DNA of 64,000 bases from assembly GCF_003315175.1 (NCBI RefSeq), contig NZ_QNRQ01000007.1, positions 1 to 64,000 of the forward strand. The letters are read 5' to 3'. The notes under the pieces are model-generated. The model was given only the letters and a program-made list of their open reading frames with translations. It did not search any database and was not told where the DNA came from. Shown piece by piece: positions 1 through 64,000 of this stretch. The position numbers were made by a program, and so were the translations under genes. Within the stretch, counting starts at the first letter, position 1, and each line of letters starts with the position of its first letter. The DNA is from Eoetvoesiella caeni. Lineage in GTDB: Bacteria; Pseudomonadota; Gammaproteobacteria; Burkholderiales; Burkholderiaceae_B.

Positions 1-95
1 ATCCCTGAAAAGGATGGCATCAACTCAGTAAATTGCCCAGCGTCAACCGGCCAAGATAATTGACGCGCACCGGCCAAGATAGTTGACGCGCGACA
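1..95 (-). mobile_element. Terminus of an IS21-family-like insertion sequence (partial)
   Basis: A 22-base unit occurs twice with one mismatch, at 46-67 and 69-90 (ACCGGCCAAGAT-A/G-TTGACGCG style, 23-base period). It lies just where the TniB reading frame stops making sense. On the minus strand the junction reads TGTCGCGCG from position 95 inward. A TG terminus followed by short direct repeats is typical of IS21-family ends. The transposase genes (istA/istB) would lie beyond position 1 and are not visible, so the family assignment is inference. Confidence 0.55.
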
Positions 96-802
96 TCGAT
101 TACGAGAAATCCCAGCGAGACAGCGGTTGCTACGTGATTCATTAGTGCCACCATGGGCGCTATTTGATGCACAGATCTGGCTTGCCTAACGTAGTTCGTG
201 CCGAGGGCCTTATCGATTTCTTCGAAAAATTGCACACATAAGCTTCGCAGGGTGGCATCGTGAGGAACGCGAAGAACAACGAAGACTACTTGGTGGCATA
301 CAAGGTTTGAGCCTTGATAACAGGTATGAGCAATAACTTGGGGATAGCGCATTAGAAAAGTCGTTGCAAAGGTCGTTTTGCCCATGCCGCTAATGCCCAT
401 GATGAGATGGCCCCTTGCGGATGAAGTCCAGTCTCTAGGAAAAGGCACGCCACTGCCCGTGGCGCCTTGATGGGACGCCATGGCATGGCGCCGTTGTCGA
501 TCGATAACAGTAAGCGGATTACGGCCAATATAGCTTTGGCGAATAATAGTGGCCAATGCTAACCCAGCCTTTTGGAACTCAGGGAAGGGATGGACTATGT
601 CGTTCAAAATGGATAGTTCCATGATGCGGCTCACGTCACCGGCTTGCCTGTCTTTTATGGTCGGTCTGGGAGGGTAATGACTTAGCTCTGTTAAGAATTG
701 TTCTTTTCGTTCTTCGAGCACAGGCAGCGCTTCGATGAAAGGATTGCCTTTAAAGGAACGAACGCCTGTCTCTTGGTAATGTGCCGCCATAATGTCGCTC
801 AC
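96..802 (-). pseudogene. tnsC: Truncated TniB/TnsC-type transposition ATPase
   Basis: AAA+ ATPase that in Tn7/Tn5053-type elements links target selection to the TnsA-TnsB transposase. The Walker A motif GISGMGKTT is near residue 137, and GFLVID, the start of Walker B, is at about residue 236. After that the frame runs into repeated IS-end sequence and stops at position 20. The product therefore lacks the rest of the ATPase core, although family members run on for roughly another 70-100 residues. The start is a GTG at 802 overlapping the tnsB stop (GTGA), which implies translational coupling; an ATG at 790 is the alternative. The interrupted ATPase probably leaves the element immobile. Confidence 0.82.
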
Positions 803-3015
803 TGTCTACCCCTATTTTTGCGGATAATTTCCAAGTTTCGCAGCCGCTCTTGTTCTTCGAGCGCTTCCCACGTTGGTTCAAGTGTTGCTGGTACATGATC
901 TCTTGCCGCTGATTTACCGAACAGAGCCTCTTTCATTTTGGTTGTTTCGTGTTGTCTCGCCAGGGAAAGATCAATTTGGCTGAGCTTATCGCGATTTACC
1001 GTCGGCATTGCGTTGAGGTTCTTTTTGGGAGCCTTTGCCACGTCGGCGACCTTTTTCCGGATACGCTTTATTTTGCTTTCGTGGTCAGCTCTTGCAAAGG
1101 CAAGCGCTGTTTGGTCGGCTAAGGCAGCTTCTTCATCTAGAGTGAGCGACATCAATTCTCCTGCCCCGCCAACGCCAAGAGAGAAATGAGCCCATTCTGG
1201 TTTCGATGTTTCGATGAACAGTTCAGAGGGGTCTGTTCGGTCGATTCGCACTTCTACGCGTTTTGGACGAGCGGCTGATCTAAACGCCAGCTCTTGGGCG
1301 GGCTCATTAACAGGATAATAGAGCCGACTACAATAGCGAATAACGCCTTTAGCGATGCTCGCATCATCTATTCCGAGCAGTAATCGCCGATAGTCACCCT
1401 CTGCTAAAGGCGGAGTGCGTAATCCCGTAATATTTTTGAGTCCCCATAGGTATGCTTCTTTGGGAGTTGGCGGCACGCCTGCCCGGGCTAGAGTGCGCCT
1501 TCTGCGTAGAGCCGAATGTGGGCGGTTATTGTGGTCGTCAATAATTTCGATAACAGCTCTATATGCATCAGCAAGGGAGTTGACAGCGGTAGCTTGTGCT
1601 TTTTTTGCTTCTCTTTTGGTAGGTGGGTCGAGCGGCCTATCGGCGTATGTGCCTTTTAGCTTCGACATAAACATACGGCGCTTTATTTCCCGAATCGTGC
1701 GTTCGACGATCGCTTTCCCATCTGGGCATAGCGGAGGCAGTGGCGTAAGCTCAATCCGTAAATCGTCGGTGACGACTTTTTCCATGGATCGACTCATGAA
1801 GTCCGATCCACGATCAGGGCAAAGTGTGGAAGGGAATCGCCCGATGGGCCAGCGCTCGTCGTCGATATCCACTCCCATTGAGGCAAAGCGCTTTGTGCGT
1901 GATGTAAACGCGATAAGTAAAGCGTACTGAACTTCGCTCCATGACGGTGGACGCAAGGATAAATACACGGACACAACGAAACGGCTCCAGCGATCAATGA
2001 TCAGGTAAATAATCGGCTTACCGACAGTGACGGGATTTTCTTCATCGGTTACTAAGAATATCCGCCCGCCCGTTGCATCGATTTCATAAACCTCGCCTGG
2101 GCCGGCGGCCCTAACAGAACCTGTTCGTCCGGGATTACGTTCATACTTTCGAAGGTTTCGTGCCAGATCGTCAGTGAGTTGTAGATTTTCATTTACGTAG
2201 TATCGAAACTGACGCAGCGTTATGGGTTCCGGGTGCCTGTTATCAATATATTGACTAAAAGTGTCCGGATGCCTACGTCGAAAATAAGTAGAAAGATATT
2301 CTTGATGTACCTCCGTGAAAAACGCCGGTCCCTTGCGTAGGCTTCCTTTAAGGCAGGCCAGCATGTCAGATATGTCGTCGTCATCAATGATGAAATTGTT
2401 ACGTCCTAGTTCTGATGCCAGTGCCGGTTGTCGCCCTCGACGCATACTTGGTTGGGTTGGCGTCGATTCGTTTTTCTCGCCTAGTGAGTATGCGCGTGCT
2501 GCAGGCTTAGCCCCAGGTGGCAATGGAATTAACGCAAGTCTTGTTCCGCCGAAATAGTAGTAGCGCAGCACAAGTCGATAAAGGGTTAGGAAATTGACTC
2601 CCAACGTTTCGGAGCGATTGCGTATAAGCGAAGTGAAATGAGCCGACGAAAGATTTTCTTCATTTTTAAACGCATAGACCAACGGTTCGATGAGATTCCA
2701 GGCCGCTTCGATCGCTTCGGTGTGGTCATTTTTACGAAATTTGCCAATTCCTATGAATTGGTACGGCAGGCGTAGTTTCCCCCATTGGCCACCGTTATTT
2801 TCAATAAGATGGGTAACTTCGTTTGAAGAGATTCGTTTTGGCCGACGAGCGCTCCGCGCTTGTTGGGGTGTAGTCACCCATATTCCATATATGCAGCTGG
2901 TAAACACATGCGTGACTCTTAAATATTTGGGTTGCTGATTCCCCACGCGCAGTACCAGGCCTTCTGTGGGCGTTATGTTTCCTACCTTTTCGAACTCAAT
3001 GGGTATTTTGGACAT
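799..3015 (-). CDS. tnsB: TnsB/TniA-type DDE transposase
   Basis: Transposase subunit that binds the element ends and joins 3' ends to target DNA. It has an N-terminal end-binding region and a Mu/retroviral-integrase catalytic core. The DDE residues appear to be D in YEIDATGG, D in CPDRGSDF and E in AIVERTIRE. The C-terminal region is basic, as expected for contacting TnsC. I chose the ATG at 3015 (MSKIPIEFEKVG) over an upstream in-frame ATG at 3051, because it gives a modest 20-base overlap with tnsA and starts near the conserved part. About 738 residues, normal for the family, with no frameshift seen. Part of a tnsA-tnsB-tnsC operon. Confidence 0.9.
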   Translation of the reverse strand: MSKIPIEFEKVGNITPTEGLVLRVGNQQPKYLRVTHVFTSCIYGIWVTTPQQARSARRPKRISSNEVTHLIENNGGQWGKLRLPYQFIGIGKFRKNDHTEAIEAAWNLIEPLVYAFKNEENLSSAHFTSLIRNRSETLGVNFLTLYRLVLRYYYFGGTRLALIPLPPGAKPAARAYSLGEKNESTPTQPSMRRGRQPALASELGRNNFIIDDDDISDMLACLKGSLRKGPAFFTEVHQEYLSTYFRRRHPDTFSQYIDNRHPEPITLRQFRYYVNENLQLTDDLARNLRKYERNPGRTGSVRAAGPGEVYEIDATGGRIFLVTDEENPVTVGKPIIYLIIDRWSRFVVSVYLSLRPPSWSEVQYALLIAFTSRTKRFASMGVDIDDERWPIGRFPSTLCPDRGSDFMSRSMEKVVTDDLRIELTPLPPLCPDGKAIVERTIREIKRRMFMSKLKGTYADRPLDPPTKREAKKAQATAVNSLADAYRAVIEIIDDHNNRPHSALRRRRTLARAGVPPTPKEAYLWGLKNITGLRTPPLAEGDYRRLLLGIDDASIAKGVIRYCSRLYYPVNEPAQELAFRSAARPKRVEVRIDRTDPSELFIETSKPEWAHFSLGVGGAGELMSLTLDEEAALADQTALAFARADHESKIKRIRKKVADVAKAPKKNLNAMPTVNRDKLSQIDLSLARQHETTKMKEALFGKSAARDHVPATLEPTWEALEEQERLRNLEIIRKNRGRQ

Positions 3016-3802
3016 TGCGAAGCACCAATGGCAAATTAAGAGCCAACCCATGGCTTAAGGAAATGGGTATGAGTCCGCTCCATGCACAGAAACGGAAAGT
3101 GTCGTGTCCCGAATTAATTGGTAGGTGTAATCGTTGGCATACATCGTGGACGATTTCATCTAGTAGGGTGTTCCGTCGGTAGATATCGAGGAAGCATGCC
3201 GCAAACCGTATCGCTTGAGGATAGTCGGGTATATGTCGATGTAGAAACCAGGCCCGCATGAACCTGAGGTTTTTAAGCAATGTATCGTCGAATGCGGATG
3301 TGTCTACGAGCGTCCAAGGAATATTGTGTTCGGCACACCAACGATGCTCGACGGCCAAGCGGTTCAGTACAGAAGGATTGGTTGCATCATTTGGGGTTTT
3401 GATGCTTGCGGCACGAAAATAAGGTTTTCCGTCTATAAGTTCGGTAACCATGAAATCGATGGTGAACGGCTCGGGATAAAAGCCCTTATGAGGATGGCGG
3501 ACACCTAATTCTTCACATAACTCGAGCGTGCGCGTTATCTCGAGGATTGGGAATTGCTCGCGACAGTCCTGGGTAGTGCGTCTACGTTCTAGCAGAAAGA
3601 AGTAGGTGGTTTCGATCTTTGAAAGTAAATGGACAGATCGGGACGTTCGAATTCCTCTAACTATGCTGGAGGTCCCACGAGAGGGGACATCCCGGACTCT
3701 AAGCCATGGCTTGTACGCGGCATGTACTCCCAGCCCTTGACCACGGCGGAGCCTATTCCGAAAGTGCGGCATGTAAAGAGAGACGTCTGTATCCCATTCC
3801 AT
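2996..3802 (-). CDS. tnsA: TnsA-type transposon endonuclease
   Basis: Restriction-enzyme-like nuclease that cuts the 5' ends of a Tn7-like element, so that transposition is cut-and-paste. The nuclease core shows E in KIETTYFF / REQFPI, D in FTIDFMV and K in ASIKTPND, matching the E-D-K layout of TnsA. A C-terminal helical domain follows. The ATG at 3802 is preferred; an in-frame TTG lies at 3817. Its presence separates this element from replicative Tn5053/Tn552-type elements, which lack TnsA. It is the first gene of the operon and the one nearest the presumed transposon end. Confidence 0.85.
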   Translation of the reverse strand: MEWDTDVSLYMPHFRNRLRRGQGLGVHAAYKPWLRVRDVPSRGTSSIVRGIRTSRSVHLLSKIETTYFFLLERRRTTQDCREQFPILEITRTLELCEELGVRHPHKGFYPEPFTIDFMVTELIDGKPYFRAASIKTPNDATNPSVLNRLAVEHRWCAEHNIPWTLVDTSAFDDTLLKNLRFMRAWFLHRHIPDYPQAIRFAACFLDIYRRNTLLDEIVHDVCQRLHLPINSGHDTFRFCAWSGLIPISLSHGLALNLPLVLRNVQNTH

Positions 3803-3907
3803 GGCACATAATGGCAAAACTCCATATTAATTGCAATAAATATCCGCAATATTAGGGAGTTAAAGGGAGTTTATGCAGCCAGGAACGAAACATAAACTTC
3901 CGGGACG
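3803..3907. repeat. Presumed end region of the Tn7-like element
   Basis: Short AT-rich stretch between tnsA and the neighbouring araC stop. It has two near-identical GGGAGTT words (3855-3861 and 3865-3871) and an ATTGC/GCAAT inverted pair. Read outward it contains ACA at 3890-3892, a possible TGT...ACA-type terminus. TnsB binding repeats and the exact end cannot be fixed from one copy, so both the boundary and any target duplication are inference. Confidence 0.3.
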
Positions 3908-4852
3908 TTAGCGCCGCCTCAATAATTGCTGAGGCGATACGCCATGCACTGCCTTAAAAGAGCGGCTGAAATGAGACAGGTTACGAAAGCCAAAGGCAAA
4001 AGCTACATCGGTTACACGCTCGAAACGATGGTGTTCCAGCGCTTGGTGGCTAGCGCGTAGGCGTTCTTGCATCAGCCAGCGCATGGGAGTCGTGCCCTCT
4101 TCGGCAAATAGACGAAGCAGCGTCCTGCTTGATAAGTTAACCGCTCTGGCGATCACATCATTGTCCAAATCGGGATCATCCAGGTTTGCACGCAAGAAGC
4201 TTTGTGCCTGTTGCAGTTTCTGACGGTATGGCCGGGCCTTCGTACTGTCGCCTGCCAAAGCCAAGTCCAGGATTTCTGCCCACATGTCGAGGGCCATTAT
4301 CTCCATCCTGGCAGTTGAGATTCTATTTGGGGTCTGTGTGGCGGATACGACGCTATCCACTAACGACACAAAGAGCCGCGACCACGGCATGTCTGCGGGG
4401 ATAGCCCTGGCTGCGGCCGCCTCGATCCATGGAACCCTACTCGTCAATTGGGGCCGATCCACTATGATTAACGTGGTAGCAGAAATTTCGCCAAAAACCA
4501 GCTTGAATGGCTTTGTTTGATCCATCAGCATGATTTGGCCCGGCAAAAGCGTAGCCACCCGGCCGTGCTGCTCAAGCATGGTCTTGCCTTCTCGGCCTAC
4601 CCACAAAAAGAACTCCTCCCTGCCGTCCTTGCGGATGTGCGCGGGCTCTCGCCAAAGGCCTAGTTCATTCCCGCTACGAATGCGGGAACTGATGTTGCTG
4701 AGGATCAGTTTTCCGAAAGATTGGGTCGTGACCGTTGCCGAAAAACATTCGTCGGGAATCGCACGGCATTCGGTATGGGAATAATTGCGACATGTCACCT
4801 GATGCCAATGATCAAACCCGTCTTCTGGACCTACGCTAGCAAAGGGAATCAT
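3908..4852 (-). CDS. AraC-family transcriptional regulator
   Basis: DNA-binding activator of the AraC/XylS class. About 200 residues of N-terminal sensing domain (AraC-binding-like) are followed by two helix-turn-helix motifs, ending with the family signature around FGFRNLSHFSRSFKAVHGVSP. The ATG at 4852 is chosen because AGGAG sits 7 bases upstream; the longer ORF start at 4924 lacks this. It is divergent from the cysteine hydrolase gene 106 bases away and is probably its regulator. About 314 residues, normal length. The presumed transposon end abuts its stop codon. Confidence 0.88.
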   Translation of the reverse strand: MIPFASVGPEDGFDHWHQVTCRNYSHTECRAIPDECFSATVTTQSFGKLILSNISSRIRSGNELGLWREPAHIRKDGREEFFLWVGREGKTMLEQHGRVATLLPGQIMLMDQTKPFKLVFGEISATTLIIVDRPQLTSRVPWIEAAAARAIPADMPWSRLFVSLVDSVVSATQTPNRISTARMEIMALDMWAEILDLALAGDSTKARPYRQKLQQAQSFLRANLDDPDLDNDVIARAVNLSSRTLLRLFAEEGTTPMRWLMQERLRASHQALEHHRFERVTDVAFAFGFRNLSHFSRSFKAVHGVSPQQLLRRR

Positions 4853-4958
4853 TGAACATCTCCTGGCCGTTAGAGAACAGCAATTGGCGTCGACAGGCAA
4901 GCAAGGCTTTGCTGCAGGCTTCACAATAACAAGTGATTACTCTAAAAAGGAGACTAAC

Positions 4959-5600
4959 ATGCCCTATCGCTGTGATGTAATTGACCCAAAAACGACCGCT
5001 GTCATTGTCGTCGACATGCAAAACGATTTTGTTGCACCTGGCGCCCCACTACTGGCGCAAATGGCGCAAGATCTGGTTCCCCGCCTTGCCAAGACCCTGG
5101 ACGCATGCCGCGAGCGTGGCATGCGCGTGATTTTTACCGCCCATGCTCATCGTAGCGATGGGTCGGATATGGGGTTGTTCGATGACTTGTATCCTCCCAT
5201 CGCTGAACGCAGTGCACTGATAGCTGGCACGGAAGGCGCTGAGATTTACCCGCCACTGGCCCCGAAAACAGGTGAGCATGTCATCAAGAAGCCACGTTAC
5301 AGTGCCTTTTTTGGCACCACGCTGGATATGATGTTGCGGGAATGGGGGATAAAGACCGTTGTCATCTCCGGTACCACCACGGAAAACTGCTGCCATGCCA
5401 CGGCACGGGACGCCATGTTCAACAACTATCGCGTTGTATTCTTGTCCGATGGCACTGGCACCTTCGATTACCCGGATGTTGGCTTTGGTGCCATGCCCGC
5501 CGAGGAAGTTCACCAAGCTACATTGCGTATTCTGGCGTTTTCAACCGCGCACGTGATGAGCTGCGACGAACTCTTGGAACGATCTGCATCAGGCAAATAA
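4959..5600 (+). CDS. Isochorismatase-family cysteine hydrolase
   Basis: Cysteine hydrolase of the isochorismatase / N-carbamoylsarcosine amidase fold. The triad is visible: D in VVDMQNDF, K in IKKPRYSAF and the nucleophile within TTENCCHATARD. The non-prolyl cis-peptide region precedes the Cys as in the family. The start is the ATG at 4959, with AAGGAG just upstream; the longer ORF has no such site. 213 residues. The pairing with a divergent AraC regulator suggests an inducible amide- or carbamoyl-hydrolysing step, but the substrate cannot be read from sequence. Confidence 0.87.
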   Translation: MPYRCDVIDPKTTAVIVVDMQNDFVAPGAPLLAQMAQDLVPRLAKTLDACRERGMRVIFTAHAHRSDGSDMGLFDDLYPPIAERSALIAGTEGAEIYPPLAPKTGEHVIKKPRYSAFFGTTLDMMLREWGIKTVVISGTTTENCCHATARDAMFNNYRVVFLSDGTGTFDYPDVGFGAMPAEEVHQATLRILAFSTAHVMSCDELLERSASGK

Positions 5601-5724
5601 ACCATAGCAGATGCGTCAAGCAGTGCCAAGAACGTCGGTGGGGAGGATTGGACATAGAGTCTTCTGTCCAGAAGCTCCGGCGGATCTTTTTCGACTCTCG
5701 ATTCCAAGCCGACGCGCGCATCCG

Positions 5725-6483
5725 TCAAGTCTTGCCGATCCTGCCCGCGTACAGTACCGTACCTGTGGGCTGACCCGTCGGCGATCCACCGGCGGGTTCC
5801 AGGCTCACAGCGAGAGTGACTTCAGGCGCCAAACGGGTCCTATTCAGACTGATCATCGTGCTGGCTTGAGGCTTGAGTAACCCCAGCGACTCAGGCTTTT
5901 GGCCCTTCGCAATCAGCCACAACTCCAGGCTATGTCCTGTTTCGGGCGCCTCTAAGTCAAACGGCGTCACAATAAGCTTCTGATTGTTAGAATCAAAGCT
6001 TACGACCATTTGCTGGGGTTGGCCGGCTTGGGTGGCAGCCAATACCGCCACAGGAACATACATTGAACCAGTGTTGTCGGGAACGAAAAGGCGGGACGAA
6101 ACTGTTATCGTTACCAGCGCCACAGCCAAAGCAAAACTGGCAAACTGCCATCGGTACTGAAAGGTGCGGGCTTTCCAGCTCGGCCGCGCGGACATAGTGG
6201 ACTTCGTAAAAGAGTCGCGACTGGGCGACGGGCTATTCGAATCCCTCGTTGCCTCTTGCCGTTGCGGCAGACGTGACTGGATCGCGCGCCACACTCGAAG
6301 CGGAGGCTGGATCGGCGTGTCGGCCGCGTCCAATACGCTCAACGTTTCCTGCCACCGATGGACATGGGAAAGAAGTACGGAGTCCTGTTGCATTAGCGCC
6401 TCGAAGCGGCGCCGCGCCGGGCCGCGCAATGTTCCCAGAACATACTCAGCGGCCAGTATGTCATTATGCATATGCTCGCTCAT
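5725..6483 (-). CDS. RskA-type anti-sigma factor
   Basis: Membrane-bound regulator that holds its partner ECF sigma factor inactive. The N-terminal cytoplasmic domain (ILAAEYVLGTLRGPARRRFE) matches the zinc-free anti-sigma-K class. One transmembrane segment lies around residues 115-135, followed by a C-terminal periplasmic domain with the SLELWLIAKGQKPESLGLL pattern. The start at 6483 is set by an ATGA overlap with the sigma gene stop, showing translational coupling. About 252 residues, typical length. Confidence 0.88.
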   Translation of the reverse strand: MSEHMHNDILAAEYVLGTLRGPARRRFEALMQQDSVLLSHVHRWQETLSVLDAADTPIQPPLRVWRAIQSRLPQRQEATRDSNSPSPSRDSFTKSTMSARPSWKARTFQYRWQFASFALAVALVTITVSSRLFVPDNTGSMYVPVAVLAATQAGQPQQMVVSFDSNNQKLIVTPFDLEAPETGHSLELWLIAKGQKPESLGLLKPQASTMISLNRTRLAPEVTLAVSLEPAGGSPTGQPTGTVLYAGRIGKT

Positions 6484-7034
6484 AAGCCCAGGCATCCTTT
6501 CAATTGCTTCAAACCACGGCGTATCCAGCTTTTGGTGGTTCCCAGCGGATGCTTAAGTTGTTTCGAAATCTCGTCATGCGACAAGCCGTGGTAGTAGGCC
6601 AATACGATACTTTGTCGTTGTTCTGCCGACAGCAGCCCCAGGCAATCGTCCAGACGATGGTTGGAATCGCTCTGTTCCAGTTGTTCCAGTGGATTCGGGT
6701 CTGCGCTGGGAAGCTCGTTTAACATGATTTCGTCGAGTTCAACGCAGCGATTGTCCGCGACTCGCAGCCAGTCGATGGCCCTGTTACGTACGATATTGGT
6801 CAGCCAGGTCAAGGGCGAACTGCTGATGCCGTCATAACTTTCTGCTTTATTCCAGACCGTGATAAAGGCATCCTGCAATACCTCTTCAGCCCAGCCGGGA
6901 CGTTTGAGCAAGCGTAGGGCAACCGCGTACAAGCGTGGCGATACGCTCGCATAAAGCGTCTCGAAGGCAGGGCGGTCGCCGCGGGATACCGCGCTTAATA
7001 AAGCCCGGTGCTCCTGGTCGGCGAGTTGAACCAT
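6480..7034 (-). CDS. ECF RNA polymerase sigma factor (SigK-like)
   Basis: Extracytoplasmic-function sigma factor. Region 2 spans about residues 25-95 (FETLYASVSPRLYAVALRLL ... LTWLTNIVRNRAIDWLR) and region 4 about 125-180 (LSAEQRQSIVLAYYHGLSHDEI). 184 residues, normal. It sits between the fasciclin gene (46 bases upstream) and the anti-sigma gene (ATGA overlap). Sigma/RskA/fasciclin linkage matches the SigK-RskA system that controls fasciclin-like secreted proteins in other bacteria, so autoregulation of this operon is likely. The inducing signal is unknown. Confidence 0.92.
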   Translation of the reverse strand: MVQLADQEHRALLSAVSRGDRPAFETLYASVSPRLYAVALRLLKRPGWAEEVLQDAFITVWNKAESYDGISSSPLTWLTNIVRNRAIDWLRVADNRCVELDEIMLNELPSADPNPLEQLEQSDSNHRLDDCLGLLSAEQRQSIVLAYYHGLSHDEISKQLKHPLGTTKSWIRRGLKQLKGCLGL

Positions 7035-7080
7035 GCGTTACGGTACCTTCGAGAGTAAATCGGCCCTGTCGGGTTATCGA

Positions 7081-7629
7081 TTATTTGGGCATCAGCACTT
7101 TATCGATTACGTCGATAACGCCATTCTTTTGCATTACGTCGTACGTGCTGATATTGGCGACTGCGCCGGAAGCGTCCTTGATCTGGATGTTTTCCGGACC
7201 GTTCATCATGAAAGTGAGCATGCCGCCTGAAGCCGTCTTCAGCATGGCCTTTCCTCCATCTTTCTTAATCAGTTTTTCCAGATCGTGCTTGGTATATTTG
7301 CCTGGAACTACATGGTAAGTCAATATTCCCGTCAGTTGGCTTTTATTCTCCGGCTTTAACAAAGTATCGACTGTACCCGCCGGTAATCCGCTAAATGCGG
7401 CGTTAGTCGGGGCAAAGACCGTAAAGGGCCCTTTACCCTGCAATGTGTCGACAAGGCCCGCGGCTTTTACCGCCGCGACCAGCGTGGTATGGTCCTTGGA
7501 ATTCATCGCGTTTTCGATAATGTCCTTTTGCGCAAGCATGGGCGAGCCGCCCACGTTGATACCGGCCGCTCCGGCAGTGCCCGTCGCAAGTATTGAAGTC
7601 AAAACGATCGAACGAATTGCTGTTTTCAT
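7081..7629 (-). CDS. Secreted fasciclin (FAS1) domain protein
   Basis: Exported single-FAS1-domain protein. A signal peptide covers about residues 1-22 (MKTAIRSIVLTSILATGTAG), then the FAS1 fold with its H1 motif (GPFTVFAPTNAAF) and H2-like region (GILTYHVVPGKYT), ending near LMPK. The start at 7629 is preferred over an upstream in-frame ATG at 7704 because it begins the signal peptide and is preceded by GGAAGG. FAS1 proteins act in adhesion or envelope stress. It is probably the first gene and main output of the sigma/anti-sigma operon. Confidence 0.9.
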   Translation of the reverse strand: MKTAIRSIVLTSILATGTAGAAGINVGGSPMLAQKDIIENAMNSKDHTTLVAAVKAAGLVDTLQGKGPFTVFAPTNAAFSGLPAGTVDTLLKPENKSQLTGILTYHVVPGKYTKHDLEKLIKKDGGKAMLKTASGGMLTFMMNGPENIQIKDASGAVANISTYDVMQKNGVIDVIDKVLMPK

Positions 7630-7933
7630 GATTATTCCTTCCGTATGTGTAGGTGAAATTGCCTCACATAGACATATACGGACGAAACAGGGATATGGAT
7701 GCACTCAATTGCAAATAAGCTCATAAGTGTCCTGAATCACCTCGCCTTGGTAGGAGTGCTTGGAACCCGACACGGCATCCTGCCAGCCTGGTAATTGGGG
7801 ACGACGGAAGATACGCCGCTAGCCGAATCCGAAGCGCGTTACTATGTAACTTCAGCTAAACAGCCTCAGCGATTCCGTGTGATCCAGAACGGCAGTTGCT
7901 GAGCCTACGCAAAAGAGCTTGAAGGAGATTGCA

Positions 7934-8392
7934 ATGAGTCTGAATAGGATGTTGGCCAGTCTGAGGCCTGCTATTTGGCTTGCTACGCTAAGCCTTTTAA
8001 GCGGATGCGCACCGATGATGACGGGAACGATGGCGGAAGGCGGCTTGAACGCGGCCAAATCAGCCTTTGGCGCTTTGAGCCCGACTGCTGCCGGTACCGA
8101 CGAAAGACAAAAGCGTATTCAGGCAGCGCTTAACGAGGTAAACGTTGGCGGTGAGATCCAGCCGGTACTCGACAAAATAGCTGAGCCTCCGCGGGAAAAG
8201 TCGGGAAATGCACAGGGCTATACCTGCTATGAGTTTCCTAGCGTCTACTCCGCTACCGCGGCGGCTGTTCTGGTTGCACTTGACGGCAAAATCGTTTTCT
8301 ACGGTAATTCCCGGTGTGCTGACGAGATGAATAAAATCAACGTTAAAGGCGGCGCCACAAACCCCAAGCCCGGCGAAATTAGCGGTAAATAG
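7934..8392 (+). CDS. Small hypothetical lipoprotein
   Basis: Unrecognised function. The N-terminus is a lipoprotein signal with lipobox LLSGC (Cys at about residue 25), so the mature protein should be membrane-anchored. The rest is a roughly 125-residue soluble region with Cys residues in GYTCYEF and NSRCADE that could pair. The ATG at 7934 follows AAGGAG; the longer ORF start at 7919 lies on the ribosome site. It stands alone and is followed by a terminator hairpin. Confidence 0.75.
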   Translation: MSLNRMLASLRPAIWLATLSLLSGCAPMMTGTMAEGGLNAAKSAFGALSPTAAGTDERQKRIQAALNEVNVGGEIQPVLDKIAEPPREKSGNAQGYTCYEFPSVYSATAAAVLVALDGKIVFYGNSRCADEMNKINVKGGATNPKPGEISGK

Positions 8393-8411
8393 GGGGCCCC
8401 GCACGCTGCCC

Positions 8412-8440
8412 AAAAGGCCGAATGCCACTCGGCCCTTTTT
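8412..8440. terminator. Bidirectional hairpin terminator
   Basis: AAAAGGCCGA and TCGGCCCTTTT form a stem around a 7-base loop with A-run and T-run on either side. It lies between the convergent lipoprotein gene and alpha/beta hydrolase gene and could stop transcription both ways. Confidence 0.8.
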
Positions 8441-8454
8441 GCGCCTACGACCGG

Positions 8455-9378
8455 TCAGGAAAGGAAGTCTTCTATGGCTGTGGCCAGAGCTTGGGGCTGA
8501 TCAAGGTGGATCATATGGCCAGCTTGATTGATAACCCGGCGTTCGACAGACTGCACTTTGCTTAGTCGGTCTTCGAATTCGGAACGAGGATATTTGTCCC
8601 CGCTCCAGCGGTCATGGCCGGTGTTTTCCCCTTCAACCCAAAGTACACGTGCCTGAATGTTTGCCCACGTGGAAATGGCTTCATCACTGCGGTAGAGGAT
8701 GGGATTTACGCGCTTGTGGGCGGCATCGGCCATTATGTGCCAACGCCCGTCCGGCTGAAGTTGCGCCCATTGGCGTGCGAGCCAGGCTCCATATTCTTTG
8801 TCGAGCTGCGGGCTTCTGATTCGCAAGTGCTCAACGATATCTTGTTCATTTGCGAAAGTTCGCAAGGATACTGGCGATTTTAGTTCTGAAAGCCATTGGG
8901 CAAGTCTGGCTGGGGCCTCGGATGGAGCGGTCTTGGCCAGCCCGAAACCCTCAACGTTGATCAAGCGGCGTATTCGTGCGGGGCAGGTGCCCGCGTACGT
9001 CATGACAATATTGCCGCCCATGCTATGGCCAAGCAAATCGATCGGAGAATTCGGCGATATATAGTCGACTATGGCGTCCAGGTCACCGTAGTAGTCATAG
9101 AAGCAGTAGCTGTCGACCGGCTGACCGCTTCTGCTTCCTCCGAATCCACGCCAGTCCAAGGCAATGACATCCCGGCCAGCGGAAAGATAATCGACACAGC
9201 GTTGAAAAGACGCGCCGACGTCCATCCAGCCATGAGCCAGGAGCAGCGGGGGCGCGTTCAGTGAAGAACCTTTTTCAGCAGCCCATCGGTGAACACGATA
9301 GGGCACAGCGCCTCGGATTGTGAGTTGTTCGACAGTGCTGGCTCTGCGAGGCAAATAAGGAGACGTTTGGATGCTCAT
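8455..9378 (-). CDS. Alpha/beta hydrolase
   Basis: Cytoplasmic serine hydrolase of the alpha/beta fold. The oxyanion motif is LLLAHGWMD near residue 45, the nucleophile elbow GHSMGG is at about residue 118, and the catalytic His is in AGHMIHLDQP near the C-terminus. 307 residues with no signal peptide. The substrate is unknown; the overall pattern is that of a generic esterase/epoxide-hydrolase-like family common in proteobacteria. It converges on the lipoprotein gene. Confidence 0.85.
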   Translation of the reverse strand: MSIQTSPYLPRRASTVEQLTIRGAVPYRVHRWAAEKGSSLNAPPLLLAHGWMDVGASFQRCVDYLSAGRDVIALDWRGFGGSRSGQPVDSYCFYDYYGDLDAIVDYISPNSPIDLLGHSMGGNIVMTYAGTCPARIRRLINVEGFGLAKTAPSEAPARLAQWLSELKSPVSLRTFANEQDIVEHLRIRSPQLDKEYGAWLARQWAQLQPDGRWHIMADAAHKRVNPILYRSDEAISTWANIQARVLWVEGENTGHDRWSGDKYPRSEFEDRLSKVQSVERRVINQAGHMIHLDQPQALATAIEDFLS

Positions 9379-9605
9379 AAGCCGATTATAAGCTCCATAG
9401 CTTCGGCTTTAGAGTGCCTGCGGCACCTGCTGGCAACCGCGTCAAACGTTGCGGCCGCTGGACGGCATGCGACTGTGCGTAAGCCACGGCACCAGCCTTC
9501 GGATCGGTGTTGTTTCACGCTTTAGCCCTGGGCAAATCCGCCTAATGTCTTTTCAGAGCAGTTTGTTTTAGATTGCTTGATTGAAAGATTCTGGGGGCAG
9601 CGGGC

Positions 9606-10022
9606 ATGGATAACCATTGCACTGAGTGGTATAATTTTTCGCATAAGAGGATATATAAGACTCGGAGCTTTGCTCGGTGGGCGCGGAAGGTGGGCGTGTC
9701 AAATGATGCTTTATGCAAAGCTGTTTCCGAGATGAGTCAAGGCCTTATCGACGCTGATTTGGGTGGCTACGTTGTGAAGAAGCGGGTCACTTTGCCTGGT
9801 CAGGGCAAGCGCGGTGGGGGGCGAACCATCGTCGCTACAAAATTGTCAGACCGTTGGTTTTTTCTATACGGATTCAGCAAGAGTGAACGGAACAATATCG
9901 ACAAGGACGAGTTGAAGATGCTCCAGGAAATAGCGCGGGAGCTTTTGAGCTTTGATGGCCGTCAGTTGGCGATTGCCTTGGCTGCCGGTGAGATCCAGGA
10001 GGTGGGCTATGACCATGACTAA
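9606..10022 (+). CDS. RelE/HigB-type toxin
   Basis: Predicted ribosome-dependent mRNA interferase of the RelE-like group formerly called DUF1044. The core pattern is KTRSFARWARK, then GGYVVKKRV, then GGGRTIVATKLSDRWFFLYGFSKSERNNI. About 138 residues, slightly long because the N-terminus has some 13 residues before the usual start of the family; no better start codon is available in frame. It overlaps the antitoxin gene by 14 bases, with the toxin first as in HigBA-type pairs. Confidence 0.85.
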   Translation: MDNHCTEWYNFSHKRIYKTRSFARWARKVGVSNDALCKAVSEMSQGLIDADLGGYVVKKRVTLPGQGKRGGGRTIVATKLSDRWFFLYGFSKSERNNIDKDELKMLQEIARELLSFDGRQLAIALAAGEIQEVGYDHD

Positions 10023-10329
10023 GTATAAAAGCCGGATTCGGGATGAAATGCACGAGACGGCGCAAGGACTGCACAGTGCTGGCCTTATCAGTAAACGCCG
10101 CATGCTCGAGTTCGATGTATTGCGTAATCTTGACATGCATGAAATGCAGCCGCAGCAGATCAAGTCGCTGCGTGAGCAGGCTAATTTCAGTCAGGCGGTG
10201 TTTGCAGCCGTACTCAATATCAGCTTGTCCACAGTACAAAAATGGGAAGTAGGCGACAAGAAGCCAAATGGCTCCTCGCTAAAGTTGCTCAATCTGATCG
10301 AGCGTAAGGGAATAGAAGCGGTTTTATAA
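10009..10329 (+). CDS. NadS/HigA-like HTH antitoxin
   Basis: XRE-type antitoxin partner of the RelE-like toxin. The N-terminal part (MTMTKYKSRIRDEMHETAQG) precedes an HTH of the form IKSLREQANFSQAVFAAVL...STVQKWEVGDKKP. The start at 10009 has AGGAGG 6 bases upstream inside the toxin gene and overlaps its end, so the two are coupled. 106 residues. Such antitoxins usually repress their own promoter. Confidence 0.86.
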   Translation: MTMTKYKSRIRDEMHETAQGLHSAGLISKRRMLEFDVLRNLDMHEMQPQQIKSLREQANFSQAVFAAVLNISLSTVQKWEVGDKKPNGSSLKLLNLIERKGIEAVL

Positions 10330-10413
10330 ATAAAAGCCTGAGGCAGCGTGATCTGCGGGCATACCGTGAATCAGCGTTCAGGCAGCGGAGCTGATGTGCG
10401 AACCGAGCCGGCT

Positions 10414-10902
10414 TCATTTATCCCTTTCACGTGTATGAAGCTTAACGTGAAGCAGACGAATTTGCGGTGCCAGTTCCTCGTCTGGGCCGTCGACTACCGT
10501 ATCCGTAATGACTTCGCCGATAGACAAAGGACGGACGCGCGATGGACGAGCGCCCAGTTCTGAAAGCCAGGCGCTTAGCTGTTTAGAAGAACTGGCATAA
10601 ACAATCCTGCCAAGCCCGGCCCAACCATGGGCTGCCGCACACATTGGGCAATGTTCACCCGATGTATAGACCGTCGCTACAGATCGTTCTTCGGGGCTCA
10701 TGTTTTGCGCGGCCCATCTTGCGATAGCGAACTCCGGATGCTGGGTGTGATCGCCGCCAGCAACGTGGTTGTGGTCTTCAAACAAAACCTTGCCGTTGGA
10801 TGACACAAGCACCGATCCAAAAGGTTCATCGCCGGCGGCAAGGGCCGACTCCGCCAACTCCACGCATCGACGCAGGTATATACGATCTTGTTCGTTGATC
10901 AT
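10414..10902 (-). CDS. Nucleoside/nucleobase deaminase (cytidine-deaminase fold)
   Basis: Zinc-dependent deaminase related to guanine deaminase and TadA-type enzymes. The zinc-binding PCxxC equivalent is EHCPMCAAAHGW. The first zinc ligand and proton shuttle are in HPEFAIARW, with Pro where most relatives have Ala or Val (HPE rather than HAE). 162 residues, cytoplasmic. Substrate specificity cannot be assigned. It stands alone on the minus strand, upstream of the MarR/OYE operon running the other way. Confidence 0.8.
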   Translation of the reverse strand: MINEQDRIYLRRCVELAESALAAGDEPFGSVLVSSNGKVLFEDHNHVAGGDHTQHPEFAIARWAAQNMSPEERSVATVYTSGEHCPMCAAAHGWAGLGRIVYASSSKQLSAWLSELGARPSRVRPLSIGEVITDTVVDGPDEELAPQIRLLHVKLHTRERDK

Positions 10903-11061
10903 AAAGCCATCTCCTGTTTAGTGTGTTTTTCGACCTTGCGCAAGCTAGTAGATCCGCCACGAGAAAAGCTTTGCTGCCAATACGGCTCACACAATAGTAG
11001 CGTTGTTGAGCGCCTATATGCCTAACTGTTGCAAACTACTAGCTATGCTGCAAGATAAAAG

Positions 11062-11088
11062 TTGCATATACAATGGTTGTAGGTACAA
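11062..11088. promoter_or_regulatory. Candidate MarR operator: two TTG-N6-CAA dyads
   Basis: TTGCATATACAA (11062-11073) and TTGTAGGTACAA (11077-11088) are two similar inverted repeats 15 bases apart, centre to centre. They end 8 bases before the MarR start codon. The position fits autorepression of the regulator and its downstream OYE/exporter genes. Binding is inference. Confidence 0.5.
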
Positions 11089-11096
11089 TGTATGGC

Positions 11097-11552
11097 ATGA
11101 AGAACTCAATCAAGCCGCAAGGTTGCACCAACCTGAAGCTTCGCCAGCTTACGCGCATGGTGACGCGTCATTACGACGGCTATATCGCCCAGACGGGGCT
11201 CAAGAACACACAATACGCATTGCTGTCTTACGTAGTCCGGCTGGGCCCCATTCAACCGGTCGATTTGGCCAGGCTCATGCGGATGGATGCGTCGACCTTG
11301 ACGCGCAACCTGCAGCCGCTGGCTGCGCATGGATGGTTGGAGATCGGCGCTGGCAAGGATGCACGCAGCCGCCTGGTCGAGGCAACCGAGGCAGGGCGTG
11401 TGAAACAAGCCGAAGGCCAGCGCGCATGGAAAAGGGCACAAACAGCCCTCAACGAGCAGTTGGGCGCGGAGCGGGTGGCCGCGCTGCATGATTTGCTTGA
11501 TACCTGTATTGCATTCCTTGATGGCCATCCCGAAGGGCAATTGGGTGAATGA
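11097..11552 (+). CDS. MarR-family regulator
   Basis: Winged-helix regulator. The helix-turn-helix region is PVDLARLMRMDASTLTRNLQPL, followed by the wing and a C-terminal dimerisation helix. The start at 11097 (MKNSIKPQG) is chosen; the longer ORF would place the start inside the paired dyads. It contains CTNLKLRQL near the N-terminus, with a Cys at about residue 10 that could serve redox sensing, as in some MarR regulators of OYE genes. It lies 37 bases upstream of the first OYE gene, which it probably represses. Confidence 0.88.
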   Translation: MKNSIKPQGCTNLKLRQLTRMVTRHYDGYIAQTGLKNTQYALLSYVVRLGPIQPVDLARLMRMDASTLTRNLQPLAAHGWLEIGAGKDARSRLVEATEAGRVKQAEGQRAWKRAQTALNEQLGAERVAALHDLLDTCIAFLDGHPEGQLGE

Positions 11553-11589
11553 TCGCCATCTATCTATGCAGCTTATTACGGATTACTGA

Positions 11590-12702
11590 ATGACGCAGAA
11601 ACTGTTTGTTCCTTTACGCCTCGGCTCCCTGGGTTTGAAGCATCGTGTGGTCATGGCTCCGTTGACCCGCATGCGGGCGACACAGCCGGGGAATGTCCCC
11701 CAGGCGTTGAACGTGGAATATTACCGTCAGCGCGCCTCACAGGGCGGGCTGATCATTACAGAGGGCTCGCAGATCTCGCTCACCGGCCAGGGGATGCCGG
11801 CGACGCCCGGCATCCACAGCCAGGCGCAGATCGATGGTTGGAAGTCGGTCACGGAAGCGGTCCACTCGCAAGGCGGCTTGATCTTTCTGCAACTCTGGCA
11901 TGTCGGCCGCATCTCCCATTCGTCGCTCCTGGGTGATCAATTGCCGGTGGCTCCGTCCGCTATTGCCGCGCCCGGCAATGCATACACAGCGTCCTTTGAA
12001 CGAGCCCCTTTCGAGACGCCGCGGGCATTGGAAACGGCGGAGATTGCCTCGGTAGTCGAGGACTATGCTCAGGCGGCACGTTATGCGCAGCAAGCCGGTT
12101 TCGATGGCGTGGAGATCCATGCGGCCAACGGCTACCTGCTGGAGCAGTTTCTGCAAAGCCGCAGCAACCAGCGAACCGACGCCTATGGCGGGTCGATTGA
12201 AAATCGCTGCCGCCTTGTGCTGGAGATTGCCGCTGCGGTCTCAACCGTTTTCGGTGCCGACCGTGTCGGCATCCGGCTGTCGCCGTTCGGCGTCGCTAAC
12301 GGGAGTGGTGAGGACGACCCATTGCCTTTGTATTCCTACCTCATCAAGCAACTGGCGGCGCTTGATCTGGCGTATCTGCATCTGATCGAGCCCCGCGCTA
12401 GCGGGGCGGGCCAGGCCGACGTCGATCATCAGAATGTGCCCTTCGCATCGGAGCTGTTCCGCCCGCTTTGGCCGAACGTCCTGATCGCGGCCGGGAACTA
12501 CAGGCCCGACACGGCGGCCGCAGCAATCGAAGCGGGCCGGGCGGACGCCATTGCATTCGGGCGGCTGTTCATCGCCAATCCGGATCTACCCGAGCGCGCG
12601 CGCCAGGGCGCCGACCTTAACGACTACACCCGAGCCACCTTCTATGGCGGCGGAGCCGAAGGCTATGTGGACTATCCAGCGCTTGAGGCGTCATGCCGAT
12701 GA
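11590..12702 (+). CDS. Old Yellow Enzyme alkene reductase (copy 1)
   Basis: FMN-dependent NAD(P)H ene-reductase of the NemA / xenobiotic reductase group, reducing activated C=C bonds and some nitro compounds. TIM-barrel signatures: VVMAPLTRMRA near the N-terminus, LQLWHVGRISH, substrate-binding H and N in VEIHAANGYLLEQFL, proton-donor Tyr in the same motif, and phosphate-binding AFGRLFIANPDLP. 370 residues. It lies between marR and an exporter gene that overlaps its end by 10 bases. Confidence 0.93.
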   Translation: MTQKLFVPLRLGSLGLKHRVVMAPLTRMRATQPGNVPQALNVEYYRQRASQGGLIITEGSQISLTGQGMPATPGIHSQAQIDGWKSVTEAVHSQGGLIFLQLWHVGRISHSSLLGDQLPVAPSAIAAPGNAYTASFERAPFETPRALETAEIASVVEDYAQAARYAQQAGFDGVEIHAANGYLLEQFLQSRSNQRTDAYGGSIENRCRLVLEIAAAVSTVFGADRVGIRLSPFGVANGSGEDDPLPLYSYLIKQLAALDLAYLHLIEPRASGAGQADVDHQNVPFASELFRPLWPNVLIAAGNYRPDTAAAAIEAGRADAIAFGRLFIANPDLPERARQGADLNDYTRATFYGGGAEGYVDYPALEASCR

Positions 12703-13910
12703 GCAAACTCACCACAACACCTGCATCGTCGCAAGCACACAGCACGCCTGCCGAGCAAGGGCTCACAGCAGGCGTGCTGTTCTTGCTGGCCGCGCTGGCA
12801 GCCCTGGGGGCATTGGCCACCAACATCATCCTTCCCGCGTTTCCCGCCATGGGCGAGGATCTTGGCGTCTCGGTCCGCGAGCTTAGCGCAACGTTGACCA
12901 GTTTCTTCCTGGCCTTCGCGCTGGGCCAGCTGTTCGTCGGCCCGCTGTCGGATCGCTTCGGGCGCCAGCGTCTGGTGCTTGCCGGACTGGCCATCTTCGT
13001 CGTCGGTAGCCTGGTCTGCGCGGTGGCCAGCACACTGCCGCAACTGATCGGCGGCCGGGTCATCCAGGCGCTGGGTGTTTGCGCTACGTCGGTTCTGTCC
13101 CGGGCCATCGCCCGCGACTTGTTCGACGGCCATGAGCTTGCGCGTGCGCTGTCGCTGACCATGATAGCCATGGCTGCGGCACCGGGCTTTTCACCGCTCT
13201 TGGGTGGCGCGTTCAATAGTTGGCTGGGCTGGAGAGCAACGTTCGTATTTGTGGGTGTGCTGGCAGTCTTGCTAGCTATTTACTACATTGCCAGGCTGGG
13301 AGAAACACATAGGGCTGACAAGCGTTCGGCCCTCTCTGTCCGGGCAACGCTGAAGATCTACCGACAACTTCTGATCGACCGGCGATTTATCGCTCCGACT
13401 CTTTCAGTGAGTCTTGTCATCGGTGCACTGTACGCATTCTTTGCTATGGCGCCGGCAATATTGATGACCGGGTTCCATTTCTCGCCGTTCGAGTTAGGAC
13501 TGTTCTTTGCATCAACCGTTTTTGTCGTGTTTGGCGCCGGCTTCTTGGCACCCCGGTTCGCCCGAAGATGGGGGCAAGTGCAAGTGGCGCGCGCCGGAAT
13601 CATTATTGCGCTGGCGGCCAGTGTTGCATTGCTGACCGCCAAAGAAGATGTTTTCTTCTTTTCTGCATCCCTGACTGTATTTCTGCTGGGAATGGGCCTT
13701 GTCAACCCACTCGGAACTGCCATTGCATTGCAGCCCTTCGGACGGCATGCGGGGGCCGCTTCCGCGCTGCTTGGCTTTTTCCAGATGGGTTTTTCGGCCG
13801 TTGCCATAAGCATTGCCGCAGCCCTTCCTGTTCCTGTTTATACATCGCTTGGCATTATCCTGACATTCAACCTTGCGCTGTCCTTTCTCATTTTTCTTGC
13901 CATACGCTGA
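12693..13910 (+). CDS. Bcr/CflA-type MFS drug exporter
   Basis: Inner-membrane proton-driven exporter with about 12 transmembrane helices. The loop 2-3 motif DRFGRQRLVLAG and a drug:H+ antiporter pattern near helix 5 (GFSPLLGGAFNSWLGWRATF) mark the DHA1 Bcr/CflA group. 405 residues. The start overlaps the OYE stop, so the two are co-translated. Together with OYE and MarR it suggests a response to an electrophile or xenobiotic. Confidence 0.9.
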   Translation: MPMSKLTTTPASSQAHSTPAEQGLTAGVLFLLAALAALGALATNIILPAFPAMGEDLGVSVRELSATLTSFFLAFALGQLFVGPLSDRFGRQRLVLAGLAIFVVGSLVCAVASTLPQLIGGRVIQALGVCATSVLSRAIARDLFDGHELARALSLTMIAMAAAPGFSPLLGGAFNSWLGWRATFVFVGVLAVLLAIYYIARLGETHRADKRSALSVRATLKIYRQLLIDRRFIAPTLSVSLVIGALYAFFAMAPAILMTGFHFSPFELGLFFASTVFVVFGAGFLAPRFARRWGQVQVARAGIIIALAASVALLTAKEDVFFFSASLTVFLLGMGLVNPLGTAIALQPFGRHAGAASALLGFFQMGFSAVAISIAAALPVPVYTSLGIILTFNLALSFLIFLAIR

Positions 13911-14042
13911 TGCCGGTATCCGCCTGCCGCTAGCTCGTTGCAGCCGGTGGACTCAGTGATGCAAGAATTTCAGCGCGGCAAACCTTCAGGATTTCACTTG
14001 CCAAAGGGGCGATTGATTTTCCAACAACTTGAGTATCAAACC

Positions 14043-14888
14043 ATGACCAACAGCCATCTCACCGCACGGACTCGCTTCATCGAAGTCGATGGCGACCGAT
14101 TCGCCTATCGCCGCTGGGGTAACCCCCAGTCCACTCAGCCTGCCCTGTTTTTCGTGCCGCACTTTCGCGCCGGACTGGATCACTGGGATCCGCTGCTGAC
14201 CGATGGCCTGGCCCAAGGGCGCGAGGTCATTCTGTTCAATGGCCGCGGCATTGCCTCGTCCACCGGCACGCCCCGCAATCGGATGGAGGACATGGCCGAT
14301 GACATCGCGCTGGTAATCCGGGCACTGGGACTATCGAAGGTTGACCTGCTCGGGTTCTCGATTGGCGGCATGGAGGTTCAGGATGTCGCGCTGCGACACC
14401 CTGAACTGGTTCGCAAGCTGCTGTTGCTCGGCACCGGCCCACGGGGCGGCGAGATGATGCGCGACTCCAAAGTAGTTCAAGTCGCGGTGAGTCCAGTACC
14501 TGTTGCGGACGATTTCCTTTTTCTTTTTTTCGGGCGTTCGGAGGCTGCGAAGAAAGCAGGGCTGGCATTCTGGGAGCGTCGCCACCAGCGTGTGGAACTC
14601 GATCCGCCCAGCTCGCCCGAGGTTGCCAAGGCACAAGGCGAGGCATTGGCGGCTTTCGCTAGGCCGTTGCCGGGCGGCAACCCTTTTGCACACTTGAATG
14701 CGATCCAACAGCCGACGTTGGTACTCAATGGGGTCAACGACATCATGGTTCCCTCGATCAACTCCTGGCATCTGGCGCAGAACATTCCGAACGCCCAGTT
14801 ACTGATCTACCCCGATGCCGGTCACGGCGCGCAGTTCCAGTACCCCGAGCGCTTTCTCAAGCATGCCATCCAGTTCCTGGAGGAGTAG
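14043..14888 (+). CDS. Alpha/beta hydrolase
   Basis: Serine hydrolase of the haloperoxidase/esterase-like group. The nucleophile elbow is GFSIGG near residue 105; the catalytic Asp is likely in NDIMVP and His in DAGHGAQFQYP. 281 residues. The ATG at 14043 is preferred to the upstream in-frame start at 13938, because homology begins at TRFIEVDGDRFAYRRWG. It lies in the same direction as the OYE/exporter genes, 132 bases after the exporter, possibly in the same transcript. Confidence 0.85.
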   Translation: MTNSHLTARTRFIEVDGDRFAYRRWGNPQSTQPALFFVPHFRAGLDHWDPLLTDGLAQGREVILFNGRGIASSTGTPRNRMEDMADDIALVIRALGLSKVDLLGFSIGGMEVQDVALRHPELVRKLLLLGTGPRGGEMMRDSKVVQVAVSPVPVADDFLFLFFGRSEAAKKAGLAFWERRHQRVELDPPSSPEVAKAQGEALAAFARPLPGGNPFAHLNAIQQPTLVLNGVNDIMVPSINSWHLAQNIPNAQLLIYPDAGHGAQFQYPERFLKHAIQFLEE

Positions 14889-14957
14889 CGCCTGGCGCGC
14901 ATCACTCGACCCGACCATCCCTTAGCCTGATCATTCCTCAACCCGGAAGATAAAGAC

Positions 14958-16052
14958 ATGACTGACAAGACCCTGTTCGAGCCTTACACCCTGGGCTCGT
15001 TGACTCTCTCCAATCGCATCATCATGGCCCCGCTGACGCGCAACCGCGCTGGCGCCGGCCTGGTTCCCAGCGAGTTTGCGGCCACCTACTACAGCCAGCG
15101 TGCGTCGGCTGGCCTGATCATCGCCGAAGCCACCCAGATCTCGCCACAGGCCCAGGGCTATCAGGACACCCCCGGCATTTACACCCAGGCGCAGATCGAC
15201 GGCTGGCGCAAGGTCACCGACGCTGTCCACGCCAGAGGCGGCAAGATCTTCCTGCAGATGTGGCACGTAGGGCGCGTCGCCAACGTGGCTGTGCAGCCAG
15301 GCGGTGCCATGCCGGTGGCGCCCTCGGCGATTCGCGCCGCGACCAAGACCTTTGTGAACAATGGCTTTGCGGATGTCTCCGAACCGCGCGCCCTGGAACT
15401 CGACGAACTGCCGGGCATCGTCAACGATTTCCGGCAGGCTGCGGCCAATGCCATCGCCGCCGGCTTCGACGGTGTCGAGATCCATGGCGCCAACGGCTAT
15501 CTGCTGGACCAGTTCCTCAAGGATGGTGCCAACATACGCACCGACGCCTACGGCGGCTCGGTCCAGAACCGTGCTCGGCTGACGCTGGAGGTGACGCAGG
15601 CCATCATCGAAGAAATCGGCGCCGAGCGCACCGGCATCCGCATCTCGCCGGTGTCGCCGGCCAACGGCGTCTCCAGTAGCGATCCGCAGTCGCAGTTCAA
15701 CTACCTAGTCGAAAAGCTCGATGCCTTGGGCATCGTTTACCTGCATGTCGTCGAAGGCGCGACCGGCGGCCCGCGTGATGTGGCTCCGTTCGATTTCGAC
15801 GCGCTGCGCCAACGCTTCAAGAACACCTACATCGCCAATAACGGCTACAACCTGGACCTGGCCACTTCGCGGTTGAACGAGGGCAAGGCCGATCTGTTCG
15901 CCTTCGGGCACATGTTCATCGCCAACCCCGACCTGGTGGAGCGACTGAAGAGCGGCGCGCCGTTGGCGACGCTCGACAAGGCTACGCTCTACGGCGGCGG
16001 GACGGCCGGGTACATCGACTATCCCGCCCTTGTGGAGCTCAACGCTGATTAA
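14958..16052 (+). CDS. Old Yellow Enzyme alkene reductase (copy 2)
   Basis: Second FMN ene-reductase of the cluster, 364 residues. Signatures: MAPLTRNRAG, LQMWHVGRVA, VEIHGANGYLLDQFL with substrate-binding H/N and Tyr, YGGSVQNRARL, and FGHMFIANPDLVERL. It differs enough from copy 1 (for example TRNRAGAGLVPSEF in place of TRMRATQPGNVPQ) to suggest a different substrate range rather than recent duplication. It is the last gene of the marR-OYE-exporter-hydrolase-OYE run. Confidence 0.93.
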   Translation: MTDKTLFEPYTLGSLTLSNRIIMAPLTRNRAGAGLVPSEFAATYYSQRASAGLIIAEATQISPQAQGYQDTPGIYTQAQIDGWRKVTDAVHARGGKIFLQMWHVGRVANVAVQPGGAMPVAPSAIRAATKTFVNNGFADVSEPRALELDELPGIVNDFRQAAANAIAAGFDGVEIHGANGYLLDQFLKDGANIRTDAYGGSVQNRARLTLEVTQAIIEEIGAERTGIRISPVSPANGVSSSDPQSQFNYLVEKLDALGIVYLHVVEGATGGPRDVAPFDFDALRQRFKNTYIANNGYNLDLATSRLNEGKADLFAFGHMFIANPDLVERLKSGAPLATLDKATLYGGGTAGYIDYPALVELNAD

Positions 16053-16392
16053 GGTCTTTCGGACTGGCGCGAGCTGCGGTGCGGATCTTCCGGCGTCAGT
16101 GCTGCCTTTCAGACTGGATTCGAGCCGTTCGCGGCTACTAAGCCGCAGTCGAGCGCTGGCTGCCAAATATTGGCGACTTATGGGTTATGTATAATTTCGC
16201 CCTGCAGCACCTGCAATGGATGCTGCGTCGCTGCGACAGCGGCTTACGTGGACCCGGCAGCGCCGGGTGGCTCGGCCGGGCGCCTATCCCCCGGAAAACT
16301 CCAAGCGGATAATGGCTCGCGCCGAGACCAACTTCCAATCAGACCCCTCGGTACGATGGCCACGCTTGCCAGCTTCAGGTCAGTCAAAATCA
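16053..16392 (+). promoter_or_regulatory. Intergenic region with promoter -10 and long GC-rich leader of the SulP gene
   Basis: A TATAAT box is at 16190-16195, leaving about 190 transcribed bases before the SulP start. The leader has several possible hairpins: GCAGC/GCTGC at 16204-16226, GTCG/CGAC near 16228-16238, and CCCGG-N5-CCGGG around 16254-16268, followed by further GGCCGGG/CCCCGG pairings. No -35 at ideal spacing was found. I could not match the leader to a known riboswitch class. Confidence 0.4.
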
Positions 16393-17877
16393 ATGTCTTT
16401 TCTTTCCACATTTCGCCGCGCATGGTTGGCCAATCCTCGCGCTGATATTCTCGCGGGCATTCTCGTCGCCCTCGCCCTTATTCCGGAAGCCATCGGCTTC
16501 TCTATCATTGCCGGCGTCGATCCCCGCGTGGGCCTTTATGCCTCCTTTTCGATTGCGGTAATTATCTCGTTCGTCGGGGGCCGTCCCGGCATGATTTCCG
16601 CGGCAACCGCCGCCGTGGCGGTCATTGTCGTGCCTTTGGTCAAACAGCATGGGGTGGACTACCTCTTTGCGGCGACAATCCTGATGGGCGTTTTTCAGGT
16701 GTTGGCAGGCTTGCTGCGGCTGGATCTGCTTATGCAGTATGTCTCGCGGTCGGTGGTCACGGGATTCGTCAATGCGCTGGCGATTCTGATATTCATTGCC
16801 CAGCTGCCGCAGCTCATTAACGTCACATGGGTAACATACGCCATGGTCGCGGCGGGCCTGGCAATCATTTATCTCGTTCCCCGCCTGACAAAGGCCGTGC
16901 CGTCCGCGCTGATTGCGATCATCGCGCTGACCATGGTCTCGATCTACGGCGGCTTGCACGTCAACACAGTGGGAGACATGGGGCAGTTGCCCTCGTCATT
17001 GCCGCAATTCCTGATTCCCAATGTGCCCTTCAGCCTGGAGACGTTACGCATCATCTTGCCCTATTCGCTGACAATGGCCGCCGTGGGCCTGCTGGAATCG
17101 ATGATGACGGCACAAATTGTCGACGACCTGACCGACACGCCAAGCGATAAGCGCCGTGAATGCAAGGGTCAGGGGATTGCCAACTTTGTAACGGGATTTT
17201 TTGGCGGAATGGGCGGTTGCGCCATGATCGGCCAATCGGTCATCAACGTGAAATCAGGCGGTTCCACGCGCTTGTCGACCTTCGTCGCCGGAGCCTTCCT
17301 GCTGTTCTTGATCGTGGTGCTGGGCCCGCTGGTGGCAAGGATTCCGATGCCCGCGCTGGTCGCCGTCATGATCATGGTGTCCATCGGCACGTTCAGTTGG
17401 GGCTCAATACGGAATCTGCGCTCTCATCCATGGCAATCTTCCGTCGTAATGGTCACGACGGTTGTCGTTGTAGTCTGGACGCACGACCTGGCCCAAGGCG
17501 TATTGGCCGGTGTCATCCTCAGCGGCTTGTTCTTTGCCGGCAAAGTAAGGCGACTGCTGACGGTTGAATCGGAACTTTCCGCCGACGCAAGCATACGCAC
17601 GTACGTCTACTCGGGCCAGGTGTTTTTTGCTTCGTCAGAGCGCTTTGCCGAAACGGTTGACTTCAAGGAGAGGGTGGAGAAGGTAGTGCTGGATGTTTCG
17701 GCAGCGCATTTTTGGGACATTTCCGCCGTCGGCGCCCTGGATAAAGTGATAAGCAAGCTTAGGCGCGAAGGCACGGCAGTCGAAGTCGCCGGGCTGAACG
17801 AGGCCAGCGCGACGATGATCGGGCAATTTGCCACACATGACAAGCCCGATGCACCGCTTAAGCCCGCCAGCCATTAG
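16393..17877 (+). CDS. SulP-family anion transporter with STAS domain
   Basis: Inner-membrane transporter of the SLC26/SulP family for sulfate, bicarbonate or dicarboxylates. A long membrane domain of 10-14 helices opens with the family motif [27 protein letters not shown]-terminal STAS domain starts at about residue 390 ([16 protein letters not shown] ... [20 protein letters not shown]). The ATG at 16393 ([22 protein letters not shown]) is chosen because upstream in-frame residues look non-coding. 494 residues. The substrate is not readable from sequence. Confidence 0.9.
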
Positions 17878-18180
17878 GGAAGAGATGCGTGAGCGATCCC
17901 CAAGCTAGAACTTGCATTGAGCGCCATAATGGTCTTTGTAATCTTTCGCGACGGTTTCACGCGTGACGAATCCTAGCTTGCCACGTTTTGTTCCTTCAAA
18001 TATCGGCCCAGCGCTTCGCTGGCTCCGTCGTTCTGTTGACCGACGCTGAAAAAGTTGGGGTTGCATTGTTCTCCGGCCTGCGGGCGAAGATTCTTTTGTC
18101 ATGGGTCATCCGTACACTTAAGTCATCATCTTAGTGTAACGATAAGTAGTTCAGCAAGTTCTTACCATTCCGCAGCACTA
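17878..18180. other. Gene-poor intergenic stretch
   Basis: No convincing gene. A minus-strand reading frame of 65 residues (17905-18102) is basic and low in recognisable pattern; it may be a chance frame or a gene fragment. The stretch leads directly into a decayed IS end and, with it, separates SulP from the stress genes. Confidence 0.4.
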
Positions 18181-18400
18181 TGAACCGCCCCGGGTTTTGT
18201 AGAGGCTCCAGTCTCCGAGAATGGAGCTATGAATAAGCAGAACAGATTTACCGCTGAAGTTCGAGGGCGGCCGTGTGCATGGTGCGGGAACACCGTGGCG
18301 AGTATTCGTCGTTGTAGGCGCCCCCATTGAGACGATTGGTCCGAAGTTAGGCCGTGTACCGCAGACTTTGAGCGAGTGGGTGCAAGGCAATACCTTGTAG
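18181..18400 (+). mobile_element. Decayed IS3-family end with orfA remnant
   Basis: TGAACCGCCCCGGGTTT at 18181 matches the type of inverted repeat that starts several IS3-family elements. An orfA-like frame begins at 18229 (MNKQNRFTAEVR), continues in another frame as VREHRGEYSSL, and again as IETIGPKLGRVPQTLSEWVQ before a stop at 18400. At least two frameshifts and the absence of orfB show it is dead. Family recognition rests on this OrfA pattern (helix-turn-helix ending in PQTLxxW). Confidence 0.75.
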
Positions 18401-18553
18401 CATTTAGTAGGCTTATTGGATTTGATCGATGCTAAGGTGGTTACATCCAATGCATTGACGGCCCATCAGTTGCCGATAACTTTGGATTTCATCCTTTCTT
18501 GAGTAAGAGGGCCATTTTTTAAAGTCCTTTTCTAATAAATGGGGGAAATATTT

Positions 18554-18901
18554 ATGAAAAAATCCGTGATTTTGTCCAGTATTCTAATGACAACTGCATT
18601 GAGCTTTGGCTTGCAGGCGAATGTCATGGCAAAAGACAATGGCACAAATGTGGATCATTCTGCCACGGCGGGCGAGGCAGTTAGTGATGCTTGGATCACC
18701 ACTAAAATTAAGGCGGATCTCGCAAGCACTAAGGATTTGAAAAGTACAGACATTTCAGTCGAGACCAATAACGGCGTCGCGACGTTGACCGGAACGGTAC
18801 CCAGTGACATTGAACGGAAAAAGGCCATTGCAGCCGCCGAAAGTGTCAAAGGCGTTAACAAGGTCGACTCTGCTGGACTGAAAGTCAAAGCAAATAAGTA
18901 A
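18554..18901 (+). CDS. Periplasmic BON-domain protein (OsmY-like)
   Basis: Small exported stress protein. The signal peptide is residues 1 to about 25 (MKKSVILSSILMTTALSFG). A single BON domain then follows, from DAWITTKIKADLASTKDLKSTDI through VNKVDSAGLKVK. The ATG at 18554 begins the signal peptide; the longer ORF start at 18539 falls on the GGGGGAA ribosome site. 115 residues. It is paired with the csbD-like gene 48 bases downstream. Codons are visibly more AT-rich than in neighbouring metabolic genes. Confidence 0.88.
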   Translation: MKKSVILSSILMTTALSFGLQANVMAKDNGTNVDHSATAGEAVSDAWITTKIKADLASTKDLKSTDISVETNNGVATLTGTVPSDIERKKAIAAAESVKGVNKVDSAGLKVKANK

Positions 18902-18949
18902 TTTCCAGATTCGAAATCAGTCGAATTTTTCAGGCTAAGGAGGTTTGGT

Positions 18950-19153
18950 ATGAACGAAGATATGATCAAAGGGAAATGGAAACAAATGACTGGAAAAATC
19001 CAGGCAAAATGGGGAAAGTTGACTAATGACGATCTCGATGTCGCCGAGGGTAATACAGAATATTTGATCGGTAAGGTTCAAGAGCGTTACGGCATCGCGC
19101 GTGATGAGGCCGAAAAGCAAGTGCGGGATTTCAGTGATGGCACTGGATACTAA
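18950..19153 (+). CDS. CsbD-family stress protein
   Basis: 67-residue protein of the CsbD/YjbJ family, which are abundant small stress-induced proteins of unknown biochemical role. The family pattern is complete: [24 protein letters not shown], then a Glu/Gly-rich turn, then [27 protein letters not shown] precedes the start. It is cotranscribed with the BON gene and ends before a strong terminator. General-stress regulation is expected from the family but no promoter was identified. Confidence 0.93.
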
Positions 19154-19180
19154 TATTTGACCAAAGCTTGTGATTGCCAG

Positions 19181-19211
19181 GGCGTTCGGTGATGACCGGA
19201 CGCCTTTTTTT
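19181..19211 (+). terminator. Rho-independent terminator after csbD
   Basis: GGCGTTCGG / CCGGACGCC form a near-perfect 9-base stem with a 6-base loop (TGATGA), followed by seven T residues. It closes the BON-CsbD transcript. Confidence 0.85.
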
Positions 19212-19301
19212 GGTGCGCCCAGCATGGGACCATTCCAGTGTTTCTCGGCCGCGGCTGCATTGGCCGCTCAGACGGACTGGCTATCGGTCCAAAAGGGGGC
19301 G

Positions 19302-19597
19302 CTAGATCTTCACGGTCTCGTAAGTGGCGGGATGAAAAATTTCGTCCATATCCATTAGCCGGGACGACAGGCCCTGTCCGTGATGATGGCGCACGAAAGC
19401 TTCGAGCGTGTTGCGGTTTGCCGCCACACCGTATGACCAGTAGTCCTCGCCCATCAAGGCTTTTGCAGCCTTGAGCTGCTCTTCAACAAAGGGTAGGGTG
19501 ACTTTTGTCGCGGACGTGTCGGCCAGGCTGCTCCGTCGAGCAATGCACGCGTACGGTCGTAGTCTCCCATTGCGACGGACAATTGTAGTTTTGGCAT
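19302..19597 (-). pseudogene. pht5: Internally deleted 4,5-dihydroxyphthalate decarboxylase
   Basis: The intact enzyme (about 330 residues) removes CO2 from 4,5-dihydroxyphthalate to give protocatechuate. Here the start (MPKLQLSVAMGDYDRTRALLDG from 19597) is joined, near 19525-19535 and in a different frame, to the family's C-terminus. That C-terminus runs ADTSATKVTLPFVEEQ to EIFHPATYETVKI. More than 200 central residues are missing and the two halves are out of frame, so no enzyme is made. The gene sits 11 bases after pht3 with its ribosome site (AGGAA) intact, showing it was once the next gene of the operon. Confidence 0.85.
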
Positions 19598-19608
19598 TGT
19601 TGTTCCTG

Positions 19609-20919
19609 TTATACGTTCTGGGCTTGCGGCGTATGCGCCGGTTCGGGCTGGCTTTCGCCAACGGGACTGACTTTGAACGATTTCCAGTCGCTGCCCTTGG
19701 GGATCATGCTTTGAAAGGCGCAGACCTCGGCTGGAATGGCATCGGCTCCTGTGCCAATGGCGGCACCGGTTTCCTGGAATGCGCGGACAGCCTTCAGCAT
19801 CTGCTTGCGGAACTCGGCAACGGCAAGGTCGCTTGCTCCCAAATGGTCGGCTGACCGGTCTGCAATGGCGCCCATAGTGGTCCACATGGCGATGTCCTGG
19901 TTGGGAAAGCCAGTAATGCCGGTGAAGTTGCCAGCTTGCATTGCTTCGCGATCCTGCCAGAAATGATTGTCGCGATTGCGCAAGGGCCGGTAATGCTTGT
20001 CAAGGTCTTCGCCCAGGGTTTGGCCCAGGAACTTGCGCCATGCGGCCGTGTCCGGTGTTTGCGATGGGTGGCCCCAGGCAATGAAGTAGAACACTGTGTT
20101 CGTATCGTCGGCGGGAACATTGATATTGGCCACGTTGTACAGGTTATTGGGCGGTATCAAAGCGGTAGCCGGCGCAACAAACACTGTAGAGCGGACATAA
20201 TCATTGACGTCCGCGTTGTGTATAGGCTTGCGGATGGCAGCGTAGCGAAAGCCGTAAGCGGTACGCTCCAGCTGCAGACGGGGTGCCTTGTCGTTTGAAG
20301 GCCGGAGCCAGACGCTTCCGGTAGCTTGTGCGCCGTTTACTTCTGCGGGAACCATGTCGGAAGAATGCAGGCTGGAACTGTGCGCTGAATCGATCGCGCC
20401 TTCTATCACTTGAGCCCAGTTGCAGGGCAACACGGCTTTGGCGATAGTGACTTTCACGTCCGGCGATGGAGCCCAGGCCGGCGGCTGGAATTCAGGCATG
20501 GTTTCGGGGGGACCCATGTAGGCCCAGACCATGCCGCCCCATTCTTTGGTGGGGTAGGCGGGGTGCTTGATGCCAGCGGCCATCCGGTTGCCCGCCGGTT
20601 CTGACACCATTTCAAGAATATTTCCGCGGACGTCGAACTTCCAGCCATGGTAAAGGCAGCGCAAGCCGCCTTCTTCGTTGCGTCCGAGCACAAGCGAGGC
20701 TCCGCGATGCGGGCAGTGTTCTCCGATGACTCCAACCTGGCCGGCCGTGTCGCGAAACACGACCAGTTCCTCTCCGAAGACCTGTGCCCGAACTGGCGGG
20801 CCATCGGGATCTTGCACTTCCTCTATAAGGCAGACGGGTGTCCAGTGTCGCCGCATAAGCTGACCCATGGGCGCATCGCCCATTACGCGGCATAGAAGGT
20901 CGTTCTCTTCAGAGGTCAT
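19609..20919 (-). CDS. pht3: Phthalate 4,5-dioxygenase-type Rieske oxygenase, large subunit
   Basis: Ring-hydroxylating oxygenase expected to convert phthalate to the cis-4,5-dihydrodiol using an electron-transfer reductase. The Rieske [2Fe-2S] ligands are C-P-H near residue 68 and C-L-Y-H near residue 88. The mononuclear iron motif is in IEGAIDSAHSSSLHS (two His), with the third ligand downstream. 436 residues, right for this single-subunit-type oxygenase. It is divergent from the pht4 homologue across a shared operator region. No matching FMN/2Fe-2S phthalate reductase gene is visible nearby. Confidence 0.85.
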   Translation of the reverse strand: MTSEENDLLCRVMGDAPMGQLMRRHWTPVCLIEEVQDPDGPPVRAQVFGEELVVFRDTAGQVGVIGEHCPHRGASLVLGRNEEGGLRCLYHGWKFDVRGNILEMVSEPAGNRMAAGIKHPAYPTKEWGGMVWAYMGPPETMPEFQPPAWAPSPDVKVTIAKAVLPCNWAQVIEGAIDSAHSSSLHSSDMVPAEVNGAQATGSVWLRPSNDKAPRLQLERTAYGFRYAAIRKPIHNADVNDYVRSTVFVAPATALIPPNNLYNVANINVPADDTNTVFYFIAWGHPSQTPDTAAWRKFLGQTLGEDLDKHYRPLRNRDNHFWQDREAMQAGNFTGITGFPNQDIAMWTTMGAIADRSADHLGASDLAVAEFRKQMLKAVRAFQETGAAIGTGADAIPAEVCAFQSMIPKGSDWKSFKVSPVGESQPEPAHTPQAQNV

Positions 20920-21043
20920 TTCTGTCTCCTTGCCAAGGCCAATGCCCGCCGCTCGGTAACCGAGCTTAGCGGCACAATGGCGCCGACTTTGAATTCAACG
21001 CGGCGGCGCTGCTGATGGACAGCGCATCGTCGCTAACGTAAAA

Positions 21044-21091
21044 ACAGTTAGAGATCTAACTGTCATTGATGTAATATTATTAGAGATCTAA
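21044..21091. promoter_or_regulatory. Twin palindromic operator between pht3 and pht4
   Basis: ACAGTTAGA-GA-TCTAACTGT (21044-21063) is a perfect inverted repeat with 9-base arms. The core TTAGAGATCTAA recurs at 21080-21091. The centres are 32 bases apart, about three helical turns, so a dimeric regulator could occupy both on one face. The second copy lies 33 bases before the pht4 start. The MarR protein encoded just after pht4 is the natural candidate; binding is inference. Confidence 0.65.
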
Positions 21092-21123
21092 GTTTAATGC
21101 AATATCTTTGCGGGAGTGGCCCG

Positions 21124-22356
21124 ATGGAAAAAGCAATCGGTTTGGGTGTGGTGGGGCTGGGGCGAGCGTTTACGCTGATGCTGCCGACTTTTTTGCAGGA
21201 CGAAAGAGTGCGGCTGGTTGCGGCAGCGGATCCACGGTCGAACGCCCGGGAAATGTTCAGCCGCGATTTCAACGCCCCGGCGTACGAAGCACTGGAAGAT
21301 TTATGCGGCAATCCTGATGTCGAAGCTGTTTATATCGCGTCGCCCCATCAGTTTCATGCCGAACATGTGCGTGTGGTTGCCGCAGCCGGCAAGGCAATGC
21401 TTATAGAAAAGCCGTTGGCAATTTCCTTGGCGGACTGCACTCGTATCGTGGAGCTTGCCGCTCAGACAAAGGTTCCCGTCATAGTGGGGCACTCACACAG
21501 TTTTGATGGGCCGGTGCTGCATGCCGCGGCCATGCTGAATTCCGGGATCTTTGGCGCCGTGCGCATGCTCAACGCGCTTAACTACACAGACTTCTTGTAC
21601 AGGCCTCGGCGGCCTGAAGAGCTTGATACCCGCCAAGGGGGCGGAGTGGTGTTCAGTCAGGCTGCGCACCAGATCGATATCGTACGCTTGCTGCTGGGAG
21701 GGCTTATCGACAAAGTGCGTGCCTGCACCGGAAGCTGGGACAGTAGCCGCCCTACCGAAGGAGCGTACATGGCACTGCTGACGACACATGACGGAGCCTT
21801 CGCCTCGGCGACCTATAGCGGCTATGCGCACTTCGATAGCGATGAGCTGATGGGCGACGTAAGCGAAATGGGTTATCGAAAGGACAGCACTGCATATGGC
21901 GCGGCGCGGTCAAGAATTCTGCACATGGACGCGGCTCGCGAAGCGCAGTTGAAAATAGCAGGCAACTATGGCGGCAAAGATTATCGCTTCAAGGCTTCGC
22001 CCGCCACGCCGTATCACCAGCATTTTGGACCGGTCATCATTTCTGCGGAGCGTGCCGACATCAAGCTGACGCCTGAAGGCCTTGTGATATACAGTGATGC
22101 CGAGCGCAAATTCGTGTCCACCCCCAAGCGTCCCGTTCCCCGGGCGGAAGTCGTCGACGAGCTTTGGGACGCGGTTCGCCTTGGCCTTGATCCGCTGCAC
22201 TGCGCCCGATGGGCGCGAGCGACCACCGAAGTGTGTATTGCAATACTAGAATCGGCACAAACGGGCAAGGATGTCGCGCTACAGTTCCAGGTAGCTCCAT
22301 CCCGCCCTGTGCCAAACCCCGACGAGCGTGAACTGCGTGACGAATATGACCATTAA
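21124..22356 (+). CDS. pht4: cis-4,5-dihydrodihydroxyphthalate dehydrogenase (Gfo/Idh/MocA family)
   Basis: NAD(P)-dependent oxidoreductase predicted to rearomatise the phthalate dihydrodiol to 4,5-dihydroxyphthalate. The N-terminal Rossmann motif is GLGVVGLGRAF; the family signature EKPLA is near residue 100. A C-terminal alpha/beta substrate domain follows. Gfo/Idh/MocA membership matches the known Pht4 enzyme and not the SDR type used by other dihydrodiol dehydrogenases. The ATG at 21124 follows GGGAG by 7 bases and is preferred to the upstream ATG at 21097. 410 residues. Confidence 0.85.
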   Translation: MEKAIGLGVVGLGRAFTLMLPTFLQDERVRLVAAADPRSNAREMFSRDFNAPAYEALEDLCGNPDVEAVYIASPHQFHAEHVRVVAAAGKAMLIEKPLAISLADCTRIVELAAQTKVPVIVGHSHSFDGPVLHAAAMLNSGIFGAVRMLNALNYTDFLYRPRRPEELDTRQGGGVVFSQAAHQIDIVRLLLGGLIDKVRACTGSWDSSRPTEGAYMALLTTHDGAFASATYSGYAHFDSDELMGDVSEMGYRKDSTAYGAARSRILHMDAAREAQLKIAGNYGGKDYRFKASPATPYHQHFGPVIISAERADIKLTPEGLVIYSDAERKFVSTPKRPVPRAEVVDELWDAVRLGLDPLHCARWARATTEVCIAILESAQTGKDVALQFQVAPSRPVPNPDERELRDEYDH

Positions 22357-22897
22357 AAATAATACCGTGCCCAATAAAGAAGACTGGCGTAACTCCATCC
22401 CCGAAGACAGATTGGCCCACCTTATAAAGGATGCACGGCGCGCGATGGAACGTTCGCTGCAAATACGCCTGATCGACCACTCTGTGGCATTTGGCCATTG
22501 GTCGTTTCTGCGAATTCTATGGGAGCACGACGGGCTGACCCAGCGCGAACTCAGCGAGCTGGCGGGCATGTCGGCACCTACGACATTCGCTGCCATCAAC
22601 GCGATGGAATCGCTTGGATATGTGCGTCGCAGTCAAAAAGAAGGGAACAAGAAGAACGTTTATATCCACCTGAGCGAGTCGGGCAAAGCGTTGCGCGAGC
22701 ACTTGTTGCCTTTGGCCGAAGAGGTCAACGCGGTTGCAATCAGCGGGCTGGACCGGGAAGAAGTCAGAATCGCCCGCAAAGTGCTGACCACGATAATAGA
22801 GAACTTGTCGGTCGATGAAAAAGACCTGCACGAATCAAGCAACCGCCGAGTTCCCTCCACAAGAGCGCTGGGGCGATTGCTTCAGCCTGGCCGATAA
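22346..22897 (+). CDS. MarR-family regulator of the phthalate genes (predicted)
   Basis: Winged-helix regulator. The HTH region is LTQRELSELAGMSAPTTFAAINAMESLG and the wing VRRSQKEGNKKNVYIHL. The start at 22346 lies inside the end of pht4 (11-base overlap), so it is coupled to it; an in-frame GTG lies at 22328. About 183 residues. Its place in the pht4 operon and the twin palindromes upstream suggest it represses both pht arms until phthalate or an intermediate binds. Confidence 0.85.
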   Translation: MTIKNNTVPNKEDWRNSIPEDRLAHLIKDARRAMERSLQIRLIDHSVAFGHWSFLRILWEHDGLTQRELSELAGMSAPTTFAAINAMESLGYVRRSQKEGNKKNVYIHLSESGKALREHLLPLAEEVNAVAISGLDREEVRIARKVLTTIIENLSVDEKDLHESSNRRVPSTRALGRLLQPGR

Positions 22898-23203
22898 AGG
22901 AGCGGCTTCTTCGATGCTGAGGAGAAGAAGGCTTTCACGAGCTGACGTGGTCCTGAATCGGCGAGATGATGTCTTGCGAATTCGAATTTAGCGGAATAAA
23001 CTTTAAATAGAAGCAAGCGTCCCCACGTCGCGAAAGCTCTTAGTCGTTGAGTTCTTCCTTCTACATGCCATGTATTTCGGGGCGCCAAGCCCACCGAAGC
23101 CAATCGGCAGTTCGCAGTCATTTAGTCGCCCGACTTTCCAGAATCCAGCCCGGCTCGCAGCAACAACAATAATGCAAGATTGAGACTCAAAGGAGGATTG
23201 GTT
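22898..23203. other. Intergenic region before the ABC transporter
   Basis: No gene recognised. It ends with AAGGAGG at 23190-23196, the ribosome site of the substrate-binding protein gene. The pht-type palindrome core is not repeated here, so the transporter may have its own control or be read through from the pht4-marR transcript. Confidence 0.45.
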
Positions 23204-24382
23204 TTGAAGCTAATTAACTATATAGGCGCTGTCGCATGCGCATTGCTGACCATCTCAGGTGCACAGACCGCACAAGCCGCCGACACATACGACATTGACG
23301 TTGTCCTGCCCTTGACGGGGGGCGCAGCTTTTCTTGGAAAGGGCGAGCAACGAGCGCTTGAGCTACTTCAAAAGATGGAGAACGAGAAAGGCGGCATTCA
23401 TGGCCGCCAGATAAATTTTGTTTTCCATGACGACCAGACCCAGCCCCAGACCGCTGTTCCGCTGTTCAATCAGATCAAGGCGGCAAAGCCTGCCGTGGTA
23501 TTGGGGTCGGCCATTTCTTCTGTGTGCAACGCGATGGCGCCATTGGTCAAGAGCCGCGGGCCGGTCAATTACTGTTTCTCGCCGTCCCTGTACCCGGAAA
23601 GCGGCAGCTATGTGTTCAGTTCAAGCATCTCGACCAAAGCGCTCGCCCAAGGCCTGTTGACGTATTTCGGCGATAAAGGCTGGACAAAAATCGGCTTGTT
23701 GACATCCACGGACGCCACAGGGCAAGATGCCTATCGAAACATCCAAGAGCTGATGAAGTCGGGCAAGTACGACAAGCTTTCCATTGTTTCAGAACAGCAA
23801 TTCAACGCCAAGGACATGAGCGCGTCCGCGCAGATACAACGCATCAAGGGCGCCAATCCCGATGTGGTCATTGCCTGGTCTACCGGCGGTCCTATCGGCA
23901 CGGTCTTCAAGGCAATCAGGGATGCGGGGCTGGATGTTCCGATTGCCACCACAGACGGCAACATGACTTACGAGCAGATGAAGCAGTATGCCGCGTTTCT
24001 GCCAAAAGAACTTTATATTCCCTCGCCTGAATGGCCCAAGTCCGACCTCTTGAAGGTCTCCGATGATGTCGCTGCCAGCAAGAAGGCATTCTTCGACGCC
24101 TATGACCAGGCAAACGCCAAGCCCGACGGCCCTTCCACCTTTGCGTGGGATCCTGCTTTGCTGATCATCGAGGCCTTGAAGAAACTGCCGGAAAACGCAA
24201 CGGCTGAAGACCTTCGCAAGTATCTGGCCAGTTTGCAGGGCTTTGCGGGCATCAACGGAGTGTACGATTTCAAGAAGTTCCCGCAACGAGGCCTGGGGTC
24301 GGACAACGTCGTGGTTACGCGCTGGGATCCGAAGGCCGATCACTGGGCGGTCGTAAGCAAAGCAGGCGGTGGGGCGCTCTAG
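23204..24382 (+). CDS. LivJ-type periplasmic substrate-binding protein
   Basis: Type I periplasmic binding protein of a branched-chain-amino-acid-like (HAAT) ABC system. The signal peptide is MKLINYIGAVACALLTISGA..AQA. The mature part begins DTYDIDVVLPLTGGAAFLGKGEQRALEL, a family hallmark, and contains GRQINFVFHDDQTQPQ. The start is a TTG at 23204, 7 bases after AAGGAGG; no ATG fits. 392 residues. Adjacency to the phthalate genes makes an aromatic acid such as phthalate a likely ligand, by context only. Confidence 0.9.
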   Translation: MKLINYIGAVACALLTISGAQTAQAADTYDIDVVLPLTGGAAFLGKGEQRALELLQKMENEKGGIHGRQINFVFHDDQTQPQTAVPLFNQIKAAKPAVVLGSAISSVCNAMAPLVKSRGPVNYCFSPSLYPESGSYVFSSSISTKALAQGLLTYFGDKGWTKIGLLTSTDATGQDAYRNIQELMKSGKYDKLSIVSEQQFNAKDMSASAQIQRIKGANPDVVIAWSTGGPIGTVFKAIRDAGLDVPIATTDGNMTYEQMKQYAAFLPKELYIPSPEWPKSDLLKVSDDVAASKKAFFDAYDQANAKPDGPSTFAWDPALLIIEALKKLPENATAEDLRKYLASLQGFAGINGVYDFKKFPQRGLGSDNVVVTRWDPKADHWAVVSKAGGGAL

Positions 24383-24427
24383 CACAGATCCAATTCACAA
24401 AACTTTGTGTGCGCACGGTTCTGAACA

Positions 24428-26338
24428 ATGGCCGAATTTATTCAGATTAGCGTCGATGGGCTAGTAATTGGAACAATTTATGGGCTGATTGCACTGGGGT
24501 TCTCGATCGTTTATCGGGTCACCGGCGCAATCAATCTCGCCCAGGGCGGCTTTGTCGTCATAAGCGCGCTGATCGGGTTCTCTCTTACCCAAGTTTTCGG
24601 CATGCCGGCCTACGCCGGCTTGCCCTTGGCCGTTATCGTGACGACGGTTGTCGGAACAGCGCTCGGAAGTGTCACCTTCGTGCCCGCGCTGGGCCGGCTG
24701 TCCAACTCCAATGTCCTGATGATTACCGTTGGCATCCTGACCATGCTGGAGGGGCTGTCATTTGTCGTATGGGGCAGCCAGCCGTATGCGCCGCCTGTGT
24801 TCTCCGGCAAAGTACCGGTTTCAATCGGGAATGTGCACATTCCAACCCAGGACTTCTGGGTGCTTGCCACGGTGGCGGTGGTTTTGGTCGGGCTGTGGTA
24901 TCTCATCGGCCATACCCGGCTAGGCCGCGCTTTAAGGGCCTGTTCCGAAAACCCCATGGCGGCAAGCTTGGTGGGGGTCAATGTTTCCCGTGTCACGGTG
25001 TTGAGCTTTATGCTGGCCACCGCGCTGGCCGCCATTGCCGGGGTGGTCGTCGCACCAACTACGACACTGCAGTTCGATACCGGCCGGCTGTTCACTATTT
25101 CGGGCTTTATCGCTGTGGTAATCGGCGGGCTTTCCTCGGCCGGGGGGGCGCTTGTCGGAGGCCTGTTGCTTGGGGTGGCCACGCAGTTGGCTACAGCCTA
25201 TGTGTCTTCGCTCTTTAGCAGCGCCATTGCGGTGCTTATTCTGCTTGCCGTCCTGGTGTGGAGGCCCGGCGGCCTGATTCGCCCGCGGGTCGCCAGGCGC
25301 CAGGACGTGCGCGACGAAAAACGTGTGTCGGGACGCATCTTGCGATTTCCACCCAAGACGGCAATATGGATGTCGGTCATAGGCCTGGCCATTGCCGTGA
25401 CCGTGCCTTTTTTCGTCGTCTCCAACGGAATAATGAGCAGCCTTACGATAGCCGCGATACAGTTCATTGCGCTGATCGGACTTGACCTTCTGATGGGCTA
25501 TTGCGGCCAGATCAGTCTGGGACATGCGGGCTTCATGGCAATCGGGGGCTATACCGCGGGCTACCTCGTTGTTAACTTCAATACACCGCCGTTGCTGGCC
25601 GTTCTTGCCGGCATGGGGTTGTCGCTGGCATGCGCTTTGATCCTGGCTGTGGTGACGCTGCGTTTGCGCGGGCTGTATCTGGCGCTTGCGACGCTTGCCT
25701 TTTCTCTTTTGGTCGACTCATTTGCGGTGGGCTTCATCGACATCACCGGCGGGCCGTCGGGTCTTGTCGGCGTGCCGTCGTTCTCTGTGGCCGGCTTTGA
25801 CTTTGACACGCCCGTTTCAATGTATTACCTGGCACTGGGCGTGAACGTCGTGGTGTTGCTGCTGCTATTCGGCGGGCTCAGGTCTCGCTTCGGCCGTGCG
25901 ACCATCGCAATCCGTACCGATCAGTTGGCGGCAACCGCCTTGGGCGTCAATGTCGTCCGCCATAAGCTGGTTGTATTCTCCATCAGCGCCTTGCTGGCAT
26001 CGCTCAGCGGCAGCCTGTACGCCTTCTCATTCAATTTTCTTTCTCCGGACATGGTCGGCGTGGACAAGTCGTTCGAGCTTGTCTCCATGATGGTCATCGG
26101 CGGTGAAGGCACGCTGGTCGGCTCGTTGTTCGGCTGCATTTTGCTGACCCTATTGCCCACGATCTTCCAGCCGCTGGCCTATTACAAAACGCTGGTCAGC
26201 GGCCTGTTGCTTATCCTGTGTTTCTTGTATTTGCCGCAAGGCATTTATGGCGCGTTTGCCGAGCGCCTGGTTCGTTGGACGTCTCGGTCCAAGCAGCCGG
26301 GCCAGTCCTTTGCGTCCTCGGGGGAGAAGAGCGTATGA
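24428..26338 (+). CDS. Fused LivH-LivM ABC permease
   Basis: Inner-membrane channel of the HAAT transporter with both permease subunits in one chain. The LivH half (residues 1 to about 290) has [23 protein letters not shown]. The LivM half (about 300-636) has [23 protein letters not shown] and the coupling region near [12 protein letters not shown]. 636 residues against about 300 plus 330 for the separate proteins. It is followed without a gap (ATGA) by the ATPase gene. Confidence 0.92.
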
Positions 26339-27144
26339 CAAGTACGGCCCGTTCCATTGCTAGCCAAGGTGCTGGCTGCGTTTTGTCGATGCAAGGGCTC
26401 TCCAAGTCGTTTGGCGGCGTCCGGGCTGTGTCTGACGTGACATTCGAGGTGCATGCCGGAAAAATCACTGCACTGATCGGACCGAACGGCGCGGGCAAAA
26501 CCACGGTGTTCAACCTTATATCAAACATTTTTTCATATGAGGGCGAGGTCTATTTCGAAGGACACAGCATCAAAGGGCGGTCGCCCATTCAAATCGCCCA
26601 AATGGGGCTCATCCGCACCTTCCAGTCCGCGCGCGTTTTCCCAGGAATGACGGTGCTTGAAAACGTCCTGGCCGGACGGCACCGCCTGTTGACCGGTTCG
26701 CCGTTATCGCAGTTTTTTTGGGGGCCCTCTAGCCGACGGCAAGAGGCCGATTTGCGGCACAGGGCTGAAGGCCTGTTGGATCTCGTTGGCCTGCTCAACG
26801 AAAAGGACACCCACGCAATCGATCTGCCCATGGGGGCGCAGAAACTGCTTGAAGTCGTTCGCGCCTTGATGAGCCAGCCGCGCCTGCTTTGCCTGGACGA
26901 GCCGGCGGCAGGCCTCAACGATCGCGAAACAGAAGATCTTGCTGTGCTGCTGAGGGCCGTTTGCGAAAGCGGCATTCCGATCCTGCTGGTCGAACATAAC
27001 ATGGGGCTGGTCATGAGCGTCGCCGACCATGTGGTCGTGCTGGATGCCGGCGCCATCATCGGAAGCGGGCCGCCCTCTGAAATTCAGCGCAACGAGAAGG
27101 TCATCCAAGCCTATCTCGGACGAGAAAATCATGCCCCTGCTTGA
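26335..27144 (+). CDS. LivG-type ABC transporter ATPase
   Basis: Cytoplasmic ATPase of the HAAT transporter. Walker [10 protein letters not shown] near residue 52, Q-loop in [12 protein letters not shown], Walker [13 protein letters not shown] and switch His in VEHNM. The ABC signature appears as [16 protein letters not shown], with MGAQK in place of the usual SGGQ/YGQQR. The start overlaps the permease stop (ATGA), and the end overlaps livF by 14 bases. 269 residues. Confidence 0.93.
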
Positions 27145-27922
27145 ACTGCGTAATGTATCTGCCGGCTATGCCCGCGAAAACGTGTTGCGCGATGTCGACC
27201 TGGTCCTTGCCAAAGGAGAGATCGTTACCTTGGTTGGCGCCAACGGTGCCGGCAAATCGACGCTGGTCAGAAGCGTCTCGGGCCTGCTGCACGCACGCCA
27301 AGGTGAAATTCTATTCGACGGCAAGCCCATTACAAAACTCTCGCCCGCGGACCGGCTTACGCTGGGCATTGCGCACGTACCGGAAGGCCGGCAAATCTTT
27401 CTAGGTATGACCGTGGCCGAAAACCTGCGCCTGGGCGGATACGGCGCGGCAAACAGAAGCAAAGAAAACGAAGCCGCCCGGCTCGACCGGGTGTGCGACC
27501 TATTCCCCATTCTGCGCGAGCGCTTCGATCACACCGCCGGAAATTTCTCCGGCGGCCAACAGCAACTGCTGGCCATCGCCCGCGGCCTTATGTCGGCGCC
27601 GCGCGTCCTTATACTGGACGAGCCATCATTGGGGGTGGCGCCATTGCTGGTGGCCGAGATTTTCCAGATGATTGAAAGGCTCCGGGACGAAGGGCTTACC
27701 ATTCTGCTTGCTGAACAGAACGCCCGCCAGGCGTTGGCCATCGCAGACCGTGGATATGTTGTAGAGAACGGACGAGTGACGCTGTCCGGGCGGGCAAAAG
27801 ATCTTCTGGAGTCCCCGGAGATCGTCGAGAAATACCTTGGCGCCGGGGCAGGCGGGATAAAGCAACTGCCCGAGCGGTCCAAGCCGATGGCCCTGAAGCT
27901 GAGTGCGTTGATTCGCGATTAG
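27131..27922 (+). CDS. LivF-type ABC transporter ATPase
   Basis: Second ATPase of the HAAT transporter. Walker A GANGAGKST, Q-loop/loop region HVPEGRQIFLGMTVAENL, signature FSGGQQQLLAIARGLM, Walker B VLILDEPSLGVAP and switch region LAEQNARQAL. 263 residues, slightly longer than usual through a C-terminal tail (residues about 240-263). Last gene of the pht4-marR / livJ-HM-G-F run. Confidence 0.93.
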   Translation: MPLLELRNVSAGYARENVLRDVDLVLAKGEIVTLVGANGAGKSTLVRSVSGLLHARQGEILFDGKPITKLSPADRLTLGIAHVPEGRQIFLGMTVAENLRLGGYGAANRSKENEAARLDRVCDLFPILRERFDHTAGNFSGGQQQLLAIARGLMSAPRVLILDEPSLGVAPLLVAEIFQMIERLRDEGLTILLAEQNARQALAIADRGYVVENGRVTLSGRAKDLLESPEIVEKYLGAGAGGIKQLPERSKPMALKLSALIRD

Positions 27923-27973
27923 GGGAGTTGGTACTTTGCTAAAGCAGTCAGGGCTTTGCAATCGCCGTGACCT

Positions 27974-28393
27974 TCAATCCCTGGAAAACGGTTTTCCCGT
28001 GAAGTCGACAGTTACCAGATTGCCGTCAAGTTCGCCCATGCCTGGTGCATTCAATGGCATGCCGGGCGCCGAAACGCCCCTCACGGACGAGTCGGCGAGC
28101 AGCTTGTGCACTGCACTGGCCGGCACATGGCCCTCTATGACTTGACCGGTAGCCTCGACCACGCCTGTGTGGCATGAGCCAAGCTGCGCCGGCACCCCAA
28201 GCTTCTGCTTCACCGAAGCCATGTCGGCCGTTTTGATGGCGGTAACGTCAAAGCTGGACTCGCGCATATGCTGGACCCAGCCGGAGCAGCAGCCGCAATT
28301 GGGGTCCTGGTACACCGTAAGCGCTGTGCCTGCTGCATGTGCGAAGGACGATACAAGAGTAAAGGCAGCCGCGGCCGCCAGCCGTAGTTTCAT
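27974..28393 (-). CDS. DUF411 periplasmic metal-binding protein
   Basis: Exported protein with a clear signal peptide (MKLRLAAAAAFTLVSSFAHA) and the DUF411 motif DPNCGCCSGWVQHM near residue 32, plus a second Cys-His pair in LGSCHTGVV. DUF411 proteins accompany copper and other heavy-metal resistance genes and are thought to bind metal in the periplasm. 139 residues. It is followed upstream on the same strand by a copper-storage-type protein gene, supporting a metal role. Confidence 0.85.
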   Translation of the reverse strand: MKLRLAAAAAFTLVSSFAHAAGTALTVYQDPNCGCCSGWVQHMRESSFDVTAIKTADMASVKQKLGVPAQLGSCHTGVVEATGQVIEGHVPASAVHKLLADSSVRGVSAPGMPLNAPGMGELDGNLVTVDFTGKPFSRD

Positions 28394-28543
28394 GAAAGCT
28401 TGCTCCAGATAAATATGTAAGTGAATCTTGAAGAGTAGATTCTAATTTAGCAATTTAGTTCAGTCGCCGCCAAGATGGTTTATTTCTACGGTGACATGTA
28501 CGAGTTCTTCAGCAGTGTCCTTCACCGACTGCTGCTCGGCCGC

Positions 28544-28879
28544 TTATGCCGCTTGCGCCATCCGTCCGCACTCTTGGGCACACTGGCGGCACACCTGGGC
28601 GCAATGCTGGCAGTGGTCCACTTGGTGCTTGGCGCATTCCTCGGCGCAGGCTTGGCACACGTCGGCGCACAGGCGACATAGAGCATGGGCGAACTCGCTG
28701 CCCCGAGCCATGTAACTGGCTGCCAGGTGGCAAATTTGTGCGCAGTCCATGTCCAGTTTTATGCAGCGCGCCATGCTTTTGACATCCTGCTCTTGCAGGC
28801 ATGAAACGGCGCAGTGGTCGCACTGAGTGGCGCAAGCATAACAAGCGTCTATGCACGACTGGAATTTTTCATGAGGCAT
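28544..28879 (-). CDS. Cytosolic four-helix-bundle copper storage protein (Csp3/DUF326-like)
   Basis: Cys-rich protein with 19 Cys in about 111 residues, spaced in CxxxC and CxxC runs along predicted helices (SCIDACYACATQCDHC, ADVCQACAEECAKH, HCQHCAQVCRQC). This is the layout of Csp proteins, which fill the core of a four-helix bundle with Cu(I). There is no signal peptide, so the cytosolic Csp3 type is likely. The ATG at 28879 follows GGAG by 6 bases and is preferred to the ATG at 28891. Confidence 0.87.
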   Translation of the reverse strand: MPHEKFQSCIDACYACATQCDHCAVSCLQEQDVKSMARCIKLDMDCAQICHLAASYMARGSEFAHALCRLCADVCQACAEECAKHQVDHCQHCAQVCRQCAQECGRMAQAA

Positions 28880-29230
28880 ATTGGTCTCCAACGGTTAAGG
28901 ACTGGTTGTCGATGGCTTGCGAAGCAAGGCCACTTCCGCAGCCAGCAATTCAAATGCCGAAGACCGTCGCTAAAACGCAAACAAATTGCCGAAAAATACG
29001 CTTACACCTTTTAGCATCGCAGAAACGTTTGCAATGTTATGGTCTTTAAGGAAAAGGACGGCGCGCTTGCGTCGTGTTCTCACTTTAATTGAAGACGCCT
29101 TTCAAAACTGCTCGGCTCCAGGCAATGTAGGAGCTGGCTACTCCATATAGCAATCCCAATAAGCCAAGTCACCTGGCCAGTTCAGGGGCTTTGTTCTGCG
29201 AGTGCGTGTGGTTATGGGCGCCTAGGACCA
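28880..29230. other. Intergenic region between divergent csp and transglycosylase genes
   Basis: No gene or known RNA recognised. It must hold the promoters for both flanking genes. I looked for a CueR-type palindrome upstream of the copper-storage gene and did not find one. Confidence 0.4.
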
Positions 29231-30040
29231 ATGATTGCTAAAAAAACTTTACTAACTTGCATTGAGCCGTTTTATCGCAAAGTTCATAACCGAACCTTTT
29301 TAATTGCTGCCGCCAGTTGCGTCGCGGGCAGCTTGCTTGCCTCTTCTGGAGCGTGGGCTGACGAACTCGCCGGCGCAGTGGCGGTTGCGGCGCCAGAGCA
29401 GATTACCGCGCTCGATCCCGTTTATCGACAGCCGGAACAAACGCAGCCAGCAGCTACTCAACTGGATTCTGCGGCACCAGAGCCTGTCAAGCCAGGGCCT
29501 TCGCTTGGAATCGACCTGGAACAAGTACAGGATTTGGCCTCTATCGTTGATGACGCCCGCAAGCAGGCTCAGGCCGAATACCTTGCGGAGAAGTTGCGCC
29601 AATCGCCCCAGACAGTGCAGCGGTATGTAGAGCTTGCATGGAAGGAAGCCAGCCGCCGTGTTGGGCTTGACCCGGAACTGCTGATCGCCATCATTCAAAA
29701 AGAAAGCGTTTTTCGGCCTAAAGTGCAAAGCAGCTACGGTGCGCAGGGGCTGATGCAAGTGGTTCGACGCTGGCATCGAGAAAAGCTGCATGCATCCGAG
29801 TCGCTGTTTGACCCGGTCGTCAATATTCGCGTGGGCACCGACATACTGGAAGAATATCTGGAATCGGCCGACGGCGATTTGTCGCGGGCCCTGGCCAAGT
29901 ACTCCGGCAATGCTCGCGGTTATGCAAAGACGGTCATTGACGAGTCCCGCAAGTTGGCGCAAGTTGCCGATACTGCCGCAGCCGAAGTGGCTATCAGTCC
30001 TGGGCTATTTGACCCGGCATCGGCGCAACACGCAGGGTAA
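29231..30040 (+). CDS. Exported lytic transglycosylase (SLT domain)
   Basis: Murein-cleaving enzyme of the soluble-lytic-transglycosylase fold. An N-terminal signal/anchor (FLIAAASCVAGSLLASSGAWA, about residues 24-44) is followed by a Pro/Gln-rich linker to about residue 100. The catalytic domain then has Glu in AIIQKESVFRP and the motif SSYGAQGLMQVV, where the usual MP is VV. 269 residues. It stands between the copper genes and a LysR/SDR pair. Confidence 0.85.
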   Translation: MIAKKTLLTCIEPFYRKVHNRTFLIAAASCVAGSLLASSGAWADELAGAVAVAAPEQITALDPVYRQPEQTQPAATQLDSAAPEPVKPGPSLGIDLEQVQDLASIVDDARKQAQAEYLAEKLRQSPQTVQRYVELAWKEASRRVGLDPELLIAIIQKESVFRPKVQSSYGAQGLMQVVRRWHREKLHASESLFDPVVNIRVGTDILEEYLESADGDLSRALAKYSGNARGYAKTVIDESRKLAQVADTAAAEVAISPGLFDPASAQHAG

Positions 30041-30093
30041 GGCTTCGCTTGGCGGCGCGTTATAGCTTGCCTCGCCCATTTCCTCGCCAATTA

Positions 30094-30975
30094 TCAAGCA
30101 ACAAGAAACTGGTCCACGCACCAATCCCATACTGCGCGCGCCGCAGTTCTGGGGGACGGCGAACGCTTGCGGACCAGGAAGTACGCGGGTTCGATTATCT
30201 TGGTTGCCTCTGTCACCTGCACCAGTCGGCCAGCCGCCAGATCCGAGTCGACAAAAGCCCGGCACGTCAAAGCAATACCTTGGCCTGCCAAGGCAGCGTC
30301 AAGGGCCAGAGCCGTTTGATTGAACTGCGCACCCGCAAGATTGCCGGACGTTCCCAGGAACTGCGGCCAGTGGTTATGCGCGTCATGCAAAAGTGGAAAC
30401 TTCCGGAGCTGTTCAAAGCTTACCGGGCAAGCCTGCTGATTGATCAGGTGCGGGCTCGCCACAGCGACGAGCTCTTGGCGAAATAGCAGCTTTGCTTCCA
30501 AGTTGGCGGGAAACGTTGAACGAGTCAGCCGCACGGCTAAGTCGACTTGATCCCGGTCGAAGTCGGATAGGGCTTCGGTGGCCATGGTACGCAGCTCGAT
30601 GTCTGGAAGCGCGGCGGAGAACTCGGCCAGCCGCGGGATCAATAGCTTGGCGGCGACTGTGGGGGGCACGCTGATAGTTACCAGCTCGGGCCTGGCAAGT
30701 AGCTGGGTTGTTGCTTCCCCAAGCGTATCGAAAGCCCGGGTCACGTTTGCAAGGTAGCTTGCACCCGGCGTCGTCAGTGCAAGACCTCGCGAGAGGCGAT
30801 GAAACAGCGAAATTCCCAGGTGTTCTTCGAGTGCGCGAACCTGTTGCGCCACTGCCCCTTGCGTCACGCCCAGCTCGTCGGCCGCAACGCGAAAATTCAG
30901 GCTGCGGCCGGACGCCTCGAAAGCGCGTAGGGCATTCAATGCGGGCAGTTTGCGGCGGGGAAAAAGCATGCTCAA
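30094..30975 (-). CDS. LysR-family regulator (GcvA-like)
   Basis: LysR-type regulator. N-terminal winged HTH: LPALNALRAFEASGRSLNFRVAADELGVTQGAVAQQVRALEEHLG, followed by the periplasmic-binding-like effector domain. 293 residues. It is divergent from the SDR gene 98 bases away and is probably its activator. The N-terminal pattern is of the GcvA subgroup. No effector can be named. Confidence 0.88.
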   Translation of the reverse strand: MSMLFPRRKLPALNALRAFEASGRSLNFRVAADELGVTQGAVAQQVRALEEHLGISLFHRLSRGLALTTPGASYLANVTRAFDTLGEATTQLLARPELVTISVPPTVAAKLLIPRLAEFSAALPDIELRTMATEALSDFDRDQVDLAVRLTRSTFPANLEAKLLFRQELVAVASPHLINQQACPVSFEQLRKFPLLHDAHNHWPQFLGTSGNLAGAQFNQTALALDAALAGQGIALTCRAFVDSDLAAGRLVQVTEATKIIEPAYFLVRKRSPSPRTAARAVWDWCVDQFLVA

Positions 30976-31073
30976 AGCCTATAGTTTTTCTACATTCTCT
31001 CACGTTTATTTATAGCGCGAAATAAACGGCGCTGTTTGAGATAATTTATTTTAATCAAGCACTGGAGATTTAT

Positions 31074-31778
31074 ATGTCTGTAGAAAAAGTTGCTATTGTC
31101 ACGGCCGGTGGATCGGGCATGGGAGCGGCCGCGGCAAGAAGGCTGGCGCACGAGGGTTATCGCATTGCAGTTCTATCCTCATCCGGAAAAGGGGAAGCTC
31201 TTGCCAGTGAGCTAGGCGGCATAGGTGTAACAGGCTCGAATCAGTCGAATGACGATGTGCGGCGGCTGGTCGACCTGGCGATGGAAAAATGGGGGCGAAT
31301 AGATGCGTTGGTCAATTCCGCCGGCCACGGTGCCCGCGCACCGATTCTCGATATTACCGACGAGGATTGGCACAATAGTCTGGAGGTTTATTTCTTGAGC
31401 GCCGTGCGCTCCGTCCGATTGGTTACGCCCATCATGCAAGCGCAGGGCGGCGGAGCCATAGTCAACATCTCCACAGCGTGGGCTTTCGAGCCGTCCGAAC
31501 TGTTCCCGACCTCGACGGTGTTCCGCGCCGGGCTGGCGAATTTCACCAAAATTTTCGCCGACTCCTACGCAGCAAAGAATATACGCATCAATAATGTCCT
31601 GCCAGGCTGGATCGACAGCCTGCCCGCCACCAACGAGCGCCGTGACAGCGTGCCAATGGGGCGGTACGGCAAGGCAGAAGAAGTGGCCGCCACGATTGCT
31701 TTTCTGCTCTCGGCCGACGCAGGCTACATTACTGGCCAGAATATTCGAGTCGACGGAGGCATTTCGCGCGGGCTGTGA
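31074..31778 (+). CDS. Short-chain dehydrogenase/reductase
   Basis: NAD(P)-dependent SDR. Cofactor motif TAGGSGMGAAAAR (TGxxxGxG type), NSAGHG near residue 82, and C-terminal sequence around YITGQNIRVDGGISRGL. The catalytic Ser-Tyr-Lys region is altered in appearance: NISTAWAF supplies Ser/Thr, but the expected YxxxK is replaced by FRAGLANFTKIFAD, so the Tyr seems to be Phe or displaced. 234 residues. Divergent LysR neighbour. Confidence 0.85.
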   Translation: MSVEKVAIVTAGGSGMGAAAARRLAHEGYRIAVLSSSGKGEALASELGGIGVTGSNQSNDDVRRLVDLAMEKWGRIDALVNSAGHGARAPILDITDEDWHNSLEVYFLSAVRSVRLVTPIMQAQGGGAIVNISTAWAFEPSELFPTSTVFRAGLANFTKIFADSYAAKNIRINNVLPGWIDSLPATNERRDSVPMGRYGKAEEVAATIAFLLSADAGYITGQNIRVDGGISRGL

Positions 31779-32000
31779 GCTGCGGGGCGGCCTTGCCCCC
31801 AGAATTTTGTTACTCAATACAAAAATTTGAAGACAAAAGTTACAAGAAGGACTAAAAGGTGTAGAGCGCTCAGCGAACCTGCGCCGCCTTTCCGCGACAT
31901 GAAGCGTGAGTAGTGAAATTTGTAGTTTTCGATTGTTGGCAACTCGATAGCTCTGCCTCAAGTCGTCAATGATGGTTCGCGCAAGTCCTACTTCATAAGG

Positions 32001-34097
32001 ATGAATCAAGTGAATTTCTCTATTCAGCGGATTGCGGAACGCCCATTTTCCGTGTCGGTATTGCGCGCCGGCGGCGCCATTGTTCTGGCGCTTGGCTTGG
32101 TCGCCTGCAACGAGGACAGCCCTTCGGTTGCCGATGTGACTCCGGTGGCGCCGCCTTCTCAGGTCGTTACCTGCAAGGACTACGACGGCAATGCCGTGCA
32201 GGTCAAGCCAAAGACGGTCACCGTTTATAACAACTCCGCGGGCGATACGATTTATCCGGTGGTGGCAACTAGTAAAAATTTGGTGAATGAGTGGATTCAA
32301 GGATGCCTGCGTACGGCCGAGCCTTATCCGACCAAGCTCGTTTACAAGTTGTATGTAAACGAGGGCAAGGGCATACCGCCAAATTCTTCGGTGACGGTAA
32401 CACTTCCGCTGTATAGCGAACTGGCGGCGGGCAGCTATATTACCTGGTGGAATGGCGGGCGTGTTGTGTTGGCCGACCGGAACGACCGGCTGCAGGACGA
32501 CAAAGAGGACACCAAGCTGGCCACGCCGGACGGAGTCACCTGTCAAGGACAAAATACGGCCTGCACATTAAGCACTTATTCCAGCAATATCCAGTTCCCG
32601 GAAAATATATATGCACAATTGTCGGAATATACTTTCGGCGATTCCATCATCCCGGCCGGCCAGTCACTGCGGCTCTTGAAGCCGGAGAACGTCGGATACA
32701 ATATTTCTTATGTAGACCACGTTTATATGCCCGTGGCTATAGGGCCGAAAAACAACCCATACATCGGCTACAGCGGTTCGGCGCAGCCGCTGGTTGAGTT
32801 CAGGAACCTGCTGAAAACATTCTTGAATGCTCCCGCCGTTGGCGAAGGATGGCCTGTCTACAACCTGTATCAGACGAAACTGCCGGGCGGCTACAATATT
32901 TTTGCCCAGCGTGACGGCGTCTTGCATGCTACCGACGACGTACCCATCAAGCCGACAGGTGCCAATCCGCCGGTATTGACCGTAATGCAATGCATCAATG
33001 GCGGGTGTTCCAACGAGCAAATGAAGACTCTGCGCTATGGCCAGGCGGTTCAGCGCATGCAGAACTTATGGGGATATTGCGCCGGGGGCTGGGACGCCGA
33101 AGACATTTCCACGTACGTCAACGAGGATGTAAGTGCAATTTGTCCCGCGGCTTTGACGACCAACCTGACGGCCGTCAAGGATTTCTTCAAGCAAAGCCAC
33201 CAAAATTACCTGGCCATGTACGCCCGGGGCGAATGCGAAGGCACGACACCCAAAGTGCCGGTATTCAACTACTGGCAAGCCATTACCCACATCTATGGCT
33301 GGGTTCCATTTAACGAGGGCTGCGGCGCAGCGGCGAACCCCTTGGCCAAAACGACTATTCCAGGCTGGGATCACGCAGCAATCCAGTCCATGTACATCCA
33401 CCAATTGCAATATAACCATCAACAAGCAGCGGTCAAGGCGAACCCCAAGCTCTTGTTCAATCCTTATGTTGGATTGATTCATGACGACCTGAAAATGAAT
33501 GCTTACGGGTTTTCTGTTGACGATGCCGTTGGCTTCATGAGCGAGTTGGGCGATGGGCTGATTTTTGCGGTGGGAGGCACGCAAGGCCTTGAAAATTCAA
33601 AGCAATTTAGCTACGCGGACGGCTTTACCCTGATGGTCGGGGTGCCCGCGTCCCTGGATGGCCGTGCGAACAAGCCATTGATCAAAAAGTACGGGGTTTG
33701 CGTACTGGGTCAGGATGCCGGCGACATGAACTGCGAAAAGGACAAACAAGATGTCGTCTTGCCGGACAATAGCCAGATTGCAGGGTTCAGAGTCGGCACC
33801 GTGGCCAAGTATCCCATTAAAGTGCGCTTCACCGATGTGGACGACAACGTGTATTCCCTTCGTGTCAACGAGCAGTTCCAGACATGTCCCGACGGCATAC
33901 CGCTGAAGGATTGCCCTCCCAATAAGGCAACGCTAGTCGACAAGACAACTTGCCGGGTCGTCAACAGCAAAGGAGACACGCATGCCAATTCGGAAAAATG
34001 GTGTGTCGGCGCCAACCCAAATCAACAAAAGGACGTCCTCGAGCAGCAGTTGACCAAGAATTTCCTGAGCTATCCGCAACCTGTCAATTTTATGTAG
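32001..34097 (+). CDS. Large lipoprotein of unknown family
   Basis: I do not recognise this 698-residue protein. The N-terminus is a lipoprotein signal with LGLVAC (Cys at about residue 36). The next part has a beta-rich look (KTVTVYNNSAGDTIYPVVATS ... GSYITWWNGGRVVLADRNDR), which recalls thaumatin-like or GH64-type beta folds but not convincingly. There are many Cys in the C-terminal half, consistent with disulfides outside the cytoplasm. It is isolated in its transcript, next to an HDOD-GGDEF gene and a lipoprotein sulfatase. Surface attachment is inferred from the lipobox; the function is unknown. Confidence 0.7.
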   Translation: MNQVNFSIQRIAERPFSVSVLRAGGAIVLALGLVACNEDSPSVADVTPVAPPSQVVTCKDYDGNAVQVKPKTVTVYNNSAGDTIYPVVATSKNLVNEWIQGCLRTAEPYPTKLVYKLYVNEGKGIPPNSSVTVTLPLYSELAAGSYITWWNGGRVVLADRNDRLQDDKEDTKLATPDGVTCQGQNTACTLSTYSSNIQFPENIYAQLSEYTFGDSIIPAGQSLRLLKPENVGYNISYVDHVYMPVAIGPKNNPYIGYSGSAQPLVEFRNLLKTFLNAPAVGEGWPVYNLYQTKLPGGYNIFAQRDGVLHATDDVPIKPTGANPPVLTVMQCINGGCSNEQMKTLRYGQAVQRMQNLWGYCAGGWDAEDISTYVNEDVSAICPAALTTNLTAVKDFFKQSHQNYLAMYARGECEGTTPKVPVFNYWQAITHIYGWVPFNEGCGAAANPLAKTTIPGWDHAAIQSMYIHQLQYNHQQAAVKANPKLLFNPYVGLIHDDLKMNAYGFSVDDAVGFMSELGDGLIFAVGGTQGLENSKQFSYADGFTLMVGVPASLDGRANKPLIKKYGVCVLGQDAGDMNCEKDKQDVVLPDNSQIAGFRVGTVAKYPIKVRFTDVDDNVYSLRVNEQFQTCPDGIPLKDCPPNKATLVDKTTCRVVNSKGDTHANSEKWCVGANPNQQKDVLEQQLTKNFLSYPQPVNFM

Positions 34098-34450
34098 TGG
34101 TTTCAGGATCAAGCCGCCGCCTTTCTGCTGCGGTTTGACTCCTGGTGCTCGCGCTAGCCGGCGGGGCGATCCGTCCACATGGCAGGGTACTTTCCGCCAC
34201 GCTGAGTTTCAGCGATAAAAGGCTTGGTACGGTTCCGGCGTCGCCTCCAACAAACAATATAAACTGCCGCGCGCGGTGCAAGCCAGCACATGTTGGTGTG
34301 GGTGGACATTTCTTTGCTCTTTGCTGTGTTGCGCCTTGCGTGCAGTGGCATTGATGGCTGATAATCTGGCATCTTGCCCGGAGGAGTATCGCTGGCCAGA
34401 AGCGACAAAGTTTGGTGTGGTCACTGAGAAACATCGAGAGGGTTCACATA
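34098..34450. other. Intergenic region
   Basis: No gene supported; reading frames here lack any recognisable pattern. A hairpin (TCAAGCCGC / GCGGTTTGA, 34109-34138) follows the unknown lipoprotein gene but has no T-run, so its role as terminator is doubtful. Confidence 0.4.
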
Positions 34451-36004
34451 GTGGCAAGTATGCAGAAGTTGGACGAATCACAGATTATTGCGCAGTTGAA
34501 GTACTGCAAGCGTCTGCCTACGCTGCCCGCCGTGGCATTGCAGCTTGTCGAGTTGGCCGAAGACAGCTCGGCCGCGCTGGACGAGTTTGCCAAAGTCATT
34601 GCATTCGACCCCGCCCTGGTCGGAAAGCTGATGCGAACGGCCAATTCCTCGTTCTATGGGCTTCGGCGCAAAGTATCGAGCTTGTCTGAGGCCATCGGCT
34701 TCATGGGTTTGAATGCCACCATCTCGCTGTCGCTTAGTTTTTCATTGCGCGGCCTGTCTTGCGGGCAGGGCGATGGCGATCTTGACGATACCAATTACTG
34801 GAGCCGTTCGCTGCTGACGGCCCTGGCTGCCAGAACCATTGCCATAGAGCTGCGCGAACTCCAGCCTGAAGACTTCTTGTTGGCCGGCTTGATGCAAGAT
34901 ATTGGCGTGCTTGCCATGGCCGCCATGCTCGGAAACCCTTACGTCACGCTTTACAAGAACAGCCCCGACCATGCCAGCCTGCTGGAGTACGAGGCCGCGC
35001 GCTACGGCTTTGACCACGTGCGGGCAGGCGAACAACTGCTCAAGCATTGGCGGCTTCCCGCGCATATTCATGAAAGTGTATGGCGCAGCCATGCACCCGC
35101 CGACTGTGCGCAAGACCGCCGCACAGAGGATTGCAGCGATGGTATCGGGCGCCTTTCCGCTTGCGTAGCTACCGCAGCCTGCATTGCAGATGCATGGATA
35201 GAGGGGGCGTCGGCCGACGCGCTCAACGCGGCCTTCAGAACGGCGCAGTCTTTTTTGGACATAAACGCCGAGCAGTACCAGAATATTATTGCCTCAATGA
35301 GAGACGAGATGCCCGCCATGGAGGCGTTGTTTGAGTCTGAACTCGTAGATCCCGCGGTTTTGCAGAGCATCGGCGACAGCGCGCTAGAGCTTCTTACCGT
35401 GCGCAATTTGCACCTGTTACAAGCTTCCGCGGTTGCGGACGGACACATCCAGGCTCTTGAGCAGCGTATAGCGACGCTAGAGATGCAGACGCAGCGCGAT
35501 TCGCTTACCGGCCTTTATAACCGTGACTATCTCGAGCGCAAGCTGGCACAGGAGTTCGATCTCGCGTTGCACAGCCAATCGCCTTTTAGTGTGGTGTTCA
35601 TTGATATCGACTTGTTCAAGTCTTTCAACGATAGCTTCGGTCACGCAGTGGGTGACCAGGTACTGGCTACTGTTGCGCATCGCATCCTGACCATATCGCG
35701 GCAAACCGATACCGTGGCGCGCTACGGCGGTGAAGAGTTCGTTGTTCTGCTTCCTCATACGGATGTGGACGCTGCGCGGGCGATTGTGGAACAGATGCTG
35801 AAGAGCGTACGCGAGACGCCCTATTTGATAAGAGGCGATGCGCGCGCCCATATTACGTTCTCGGCGGGCATTGCCGCGCTTTTGCCGGGACGTACCGCCT
35901 TTAGTACGCCGGCCGCCTTGATAGACGCGGCTGATAGCGCCCTGTACAAGACAAAAGGGGCCGGGCGCGGGCACATTACTGTGCACGACTCGGGCCTCGC
36001 ATAG
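34451..36004 (+). CDS. HDOD-GGDEF signalling protein (diguanylate cyclase)
   Basis: The N-terminal HDOD domain (about residues 20-230: LPTLPAVALQLVELAED ... AFDPALVGKLMRTANSSFYG) is followed by a GGDEF domain (about 350-515) with active-site GGEEF. An RxxD inhibitory site lies five residues before it (RQTD-TVARY-GGEEF). It should therefore make cyclic di-GMP and be product-inhibited. No transmembrane segment. The start is uncertain: GTG at 34451, spaced from GAGAGGG, or ATG at 34460. About 518 residues. Confidence 0.87.
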   Translation: MASMQKLDESQIIAQLKYCKRLPTLPAVALQLVELAEDSSAALDEFAKVIAFDPALVGKLMRTANSSFYGLRRKVSSLSEAIGFMGLNATISLSLSFSLRGLSCGQGDGDLDDTNYWSRSLLTALAARTIAIELRELQPEDFLLAGLMQDIGVLAMAAMLGNPYVTLYKNSPDHASLLEYEAARYGFDHVRAGEQLLKHWRLPAHIHESVWRSHAPADCAQDRRTEDCSDGIGRLSACVATAACIADAWIEGASADALNAAFRTAQSFLDINAEQYQNIIASMRDEMPAMEALFESELVDPAVLQSIGDSALELLTVRNLHLLQASAVADGHIQALEQRIATLEMQTQRDSLTGLYNRDYLERKLAQEFDLALHSQSPFSVVFIDIDLFKSFNDSFGHAVGDQVLATVAHRILTISRQTDTVARYGGEEFVVLLPHTDVDAARAIVEQMLKSVRETPYLIRGDARAHITFSAGIAALLPGRTAFSTPAALIDAADSALYKTKGAGRGHITVHDSGLA

Positions 36005-36044
36005 CGAACATTATCGGCCGTGCGTGGCCCCGCGACGCCGCTGT

Positions 36045-38180
36045 TCAGTAAACCGCGTACGAGCGTTCGCAAGCCTTGTTCAGGTTGTTTTGAATAATGG
36101 CTTCGTCGATATGGTTGGTAAATCCGTCACGGCCATCGCCCACCACAAAATCATAGACGCTGGATAAGCCCCAGTCATGGGCGATTTTGCGCCAGTTGTT
36201 CAAATCCTGCGCATTGACCACGCCATCCTTATTGCCGTCGCCCGGGCAATCGGGCTCGGAGGCCAGGATTTTGTCCAAAGTGGTCCGTAAACTGTCGCGA
36301 ACTGCCAGTGTTTCCGCGGTGGGATTCTTGGCCAGCAAATTGCGCTCGCTCGTATCAAGCAAAGGCTCGGGTGCTGCCTGGTTGATTTCATACAGCTCTT
36401 CCACGGTATCCGTCTGGAAGCCGTTGGTCGCAGGATTGAAGTTGTAGGTGATATTTCGAACCAGTTTGTAGCGGTCGTTGCGAACAGCCATGGTGGGGTC
36501 AGGCAATATGTTGAGCAGATCTTTGCCTTGCCTGTGAAGTTCCTGGTTCACTTCGGCGCACATCTTGTAGCCTGCGCCGCCGTCGCCCCACCACGTGCCA
36601 TGATTGTCTTCGCACACGCTTTTGGAAGGCGCACTTTGGGTGCAACTGGTGCTGATCACGCATGGTCCGTTCCTAGCGCCGTGAGCCTGTATGTTGCTGC
36701 CGCCGATCGTGAAGTTGACCATGCGCAGGCTGGTCTGTTCCGGATTGGTCAGGTAGGGCAGAATGCCTACGGAATCGAGGGTGCGCGGCACCTTTTCATG
36801 GACGTCCAGGCCGGCGATTTCGCCAAATAACTGGAAGAGGTCCACGGCATTTACCATGTGTTCGACTTCACGCCCGGGTTGAACGACCTGCGGCCCGGCA
36901 ATGATCAGCGGGTCCCACACTCCGGTTTGATAGGCGGTTCCTTTGGCCTGGCCGGCTACAAACGGCAATTTGACCGCCGTGCCCAGCGAGCCATTGTCGC
37001 CAATGATGGCGATGATGGTGTTCGAAGCCTTGGGGTTATAGACCAGGCTGCCATTGCTGTCGCGTGTGGCCAAGCCTGTTTCGACCATCAAGCGTCCGAA
37101 CTCGGTGTCCATGGCCTCGGTCATTTTGTTTTGTATCAGCCTGGCGGCTTCCGGCGCACTGCAACTCCAGTCGTCCGATGCGGGGCCGTCATGGGCCAGC
37201 AGTGCGCCAGGCGGCTGCTGCCACGGCGTGTGGGCGGAGGTGTAGCTGACCGTTGCCATCCACGGTTTGTTGGCGGAGCGCGATTTAATCCAGTCGATGG
37301 CCGAATCGGTCTCGATTTGCGTGCGGTAGATTCTGGCTCTAGGGTCGCTTAACGGGACCTCTTCCGTTTTTTTGCCGTCGAAGATGACGAGGGGCGAGAC
37401 GTAGTAACCGTTAAGACGTGTGAAGTTCAGTGTGGTTGGCCGTTGGCCGCAAGTCATCTCCGGGACAAAGATGCCGCCCGAGGCCAGGCATTGCAAGCCG
37501 GCGGCATCCTGAGTCGGTTCGGTGCGTTCAATGACTTTGCAAGCGCCTTCGGCCTGATAGCAGGCCCCAGTGTCGGCGCCGCCCGCTTGTTTGCTGGGTA
37601 CGAAGCCGCAGGAATACGTGCCGTCGACTGCAATTCCGCCGGCCGAAGTATCGACCGAACCGGGAAGACCGCCGACCCAGCCATAGAAATAGTCCCAGCC
37701 GAGGACGTTGGGCCCTTCGATTCCCGCTTCATTGTTCTCGGGGCCGCCCAGATGATACTTGCCGAACAGACCGCTTTCATAGCCTGCCTGCTTGAGCAGT
37801 TTGGGCGTGGTCACGTCATACGGGGTAAGGTGCGAATTGGCAAGATCGCTGGGTCCGAGCGCCTGGTAGATGTTCGTGCGAATGGGGTAGCGGCCCACAA
37901 AGAAAGCGGCTCGGCTGGGCGAACATTCGGGCATGGTCCAGGTGTTGCGGAATCGTACCCCCGCGTTGGCAACAGCGTTGATGTTCGGCATGCTTGGCGG
38001 TGTCTTCCCACCGTAGCCGAAAACTTTCATTTGGTCGATTCCGACGTCGTCCATGATGACAAACAGGATGTTGGGCGGTCCGGAAGGGTCAAGGCTTGAT
38101 GCGACGTCGCTATCGCTGCAGGACGTCAGGAAAAACGCTGCCGCACTTGCAGCCAGCAATGTTGGAAGCGTATTGTTCAC
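36045..38180 (-). CDS. Lipoprotein sulfatase with C-terminal dockerin-like EF-hand
   Basis: Sulfatase-family hydrolase. The signal has lipobox FLTSC. Metal-binding Asp pair is in IMDDVGID, the formylglycine motif CSPSRAAFFVGR near residue 90, and KYHLGG, followed by the C-terminal subdomain. The last 60 residues contain a calcium-loop pattern GDGNKDGVVNAQDL and a weaker second one (VGDGRDGFTNHID), like type I dockerins. A GTG start at 38180, 6 bases after GGGGAG, is preferred to an upstream ATG at 38249. About 711 residues. The substrate is unknown; it needs a formylglycine-generating or anaerobic maturase encoded elsewhere. Confidence 0.87.
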   Translation of the reverse strand: MNNTLPTLLAASAAAFFLTSCSDSDVASSLDPSGPPNILFVIMDDVGIDQMKVFGYGGKTPPSMPNINAVANAGVRFRNTWTMPECSPSRAAFFVGRYPIRTNIYQALGPSDLANSHLTPYDVTTPKLLKQAGYESGLFGKYHLGGPENNEAGIEGPNVLGWDYFYGWVGGLPGSVDTSAGGIAVDGTYSCGFVPSKQAGGADTGACYQAEGACKVIERTEPTQDAAGLQCLASGGIFVPEMTCGQRPTTLNFTRLNGYYVSPLVIFDGKKTEEVPLSDPRARIYRTQIETDSAIDWIKSRSANKPWMATVSYTSAHTPWQQPPGALLAHDGPASDDWSCSAPEAARLIQNKMTEAMDTEFGRLMVETGLATRDSNGSLVYNPKASNTIIAIIGDNGSLGTAVKLPFVAGQAKGTAYQTGVWDPLIIAGPQVVQPGREVEHMVNAVDLFQLFGEIAGLDVHEKVPRTLDSVGILPYLTNPEQTSLRMVNFTIGGSNIQAHGARNGPCVISTSCTQSAPSKSVCEDNHGTWWGDGGAGYKMCAEVNQELHRQGKDLLNILPDPTMAVRNDRYKLVRNITYNFNPATNGFQTDTVEELYEINQAAPEPLLDTSERNLLAKNPTAETLAVRDSLRTTLDKILASEPDCPGDGNKDGVVNAQDLNNWRKIAHDWGLSSVYDFVVGDGRDGFTNHIDEAIIQNNLNKACERSYAVY

Positions 38181-38422
38181 GGCAGTCTCCCCTGGAGGGC
38201 GCGGCGCTGGGGCCGCCCCATGCCAGGCATTAGACGCCAAGAGTTGCAATACGCCGTTTAGCCTAGGCTGATGTTATTAGTATTGAAGCTTCTTAATTTA
38301 GCCTAATGGATTATTGGCGGGTTGGCAATGCAGAATGCCAAAATTCGCCAACGTCGCCGAAGTCGCCGCGTTCTTGGCGCTTTGCCGCTTTGGTAGGTAT
38401 TTTCGGCGTCCTGTACAAACGC

Positions 38423-39901
38423 TTATCCGCGGTCGTACAGATCTTTGATAGCCACCAGCAGGGTAAGGAACACCACAAGAATGACTACGCCAAAGCCGAC
38501 CATAACGGCGATTGCCCAAGACGATGAGGCGTCCAGCGATGCAAAGGTGGCGGCGGTGATGACCGCGATGCCTATCGAAGTACCGATGCGCTGGCCGGTC
38601 TGCATGATGGCGCCCGAGCTGCCTGCATAATTGAGGGGGACATCGGCCAGGGTCAGCGCCTGGTTCGGACTGATGACAGAACCTTGTGCCAGCCCCACGA
38701 ACGACAAGGTCAATAGCAGCCACCATATGCTGACAAGACCTTTTTCGTGCAAGAATGCGACCAGTATGCTCAATGCCAGGCCCAGCAGCGCCAACAGCAG
38801 GCCGTAGATGACTATTCGCCGGCCATAGCGCATGACCCGCTTGCCGGCCCAGGCGGCGGCATAGGCCGAAAGCAGCGCCGCCGGCACGCCGAACAGCCCC
38901 GCTTCGAATGCTGTCTTGCCTGTTCCCATTTGCACATAAAGCGCCACCAGCACCCATACGCTGGTCATGCCCAGGAAATACAGCGTCATGATCAGCGTGC
39001 CGTTGGTAAAGCTGGAGACCCGGAAAATATCCAGGTCAACCATGGGGCTGCCGCCCAAACGCGCGTAGCGGCGTTCCCAATAGATCCAGATGTAAGTCAG
39101 CGCCAGGCCTGCCGGCAGCAATAGCCAAGTCCAGGCCGAGCTGCGGAATTCCATGAAAGGAAAAAGAAAGGCAAGCACCGTCAGGCCCAGCAGCGTGGAG
39201 CCAACCGGGTCCAACGCGCGCACGAGACTGCCGGCTTGGCTCGACGATTGCGTCGCGTTTCCGGCAGCAGTAAAAAGAGGGCGTGGAAACCAGAACAAGC
39301 CCAGAAAAATCGTTGCGATTCCGATCGGCACATTGACCAGGAAAGTCAGCCGCCACCCGATCTCGGGCCCGCCGAGATGGATCAGCACCCCTCCGAGCAC
39401 CGGCCCGATCGCGACCGAAAAACCCACGACCGTACCCAGATAGCCGAATGCCCGCCCGCGCTCCGCGCCACGGAAGTACTGCTGGATCATGCCAATGCCC
39501 TGCGGGCTTAACAGTCCTGAACCCAGGCCTTGCAGGAAGCGCGCAACGTTAAGCCACGTCGCGTCGGGGGCGAGCCCGGCAGCGATCGAGGACAGTGTGA
39601 AAATGCCGGTTCCGATAAGGAAGAGGCCGCCGCGCCCCATGATGTCGCCCGCGCGTCCGGCGCTGACCAGCACCACGCCAAACATCAACGCGTAGCCCGA
39701 AAGCACCCACTGGATGTCCGATTGGGTGGCATGCAACGCATTCTGCATGGAAGGAAGAACGACATTGACGATGCTTACGCCAATAAGCGACATGAATAGC
39801 GAGGTCAAGAGAACGATAAGAATCCGCCAGCGCGCCGGATCCGGCGTGAAGCGTTCGTTCTTTCTTGGTTTGGCGGCAACAGGGTCTGCACGTCGATTCA
39901 T
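38423..39901 (-). CDS. DHA2-family MFS transporter
   Basis: Inner-membrane drug:proton antiporter with about 14 helices. N-terminal motif LIGVSIVNVVLPSMQNALHATQSDIQWVLSGY and antiporter motif GPVLGGVLIHLGGPEIGWRLTFLVNVPIG are typical of the EmrB/QacA group. 492 residues. No EmrA-like partner nearby, so it probably works alone in the inner membrane. Confidence 0.9.
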   Translation of the reverse strand: MNRRADPVAAKPRKNERFTPDPARWRILIVLLTSLFMSLIGVSIVNVVLPSMQNALHATQSDIQWVLSGYALMFGVVLVSAGRAGDIMGRGGLFLIGTGIFTLSSIAAGLAPDATWLNVARFLQGLGSGLLSPQGIGMIQQYFRGAERGRAFGYLGTVVGFSVAIGPVLGGVLIHLGGPEIGWRLTFLVNVPIGIATIFLGLFWFPRPLFTAAGNATQSSSQAGSLVRALDPVGSTLLGLTVLAFLFPFMEFRSSAWTWLLLPAGLALTYIWIYWERRYARLGGSPMVDLDIFRVSSFTNGTLIMTLYFLGMTSVWVLVALYVQMGTGKTAFEAGLFGVPAALLSAYAAAWAGKRVMRYGRRIVIYGLLLALLGLALSILVAFLHEKGLVSIWWLLLTLSFVGLAQGSVISPNQALTLADVPLNYAGSSGAIMQTGQRIGTSIGIAVITAATFASLDASSSWAIAVMVGFGVVILVVFLTLLVAIKDLYDRG

Positions 39902-40021
39902 CGCTGCGATTCTAACGTAGGATCCATCCCGGCGGGGACTTTACGAGCCTTCATCTGTTTCGGATGTATCCCGCTGGTTGCGACAACGCGAGCCATGGTC
40001 GCGCGGACTGCGAAAGAGTCA

Positions 40022-40657
40022 CTATTTGCCTACATAGCGGGACGCATGCCGCAGGTCGTCCAGCCATTTGGCAAATGCCGCCTCCCGCTCTTGCGGAGGG
40101 CCTCGTAGCAGGGCGGAGGGATGCAGCGTTATCAATACCCTCAAGCCGTCGGTCCGCTTGATCCAGTTGCCGCGTTCGCGCATTACGCCGACGGGCCTGT
40201 CCACCAGTGCCCGCGCGGCTATCGCCCCCAGCGCTACGATTGCCGCGGGTCGCACTACATCGAGTTCTCGATCCAGCCACTGTAAACAGGCTTCGATCTC
40301 TTGCTGGGCCGGACTTTTATGCATGCGTCGCTTGCCTCGGAGTTCGAACTTGAAATGTTTCACCGCGTTGGTCACGTAAATGGAATCGCGAGGCCATCCC
40401 AGCTCTTGCATTGCCTTGTCCAGCAAGTGGCCGGAAGGGCCGACGAAGGGATGGCCGGCCAGATCCTCGCGGTCGCCCGGCTGCTCGCCCACCAACATAA
40501 GCCTGGCCGCGGCCGGGCCTTCCCCGAAGACCGCCTGAGTTGCGTTCTCGCCGATGGGGCAATCGCGGCACAGCTGCGCACCCTCGCGCAGTTGCGCGAT
40601 GCCGGCGTCGGGCGGAATACGGTCGGATGCACGTTCGGAACTAGCGATGTCAGCCAT
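40022..40657 (-). CDS. udgX: UdgX-type uracil-DNA binding/glycosylase protein
   Basis: Member of the family 4-like UDG fold. It has GEQPGDREDLAG, HPFVGPSG, YVTNAVKHFKF and the loop KRRMHKSP that marks UdgX, whose His forms a covalent bond with uracil-containing DNA in the mycobacterial enzyme. An iron-sulfur-type CRDC pair lies near the N-terminus. The family 4 Cys after VK is His here. The closing motif is LHPSALLR. The ATG at 40657 follows GAGGG by 7 bases and is preferred to 40732. 211 residues. Confidence 0.88.
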   Translation of the reverse strand: MADIASSERASDRIPPDAGIAQLREGAQLCRDCPIGENATQAVFGEGPAAARLMLVGEQPGDREDLAGHPFVGPSGHLLDKAMQELGWPRDSIYVTNAVKHFKFELRGKRRMHKSPAQQEIEACLQWLDRELDVVRPAAIVALGAIAARALVDRPVGVMRERGNWIKRTDGLRVLITLHPSALLRGPPQEREAAFAKWLDDLRHASRYVGK

Positions 40658-40880
40658 GAGCTTTCCCTCGAAGAGGAGGGAAGGCAGCAATTTGCGTACC
40701 GAGCCAGCGCAGGGTGAATAAAGCGGCTTCAACTCTTGATCGGGTTAAACGACTGGTGTAGTTTCGTGTTCCGTGACTGGCTGTCGGCCCGCAAACCTGT
40801 GCCAGCTCGTGGCTGTGGACGCCGCACCGGGCCGAATGGTAATTTGGCCGATGTGTCAGGAAATATAAAGGAGACTAGGC

Positions 40881-41720
40881 ATGAGAATTGGGTTCGTAGG
40901 CTTGGGCAGGATGGGCATGGCGATGACAGCCCGATTGCGTGCGGCGGGTTTTGCCTTGACGGCCTGGAATCGCACGGCCCGAGAGGTTCCAGAGGATCTG
41001 GCAGTCGTCGATTCGCTGCGGGAGCTGGTAAATGAAAGCGATGTGGTGTTCAGCATGCTGATTGACGATGCGGCCACGATGGAAGTGCACGAGACGATGT
41101 TTGGGGGCGAGGTCTCCGGCAAATTATTCGTTGAGATGGGGACCATGCGTCTGGATACTGTGGCGCGCCTGGCGGAAATGGCGAATGCTCGCGCTGCGCG
41201 CTTTATCGACGCGCCAGTCGTCGGAACGGTGGCGCCAGCGCTTCAGGGCAAGTTGATGACGCTGGTGGGGGGCGATGCAGACATCGTCGACATGCTGACC
41301 CCTATGTTGAGCGCATTTTCGCGTCGTATTGTGCATTGCGGACCGGTCGGCGCCGGCATGGCCATGAAGCACTGCGTCAATACTGTGATGAGTGTTTATT
41401 TCGCAGGGCTGGCCGAAGCGGTTGGCGCAGGTGCGGCGGCCGGCCTGTCATTGGATCAAATGCTGGATGTCGTCCTGGATACGCCTGCGGCGCTGCCGGC
41501 GTTGGCGCCCAAGGTGGATGTCATCAAAGGGGCGGAGCTGCCGGTCGCGTTCAGCGTTGCGGGGGCATGCAAGGATATGCGCGTCATTGCCGCCAGCGGC
41601 CGCACCAATGGCGTTCCCATGCCGGTAACCGAGAGCGCATTGGCCTCGTTCACCGAAGTGGCAAACAACGGCATGGCTGATAGGGACCTGGCCGTAGTGG
41701 TGCAACGTTACTTACGTTAG
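40881..41720 (+). CDS. NAD(P)-dependent beta-hydroxyacid dehydrogenase (HIBADH-like)
   Basis: Oxidoreductase of the 3-hydroxyisobutyrate/tartronate-semialdehyde/glyoxylate-reductase superfamily. N-terminal Rossmann motif IGFVGLGRMGMAM; substrate region IDAPVVGTVAPALQGKL; catalytic Lys helix in GAGMAMKHCVNTVMS. AAAGGAG precedes the start by 7 bases. 279 residues, slightly short for the family (usually 290-300). The exact substrate is not assignable. Confidence 0.88.
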   Translation: MRIGFVGLGRMGMAMTARLRAAGFALTAWNRTAREVPEDLAVVDSLRELVNESDVVFSMLIDDAATMEVHETMFGGEVSGKLFVEMGTMRLDTVARLAEMANARAARFIDAPVVGTVAPALQGKLMTLVGGDADIVDMLTPMLSAFSRRIVHCGPVGAGMAMKHCVNTVMSVYFAGLAEAVGAGAAAGLSLDQMLDVVLDTPAALPALAPKVDVIKGAELPVAFSVAGACKDMRVIAASGRTNGVPMPVTESALASFTEVANNGMADRDLAVVVQRYLR

Positions 41721-41736
41721 ACAAGGCCAGAGCGTT

Positions 41737-41784
41737 TGCAATGCAAATGCATTGCATTGGTAATTCAATTGCATTATTATGCAA
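41737..41784. promoter_or_regulatory. Two palindromic operators upstream of prlF-yhaV
   Basis: TGCAATGCA-AA-TGCATTGCA (41737-41756) is a perfect inverted repeat with 9-base arms. TTGCAT-TATT-ATGCAA (41769-41784) is a second one with 6-base arms. Both share the TTGCAT/ATGCAA word and end 26 bases before the PrlF start, where a swapped-hairpin antitoxin would autorepress. Centres are 30 bases apart. Confidence 0.7.
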
Positions 41785-41810
41785 GATGACCTACCTTTTT
41801 CCAGAATTCC

Positions 41811-42140
41811 ATGTCCTCCACTTTTGAAATCGAGTCCACCCTAACCGATCGCTATCAGACCACGGTGCCAGAGTCGGTACGCCGCGCCTTGCGGCTGGAA
41901 AAGCGTGACAAGATCCACTACACAATCCGCCCTGACGGCGAAGTGGTGCTCACTCGGGCCGAAGCCGTTGATGGCGACGATCTAGTGTTGGGTCAATTCT
42001 TGAACTTCCTGGCTCGCGATATTGCCAGCCACCCTGAGCGCTTGCGGGCTATGGATGCCAACTTTGTCCAGCGCCTTCAGTCATTGGCCGGGAGCATAGA
42101 CGTGGATCTAGATGCTGCGCTGTCGGCTGACGATGAATGA
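41811..42140 (+). CDS. prlF: PrlF-type antitoxin
   Basis: AbrB/SpoVT-like swapped-hairpin antitoxin of the PrlF-YhaV pair. The N-terminal DNA-binding part is FEIESTLTDRYQTTVPESVRRALRLEKRDKIHY. A C-terminal helical part wraps the toxin (LGQFLNFLARDIASHPERLRAM). 109 residues, typical. Its stop overlaps the toxin start by 4 bases (ATGA). Confidence 0.92.
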   Translation: MSSTFEIESTLTDRYQTTVPESVRRALRLEKRDKIHYTIRPDGEVVLTRAEAVDGDDLVLGQFLNFLARDIASHPERLRAMDANFVQRLQSLAGSIDVDLDAALSADDE

Positions 42141-42643
42141 ATGCCAAGAAATCGGCTCCTTTAGTCATTCATGGCTGGACGATTTTTGTTCATCCCTTGT
42201 TCTTTGCCCAGATTGAAGCGCTGGCCCGGCAGGTCGAGTTTTTCAAGCAAAAGGATCCACACGGATATGTAAAGAAGAACGCAAGTAAGCGATTGGCGGC
42301 CATTATGAAATTGGCGTTCGAGGTCATACCGCAAGATCCGGCACGGCCCGAGTACCGCCAAGGAGGCACGCTAGGCGCAGGGCACAAACACTGGTTTCGG
42401 GCAAAATTTTTCCAGCAATATCGACTGTTCTTTCGTTATCACGCGGCAAGCCAAGTGATTGTCTTCGCGTGGGTCAATGATGAGGACACCAGGCGCGCAT
42501 TCGAAAATGGCGATGACGCTTATCGGGTGTTCAGCAAGATGTTGGAAAGCGGCCACCCGCCAGACGACTGGAAGCAATTGCTGGATGAGGCCCGGGCTGA
42601 GGGACAACGTCTGCAGCAGTTCATCGCTGGGATCGCGCCATAG
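42137..42643 (+). CDS. yhaV: YhaV-type toxin
   Basis: RelE-superfamily ribonuclease toxin. Family pattern: INGWTIFVHPLFFAQ-like start (here HGWTIFVHPLFFAQIEAL), then AAIMKLAFEVIPQDPARPEYRQGGTLG, HWFRAKFFQQYRLFFRYH and VFAWVNDEDTRRAFE. 168 residues. The gene is coupled to prlF by an ATGA overlap. The pair appears complete and therefore probably functional. Confidence 0.93.
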   Translation: MNAKKSAPLVIHGWTIFVHPLFFAQIEALARQVEFFKQKDPHGYVKKNASKRLAAIMKLAFEVIPQDPARPEYRQGGTLGAGHKHWFRAKFFQQYRLFFRYHAASQVIVFAWVNDEDTRRAFENGDDAYRVFSKMLESGHPPDDWKQLLDEARAEGQRLQQFIAGIAP

Positions 42644-42724
42644 CCGCCTGCTGCGCCCGGCTACAACGACGCAGTCGCGGGCGATTGGGGTCAGAGTGTG
42701 CGATGCCGTTAGCGACGCAGGCTT

Positions 42725-43735
42725 TCAAATATCAAGCACAATTTTCCCGAAGTGCTTTCCGCTGGCTTGATACTGAAAGGCAGCAACGATTTCTTCCAAC
42801 GGAAAATGCCGATCGATCACCGGCCGCAGACCTGTTGTTTCGATGGCGCGAACAAAGTCCTGCTGTTGGCGGCGGCTGCCGACCAGCATGGCTTGCAGGC
42901 GCACTTGCCTGGACAGCGCCTGGCCCAGCGGCAACTGGCTGGTCCTGCCGCTAAGCACGCCTATCACGGCAATCTGTCCGCCCACACGAGTGGCGACAAT
43001 GGATTGCGCCAGCGTTGCGGGACCACCGACTTCGATGACATGGTCGACGCCGCGGTTATCGGTCAAGCGGCGGACCGTCTTTTCCCATTCAGGATCGTCG
43101 CGGTAGTTGATGACTGCATCGGCGCCCAGCGTCTTCAGCTTGTCCAGTTTTGCTGTGCTGGATGAGGTGGCAATGACCCGCGCGCCCGCAAGCTTGGCCA
43201 GTTGCAGCGCAAAAATGGAGACGCCGCCCGTGCCTTGAACCAGGACGGTTTCGCCGGATTTCAGGCGGCCATATTCGAACAGGGCGCGCCAGGCAGTGAG
43301 TCCGGCGGTAGTAAGCGTTGCGGCCTCGGCGTGGCTATAGCCGCGCGGGGTGTGCGTGAACGCTGTGGCGGGCAAGGTCACTTGTTCGCGCGCAAAGCCG
43401 TCTATGCCATCCCCTGGTGTGCGGCCAAAGCCGGCCTGCAGCGGCTCGCCGTCCAGCCAGTCGGGGAAGAAGGTGCTGACGACATGGTCGCCGACATTGA
43501 ATTCTTCGACACCCGCGCCCACGGCGGTTACTTCGCCCGCGCCGTCGGACATGGGAATGCGCTGCTCATTGGGCGGCATGGCCCCGCTTACCACGCCCAG
43601 GTCGTGGTAGTTCAGTGAACTGGCACGAATGCGCACGGTGATTTCGCCAGCGCCGGGCGCTTTGGGTTGGCTGGTGCCCACCGTTACGTTATCGAAGCCG
43701 CCACCGGCCTGAACGTAAATTGTCTTGATGCTCAT
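42725..43735 (-). CDS. Zinc-independent NAD(P)-dependent alcohol dehydrogenase / quinone oxidoreductase-like
   Basis: Medium-chain dehydrogenase/reductase. GroES-like N-terminal domain (SSLNYHDLGVVSGAMP ... IPMSDGAGEVTAVG) and Rossmann domain with QGTGGVSIFALQLAKLAGARVIATSSS. The Cys/His catalytic zinc ligands of true alcohol dehydrogenases are not seen. The ATG at 43735 follows GGAG by 6 bases and is preferred to the upstream ATG at 43783. 336 residues. Confidence 0.88.
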   Translation of the reverse strand: MSIKTIYVQAGGGFDNVTVGTSQPKAPGAGEITVRIRASSLNYHDLGVVSGAMPPNEQRIPMSDGAGEVTAVGAGVEEFNVGDHVVSTFFPDWLDGEPLQAGFGRTPGDGIDGFAREQVTLPATAFTHTPRGYSHAEAATLTTAGLTAWRALFEYGRLKSGETVLVQGTGGVSIFALQLAKLAGARVIATSSSTAKLDKLKTLGADAVINYRDDPEWEKTVRRLTDNRGVDHVIEVGGPATLAQSIVATRVGGQIAVIGVLSGRTSQLPLGQALSRQVRLQAMLVGSRRQQQDFVRAIETTGLRPVIDRHFPLEEIVAAFQYQASGKHFGKIVLDI

Positions 43736-44084
43736 TGAAAACTCCATAAAACCCTGACGTGGGCGGGGAGGCAAGTGGCCCAAGCGGCAGAGTGCAAAGG
43801 GTTCGGAGTCCCGTCATTTGTGGCCCGGGATAGTGTCAAATATCCGTTAAAGGGAGACAGGATGTCCAAAGGGGGACAGGATATTCTACAGCGCGATCAT
43901 TGACGATACGCGCATCGAGCGCGCCAAGGCGCCAGGATATCGGCCCGAGCCATTAACCACGCGACGTTTATGGCTTCGATAGTTTAAATCAATCAACTTT
44001 TCCGCTAGATAGCTTATATTGTTGTGAGGGCGAAGCCAATGAATTACTGGTCTTCGAAATCTTTACCCAACACGAGGAACACCC
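43736..44084. other. Intergenic region with a 15-base direct repeat
   Basis: AAAGGG(A/G)GACAGGAT occurs at 43849-43863 and 43868-43882, a 19-base period. It may be the remnant of a mobile element end or a regulator site. The rest is the upstream region of the catalase gene. No gene was found. Confidence 0.4.
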
Positions 44085-45584
44085 ATGAGCGATTCAAGCA
44101 AAAAGCCGACGACAGGTTCAACCACAGGCGCTGGTGCGCCCGCGGTCAGCGACCGTAATTCCCTTACCGCCGGTGCGAATGGGCCTGTGCTGCTGCACGA
44201 TGTCCATTTTCTTGAGCAGATGGCTCACTTCAACCGCGAAAAAGTGCCCGAGCGCCAGCCGCACGCCAAGGGCGCGGGCGCTTTCGGCGAATTCGAGACT
44301 ACCGAGGATGTGTCGGCCTATACCAAGGCAGCACTGTTCCAGAAAGGCTCCAAAACGGAAATGCTGGCGCGGTTTTCCACAGTTGCGGGCGAGTCGGGCA
44401 GCCCCGATACCTGGCGCGACGTGCGTGGCTTTTCGTTGAAGTTCTATACCGACGAAGGCAACTACGACTTGGTCGGCAACAACACGCCGGTCTTTTTTGT
44501 GCGCGACCCGATGAAGTTTCCGCATTTCATACGCAGCCAGAAGCGCCTGCCCGATTCCGGCCTGCGCGACAACCATATGCAATGGGATTTTTGGACCAAT
44601 AATCCCGAATCCGCCCACCAAGTTACGTACGTGATGGGCGAGCGCGGCCTGCCGCGCACATGGCGTCATATGAACGGCTACGGTTCCCATACCTATATGT
44701 GGATCAACGCGGCCGGTGAAAAATTTTGGGTGAAGTACCACTTTCATACAGCGCAGGGCATGAAGTTCTTCAGTAATGCGGACGCTGCCGAAATGGCGGG
44801 GCTGGATGCGGACTTCCACCGCCGGGACCTGTTCGAGGCCATTCAGCGCGGCGAGCATCCCAAGTGGACATTGTCGGTTCAAGTCATGCCTTACGCCCAG
44901 GCAAAGAACTATCGCTTCAACCCGTTTGATCTTACCAAGACCTGGTCGCACAAGGATTATCCGCTGATCAAGGTGGGTACCATGACGCTTAACCGCAATC
45001 CCGAAAATTTTTTCGCACAGATCGAACAGGCGGCGTTTTCGCCGGGCAACACCGTGCCGGGTATCGGCTTGTCGCCCGACAAGATGCTGCTTGGCCGCGC
45101 CTTTGCCTACAACGATGCGCAACGCAATCGCATTGGCACCAATTTCCATCAACTACCGGTGAACCGGCCGAAGGTGCCCGTCAATACCTATATGTTCGAC
45201 GGCCAAATGGCTTACGAACACAGCGGCAACGCGCCTGTTTATGCCACCAACAGCGGCGGCCGCAGCTGGGCCGACGGTACCGGCAAGGCGGAAGATGGCT
45301 GGGAAATGGACGGCGACATGGTGCGCGACGCCTACACGCTGCATCCGGACGATGATGACTTCGGTCAGCCCGGCACACTGGTGCGGGAGGTCTTCAACGA
45401 CGACCAGCGCGCCAAGCTTGTCGAGCAGGTTGCGGGCAGCTTGCTTGGCGGCGTGCGCAGTCCGGTGCTGGAACGGGCTTTCGACTATTGGAAGAGCATC
45501 GACGCCGACGTGGGCCGCCGCATCGAGGAAAAGGTTCGTGCCGGCAAAGGTATGGAGCCGGCCGCGGGCATGGGCGAAGCTTAA
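44085..45584 (+). CDS. Monofunctional haem catalase
   Basis: Decomposes hydrogen peroxide to water and oxygen. The distal His is in [13 protein letters not shown] (family signature), the distal Asn in [12 protein letters not shown], and the proximal Tyr in [15 protein letters not shown]. 499 residues, a small-subunit catalase. No signal peptide, so cytoplasmic. The gene is alone on the plus strand; no clear OxyR site was found upstream. Confidence 0.96.
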
Positions 45585-45655
45585 GCCTGGTCCAGGGTCG
45601 ATTTCCGCGAAAATCCTTGCGGGAATCGGCTTGCGGGCCACCTCAGGCGACGACG

Positions 45656-46600
45656 TCAGCCTGCTCGTTCAAGGACCACACGTTCAGGGCGCGGTCCTTC
45701 AGCCTTTCCGGTAATGGGCGGTTGCGGAAGGCTGGCCTGGCCGGGTTCTATCGTGAACCGGCATTCCAGCGAATACCATGGCCCCTGTATATCGGCAGTG
45801 GGCGCCGGCTGGCTTTCGTGGCGGACATATTCGCCGACAAGCGCACGGGTGACGCCAAACTGGACATCGGTGTCCAGGTTGGGATCGTCGCTGGAGTAGA
45901 CCTGGGAAAACTGCGTCTTGTAGCCTTCTTTGTAGATCATGAAATGAATATGGGCGGGCCGCATATTGTGGCGGCCTTGCGCGCGCAACAGCTCGCCTAC
46001 CGGACCTGAAACTGGAATAGGGTAGCCGGCGGGCTTGACGCTGCGAAAAGCAATATGTCCATTTTGATCCGTGGTGAATTTGCCGCGCAGATTCATATTC
46101 TCCTGCCCAGGATCCTGGTTCTCGTAGAAGCCTTCGGCCGAGGTGTGCCATACGTCGACTGCCGCGCCCGCAACTGGATGGCCTTGATGGTCTTGAATCC
46201 AGGCGTCAACAAAAATGGGCTCGCCTGTGGTTGGACCGCGCACAATGGATCCGTCGTTCTCGGTTGGGGGCGAACCCATGCGCCAGAAGGGCCCCATGAG
46301 ATTGGCCGTGGTGTCGGTTTGGCCGTCATCACCGTTGTTCAGCAGGCAGACCAATGAAGACAAGCCTAGCGAACCGGCGGCCAGCACAACTTCGTTATGG
46401 GATTCGGTGGTCATCTGGCCAAGCTTGGCGATTTGCCGACAGGCCTGGTGAAACTCGGCCTCGGTCAGCTTCACTTCGCGTGCGAAATTGTGCAGATGGC
46501 GTACCGCCGCCGACATTATTTCTCGAAAGCGTTCGTCGGGGGCACGCGCCAGCTCGTCGAGCACAGCGTCGGTTACGTCTTGTTGTCGGGTAATGATCAT
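45656..46600 (-). CDS. Intradiol ring-cleavage dioxygenase, probably hydroxyquinol 1,2-dioxygenase
   Basis: Non-haem Fe(III) enzyme opening an aromatic diol between its hydroxyls. The N-terminal helical dimerisation domain covers about residues 1-95. Iron ligands: Tyr in AEGFYENQ, Tyr in AGYPIPV and two His in PAHIHFM. Overall it resembles hydroxyquinol rather than catechol 1,2-dioxygenases, but that split is uncertain. 314 residues. No maleylacetate reductase gene adjoins it; a MaoC-family gene lies upstream on the same strand, 68 bases away. Confidence 0.82.
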   Translation of the reverse strand: MIITRQQDVTDAVLDELARAPDERFREIMSAAVRHLHNFAREVKLTEAEFHQACRQIAKLGQMTTESHNEVVLAAGSLGLSSLVCLLNNGDDGQTDTTANLMGPFWRMGSPPTENDGSIVRGPTTGEPIFVDAWIQDHQGHPVAGAAVDVWHTSAEGFYENQDPGQENMNLRGKFTTDQNGHIAFRSVKPAGYPIPVSGPVGELLRAQGRHNMRPAHIHFMIYKEGYKTQFSQVYSSDDPNLDTDVQFGVTRALVGEYVRHESQPAPTADIQGPWYSLECRFTIEPGQASLPQPPITGKAEGPRPERVVLERAG

Positions 46601-46668
46601 TTGCGTCTCCGTTCTGCTTATGAATGCCTTGGTTTGTAGCTGACCCGGAATTGAGGCCGGGTGGCCCG

Positions 46669-47130
46669 TTACTGCGGGCGCCGCGGAACAATCAGCTTGG
46701 CCGTCAGGATCTGAAGCACTTCATCATTTTGATTCCTGGTCTCGCAGCGCATGACGGCTATTCCTTGTTGAGGCTTGGAGCGCGACGGGATGATCTCCAT
46801 CACTTCGCTGACCACGCGCAGCACATCGCCCGGCCTTGTAGGTCTTGGCCATTCTACCTGTCCACCCGCCCCGATAATGCCCCCGGCAAGCGGCGCCCCG
46901 CCGGCGTTGAGCAGCTTCATGGTGATGGCGGCGGTATGCCAGCCGCTGGCCGCAAGCCCCTTGAACAATGTCGCCTCAGCCGCGGCCTTGTCCAGATGGA
47001 AGGGCTGGGGATCGTACTCCGAGGCAAAGGCGATCAGCTTATCTTCGGTAAGTTCATACGTTGCGCTGTTAAAGCGCTGCCCTACCGCCAGGTCATCCAG
47101 GAAATATAAAGTCGGTAATGAATCGTGCAT
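46669..47130 (-). CDS. MaoC-family dehydratase (hot-dog fold)
   Basis: Hydratase-like hot-dog protein of 153 residues with the R-hydratase-type active-site region SEYDPQPFHLDKAAAEATLFKGLAASGWHT (Asp and His) and a following Gly-rich strand (GGIIGAGGQVEWPRP). Usually acts on acyl-CoA double bonds. Same direction as the intradiol dioxygenase gene 68 bases downstream, so the two may share a transcript; the acyl substrate is unknown. Confidence 0.87.
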   Translation of the reverse strand: MHDSLPTLYFLDDLAVGQRFNSATYELTEDKLIAFASEYDPQPFHLDKAAAEATLFKGLAASGWHTAAITMKLLNAGGAPLAGGIIGAGGQVEWPRPTRPGDVLRVVSEVMEIIPSRSKPQQGIAVMRCETRNQNDEVLQILTAKLIVPRRPQ

Positions 47131-47263
47131 AGTTAATACCTTAGGCTGGCTGATTGCTCTGAGTGTGAAAGTTAATGTTATAGCCTACGCGTTCTATGTG
47201 GGTAACGTAAGAACGCGGCCGCTTGTCACATGCGGTTTCGGGATCATTAATTCGTCACAACAA

Positions 47264-47291
47264 TTGACATGATCGGCGGTCCCGATATGTT
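47264..47291 (+). promoter_or_regulatory. Sigma-70-type promoter upstream of pagL
   Basis: TTGACA at 47264-47269 and TATGTT at 47286-47291, with a 16-base spacer. It points into the PagL gene about 100 bases downstream. Confidence 0.5.
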
Positions 47292-47389
47292 ATTTTTGTA
47301 CCAAATGGCAATGCGCCTGGCGCTTCGTTGTATTTTTTTGCCTTGGCCGCTTGCCAGTCCCAGAAGAAGAATTTTTGGCGCAAAACTAT

Positions 47390-47992
47390 ATGTATCTAAA
47401 CCGAGCGCTCGCGCACGCTGCAAGAACATTGGTTTGCAGCGTTGCGGCTACTGCCTTTTTTTGGCCTTTGCCGGGGGCGGCCCAGCCTGTGGGCACGCCT
47501 GTCGCTGGCGATTCCTCGCGCGGGGCAACGCAAGCGGCCGCGTCCACACAAGGCCTGGGCCTGCGCCTGGGATACCAGTCCGATTACAGCAAGGCCAGCC
47601 TGGTGTACGAAACGCCCAGGCTATGGGGTCACCAATTCCAGAACTGGGGCCGCCTGGACCTGGATGTCGAGCTTGGCGTTTCGTACTGGCGGACCAACGA
47701 GGGCAAGTCGCAGTCCATGGGTCAGCTCAGTGCGATACCGATGCTGCGCTGGTGGCCGAATGAAAGCTTCTATCTGGAGTTGGGCTCGGGACCTACGGTC
47801 TTGAGTCGGTCCGAGTTCGCGGGCCTTGAGTTCAGTACGCGCTTTCAGTTCGGTTCGCATGTGGGCATGGGGCTTCTAATAGACAAGGCGCACCGGGTAG
47901 GTATCCGCTATTCGCATTATTCCAACGCAGATATCAAAAAGCCGAATCCTGGGCTGGATGTGGTCGAGCTGGCCTATACCTATCGGTTTTAA
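47390..47992 (+). CDS. pagL: PagL-like outer-membrane lipid A deacylase
   Basis: Predicted eight-stranded outer-membrane barrel removing the 3-O acyl chain from lipid A. The N-terminal signal is MYLNRALAHAARTLVCSVAATAF and the mature part is rich in alternating beta strands. The catalytic motif is IRYSHYSNADIKKPNPGLD (His-Ser plus NA..PN). The C-terminal residue is Phe (YTYRF), as expected for barrel insertion. The ATG at 47390 is preferred to an upstream TTG at 47351. 200 residues. Confidence 0.9.
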   Translation: MYLNRALAHAARTLVCSVAATAFFWPLPGAAQPVGTPVAGDSSRGATQAAASTQGLGLRLGYQSDYSKASLVYETPRLWGHQFQNWGRLDLDVELGVSYWRTNEGKSQSMGQLSAIPMLRWWPNESFYLELGSGPTVLSRSEFAGLEFSTRFQFGSHVGMGLLIDKAHRVGIRYSHYSNADIKKPNPGLDVVELAYTYRF

Positions 47993-48047
47993 TGGCGGGC
48001 TTGCCTCATTGCCCCCCCGCCATGACGCCTTGGCTAACACCATTTAC

Positions 48048-48332
48048 TCAGTCCTGAGCAGTTTGAGGGGCGTGCAGTTTACGTAGCTCCTGGTACTTTG
48101 CATAGCGCTGTTGGTAATCAGCGCCGAACACGTCGTACGACAGTGCGTCATAGCTTTGTGCGTCAAAACCTGCTTTTCTCCAGTCGATCAGGTCGCTTTT
48201 TACTTGCTCGCTGACGGTGGTGGATTGTGTGCGTTGTTGAGATGCTGGCGTCGCTTCTTGCGCGTGTGCCACCGCGAAGATTCCCGAGGTCAGGCTTATT
48301 GCAATGGTAAGTGCCGAGATGGAGGTTTTCAT
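48048..48332 (-). CDS. DUF4148 exported small protein
   Basis: Burkholderiales-type small exported protein. Signal peptide MKTSISALTIAISLTSGIFAVAHA, then a family pattern SEQVKSDLIDWRKAGFDAQSYDALSYDVFGADYQQRYAKYQELRKL. 94 residues. The ATG at 48332 is preferred to the ORF start at 48446, which lacks a signal peptide. The function is unknown. A paralogue is at 56251-56532. It is downstream of the third OYE gene on the same strand. Confidence 0.87.
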   Translation of the reverse strand: MKTSISALTIAISLTSGIFAVAHAQEATPASQQRTQSTTVSEQVKSDLIDWRKAGFDAQSYDALSYDVFGADYQQRYAKYQELRKLHAPQTAQD

Positions 48333-48442
48333 GATCTTTCCTTTGTTTGAACGTGAAGTGAAATTGATGTGCAACGGATAAGGTGAAGTGGCTATTGGGC
48401 AGGTCGAGCCTGCTCTAACGGACGATTCATTTGGGTAGGCTT

Positions 48443-49510
48443 TCATTGGGCATTCGCAAGAGCGGGGTAATCGATATAGCCTTGCGGGCCGGCGGAATAA
48501 AACGTGTCCCGCTCGGGTTTGTTGAGCGGTGCGTCGCTTGAAAACCGTTGCACCAGATCTGGATTGGCGAGATACAGGCTACCGAATACAGCGGCATCTG
48601 CCCCTGCGCTCGTGATCAGAGTCTGGGCGCTCTCTTTGTCCAGGCCGCCGCCGTGAAGCAAGGCGCCGTCGAACAGCGGACGCAGAAGAGCGCGGTAGTC
48701 CAATGTGCTTTGGGTCTTCATCAGGTGCAGGTAAGCAGGCTTGAGCTCTCCGAGCCGCTGGAGCAAGTATTGGTAGGTTTCCCGGGGGGCCGCGTCGCTT
48801 ACGCTGTTGAAGTTCATTTCCGGTGCGATCTTGATGCCAACGCGGTCGCGTCCTGCTTCGCCAATCATGGCCGTCAGCACTTCCACGATGAAGCGCGCGC
48901 GGTTCTCGAGCGAGCCGCCGTAGCGGTCTGTGCGTCGATTGGTGCCCGAAGACAGGAACTGTTCTGGCAGATATCCTGAAGCAGCATGTAACTCGACGCC
49001 GTCAAAGCCGGCTTCCAGCGCGTTACACGTAGCCAGTCGATACTCTTCAACAATGCCGGCGATTTCTTCGGTTTCCAACGCACGAGGTACGACAAAATCC
49101 TGCGGCCCCGTAGCGGTGAATACCTTGCCTTCGGCCGCGATCGCCGAAGGCGCGACGGGAGTTGCATGATCCGGTAGCAGACTTGGATGTGAAATACGCC
49201 CGCAATGCATTAGCTGCAGGAATATAAGGCCGCCTTTGGCGTGAACGGCTTCCGTTATGTGTTTCCATGCCTCGACCTGAGTTGCCGAATGGATACCCGG
49301 TGTACGCACGTATCCTTTGCCCATGGGCGAGGGATATGTGCCTTCGGTAATGATCAGACCGGCGTTTGCGCGTTGGGCATAGTACTGAGCGGCAAAAGGA
49401 GAAGGTATGCCGGAAACATCGTCTGCTCGCGATCGCGTCATGGGCGCCATGACGAATCGGTTGCGCAAGATGTAGTTTCCCAGGCGGGTGTTCTTGTAGA
49501 GTGGGTTCAT
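48443..49510 (-). CDS. Old Yellow Enzyme-family reductase (copy 3) with HxxS motif
   Basis: FMN ene-reductase fold with MAPMTRSRADD, LQLMHCGRISH and FGSLYLANPDLVQRF. The substrate-binding pair that is usually H-x-x-N or H-x-x-H reads H-A-A-S in GVELHAASGYLPEQFL. The Tyr donor is kept. 356 residues. The start at 49510 (MNPLYKNTRLGNY) is where homology begins. It is divergent from a LysR gene 102 bases away, its likely regulator. The motif change may shift substrate use. Confidence 0.9.
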   Translation of the reverse strand: MNPLYKNTRLGNYILRNRFVMAPMTRSRADDVSGIPSPFAAQYYAQRANAGLIITEGTYPSPMGKGYVRTPGIHSATQVEAWKHITEAVHAKGGLIFLQLMHCGRISHPSLLPDHATPVAPSAIAAEGKVFTATGPQDFVVPRALETEEIAGIVEEYRLATCNALEAGFDGVELHAASGYLPEQFLSSGTNRRTDRYGGSLENRARFIVEVLTAMIGEAGRDRVGIKIAPEMNFNSVSDAAPRETYQYLLQRLGELKPAYLHLMKTQSTLDYRALLRPLFDGALLHGGGLDKESAQTLITSAGADAAVFGSLYLANPDLVQRFSSDAPLNKPERDTFYSAGPQGYIDYPALANAQ

Positions 49511-49612
49511 GTCGCTTCCTTTGTTGAGGGTGTACGGACAGAATGAACTGATCCATTGGATAGATAAAGACCTATAATTGAATTCAGTGATCCACTGGTG
49601 GAGCAATAAAAA

Positions 49613-50503
49613 ATGGAAGTGTTGAGCTATATGCGCCTTTTCGTCGAAGTGGCGCGGATGAAAAATTTCCGCCGCGCGGCGGAAGCGCTGGAGATGCCCA
49701 GCTCGACGCTTTCACGCCAGATCGCTCAATTGGAGAAGACTATCGGCTTGCGCTTGCTGCATCGTTCAACGCGCAAAGTAGAGCTGACCGAAGCCGGCGA
49801 GGTTTATTTCAAGCGCTGCCAAAGCATCGTGGAAGAAGCGCAAATCGCGCATGAGTCGCTGCTGGATGTGGCAGAGCGCCCGACGGGTACCCTGCGTGTG
49901 TCGATGCCGGTTGACCTCGCCACCGATTATCTGGCGCCGATCCTGGCCGACTTTTCCGTGGCTTATCCGCTGATCGCATTCGAGTTCGATTTGACGCCGC
50001 GGCGTATTGATTTGCAGAGCGAGCCGTTCGATCTTGCCATTCGCATGGGCCCGCCGCCCACGGCACCATCAACGCTGGTCGCACGCCGGATTGCCGTACT
50101 GCAGCGCTATTTGTATGCGGCGCCGGCCTATCTGAAGAAGGCTCCGCCGTTGACGCACGCGAGCGATCTAAGTCAGCATGTTTTATGCATTGGGAAGGGG
50201 GCGACGAAGCCGGGAGGCGTCTTCAGGTTTTTTGATCGCGGCGGCAAGATGGTTGAAGTGGCATCGGCGACCCGCTTTGTAATGAACAGCGTCGGTCTAA
50301 GCCGGGCGCTGGCAAAGCAAGGAGTCGGCATTGCGGCGCTTGACACCGAGCTGGCGCGGGACGATGTTGCTGCGGGCCGTCTAATACATGTGCTGCCGGA
50401 GTGGGGCCTCAAGCCGATTGAGGTGCATGCGATCACCGATACCCGTTTTTTGCCCGCAAGAACGCGGCTGTTTATCGACTTTGTGAAGGCTAGGCTGAGC
50501 TAG
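49613..50503 (+). CDS. LysR-family regulator (CrgA-like)
   Basis: Winged HTH (YMRLFVEVARMKNFRRAAEALEMPSSTLSRQIAQLEKTIG) followed by an effector domain. 296 residues. It is divergent from OYE copy 3 and most likely controls it. Its last 14 bases overlap the end of the opposing LysR gene. Confidence 0.9.
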   Translation: MEVLSYMRLFVEVARMKNFRRAAEALEMPSSTLSRQIAQLEKTIGLRLLHRSTRKVELTEAGEVYFKRCQSIVEEAQIAHESLLDVAERPTGTLRVSMPVDLATDYLAPILADFSVAYPLIAFEFDLTPRRIDLQSEPFDLAIRMGPPPTAPSTLVARRIAVLQRYLYAAPAYLKKAPPLTHASDLSQHVLCIGKGATKPGGVFRFFDRGGKMVEVASATRFVMNSVGLSRALAKQGVGIAALDTELARDDVAAGRLIHVLPEWGLKPIEVHAITDTRFLPARTRLFIDFVKARLS

Positions 50504-51401
50504 CTGCCGACATTTTCACGAAATCGATAAACGCCCGCAAAGGCGCGGGAACGAGATGCCGTCCGGAGTAGTAAAGAAACGGTCCTGAAAAGCGCAGCCA
50601 CCAAGGCTCGAGCACAGGTTCAAGGCCGCCGCTGTCAAGATGCGGGCGCAGCCAGTCTTCGAAGAGGTAGATAATGCCGGTTCCGGCGAGCGCCGCCTCG
50701 ACCGCGAGGTCGGTTCCTCCGCCCGCCCGGACCAGCAGAGGCCCTGCGGGATCGACCCGAAGCACGTTGCCGTCCCGCTCGAACTCCCACGGCGTCATCA
50801 CGCCGCTGGAAAAGCGGCTGCGCAGACAGGCATGGCCGAGCAACTCGCGGGGGTGTTGGGGCCGGCCTTGGCGATCAAGGTAGGCCGGCGAGGCGGCGGT
50901 CGCAAAGCGCTGGATGCGGGGGCCGATCGGTATCGCAATCATGTCCTGCTCCAGCCGGTCGTCGTAGCGGATGCCAGCGTCGCATCCGGCCGCGACTACG
51001 TCGACAAAACTGTCATCGGTAATCACTTCCAGGCGGATGTCGGGGTAGGCGGCAAGGAATGACGGGATAATGCGGGGCAGCACCAGGCGTGCAGCGCTGA
51101 CAGGAACATTCAGGCGCAGCGAACCCGTCGGCTTATCGCGAAAGCCGTTTACCACATCAAGCGCCGCTTCCACTTCGGACAAGGCCGGGCCAAGCCGCTT
51201 GAGCAGTCCTTCGCCTGCTTCGGTTGGAACGACGCTACGGGTCGTTCGATTGAGCAGCCTGACGCCGAGCTGCGCCTCCAGGCGGCGTACCGCTTCGCTC
51301 AGTGCGGAGGCGCTGCTGCCGCTTGCGCGCGCGCCCTCGCGAAAACCGCCGGCACGCGCCACGGCCAAGAAGGCGTTCAGATTTCCAAGATCTACTTTCA
51401 T
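50490..51401 (-). CDS. LysR-family regulator (CrgA-like)
   Basis: Winged HTH (FLAVARAGGFREGARASGSSASALSEAVRRLEAQLG) plus effector domain, 303 residues. It is divergent from the aldo/keto reductase gene (start 51514) and probably regulates it. The 3' end overlaps that of the preceding LysR gene, so the two transcripts are antisense at their tails. Confidence 0.9.
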   Translation of the reverse strand: MKVDLGNLNAFLAVARAGGFREGARASGSSASALSEAVRRLEAQLGVRLLNRTTRSVVPTEAGEGLLKRLGPALSEVEAALDVVNGFRDKPTGSLRLNVPVSAARLVLPRIIPSFLAAYPDIRLEVITDDSFVDVVAAGCDAGIRYDDRLEQDMIAIPIGPRIQRFATAASPAYLDRQGRPQHPRELLGHACLRSRFSSGVMTPWEFERDGNVLRVDPAGPLLVRAGGGTDLAVEAALAGTGIIYLFEDWLRPHLDSGGLEPVLEPWWLRFSGPFLYYSGRHLVPAPLRAFIDFVKMSAASSA

Positions 51402-51513
51402 TGCTTTGCCATGATTGTTCGTAAATCAGCACAGCGCGTATTGATTGTAGCCAGTTATCAAGTAAGTGGAAAATGTCTACGATGTCTTATCGTTCATTCA
51501 TAGGAGATCGGTC

Positions 51514-52392
51514 ATGTCCAATATTCAGCAACCCGGCACGTTTACGCTTGGCGATCGCAGTGTGAAGCGGCTGGGCTACGGCGCCATGCAGCTTGCGGGT
51601 CCCGGTGTGTTCGGCCCTCCCAAGGATCGTGCAGCGGCAGTGGCCGTGCTGCGCGAGGCCATTGAGCGTGGAGTCGATCATATCGACACCAGCGATTTTT
51701 ACGGCCCTCATATCACCAACCAACTCATCCGCGAGGCACTGCATCCTTATCAGGACGATCTCGTCATCGTCACCAAGATCGGCGCCCGCCGCGGCGAGGA
51801 CGGATCGTGGATTCCGGCGTTTTCGCGGGAAGAGCTCACGCAGGCGGTGCACGATAATCTGCGCAACCTGGGGGTTAATGTGCTGGATGTCGTCAATCTT
51901 CGCAGTATGTTCGGCATACATGGGCCGGCAGAAGGGTCGATCGAAGAGCCGCTTGCCGCCCTAGCCGAGCTGCAGCGGCAAGGGCTGGTGCGCCACATTG
52001 GGCTAAGTAACGTCACCCCGGCGCAGATTGCGGAAGGACGCCGTCTTTGCGAGATAGTCTGCGTACAGAACCAGTACAACCTGGCGCATCGGTCCGATGA
52101 TGCCATGATCGACGATCTTGGCCGCGACGGCATCGCCTATGTGCCGTTTTTCCCATTAGGCGGATTCAGCCCACTGCAGTCGTCCACCTTGTCCAGCGTT
52201 GCTGCCCGGCTCGAAGCCACGCCCATGCAAGTCGCGCTTGCCTGGCTGCTTCGTCGCGCGCCCAACATTCTTCTGATTCCGGGGACTTCTTCGGTCCAGC
52301 ACTTGCAGGAAAACCTGGCTGCGGCCGAGTGCATGCTGCCCGACGATGCAATCAAGGAGCTGGATCTTGTGGTGAGTGCCGAAGCTGCTTGA
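51514..52392 (+). CDS. Aldo/keto reductase
   Basis: NADPH-dependent reductase with the TIM-barrel catalytic set: D in HIDTSDFYGPH, Tyr in the same motif, K in IVTKIGARRGEDG and His in VVNLRSMFGIHG (or equivalent region). The C-terminal NADP-binding pattern is ILLIPGTSSVQHLQENL. AGGAGATCGGTC precedes the ATG at 51514. 292 residues. Confidence 0.9.
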   Translation: MSNIQQPGTFTLGDRSVKRLGYGAMQLAGPGVFGPPKDRAAAVAVLREAIERGVDHIDTSDFYGPHITNQLIREALHPYQDDLVIVTKIGARRGEDGSWIPAFSREELTQAVHDNLRNLGVNVLDVVNLRSMFGIHGPAEGSIEEPLAALAELQRQGLVRHIGLSNVTPAQIAEGRRLCEIVCVQNQYNLAHRSDDAMIDDLGRDGIAYVPFFPLGGFSPLQSSTLSSVAARLEATPMQVALAWLLRRAPNILLIPGTSSVQHLQENLAAAECMLPDDAIKELDLVVSAEAA

Positions 52393-52451
52393 GGTTTGAA
52401 AAGGATCGGGTAGACTGCGTTGATAATGAAAGACAACAGGGGCAATCAACT

Positions 52452-52952
52452 ATGTCAATTGTGAATACCACTCTTGATGGAGACGAACGAGGACCCGTGG
52501 TTTACCTGGATTATGACCAGGCCTCGCTTGATGCAGCTTACGATCAAAGTGTATGGGCCAGCAATGCAGCTCGGTTAAGGCATTTTGCAATTTGCGTCAA
52601 CGACCTTGAAGCGTCTGCGGACTTTTACCAGAAGACCTTTGGACTAAAGCGTGTGGGCGAAGAAACGCTCGAGGCGGGTTCGGGTGTTTATCTGAGCGAC
52701 GGAGTGGTTAATCTTGCTCTGCTTAAAGGCTCTCCTGGCAGTCAGATGGAAGGCTTCGTCGGTCCGCATCATTTCGGCTTCATTGTTCAGGACTCTGAAC
52801 TCACCGCCAAGGAAATCGAAGCGAACGGCGGCAAGTTTTTTTTCACGCTGGGCGATCCCGAAAAACAGAATTTCGAGCAAAAGTTCAAAGATCCGGATGG
52901 AATCGTTTTTGATATTTCGCGAAAGGGATGGTTGGGTACCTCCGACGTATGA
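52452..52952 (+). CDS. VOC-superfamily protein
   Basis: Glyoxalase/bleomycin-resistance/dioxygenase-fold protein. The VOC module begins LRHFAICVNDLEASADFYQKTFGLKRVGEE and ends KDPDGIVFDISRKGW, with an HHFGFIVQD strand between. Possible metal ligands are the two His and a late acidic residue. A leading stretch of about 40 residues (YLDYDQASLDAAYDQSVWAS) precedes the module. 166 residues. Substrate unknown. HutD-like gene 47 bases downstream. Confidence 0.83.
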   Translation: MSIVNTTLDGDERGPVVYLDYDQASLDAAYDQSVWASNAARLRHFAICVNDLEASADFYQKTFGLKRVGEETLEAGSGVYLSDGVVNLALLKGSPGSQMEGFVGPHHFGFIVQDSELTAKEIEANGGKFFFTLGDPEKQNFEQKFKDPDGIVFDISRKGWLGTSDV

Positions 52953-52999
52953 ACATACTACCGAACACGGTCTTTCATAGATCCTAAGCAGGCTAGCCA

Positions 53000-53653
53000 A
53001 TGCAGACAGCCCCCACCGCTACTTCACCAGAAACTCACTTCCACCTGATCCGGGCAGCAGACCTTGCGCCTGTTCCATGGAAGAATGGTGGCGGTATAAC
53101 TCGCCAGATCGCCATTTGCCCCGAAGGCGCAACGCTGGATACCTTTAGCTGGCGTATCAGCGCGGCAGTCGTCGAACAGGCGGGTCCGTTCTCGATCTTT
53201 AATGGTATCGATCGCTTTATCGTTGTTACCCATGGCGCGTCCATGACCCTTGTTAATGCCGTCGACCAGAGCCGGCGCAGTTTGCAACAGGGGCAAACGT
53301 TTGCATTTGCGGGTGAAGCTGCGCTGGCCGCTGAGTTACCCGACGGCCCGATACAAGACTTCAATCTTATGGTGCGGCGCGGCCAAGGGCTGGGGGAACT
53401 GACGGTAAGGCAATCCGCGCAACGGCTGGTTTTATATGAAGGCAGCACCGTTTTGCATTGTGTTAGTGGTGTGTTTACGATTTCGCAAGCATCCATTAAT
53501 GGGCGCGAGTACCAGCTTGCCGCAGGCGACAGCCTGCAAGCGACACTACCGGCTGGTTGTCAGACTCTCGTTGAAATCGTCCCGGAGCAGGCTGGGTCAA
53601 GTTTGATTGATGCCCGCATACGCCATACCGCTGTTGTTATCGATGGAGATTGA
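53000..53653 (+). CDS. HutD/Ves-like protein
   Basis: Cupin-like protein of the HutD family, recognised by VPWKNGGGITRQIAICPEG and FSWRISAAVVEQAGPFSIF, then FNLMVRRG. HutD homologues are linked to histidine use, where they are thought to limit Hut flux, but hut genes are not seen here. 217 residues. Probably co-transcribed with the VOC gene upstream. Confidence 0.85.
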   Translation: MQTAPTATSPETHFHLIRAADLAPVPWKNGGGITRQIAICPEGATLDTFSWRISAAVVEQAGPFSIFNGIDRFIVVTHGASMTLVNAVDQSRRSLQQGQTFAFAGEAALAAELPDGPIQDFNLMVRRGQGLGELTVRQSAQRLVLYEGSTVLHCVSGVFTISQASINGREYQLAAGDSLQATLPAGCQTLVEIVPEQAGSSLIDARIRHTAVVIDGD

Positions 53654-53736
53654 GAGCAGGGGGCGGATAAAGGACGTTCAGGAGTTTGATTAAGAGGGTG
53701 AGGGCGCGGTAGCGGGCAATGGGTGTGCTGCCTTGC

Positions 53737-54060
53737 TCAGGCAATTCCGGTAACAACTAACAAGGCCCGCTCGACTGCCCGCATTTTATCGGCGTCCAGG
53801 CGCCCGAAAGCCGCTCCAACCTTTGAACGGGGCAATGTGGCCACTTTATCAACCATGACCTGTGAAAGCGCCTGTAAACCGTTGAGCGTATCGGGCTCTA
53901 CAACGACACGAAACATGGCATCCCTTGTTTCGCTTGTCACAGGGCAAATCATTACGCTGTCGAGTTCGGCTAAAAGATCGGACTGGATGACTAAAGCAGG
54001 CCGGGGCTTGCCATAGTTGCCTTGCAACGACACCACAACGAAATCGCCCCGATGAATCAT
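53737..54060 (-). CDS. mazF: MazF/PemK-type toxin
   Basis: mRNA interferase of the MazF/PemK/Kid family. Start IHRGDFVVVSLQGNYGKPRPALVIQSD matches the family beta-barrel, then SVMICPVTSETRD and VMVDKVATLPRSKVGAAFGRL. 107 residues. The start overlaps the antitoxin end by 4 bases, giving antitoxin-toxin order. Confidence 0.9.
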   Translation of the reverse strand: MIHRGDFVVVSLQGNYGKPRPALVIQSDLLAELDSVMICPVTSETRDAMFRVVVEPDTLNGLQALSQVMVDKVATLPRSKVGAAFGRLDADKMRAVERALLVVTGIA

Positions 54061-54272
54061 TTCCAGCCTTCGGTCTCGTTGGCCGCGGCCTCAGTGAATG
54101 CCAATACATCAAGCTCGGCCGAGTCGTTGTGTAATGCAAGACATTGGCGCTTAATGCGATTGATGTAATCGGATGTACGGGTATCAGGAACCCATAGTTG
54201 AATTGGCCTCATCCCGCTGGCACGCAACCGGGCACGATGCCGCGTTACCTTCTCTGTTGACACGTCGTTCAT
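54057..54272 (-). CDS. MazE-family antitoxin (DUF3018-like)
   Basis: 71-residue antitoxin with RHRARLRASGMRPIQLWVPDTR, a typical RHH-like N-terminal half in this family, and an acidic toxin-binding tail (FTEAAANETEGW). Coupled to mazF by an ATGA-type overlap. Usually autorepresses its promoter; no operator noted. Confidence 0.85.
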   Translation of the reverse strand: MNDVSTEKVTRHRARLRASGMRPIQLWVPDTRTSDYINRIKRQCLALHNDSAELDVLAFTEAAANETEGWK

Positions 54273-54445
54273 AGGATGACCTCGAAATTATTGATGTCTG
54301 GTTTCATGTTACCTCGCATGACATCCATAAAGCAACCGCGTTAGACAACAAAGCCGATTGTCGGGATGAGCACGGGCCTAAGCGCAAGCCTAGTCCTTTG
54401 GGGTGAGGTCAAGCGAGGAAAACCGGTAGCGTTGCGTACTTTGCA

Positions 54446-55111
54446 CTATTCCCAGCGCTGATGATAGGAAAAAGTTGGCAGCTTCCAGCCGAGCTGGATG
54501 GCAAGCAGGCGCAATGCCAACCCGCCAGTAAAGCAGATGATGGTGTTCAGATTCATATCGATGCCCAGTGCCCTTAGCGACAGGAACAGCACGCATACTG
54601 CAAGTGAAACGCTGGCATAGAGTTCGCGCCGGAACACGACCGGCACCTGGTTGCAAAGCACATCGCGCAGGATGCCGCCGCTGATGCCGGTGAGCATTCC
54701 AGACATGATCACGACAATGGTTGGGTAGTTCAATTCCAGCGCAATAGTGCACCCGATCAGCGAAAACGCGATCAGGCCCATCGCGTCGAGCACGAGAAAG
54801 ATTCGATGCAGATGGTGCATGTACCGCGCCAGTAGAGTAGTAAGCAGACCGGCGCAAATCACCAAGTACACATACCCGGGGTGTTGAGTCCATCCAATTG
54901 GATAGTGGCCAAGAATCACGTCGCGAATGGTGCCCCCGCCCAGCGCGGTGACGAAGGCAATGACTGCGACCCCGAAGATATCCATATTGCGGCGCCCGGC
55001 GGCAAGCGCCCCTGACATGGCCTCGGCCGCGATGGCGACCAGATAGATGACAAGCATCAGGTCGACGTTCAGTTCATGAATTGGCTGCAGAAGCTGTGCA
55101 AGGGTGGGCAT
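54446..55111 (-). CDS. TRIC/YicG-type cation channel (UPF0126)
   Basis: Inner-membrane protein with about seven helices arranged as two repeats. Each repeat carries the family motif: ALGGGTIRDVILGHYP and GISGGILRDVLCNQVP. Bacterial TRIC-type channels carry monovalent cations, mainly potassium. The ATG at 55111 begins the first helix; the longer ORF is non-homologous. 221 residues. Confidence 0.9.
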   Translation of the reverse strand: MPTLAQLLQPIHELNVDLMLVIYLVAIAAEAMSGALAAGRRNMDIFGVAVIAFVTALGGGTIRDVILGHYPIGWTQHPGYVYLVICAGLLTTLLARYMHHLHRIFLVLDAMGLIAFSLIGCTIALELNYPTIVVIMSGMLTGISGGILRDVLCNQVPVVFRRELYASVSLAVCVLFLSLRALGIDMNLNTIICFTGGLALRLLAIQLGWKLPTFSYHQRWE

Positions 55112-55140
55112 AGGAAGGCTTTGATTGTTGGTAGGAGCCG

Positions 55141-56063
55141 CTATCTGGACGAGACCGCTGCGTTGTCCTGCTGGCTTGTCATTTGCCCGGACATATAGTC
55201 CAGGAAGGCCTTTGTTTTTGGTGAAGGGTAGCCTCCCCGGTAGGCATAGACGGCATACAGAGGCAGAGATACGTGCCTGAACTCCGGCAGGCATATTTCC
55301 AGGCGTCCGGCAGTCAGGTCTTTTTCGACGTCCCATTCCAGTTGCAGGCCGATACCGTAGCCGTCCCGTATCCAACTGTAGACGGCTTCGCTGCTGTTGC
55401 AGACGAGCGTTGGCTTTACGTGGATATCTCTGGATACGCCATCTTCCTGGACTGTCCATTGCCTTATGACATGGCGGCCCCGCGTCAGGCACACGCAGTC
55501 GTGCGACAGCAAGTCGTCCGGTTGCTGCGGGCGGCCCGTCTGCGCAGGTATTCGGGGGAAGCGCACATTACCAGGCGGGTGCTGGCCAGCTTGCGGGCGA
55601 TGATGTCCGGAGTTTGCGGGACATTGAATTGGAACAGAATATCAAGCTCGTCTTCTGCCAGGTCGAGCGGATCGTCCGCCAGAATAAGTTCTATACGAAG
55701 CCCTGGGTACAGTTGCGCGAAACGGGCGACTTCCGGGGCAAGGCGGCTGCGGCCCAATTGCAGCATGGCGCCCAGGCGCAGGCGTCCAGTCAATTGCTGG
55801 CTATGGCAAGTAGCCTCGGCCTCGGCATCCTCGATTTCGGCCAGAATGCGCTGGGCTCGCTCGTACATCCCTGCCCCCGCTTCAGTCAATTGAAAGCGCC
55901 GCGCATGGCGGTCGATAAGGCGTACTCCCAGCCGGGCCTCCATGGCCGCCAGGCGACGGCTGACGGCAGGTGGCGAGCTATCCAGAACCAGGGCCGCTTT
56001 ACTCAACGACCCCGCCGCAACTATATGAACGAATAACTCCAGGTCGTTGATGTTGTCAGCCAT
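55141..56063 (-). pseudogene. Frameshifted LysR-family regulator
   Basis: The first 170 residues (NDLELFVHIVAAGSLSKAALVLDSSPPAVSRRLAAMEARLG) are a normal LysR HTH and start of the effector domain. At about 55535-55545, after CASPEYLRR, the frame changes, and the second half continues in another frame from TGRPQQPDDLLSHDCV to the end at 55141. A single-base indel would explain it. If real, the product is a truncated protein of 192 residues and the TRIC/DUF4148 neighbours lose a regulator. A sequencing error is possible. Confidence 0.82.
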
Positions 56064-56250
56064 GCATGATTCCGTTTATTGGAATTTAACTTTGCATTTT
56101 AGGCGGTTTCTGACGGAATTGCTCAGGTCTAGAATTCATTTATAGGAAGTTTCATGCGATGTCTGTTGCATCGAAACACGAAACGACCTGTCGCTGGTAG
56201 ACAGCCACGTGAATTTATTGTCTCGCAATGCAAACTATTCAAGGAAAATC

Positions 56251-56532
56251 ATGAGCAAAACAATCAACGCCTTAGCCCTTACTTTCGGCCTTCTGGCTTC
56301 GGGATCCCTCGTCACAGCCAACGCTCAGGGTGCCAACCCTGCATCGGCGCAGAACAACCAGGCAACTTCCGTCGGGGTAACGGTGAAGCAGGACCTGGCC
56401 GACTGGCGCCAAGCGGGTTTCGACGAACAAACCTACCGTGCGTTGTCGCAAGACGTGTATGGCAAGGCTTATCAGCAGCGTTATGCGGAGTATCAGCGCC
56501 TTCGTCAATTGCACAGCCAGGCGCAGAACTAA
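56251..56532 (+). CDS. DUF4148 exported small protein (paralogue)
   Basis: Signal peptide MSKTINALALTFGLLASGSL, then VKQDLADWRQAGFDEQTYRALSQDVYGKAYQQRYAEYQRLRQL, clearly the same family as the gene at 48048-48332. 93 residues. The ATG at 56251 is preferred to the start at 56209, which lacks the signal. The two copies diverge in their linkers, so the duplication is not recent. Unknown function. Confidence 0.86.
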   Translation: MSKTINALALTFGLLASGSLVTANAQGANPASAQNNQATSVGVTVKQDLADWRQAGFDEQTYRALSQDVYGKAYQQRYAEYQRLRQLHSQAQN

Positions 56533-56628
56533 AGTACGGACTTTTCGGCCTCTTGCGGTAAGCCGCGGGTCGATATTATTGGCCACGTCTCCGACGTGGC
56601 CAATTTCCGTTGCGGATACGCCAGATTG

Positions 56629-58248
56629 TCATCCAGGGCAGTGCGGCAACACCAGCCGCGATGGGTGTGCCGCATCGTGATGATAAGTGTCCGTTCCGAC
56701 TTTTTGCCCATACCAGTGCGTCATGGGGGCATCCGCGATCAGCGAATCGAAGTTGCTGATTTCCAGACGAAGGCGTTCGCCCGGATTGACCAGGAACGAC
56801 ATAGGCAAGAGCTCGACCCGCAGCTCGTATATCTTGCCCGGTATCAGGGGGTCGGCCTTGGCGTGCGTGTGAAAAGGCAGCATGTCCTGTGTAAGGTCCG
56901 GATCTTCGGCACGGTGCGATGCCCGCAACCAGCCTTGCGTAACTTTACGCACGGTAAACCCATGCTTGGCAGGCGACAACACCTGCAGCTTGACGATCAG
57001 GTCCATATCTTCCTGGTTGCTTGATCCGTGCAGTATCAGCACGCCATGCCCGGTAAACTCCCGGGCTTCGTCAAACTCTGCGCTGGTATAAGTGATGACC
57101 CGGGCCGTATGGTCGGGAACGCCATTGATGATAGTCGTTACGCCCAGCATCCATTCCGGGTCGGGATAACTCCATGATGTGCTGTCTGCTTCCCGGTCAG
57201 AAGGGGTCCTGGCCAGCGAGCCGTCGTTCAGCGAGCGCAGTACTCCGGCTTTTTGGGATGATAAATAGAAGGTGTCGGGCACCATTTCGGGCGGCGGCCA
57301 GCGGTTGGAGGATCGATACTCGCCCGCGCCATTGACGAAAGCCCGCACAGCGGGCCGCTCCATTACTTTGGTGTCGCGTCCTTTCAAGTGGTAGTCGTAC
57401 CAAGGAAGAATCTCGCGTCGGTGGAAGTCTTCATCATCGAAGGTCTTCTGGGCGTCCGAGAAAGTGTAGGATTCAATCAGCAATAATTGCCGAGGTCCGC
57501 GCACACGGTTAAACCCCATGACGTTTCCACGCAGATGCAAGCCCGCTTTGCTCCACGCCCCAATGGAAAACACCGGGATATCAACCTGGTCCAGTTCCCA
57601 GAATGGCGAACGCCTGCGATGCCATTCGTTGTCCAGTGTATTGGACATGATGTTGGGCAATAGCTCGTGCCGCTGGCCGCCGCGAACATCATGGCCTTCA
57701 GCCTGGTGCTGCATCATCACTGAGCCAAGCAGCCATGGCCCCAGCAGGCCGTGTTGGGGGATACCGCCGTGATATAGCCAGTCCCGGTACATATCATTGG
57801 AGCCATCGTACGGCACGATGGTCTTCAGATGCGGGGGGCGAGTACGCGCCGCGTTCCACTGGCTCCAACTGAAATACGACTGTCCGATCATGCCGATATT
57901 GCTGTCGCACCAAGCCTGGGCAGCCACGTATTCGATGGCATCATGGATGGCTTCTCCCTCGGTCCGCGAGACGGGGTCCCAAATACCTTCAGATCGGCCG
58001 CTGCCGGGAACGTCCACGATTACGTAGGCGTAGCCTTCGTCCAGATACATTTGCATCGGACCGTATTCGACAAAGGGAAATACCCAGTGAGCCGGAAGCC
58101 GGCGCAAAGCCTTTTGGTAGGGCGACGCTGCCAAGAGGACGGGGTAGGGTCCCTGTTTGACGGCCGGCAGATAAACATCGGCGCGTACCGTAATACCGGT
58201 GCGGGTAACAAGCTCGATTTCAAAGGGCTGCACACTGACGTCGACCAT
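56629..58248 (-). CDS. CocE/NonD-family hydrolase (S15 peptidase-like)
   Basis: Serine hydrolase with an N-terminal alpha/beta domain: DVYLPAVKQGPYPVLLAASPY, then VDVPGSGRSEGIWDP and the nucleophile motif GMIGQSYFSW. The C-terminal jelly-roll domain of X-Pro dipeptidyl-peptidase type follows (about residues 330-539, including LVNPGERLRLEISNFD). 539 residues, no signal peptide. In CocE-like enzymes it cleaves esters or amides. Last gene of the minus-strand catabolic cluster. Confidence 0.88.
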   Translation of the reverse strand: MVDVSVQPFEIELVTRTGITVRADVYLPAVKQGPYPVLLAASPYQKALRRLPAHWVFPFVEYGPMQMYLDEGYAYVIVDVPGSGRSEGIWDPVSRTEGEAIHDAIEYVAAQAWCDSNIGMIGQSYFSWSQWNAARTRPPHLKTIVPYDGSNDMYRDWLYHGGIPQHGLLGPWLLGSVMMQHQAEGHDVRGGQRHELLPNIMSNTLDNEWHRRRSPFWELDQVDIPVFSIGAWSKAGLHLRGNVMGFNRVRGPRQLLLIESYTFSDAQKTFDDEDFHRREILPWYDYHLKGRDTKVMERPAVRAFVNGAGEYRSSNRWPPPEMVPDTFYLSSQKAGVLRSLNDGSLARTPSDREADSTSWSYPDPEWMLGVTTIINGVPDHTARVITYTSAEFDEAREFTGHGVLILHGSSNQEDMDLIVKLQVLSPAKHGFTVRKVTQGWLRASHRAEDPDLTQDMLPFHTHAKADPLIPGKIYELRVELLPMSFLVNPGERLRLEISNFDSLIADAPMTHWYGQKVGTDTYHHDAAHPSRLVLPHCPG

Positions 58249-58287
58249 TGCCTTCCTCTTTTAATGCTGGTTGTCTAGTATTGACTG

Positions 58288-59571
58288 TCAAGTGGCCGTT
58301 GCGGGCTCGACAGTCGCTGCGGTATGTCCGGGGGCGGCGAAACGATAAGCCCCCAGCCTTTGGAAGCACAATGCGCACAGAACCAGCAAAAGAGCCAATG
58401 CGAACAGCGCCTGGCTATAGCTGCCGAACTGACTGCGGCTGATACCGACCGCCATGATGCCCAAGGCAGCAAAAAGCTGGAAGGCTGCGAAGATCACGCC
58501 ATAGATGGCTCCAAACGCCTTGATGCCGAAATAGCGGGGAATGATGTAGCTAAGTACGTCGAACTCGGCGCCCACTACAAAGCCGATGCATGCCGCGCAC
58601 AAAATTGCCGAATTGAACGGCGCGCCCGTCCCCAGGCCGGATAAAGCCAAGGCGGCGACGACGCACAGCACCATCATGATGGTCGAGGCATGGATACGGT
58701 CGAGCAACCAGCCGGTACAAACACGTCCGAAGATCAAGGCTATGCCAAGCGTTGCCTGTAGTCCGCCAGCGGCTTGCGGCGTCATTCCCAGGTCGATCAA
58801 TACTCGGGTCTGATGGACGATAGCCGCTGTAGTGACTGCGCCCAATAGGGAAAATGCCGCAATAATGATTTTCAGCTCGCGCGTCTGCCATGCTGCCTTC
58901 AAGTCCATGCCGCGTAGCATGCCGGCCGATTGAGCTTGATGTTTAATGGAGTCCTTGCGGTCTTTTAAAAAGAAAAATGCTATTGGCCAGGTTATGGCTA
59001 TGGCCACCAAACCCAACGCAACATAGGCATGACGCCAGCCGTAATGAGTAATTATGTAAACGGCAAACGGCGGCAGCATGGCCGCGCCTATTCCGATGCC
59101 CGCATTGGCAATGCCAAAAGCCAGGCCCAGCCGCCGCTCGAACCACATGCCCGTCAGCTTGAGATAGGCTATCGGCCATGCCCCCAACCCGCACCAGGCG
59201 ATAACTACCCACGCGGCATAGAACACCCAGATGTTGTTGGGCAGGAAATACATCGACGCAAAACTAAGGCCCAGCAACGGCACTGAAACCAGCACCAGCC
59301 GTCGGCCGCCAAAGCGGTCGACCAGACGGCCCTGCACGATTGATGTCAGCATGATCATGACTGAAATGATCATGGCGCCAGCGGAAATCGACGCTATGCT
59401 CCAGCCGAATTCTTTATGCAACGGGGTAATGAATGTCCCAAAGCAGAACACCAGCAGTACGCTCGGCCCCAGCGACAGCCCGACCATGCTGGCCAGCGTT
59501 GTGGCCCACCCTTGATACACCTTGCCAGACGAATCGATCAACGATTCGCTCTCCATTGTGTTGCTATGCAT
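58288..59571 (-). CDS. MFS transporter (OFA/MCT-type)
   Basis: About 12 transmembrane helices, with GWATTLASMVGLSLGPSVLLVFCFGTF at the start and DRFGGRRLVLVSVP in loop 2-3. It resembles oxalate/formate and monocarboxylate-type transporters, fitting uptake of an organic acid. 427 residues. Lies 40 bases upstream of the CocE gene and 145 bases after the FAH-type gene. Confidence 0.87.
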   Translation of the reverse strand: MHSNTMESESLIDSSGKVYQGWATTLASMVGLSLGPSVLLVFCFGTFITPLHKEFGWSIASISAGAMIISVMIMLTSIVQGRLVDRFGGRRLVLVSVPLLGLSFASMYFLPNNIWVFYAAWVVIAWCGLGAWPIAYLKLTGMWFERRLGLAFGIANAGIGIGAAMLPPFAVYIITHYGWRHAYVALGLVAIAITWPIAFFFLKDRKDSIKHQAQSAGMLRGMDLKAAWQTRELKIIIAAFSLLGAVTTAAIVHQTRVLIDLGMTPQAAGGLQATLGIALIFGRVCTGWLLDRIHASTIMMVLCVVAALALSGLGTGAPFNSAILCAACIGFVVGAEFDVLSYIIPRYFGIKAFGAIYGVIFAAFQLFAALGIMAVGISRSQFGSYSQALFALALLLVLCALCFQRLGAYRFAAPGHTAATVEPATAT

Positions 59572-59716
59572 GTTTGTCTCCTGTGTTTTTTATAGCGTCG
59601 CCCCATGGCGCCCGGATTTTTTCTATGTACTCAAGACCGGTCAACCGGCCTTTTATTTGCACCACATCTCCTTGCATGCCTTATCCCGGCTGCTGTACCT
59701 GATGTCTCTGTTCTTG

Positions 59717-60673
59717 CTACCCTTGAAGCACATTGTGTAATGTGCCGATGCCTTCGATCTCCACCTCGATCACATCGCCGCTTGTCATGTATACCGGCGG
59801 CCGGCGCCCGACGCCCACGCCAGCCGGAGTTCCCGTCAGCAAAACATCGCCCGGCCTGAAGGCATACCAGTTCGAGAAATAGGCGATGGTTTCGGGAATA
59901 CTGAATATAAGGTCGCTTACCGGCGATGACTGCATAACCTTGCCGTTCAGGCGTGTCGTCAACTGCAAGGTGCTTGCGTCCGGTACTTCGTCCGCCGTAA
60001 GCAAGGCGGGGCCCAGCGGGGTAAAGCCCGGAAACTGCTTGCCCATGATGTTGACTTCCCAAGTGCGGCGGGCGTCCCAGGGCGTGGTTGCCTGCCAGAC
60101 ATCGCTTACCCAGTCGCGTGCGGATATATCATTGGCGACGGTATAGCCTGCGACATAGTCAAGTGCCCGCTCGGCGCAAACGCAATGACAGTCGCGGCCG
60201 AACACCACCGCCAGTTCGCCTTCGTAGTCCATGTGCCCCGAAGCGTGTGGCGGGATGGCAATCGTGGCGCCGGTTCCTGTCAAGGAATTGACGCTTTTCA
60301 TGAACGCCGTGGGATGCGGCGGCACCGGAGTTCCGGCCATTTCCGCCAAGTGCGAGCGATAGGCAAGGCCTGCTGCAACGACCAGGCGGGGATTGGTTAC
60401 CGGAGCGAGCAGCCGTGTCGAAGCCGGGGACAACGCCCCGGTATTGCGCAGCACAGCCAGGTCGCCGGATGACAAGGCTTCCACGCGCTGTACGATCCTC
60501 CGGATGACGTCCATCCCCTCGGCTCCGGCCTCGAGGATGTCGCGCACGTTTTCGGGTATCCAGGACTGGATTGTTCCGCCAAGGGCGGCGCGCCGCAGAT
60601 GCAGGATTTCACCCGACGTGGTGATGGCACCCGGCTGGCCCGTAGAGCCGCTGTCGATGGTGACCAGCTTCAT
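59717..60673 (-). CDS. Fumarylacetoacetate hydrolase-family enzyme
   Basis: FAH-fold enzyme (hydrolase, hydratase or isomerase). Metal-binding acidic set in MDYEGELAVVFGRDCH and the AYTVANDISARDW-type motif (VAGYTVANDISARDWV), with KQFPGFTPLGPALLTADE. 318 residues. The start overlaps the VOC stop (ATGA), so translation is coupled. In aromatic meta-cleavage-like pathways such enzymes act after ring opening. Confidence 0.9.
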   Translation of the reverse strand: MKLVTIDSGSTGQPGAITTSGEILHLRRAALGGTIQSWIPENVRDILEAGAEGMDVIRRIVQRVEALSSGDLAVLRNTGALSPASTRLLAPVTNPRLVVAAGLAYRSHLAEMAGTPVPPHPTAFMKSVNSLTGTGATIAIPPHASGHMDYEGELAVVFGRDCHCVCAERALDYVAGYTVANDISARDWVSDVWQATTPWDARRTWEVNIMGKQFPGFTPLGPALLTADEVPDASTLQLTTRLNGKVMQSSPVSDLIFSIPETIAYFSNWYAFRPGDVLLTGTPAGVGVGRRPPVYMTSGDVIEVEIEGIGTLHNVLQG

Positions 60674-61182
60674 TGCGGCTTAACCTCTTTGGACGTAAAA
60701 AACCTGTCGCCAAAGTCGAAGTAATCGTCATGCTGGAAGCCGTTTTCGTAATACTGGATTTCCCACCAGTTGTGATCGAGGTCTTCCATGTAGAACGAAT
60801 AAACGCCATGCATGTCCATGACGTCCAGAACCTGTCTTATCCCATACTTTTCCTTGTATTCCAGGGCCTTGGCGTGTGCCTGCTCGACTTCTTCGCGGCT
60901 TGTTACGTCAAGGCCCCAATGGTTCAGGACATTGCACGGATGTATCTGGTCGCCCACCTCGACGCAGACAATGTGAAACGCCATGCCCAGCCTCACCGCC
61001 AAGGCACTGATCGCATGATGCACGCATTCCAGGCCCAGGAACTCTTCATAGAATTTTCGGGAGGCCGCTAAATCGAAGCATTCCAAAGTGCCATGTCCGA
61101 GTACATAAGGCTTGAGCACCGAAGTGCGCTCTCCAGGGTCGATACGGCAAGATTCGGGCATTGGATTCGTGGAAGTTGTCAT
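60670..61182 (-). CDS. VOC-superfamily protein, extradiol-dioxygenase-like
   Basis: One VOC module with ligand-type residues: H in LGHGTLECFDLAASRKFYEEFLG, H in LNHWGLDV and E in HNWWEIQYYEN. These match the 2-His-1-Glu pattern of extradiol dioxygenases, but the length (170 residues) is half that of a two-domain dioxygenase. It may be a one-domain dioxygenase or a lyase/isomerase of the fold. Start 3 bases after the reductase stop; coupled to the FAH gene. Confidence 0.8.
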   Translation of the reverse strand: MTTSTNPMPESCRIDPGERTSVLKPYVLGHGTLECFDLAASRKFYEEFLGLECVHHAISALAVRLGMAFHIVCVEVGDQIHPCNVLNHWGLDVTSREEVEQAHAKALEYKEKYGIRQVLDVMDMHGVYSFYMEDLDHNWWEIQYYENGFQHDDYFDFGDRFFTSKEVKPQ

Positions 61183-61185
61183 AGG

Positions 61186-62238
61186 TCAGTCCTTAATGTC
61201 CAGGGCAGGAGATGCTTTATCCGCTTCGCTGACAAAAGCGTCGGCGCGGAATTCGTGGTCTGGAAGGTGGCATGCGCCAATAAAGTCGCGTCGCGCTGAT
61301 TCGACGACGATGGGGGCGCCACAGGCGTAGACTTGATGGTCCGTCAGGTCTGGATAGTCCTGCATGACGGCCCGATGCACAAATCCGTCGCGACCGTCCC
61401 AGCAACAATCGGCCGTGGCGTTGCTAAGCACTGGCGTGTAGCGGATGTATGCATGGTCGCGCGCCCACTGCAGGGCAAGCTCGTGCAGATACAGGTCTGC
61501 GCGCGTTCGCCCACCCCAATAGATGTGCATGGGACGTTTGGACTTTTGGGCAATCCCATATTCCACCATTGCCTTGATAGGTGCGAAACCGGTGCCCGAT
61601 GCGAGCAGCACGACAGGCTTGTCCGACTTCTGGTCCAGAAAGAACTGGCCCAGGGGCGCTTCGATGCGCAGCATTTCGCGTACTTTAAGGGTCGAGAACG
61701 CTTTATCGGTAAATGCGCCGCCCGGCATATGCCGTAAATGCAGCTCCACTTGACGAACGCCATCGGCGGCGGGTGCATTCGCAATGGAGTAGGAGCGCCG
61801 CAACGCGTCATCGAACACAATATCCAGATACTGCCCCGCATGGAAACGCAAGGGCTCATTGGGCGGCAGGCCCAGCGTCAAGGCAATTACATCTGGCGCC
61901 ATGCGGGTGATCGACAAGACGCGGGAGGGAAGTTGTTGTATGGGGTGGCTTAGCGAGGTATCGTATTCGTCGATTTCTATCGTGCAGTCGCTTAGCGGCT
62001 TGGCTTGGCATAAATGAGCATAGCCTTGGGCGCGTTCTTCTTCGCTAAGGTAGGCCGGATGTACATTGCCCAGGTCGACTTGGCCCGTGGCGACCCGCCC
62101 GCGGCAGGATCGGCACACCCCCGACCGGCAACTGAACGGCAAGCCGGCTCCGGCGTTCAGGCCCGCGCCCAGAATCGCCTGTTGAGACGTGCAACTGAAT
62201 TGCCGCCCGCTGGGCTGTAGTGTCACCGTATAGCTCAT
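61186..62238 (-). CDS. [2Fe-2S] ferredoxin-flavoprotein reductase
   Basis: Electron-transfer component. The N-terminal plant-type [2Fe-2S] domain has CRSGVCRSCRGRV and a fourth Cys at ahlCQA. The FAD domain has RSYSIANAP and HLRHMPGGAFTD, and the NAD domain ASGTGFAPIKAMVEYG with the C-terminal CGAP motif. 350 residues. The 2Fe-2S-first order differs from phthalate dioxygenase reductase (FMN-NAD-2Fe-2S) and fits phenol-hydroxylase/benzoate-type reductases. Partner oxygenase not visible in the window. Confidence 0.9.
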   Translation of the reverse strand: MSYTVTLQPSGRQFSCTSQQAILGAGLNAGAGLPFSCRSGVCRSCRGRVATGQVDLGNVHPAYLSEEERAQGYAHLCQAKPLSDCTIEIDEYDTSLSHPIQQLPSRVLSITRMAPDVIALTLGLPPNEPLRFHAGQYLDIVFDDALRRSYSIANAPAADGVRQVELHLRHMPGGAFTDKAFSTLKVREMLRIEAPLGQFFLDQKSDKPVVLLASGTGFAPIKAMVEYGIAQKSKRPMHIYWGGRTRADLYLHELALQWARDHAYIRYTPVLSNATADCCWDGRDGFVHRAVMQDYPDLTDHQVYACGAPIVVESARRDFIGACHLPDHEFRADAFVSEADKASPALDIKD

Positions 62239-62349
62239 GCCTATACTGTCTCCGGATATATTGTTTGTTATCGGGAAAAGTATAGGAGTACGCGGCGGCC
62301 CGCACTAACAAATTGTTGTGATAGAGATTATGGGTTTTGCGAATAAGCC

Positions 62350-63279
62350 TCAAGCGGGCAAAGGCGCTTTAAGGAAAGCCTGGAAAGCCAGCTCGCGAAG
62401 CCAGAGGTTGGCCGGATCCGCATTGAACCGATCATGCCATTGCTGCCAAATTGGGAATGGCCCCACGTGGAAAGGCAGACGTACGCTGCGCAAGTCGGAC
62501 CGGCCTCGGAGTATGGTGCCCGCCAAACGCATCGGTAGCGATAGAACCAGATCGGACGTTGCCGCTACGTCGGCCGCGCCGAGGGCATGGGCCATTGTCA
62601 GCACGACATTGCGCTCGGCAAGTATTCCTTGCTGATACAAAGTGTCTTGCAAAGCCGCGTCGCTGGCGCCGCTGGGCCGGTACGTTACATGTTGGGACTG
62701 CAGATACTCTTTGTACGTGAACGCATCCGACTGCATACTATGCTGTCGCCCTATCAAGGCCACAAAGGTCTCCTCGCACAGAACCTGTACCTGAAACCCC
62801 GGTCCCATGGGCAGCCAGCTTCCAATGGCAATATCGACCTTGCCGCTTAGCAGCAAAGCGCGCGCCTCTTCAGCACTGGAAGCGCCAACTGTCTCGAAGC
62901 GTGCGAACGGCGCCGCGGCGCGCGCGGGATTCAGGAAGCCCGGCAATAGCACTAATTGCCCTATGTCGTTGATGGCGATCCTGAACAGGCGGTCGGTTGT
63001 CGCAGGATCGAAGCGCTGGGTCTTGTCGATAGCCTGGGTGAGTTTATGCAAGCCTTCCTCGACCAGGTCGATAAGCGCGTCCGCCAGCGGCGTCGGCACC
63101 ATGCCCACTTGTGTCCGCAAGAACAGCGGATCGTCGAATCGTTCGCGCAGCCGCTTAAGCGCGTTGCTGACTGCCGATTGCGTCATGTTCAGGTGTTCGC
63201 CCGCCTTGGTGACATTGCGTGTCACGTAAATGGCTTGAAACACAAGGAACAAATTCAGGTCAACCGTTCTTATATTCAT
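62350..63279 (-). CDS. LysR-family regulator (NodD/NahR-like)
   Basis: N-terminal HTH IRTVDLNLFLVFQAIYVTRNVTKAGEHLNMTQSAVSNALKRLRERF, effector domain and LVEEGLHKLTQAIDKTQRFDP as in the NodD/NahR/LinR subgroup, often activators of aromatic catabolism. 309 residues. It lies upstream of the reductase-VOC-FAH genes on the same strand (111-base gap), not divergent. Confidence 0.9.
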   Translation of the reverse strand: MNIRTVDLNLFLVFQAIYVTRNVTKAGEHLNMTQSAVSNALKRLRERFDDPLFLRTQVGMVPTPLADALIDLVEEGLHKLTQAIDKTQRFDPATTDRLFRIAINDIGQLVLLPGFLNPARAAAPFARFETVGASSAEEARALLLSGKVDIAIGSWLPMGPGFQVQVLCEETFVALIGRQHSMQSDAFTYKEYLQSQHVTYRPSGASDAALQDTLYQQGILAERNVVLTMAHALGAADVAATSDLVLSLPMRLAGTILRGRSDLRSVRLPFHVGPFPIWQQWHDRFNADPANLWLRELAFQAFLKAPLPA

Positions 63280-63364
63280 ATCCGGCGTGCTTGCAGCGGT
63301 AAGTAATGGCTCGAACCAGTGTTGAACCCGCTTGGTATGGGCAGGCCGGAAGCAAGGATACGCG

Positions 63365-64000
63365 CTACTTCACTTGCTTCAGTGCTGCCGCTGCAACCAA
63401 CCCGTAAGGGTTGCCGAAGTCGTCCATCATTTCAAAGTGGTTGTAGAACTTAGCTTTGATCAGTTCGACGGGCTTGCCGGCGGCCTGCATTGCTTGGGCA
63501 AAGCTGTCGGTTTGGCGTTTGAATTCGTCAGTTTCCAGGCTGCCGTGGGCCAGTATTACCGGCGTGTGGATTTTTTCCAGATGGCGCTGTGTGCTCATGG
63601 CGTCTTCGATGGCATCCGTAAACGGGATATAGGAGGAGCGAACCGAAAGCCGCACGGGCTTGAGGTCGTACATGCCGGAAATCAAGGTCGCGCCTTTGAT
63701 GATGTCGGCGGGGACACCTTGCGCCTTCCAGTCTGTGGTCAGCAGCACGCCGCCCAGGTGGGCCCCGGATGAGTGGCCCGATATGTAGATGCGGTCGCGG
63801 TCGATGCCTAGTTTGTCGGCATTTTTGTAAATCCAGACCATGGCTTTGCGCAACTGGGCGGTCATACCGTCAAGGCCAATATCCTGAACTTTGCCGAAGT
63901 CCAAGGCAGCATAGCTGATGCCTGCATGCACAAACATTTCTGCGGGAAAGTGATAACTGGATGCATTGCCTGCACGCCAGGCGCCGCCGTGAATAAATAC
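63365..64000 (-). CDS. Alpha/beta hydrolase (carboxylesterase-like), 5' end beyond the window
   Basis: Reading frame is open to the window edge, continuing upstream of the visible ATG at 63937. The extended part contains VFIHGGAWRAGNAS, the oxyanion-hole HGG motif of the hormone-sensitive-lipase/kynurenine-formamidase-like group. The nucleophile motif GHSSGAHLGG is at about 63770-63790 and the late His lies in FYNHFEMMDDFG. Same strand as the LysR gene and catabolic genes downstream. Confidence 0.87.
   Translation of the reverse strand, partial: VFIHGGAWRAGNASSYHFPAEMFVHAGISYAALDFGKVQDIGLDGMTAQLRKAMVWIYKNADKLGIDRDRIYISGHSSGAHLGGVLLTTDWKAQGVPADIIKGATLISGMYDLKPVRLSVRSSYIPFTDAIEDAMSTQRHLEKIHTPVILAHGSLETDEFKRQTDSFAQAMQAAGKPVELIKAKFYNHFEMMDDFGNPYGLVAAAALKQVK

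What the first reader, a model, noticed from the sequence alone, without database searches (positions are those of the whole stretch)
32001..38180. Unknown 698-residue lipoprotein and dockerin-like sulfatase flanking an HDOD-GGDEF gene
Two large surface-type lipoproteins, one of no family I know, flank a predicted cyclic di-GMP synthase. The arrangement hints at a regulated surface function, perhaps on a sulfated polymer, that I cannot match to a described system.
Basis: inference. Interest (0 to 1): 0.65.

Follow-up and report, generated by a model that had tools for sequence, protein, structure and literature searches.

The report
Surface lipoprotein resembling a beta-glucan enzyme
The unknown 698-residue lipoprotein is probably a distant relative of enzymes that cut beta-1,3-glucan, a polymer of fungal and algal cell walls, and its position beside a cyclic di-GMP gene and a sulfatase looks like a local accident and not a conserved system.

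Summary
In 27 public loci with a relative of the 698-residue lipoprotein, no HDOD-GGDEF or sulfatase orthologue lies in the flanks held; 6 of those 27 genomes encode the sulfatase at all. The lipoprotein has no Pfam or NCBIfam family. A model of residues 65-535 matches GH64 beta-1,3-glucanases best (Z 11.8-10.4), with thaumatin-like proteins next (Z 9.9-8.9); later rows fall to 6.3 and below. The residues that act as acid and base in GH64 correspond to Glu209 and Asp239, invariant in 25 of 25 close relatives and 14 of 14 rows of a set reaching down to 32% identity. Best reading: an outer-membrane-anchored beta-1,3-glucan hydrolase or binder with an extra C-terminal beta-domain. The family is patchy: lipoproteins in Burkholderiales, apparently freely secreted in Legionella, so it probably spread sideways. 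It misses Pfam's GH64 threshold and Foldseek alone finds nothing significant, so I place it beside GH64, not in it. Activity is untested.

The parts
32001..34097 (+). Gene of the 698-residue lipoprotein
   Evidence: ORF; relatives in other genomes; no Pfam/NCBIfam family
32001..32108 (+). Signal sequence with lipobox LVAC, Cys36
   Evidence: read in the sequence; a lipobox pattern in 10 of 11 non-Legionella loci the script examined and in 0 of 14 Legionella loci
32193..33605 (+). GH64/thaumatin-like domain (residues 65-535)
   Evidence: model m9b8b469b317a, pLDDT 77.1, pTM 0.77; VIA-align rows 1-32 are GH64 enzymes, MoHrip2 and thaumatin-like proteins, Z 11.8-8.9
32625..32627 (+). Glu209, equivalent of the GH64 catalytic proton donor
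   Evidence: aligned with the Glu of DWxEF in 4 of 4 GH64 proteins; E in 25 of 25 and 14 of 14 relatives; codon checked
32715..32717 (+). Asp239, equivalent of the GH64 catalytic base
   Evidence: aligned with the Asp of TQVD in 3 of 4 GH64 proteins, Asn in the fourth; D in 25 of 25 and 14 of 14 relatives; codon checked
33480..33524 (+). His494 to Asp508, motif H...YGFxxDD shared with GH64
   Evidence: hhalign score 33.2 against a maximum of 24.0 in 150 column shuffles; sub-threshold PF16483 matches cover this stretch in three relatives. Residues 502-511 are poorly modelled (pLDDT under 50)
33618..34094 (+). C-terminal beta-domain of unassigned fold (about residues 540-698)
   Evidence: strands in the full model; nearly all missing from the 502-residue relative L045; only weak fold matches, Z 4.8 or less
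34412..36004 (+). HDOD-GGDEF gene, neighbour, not part of a conserved unit (likely start 34460)
   Evidence: Pfam HDOD and GGDEF; RQTDTVARYGGEEF, i.e. GGEEF site and RxxD site
36045..38249 (-). Sulfatase lipoprotein, neighbour, one of four paralogues in this genome
   Evidence: Pfam Sulfatase; CSPSR motif; four paralogues at E <= 1e-60; an FGE-sulfatase gene lies between two of the others

Best explanation
The 698-residue protein is an exported, outer-membrane-anchored glycan enzyme or binder of the GH64/thaumatin-like superfamily. Roughly its first 500 residues form the superfamily's beta-sandwich with a large, mainly helical insertion. An acidic cleft carries Glu209 (acid) and Asp239 (base), set up to cleave beta-1,3-glucan by inversion as GH64 enzymes do. 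The C-terminal beta-domain probably helps binding or placement. In Burkholderiales the protein is fixed to the cell by a lipid; in Legionella it has an ordinary signal peptide and is released. Likely targets are beta-1,3-glucans of fungi, oomycetes, algae or protists met in soil and water. The HDOD-GGDEF gene and the sulfatase beside it are unrelated neighbours. Shown: aligned fold of a predicted model, conserved residues, two kinds of export signal, lack of a conserved neighbourhood. Inferred: catalysis, substrate, surface exposure, role of the C-terminal domain, ecology.
For: I noted the GH64/thaumatin guess from motifs before any structure prediction or fold search. Full-length model: GH64 enzyme 3gd0 is first (Z 7.6, rmsd 4.8, 246 aligned), next row 4.8. 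Domain model: rows 1-32 of the 50 shown are six GH64 entries (7vtk Z 11.8, rmsd 4.6, 278 aligned; 3gd0 11.6; 5h9y 11.2; 7vtl 10.9; 5h9x 10.7; 5h4e 10.4), the elicitor MoHrip2 (10.6) and thaumatin-like proteins (9.9-8.9), then a drop to 6.3, 6.0 and 4.6. Two MAFFT modes put Glu209, Asn234, Asp239, His494, Tyr502, Phe504, Asp507 and Asp508 on the GH64 motif residues, and hhalign without a confidence cut-off runs co-linearly through the same sites. The Glu and Asp roles are stated for the GH64 enzyme GluY (Glu153, Asp169) in a passage of PMC8394091; in the stretch shown, crystal sequence 5h9y has Ala where 5h9x has that Glu. Sub-threshold PF16483 matches at the expected place occur in L068 (E 0.00052), L035 (0.0079) and L028 (0.07). 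Arg154, Glu209, Asp239, His494, Tyr502 and Asp508 are invariant in 14 of 14 diverse members.
Against: The window protein itself has no PF16483 match; of 11 relatives scanned (5, L045 among them; 6) three match below the cut-off of 27 bits (best 19.8) and eight do not match. Foldseek alone gives no match with E <= 0.001; for the domain model 3gd0 is second at E 0.035, prob 0.80, TM 0.25-0.31, behind an unrelated viral capsid. Sequence searches find no related solved structure. hhalign probability is only 9.9%, over 24 columns. Acid and base are 30 residues apart, against 16 in GluY. Thaumatin-like proteins, most of them not enzymes (recalled), keep similar acidic residues; the row TLP_L043 does. 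The model is of middling confidence (pLDDT 77) and poor (under 50) at residues 289-292, 295-309, 321-325, 432-436 and 502-511, the last of which holds the YGFxxDD motif itself.
Confidence: 0.6

Rival explanations
1. A non-catalytic beta-glucan-binding protein (thaumatin-like lectin or adhesin) that fixes the cell to fungal or algal surfaces.
For: Thaumatin-like proteins match almost as well (Z 9.9-8.9) and one aligned GH64/TLP-type protein keeps the same acidic positions (TLP_L043); the lipid anchor and extra C-terminal beta-domain would suit an adhesin.
Against: GH64 enzymes align over more residues (240-278 against 178-201), and the large insertion before the YGFxxDD motif resembles GH64; Glu209 and Asp239 do not vary in two overlapping alignments of 25 and 14 rows.
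Confidence: 0.2
2. An enzyme of the same fold acting on another glycan, for instance a bacterial exopolysaccharide or a sulfated polymer processed together with the sulfatase.
For: All 6 lipoprotein carriers among 151 genomes of the family also carry the sulfatase, against 34 of 151; the sequence distance from GH64 is large.
Against: 21 of 27 lipoprotein-bearing genomes lack the sulfatase, including 14 of 14 Legionella; no conserved neighbour found across lineages. The characterised GH64 enzymes cut beta-1,3-glucan (PMC8394091, passages).
Confidence: 0.15
3. The three genes form a cyclic di-GMP-regulated surface system.
For: Adjacency in this window; GGEEF and RxxD sites intact in the HDOD-GGDEF protein.
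Against: No shared neighbourhood in 27 loci; HDOD-GGDEF orthologue in only 2 of 10 other family genomes, 112 kb away in one and on another contig in the other; sulfatase on the opposite strand.
Confidence: 0.03

Closest known systems
GH64 endo-beta-1,3-glucanases (PF16483; LPHase 3gd0, 5h9x, 7vtk, GluY)
   Same: Predicted fold, large insertion, acid Glu and base Asp, H...YGFxxDD motif, export.
   Different: No significant sequence match, 30 against 16 residues between acid and base, lipid anchor, extra C-terminal beta-domain; found here in Burkholderiales and Legionella.
Thaumatin-like proteins (thaumatin, osmotin, bacterial 7p22)
   Same: Beta-sandwich and acidic cleft; Z 9.9-8.9.
   Different: Shorter; the window protein has a longer insertion and a further domain, and no Pfam thaumatin match.
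'Thaumatin' proteins reported in Legionella (lpg1328/LegT, llo0044 and others; passages of PMC4256840 and PMC2824747)
   Same: Same superfamily name in the same genus.
   Different: Named there by domain or InterPro motif; this family has no Pfam match. Whether any of them is a member was not tested; the injected effector was not fetched.
Formylglycine-dependent sulfatases (PF00884)
   Same: The neighbour gene: CSPSR motif, and an FGE-sulfatase gene in the genome.
   Different: Not tied to the lipoprotein outside the window's family.

Membership tests
GH64 | Match to PF16483 above the curated cut-off (27 bits) | tested here: not met
   Window protein: no match at E up to 1; best of 11 scanned relatives 19.8 bits
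GH64 | GH64 fold | tested here: met
   VIA-align Z 11.8-10.4 to six GH64 entries, well above unrelated rows. It is a predicted model of middling confidence, and Foldseek alone is not significant
GH64 | Catalytic Glu and Asp | tested here: met
   Glu209 and Asp239 align with them and are invariant; roles from a passage of PMC8394091
GH64 | Spacing of about 16 residues between Glu and Asp (GluY 153 and 169) | tested here: not met
   30 residues in the window protein (209 and 239)
[quoted passage not shown]
   needs an enzyme assay
Thaumatin-like proteins (PF00314) | Pfam thaumatin match | tested here: not met
   no family at E up to 1
Thaumatin-like proteins (PF00314) | Eight conserved disulfides (recalled) | tested here: inconclusive
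   Of 15 cysteine positions that I examined, 14 are Cys in 25 of 25 close relatives and one in 24; 8 of the 15 are Cys in at least 13 of 14 diverse members. Pairing unknown
Conserved lipoprotein / HDOD-GGDEF / sulfatase system | Genes adjacent in other genomes | tested here: not met
   0 of 27 loci within the flanks held
Conserved lipoprotein / HDOD-GGDEF / sulfatase system | Genes co-occur in genomes | tested here: not met
   sulfatase in 6 of 27 lipoprotein-bearing genomes, though in 6 of 6 within the sampled family; HDOD-GGDEF orthologue in 3 of the 6 lipoprotein carriers of that family, the window's own included
Dockerin type I (sulfatase C-terminus) | PF00404 above cut-off | tested here: not met
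   13.6 bits against 22.9
Sulfatase (PF00884) | Pfam match and Cys-x-Pro-x-Arg motif | tested here: met
   E 1.5e-30; CSPSR at residue 109; FGE-sulfatase gene in the genome

The most novel reading that the evidence does not exclude
This is a new carbohydrate-active enzyme family beside GH64: a surface-anchored (Burkholderiales) or released (Legionella) beta-1,3-glucanase with its own C-terminal glycan-binding domain, passed between bacteria that share soil and water with fungi, algae and amoebae, and used to attack or feed on their walls.
Probability: 0.4. Interest if true: 0.55.

Novelty: new variant of a known kind. Interest (0 to 1): 0.36.

Why it matters
A protein family with no Pfam or NCBIfam match gets a fold, two candidate catalytic residues and a substrate class that one assay can test. 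If active, it would extend beta-1,3-glucan attack to anchored lipoproteins of Burkholderiales and exported proteins of Legionella, two groups that meet fungi and protists.

Tried and rejected
Tried without result: plasmid and phage records for the lipoprotein (no match at E 1e-5); solved structures by sequence (nothing significant); a conserved neighbour. In one search no protein cluster besides the family itself is shared by more than 6 of 28 neighbourhoods, and the four clusters with 6 are confined to one lineage each: DUF2063, MbnB-like and one unidentified cluster in Legionella loci, an AraC-type regulator in Comamonadaceae-type loci (one member of each of the three named clusters was scanned). 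That clustering took the longest non-overlapping ORFs, which in GC-rich loci include shadow ORFs, so a small conserved neighbour could have been missed. A promoter/terminator scan gave 5 and 10 sites against 4.0 and 8.1 in shuffles (chance). I looked for a link between this family and the L. longbeachae 'thaumatin' gene llo0044 through its neighbour llo0042 (a peptidase S28 in PMC4256840); no such gene was recognised by eye among the ORFs of L030, and no family search was made for it. GH64 is rare in the genomes sampled (2 of 41 and 1 of 299), so the GH64 profile has only four rows. Rejected: a cytolysin/aegerolysin-like C-terminal domain, because such matches (Z about 3-4) are mixed with unrelated folds.

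Papers: the searches and 100 of the open-licence PMC library showed, in their listings, no paper that describes this family ('glycoside hydrolase family 64' with Legionella: 0 papers; GH64 with Legionella: 1; GH64 with Burkholderiales: 3). I read passages of PMC8394091, PMC4256840 and PMC2824747, no paper in full, so mention elsewhere is not excluded.
Full report
What is there. The three ORFs exist at the given coordinates. The middle one has HDOD and GGDEF domains; its site reads RQTDTVARYGGEEF, that is a GGEEF active site preceded by RxxD, so from established knowledge of the family an active, product-inhibited diguanylate cyclase is expected. The third is a sulfatase with the CSPSR motif on the opposite strand. 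It is one of four paralogues in this genome at E <= 1e-60, and a gene of the FGE-sulfatase family, whose known members mature sulfatases, lies between two of the others. The 698-residue protein has a signal sequence with lipobox LVAC (by eye) and no match in Pfam or NCBIfam at E up to 1.

Is the arrangement conserved? No. One scan of a collection of bacterial and archaeal genomes gave 27 loci with a relative of the lipoprotein, 14 in Legionella and 13 elsewhere. Twelve of the 13 are labelled Burkholderiales genera or lineages; one, L025, is labelled a Moraxellaceae MAG but sits next to Comamonas in the tree. tblastn of the window's neighbours against all 27 loci (E <= 1e-6) found no orthologue of the HDOD-GGDEF protein or the sulfatase; the only match of the former is a 29% match of its GGDEF part in L034. 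Nineteen of the 27 loci hold 10 kb on both sides; eight are shorter on at least one side. Of 11 chosen family genomes, three have an HDOD-GGDEF orthologue at E <= 1e-60: the window's own, G035 (about 112 kb from its lipoprotein gene on the same contig) and G066 (another contig of a fragmented assembly). The sulfatase (E <= 1e-150) is in 34 of 151 sampled family genomes, including all 6 with the lipoprotein (Fisher p 9e-5), but (E <= 1e-100) in only 6 of the 27 lipoprotein-bearing genomes and in none of 14 Legionella. The association inside the family may be kinship. The one sampled member of the same genus (G016) has none of the three at the thresholds used.

What is the lipoprotein? Before any structure prediction I noted motifs that recall GH64/thaumatin-like proteins. 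An AlphaFold2 model of residues 56-698 on 25 sequences had pLDDT 73.4 and pTM 0.66. Foldseek found nothing with E <= 0.001, but the structural aligner put the GH64 enzyme 3gd0 first at Z 7.6, next row 4.8. Residues 65-535 alone gave a better model (pLDDT 77.1, pTM 0.77). Again Foldseek had nothing with E <= 0.001; 3gd0 was second at E 0.035. VIA-align's first 32 rows are six GH64 entries, MoHrip2 and thaumatin-like proteins, Z 11.8 to 8.9, followed by 6.3, 6.0 and 4.6. The tool warns that it re-ranks Foldseek's own list and that Z below 8 may mean little; the matches here lie above that and apart from the rest. The stretch 502-511, which holds the YGFxxDD motif, is poorly modelled, so the motif's place in the fold rests on sequence.

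Catalytic residues. Four GH64 proteins, two found with PF16483 and two annotated beta-1,3-glucanases from plasmids found by tblastn (L049 is a stretch of a longer protein), share DWxEF, N-x-TQV[DN] and H...AYGF[PS]xDD. Two MAFFT modes place the window's Glu209, Asn234, Asp239, His494, Tyr502, Phe504, Asp507 and Asp508 on these, and hhalign without a confidence cut-off is co-linear through the same sites. The hhalign score is 32.2 with the close family (100 column shuffles: maximum 26.7) and 33.2 with a set reaching down to 32% identity (150 shuffles: maximum 24.0); its reported probability is low (9.9%) and its confident part covers only 24 columns around the C-terminal motif. A passage of PMC8394091 names Glu153 and Asp169 of GluY as proton donor and nucleophile/base, 'as shown in other GH64' enzymes. 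Glu209 and Asp239 are invariant in 25 of 25 close relatives and in 14 of 14 of the diverse set, and so are Arg154, His494, Tyr502 and Asp508 (the sets overlap). Thaumatin-like proteins keep similar acidic positions; a protein with a partial PF16483 match and ricin-type lectin domains, L043, labelled TLP by me, does so. Conservation therefore shows an acidic cleft, not catalysis.

Shape and relatives. Distant relatives of 32-33% identity exist in the family around L. steelei, two of them with long extra N-terminal regions (L064-L069). One of 502 residues, without most of the C-terminal domain, is in another family of the phylum (L045). The C-terminal beta-domain (about 540-698) has no convincing fold match and was not folded alone. 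The family is patchy: 6 of 151 genomes of the window's family, 2 of 398 across the phylum with the window's own included, 18 of 112 in the family around L. steelei, 12 of them with matches along nearly the whole profile (one of these has an in-frame stop). In the tree the 13 Legionella rows form one side of a branch with support 99/100; the outgroup branch is very long, so the direction of any transfer cannot be told. Identity of the window protein to Legionella rows (64-71%) is close to that to Alcaligenaceae rows (69-72%) and higher than that to four of six Comamonadaceae rows (57-61%; the other two 65 and 68%). Patchiness and this pattern suggest horizontal spread (inference).

Anchoring. 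A lipobox pattern was found in 10 of the 11 non-Legionella loci that the script examined; the eleventh, L032, has MSGC, just outside the pattern, and the two not examined show LTAC (L029) and LSGC (L034) by eye. None of 14 Legionella loci has the pattern; their start regions look like cleaved signal peptides (by eye; no signal-peptide program was run). So the protein seems to be exported in both groups and tethered only in one.

Mechanism. Most likely an exported enzyme that hydrolyses beta-1,3-glucan by inversion, with Glu209 as acid and Asp239 as base, held on the outer membrane. My odds: GH64/thaumatin superfamily fold about 0.9; beta-1,3-glucan hydrolase about 0.5; beta-glucan binder without catalysis about 0.2; another glycan about 0.15. 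Against it: below Pfam's GH64 threshold, a spacing of 30 against 16 between acid and base, no significant Foldseek or sequence-profile match. I therefore place it next to GH64 and not in it.

Verdict. Interest 0.36.

Noticed in passing
L026:7544-10462, L027:12024-14900: A protein of 973 and 959 residues with a lipobox (LASC) and no Pfam match follows directly downstream of the family gene in Comamonas and Acidovorax; a serine hydrolase (Pfam Beta-lactamase) gene precedes the family gene in both.
   Followed up: partly
L011, L014-L017, L033, about 0.5-2.4 kb upstream, opposite strand: An MbnB/TglH-type enzyme and a DUF2063 protein in six Legionella loci, with a cysteine-rich KNGCKGK repeat protein in five of them, lie divergently from the family gene; it recalls a RiPP or bufferin operon (name recalled).
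   Followed up: partly
L030:9884-11899 (genome G669): The Legionella longbeachae copy is interrupted by one in-frame stop; the other Legionella copies are open along the match.
   Followed up: no
G000:C6:184491-190043: Two sulfatase paralogues face each other with an FGE-sulfatase family gene between them.
   Followed up: partly
window 799-3051, minus strand: A 750-residue ORF without a Pfam match at E 1e-4.
   Followed up: no
window 16216-17877: A sulfate permease with STAS domain lies 18 kb from the sulfatase; a link is not shown.
   Followed up: no
L025: A MAG labelled Moraxellaceae carries a copy very close to that of Comamonas; the contig may be binned wrongly, or the gene recently transferred.
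   Followed up: no
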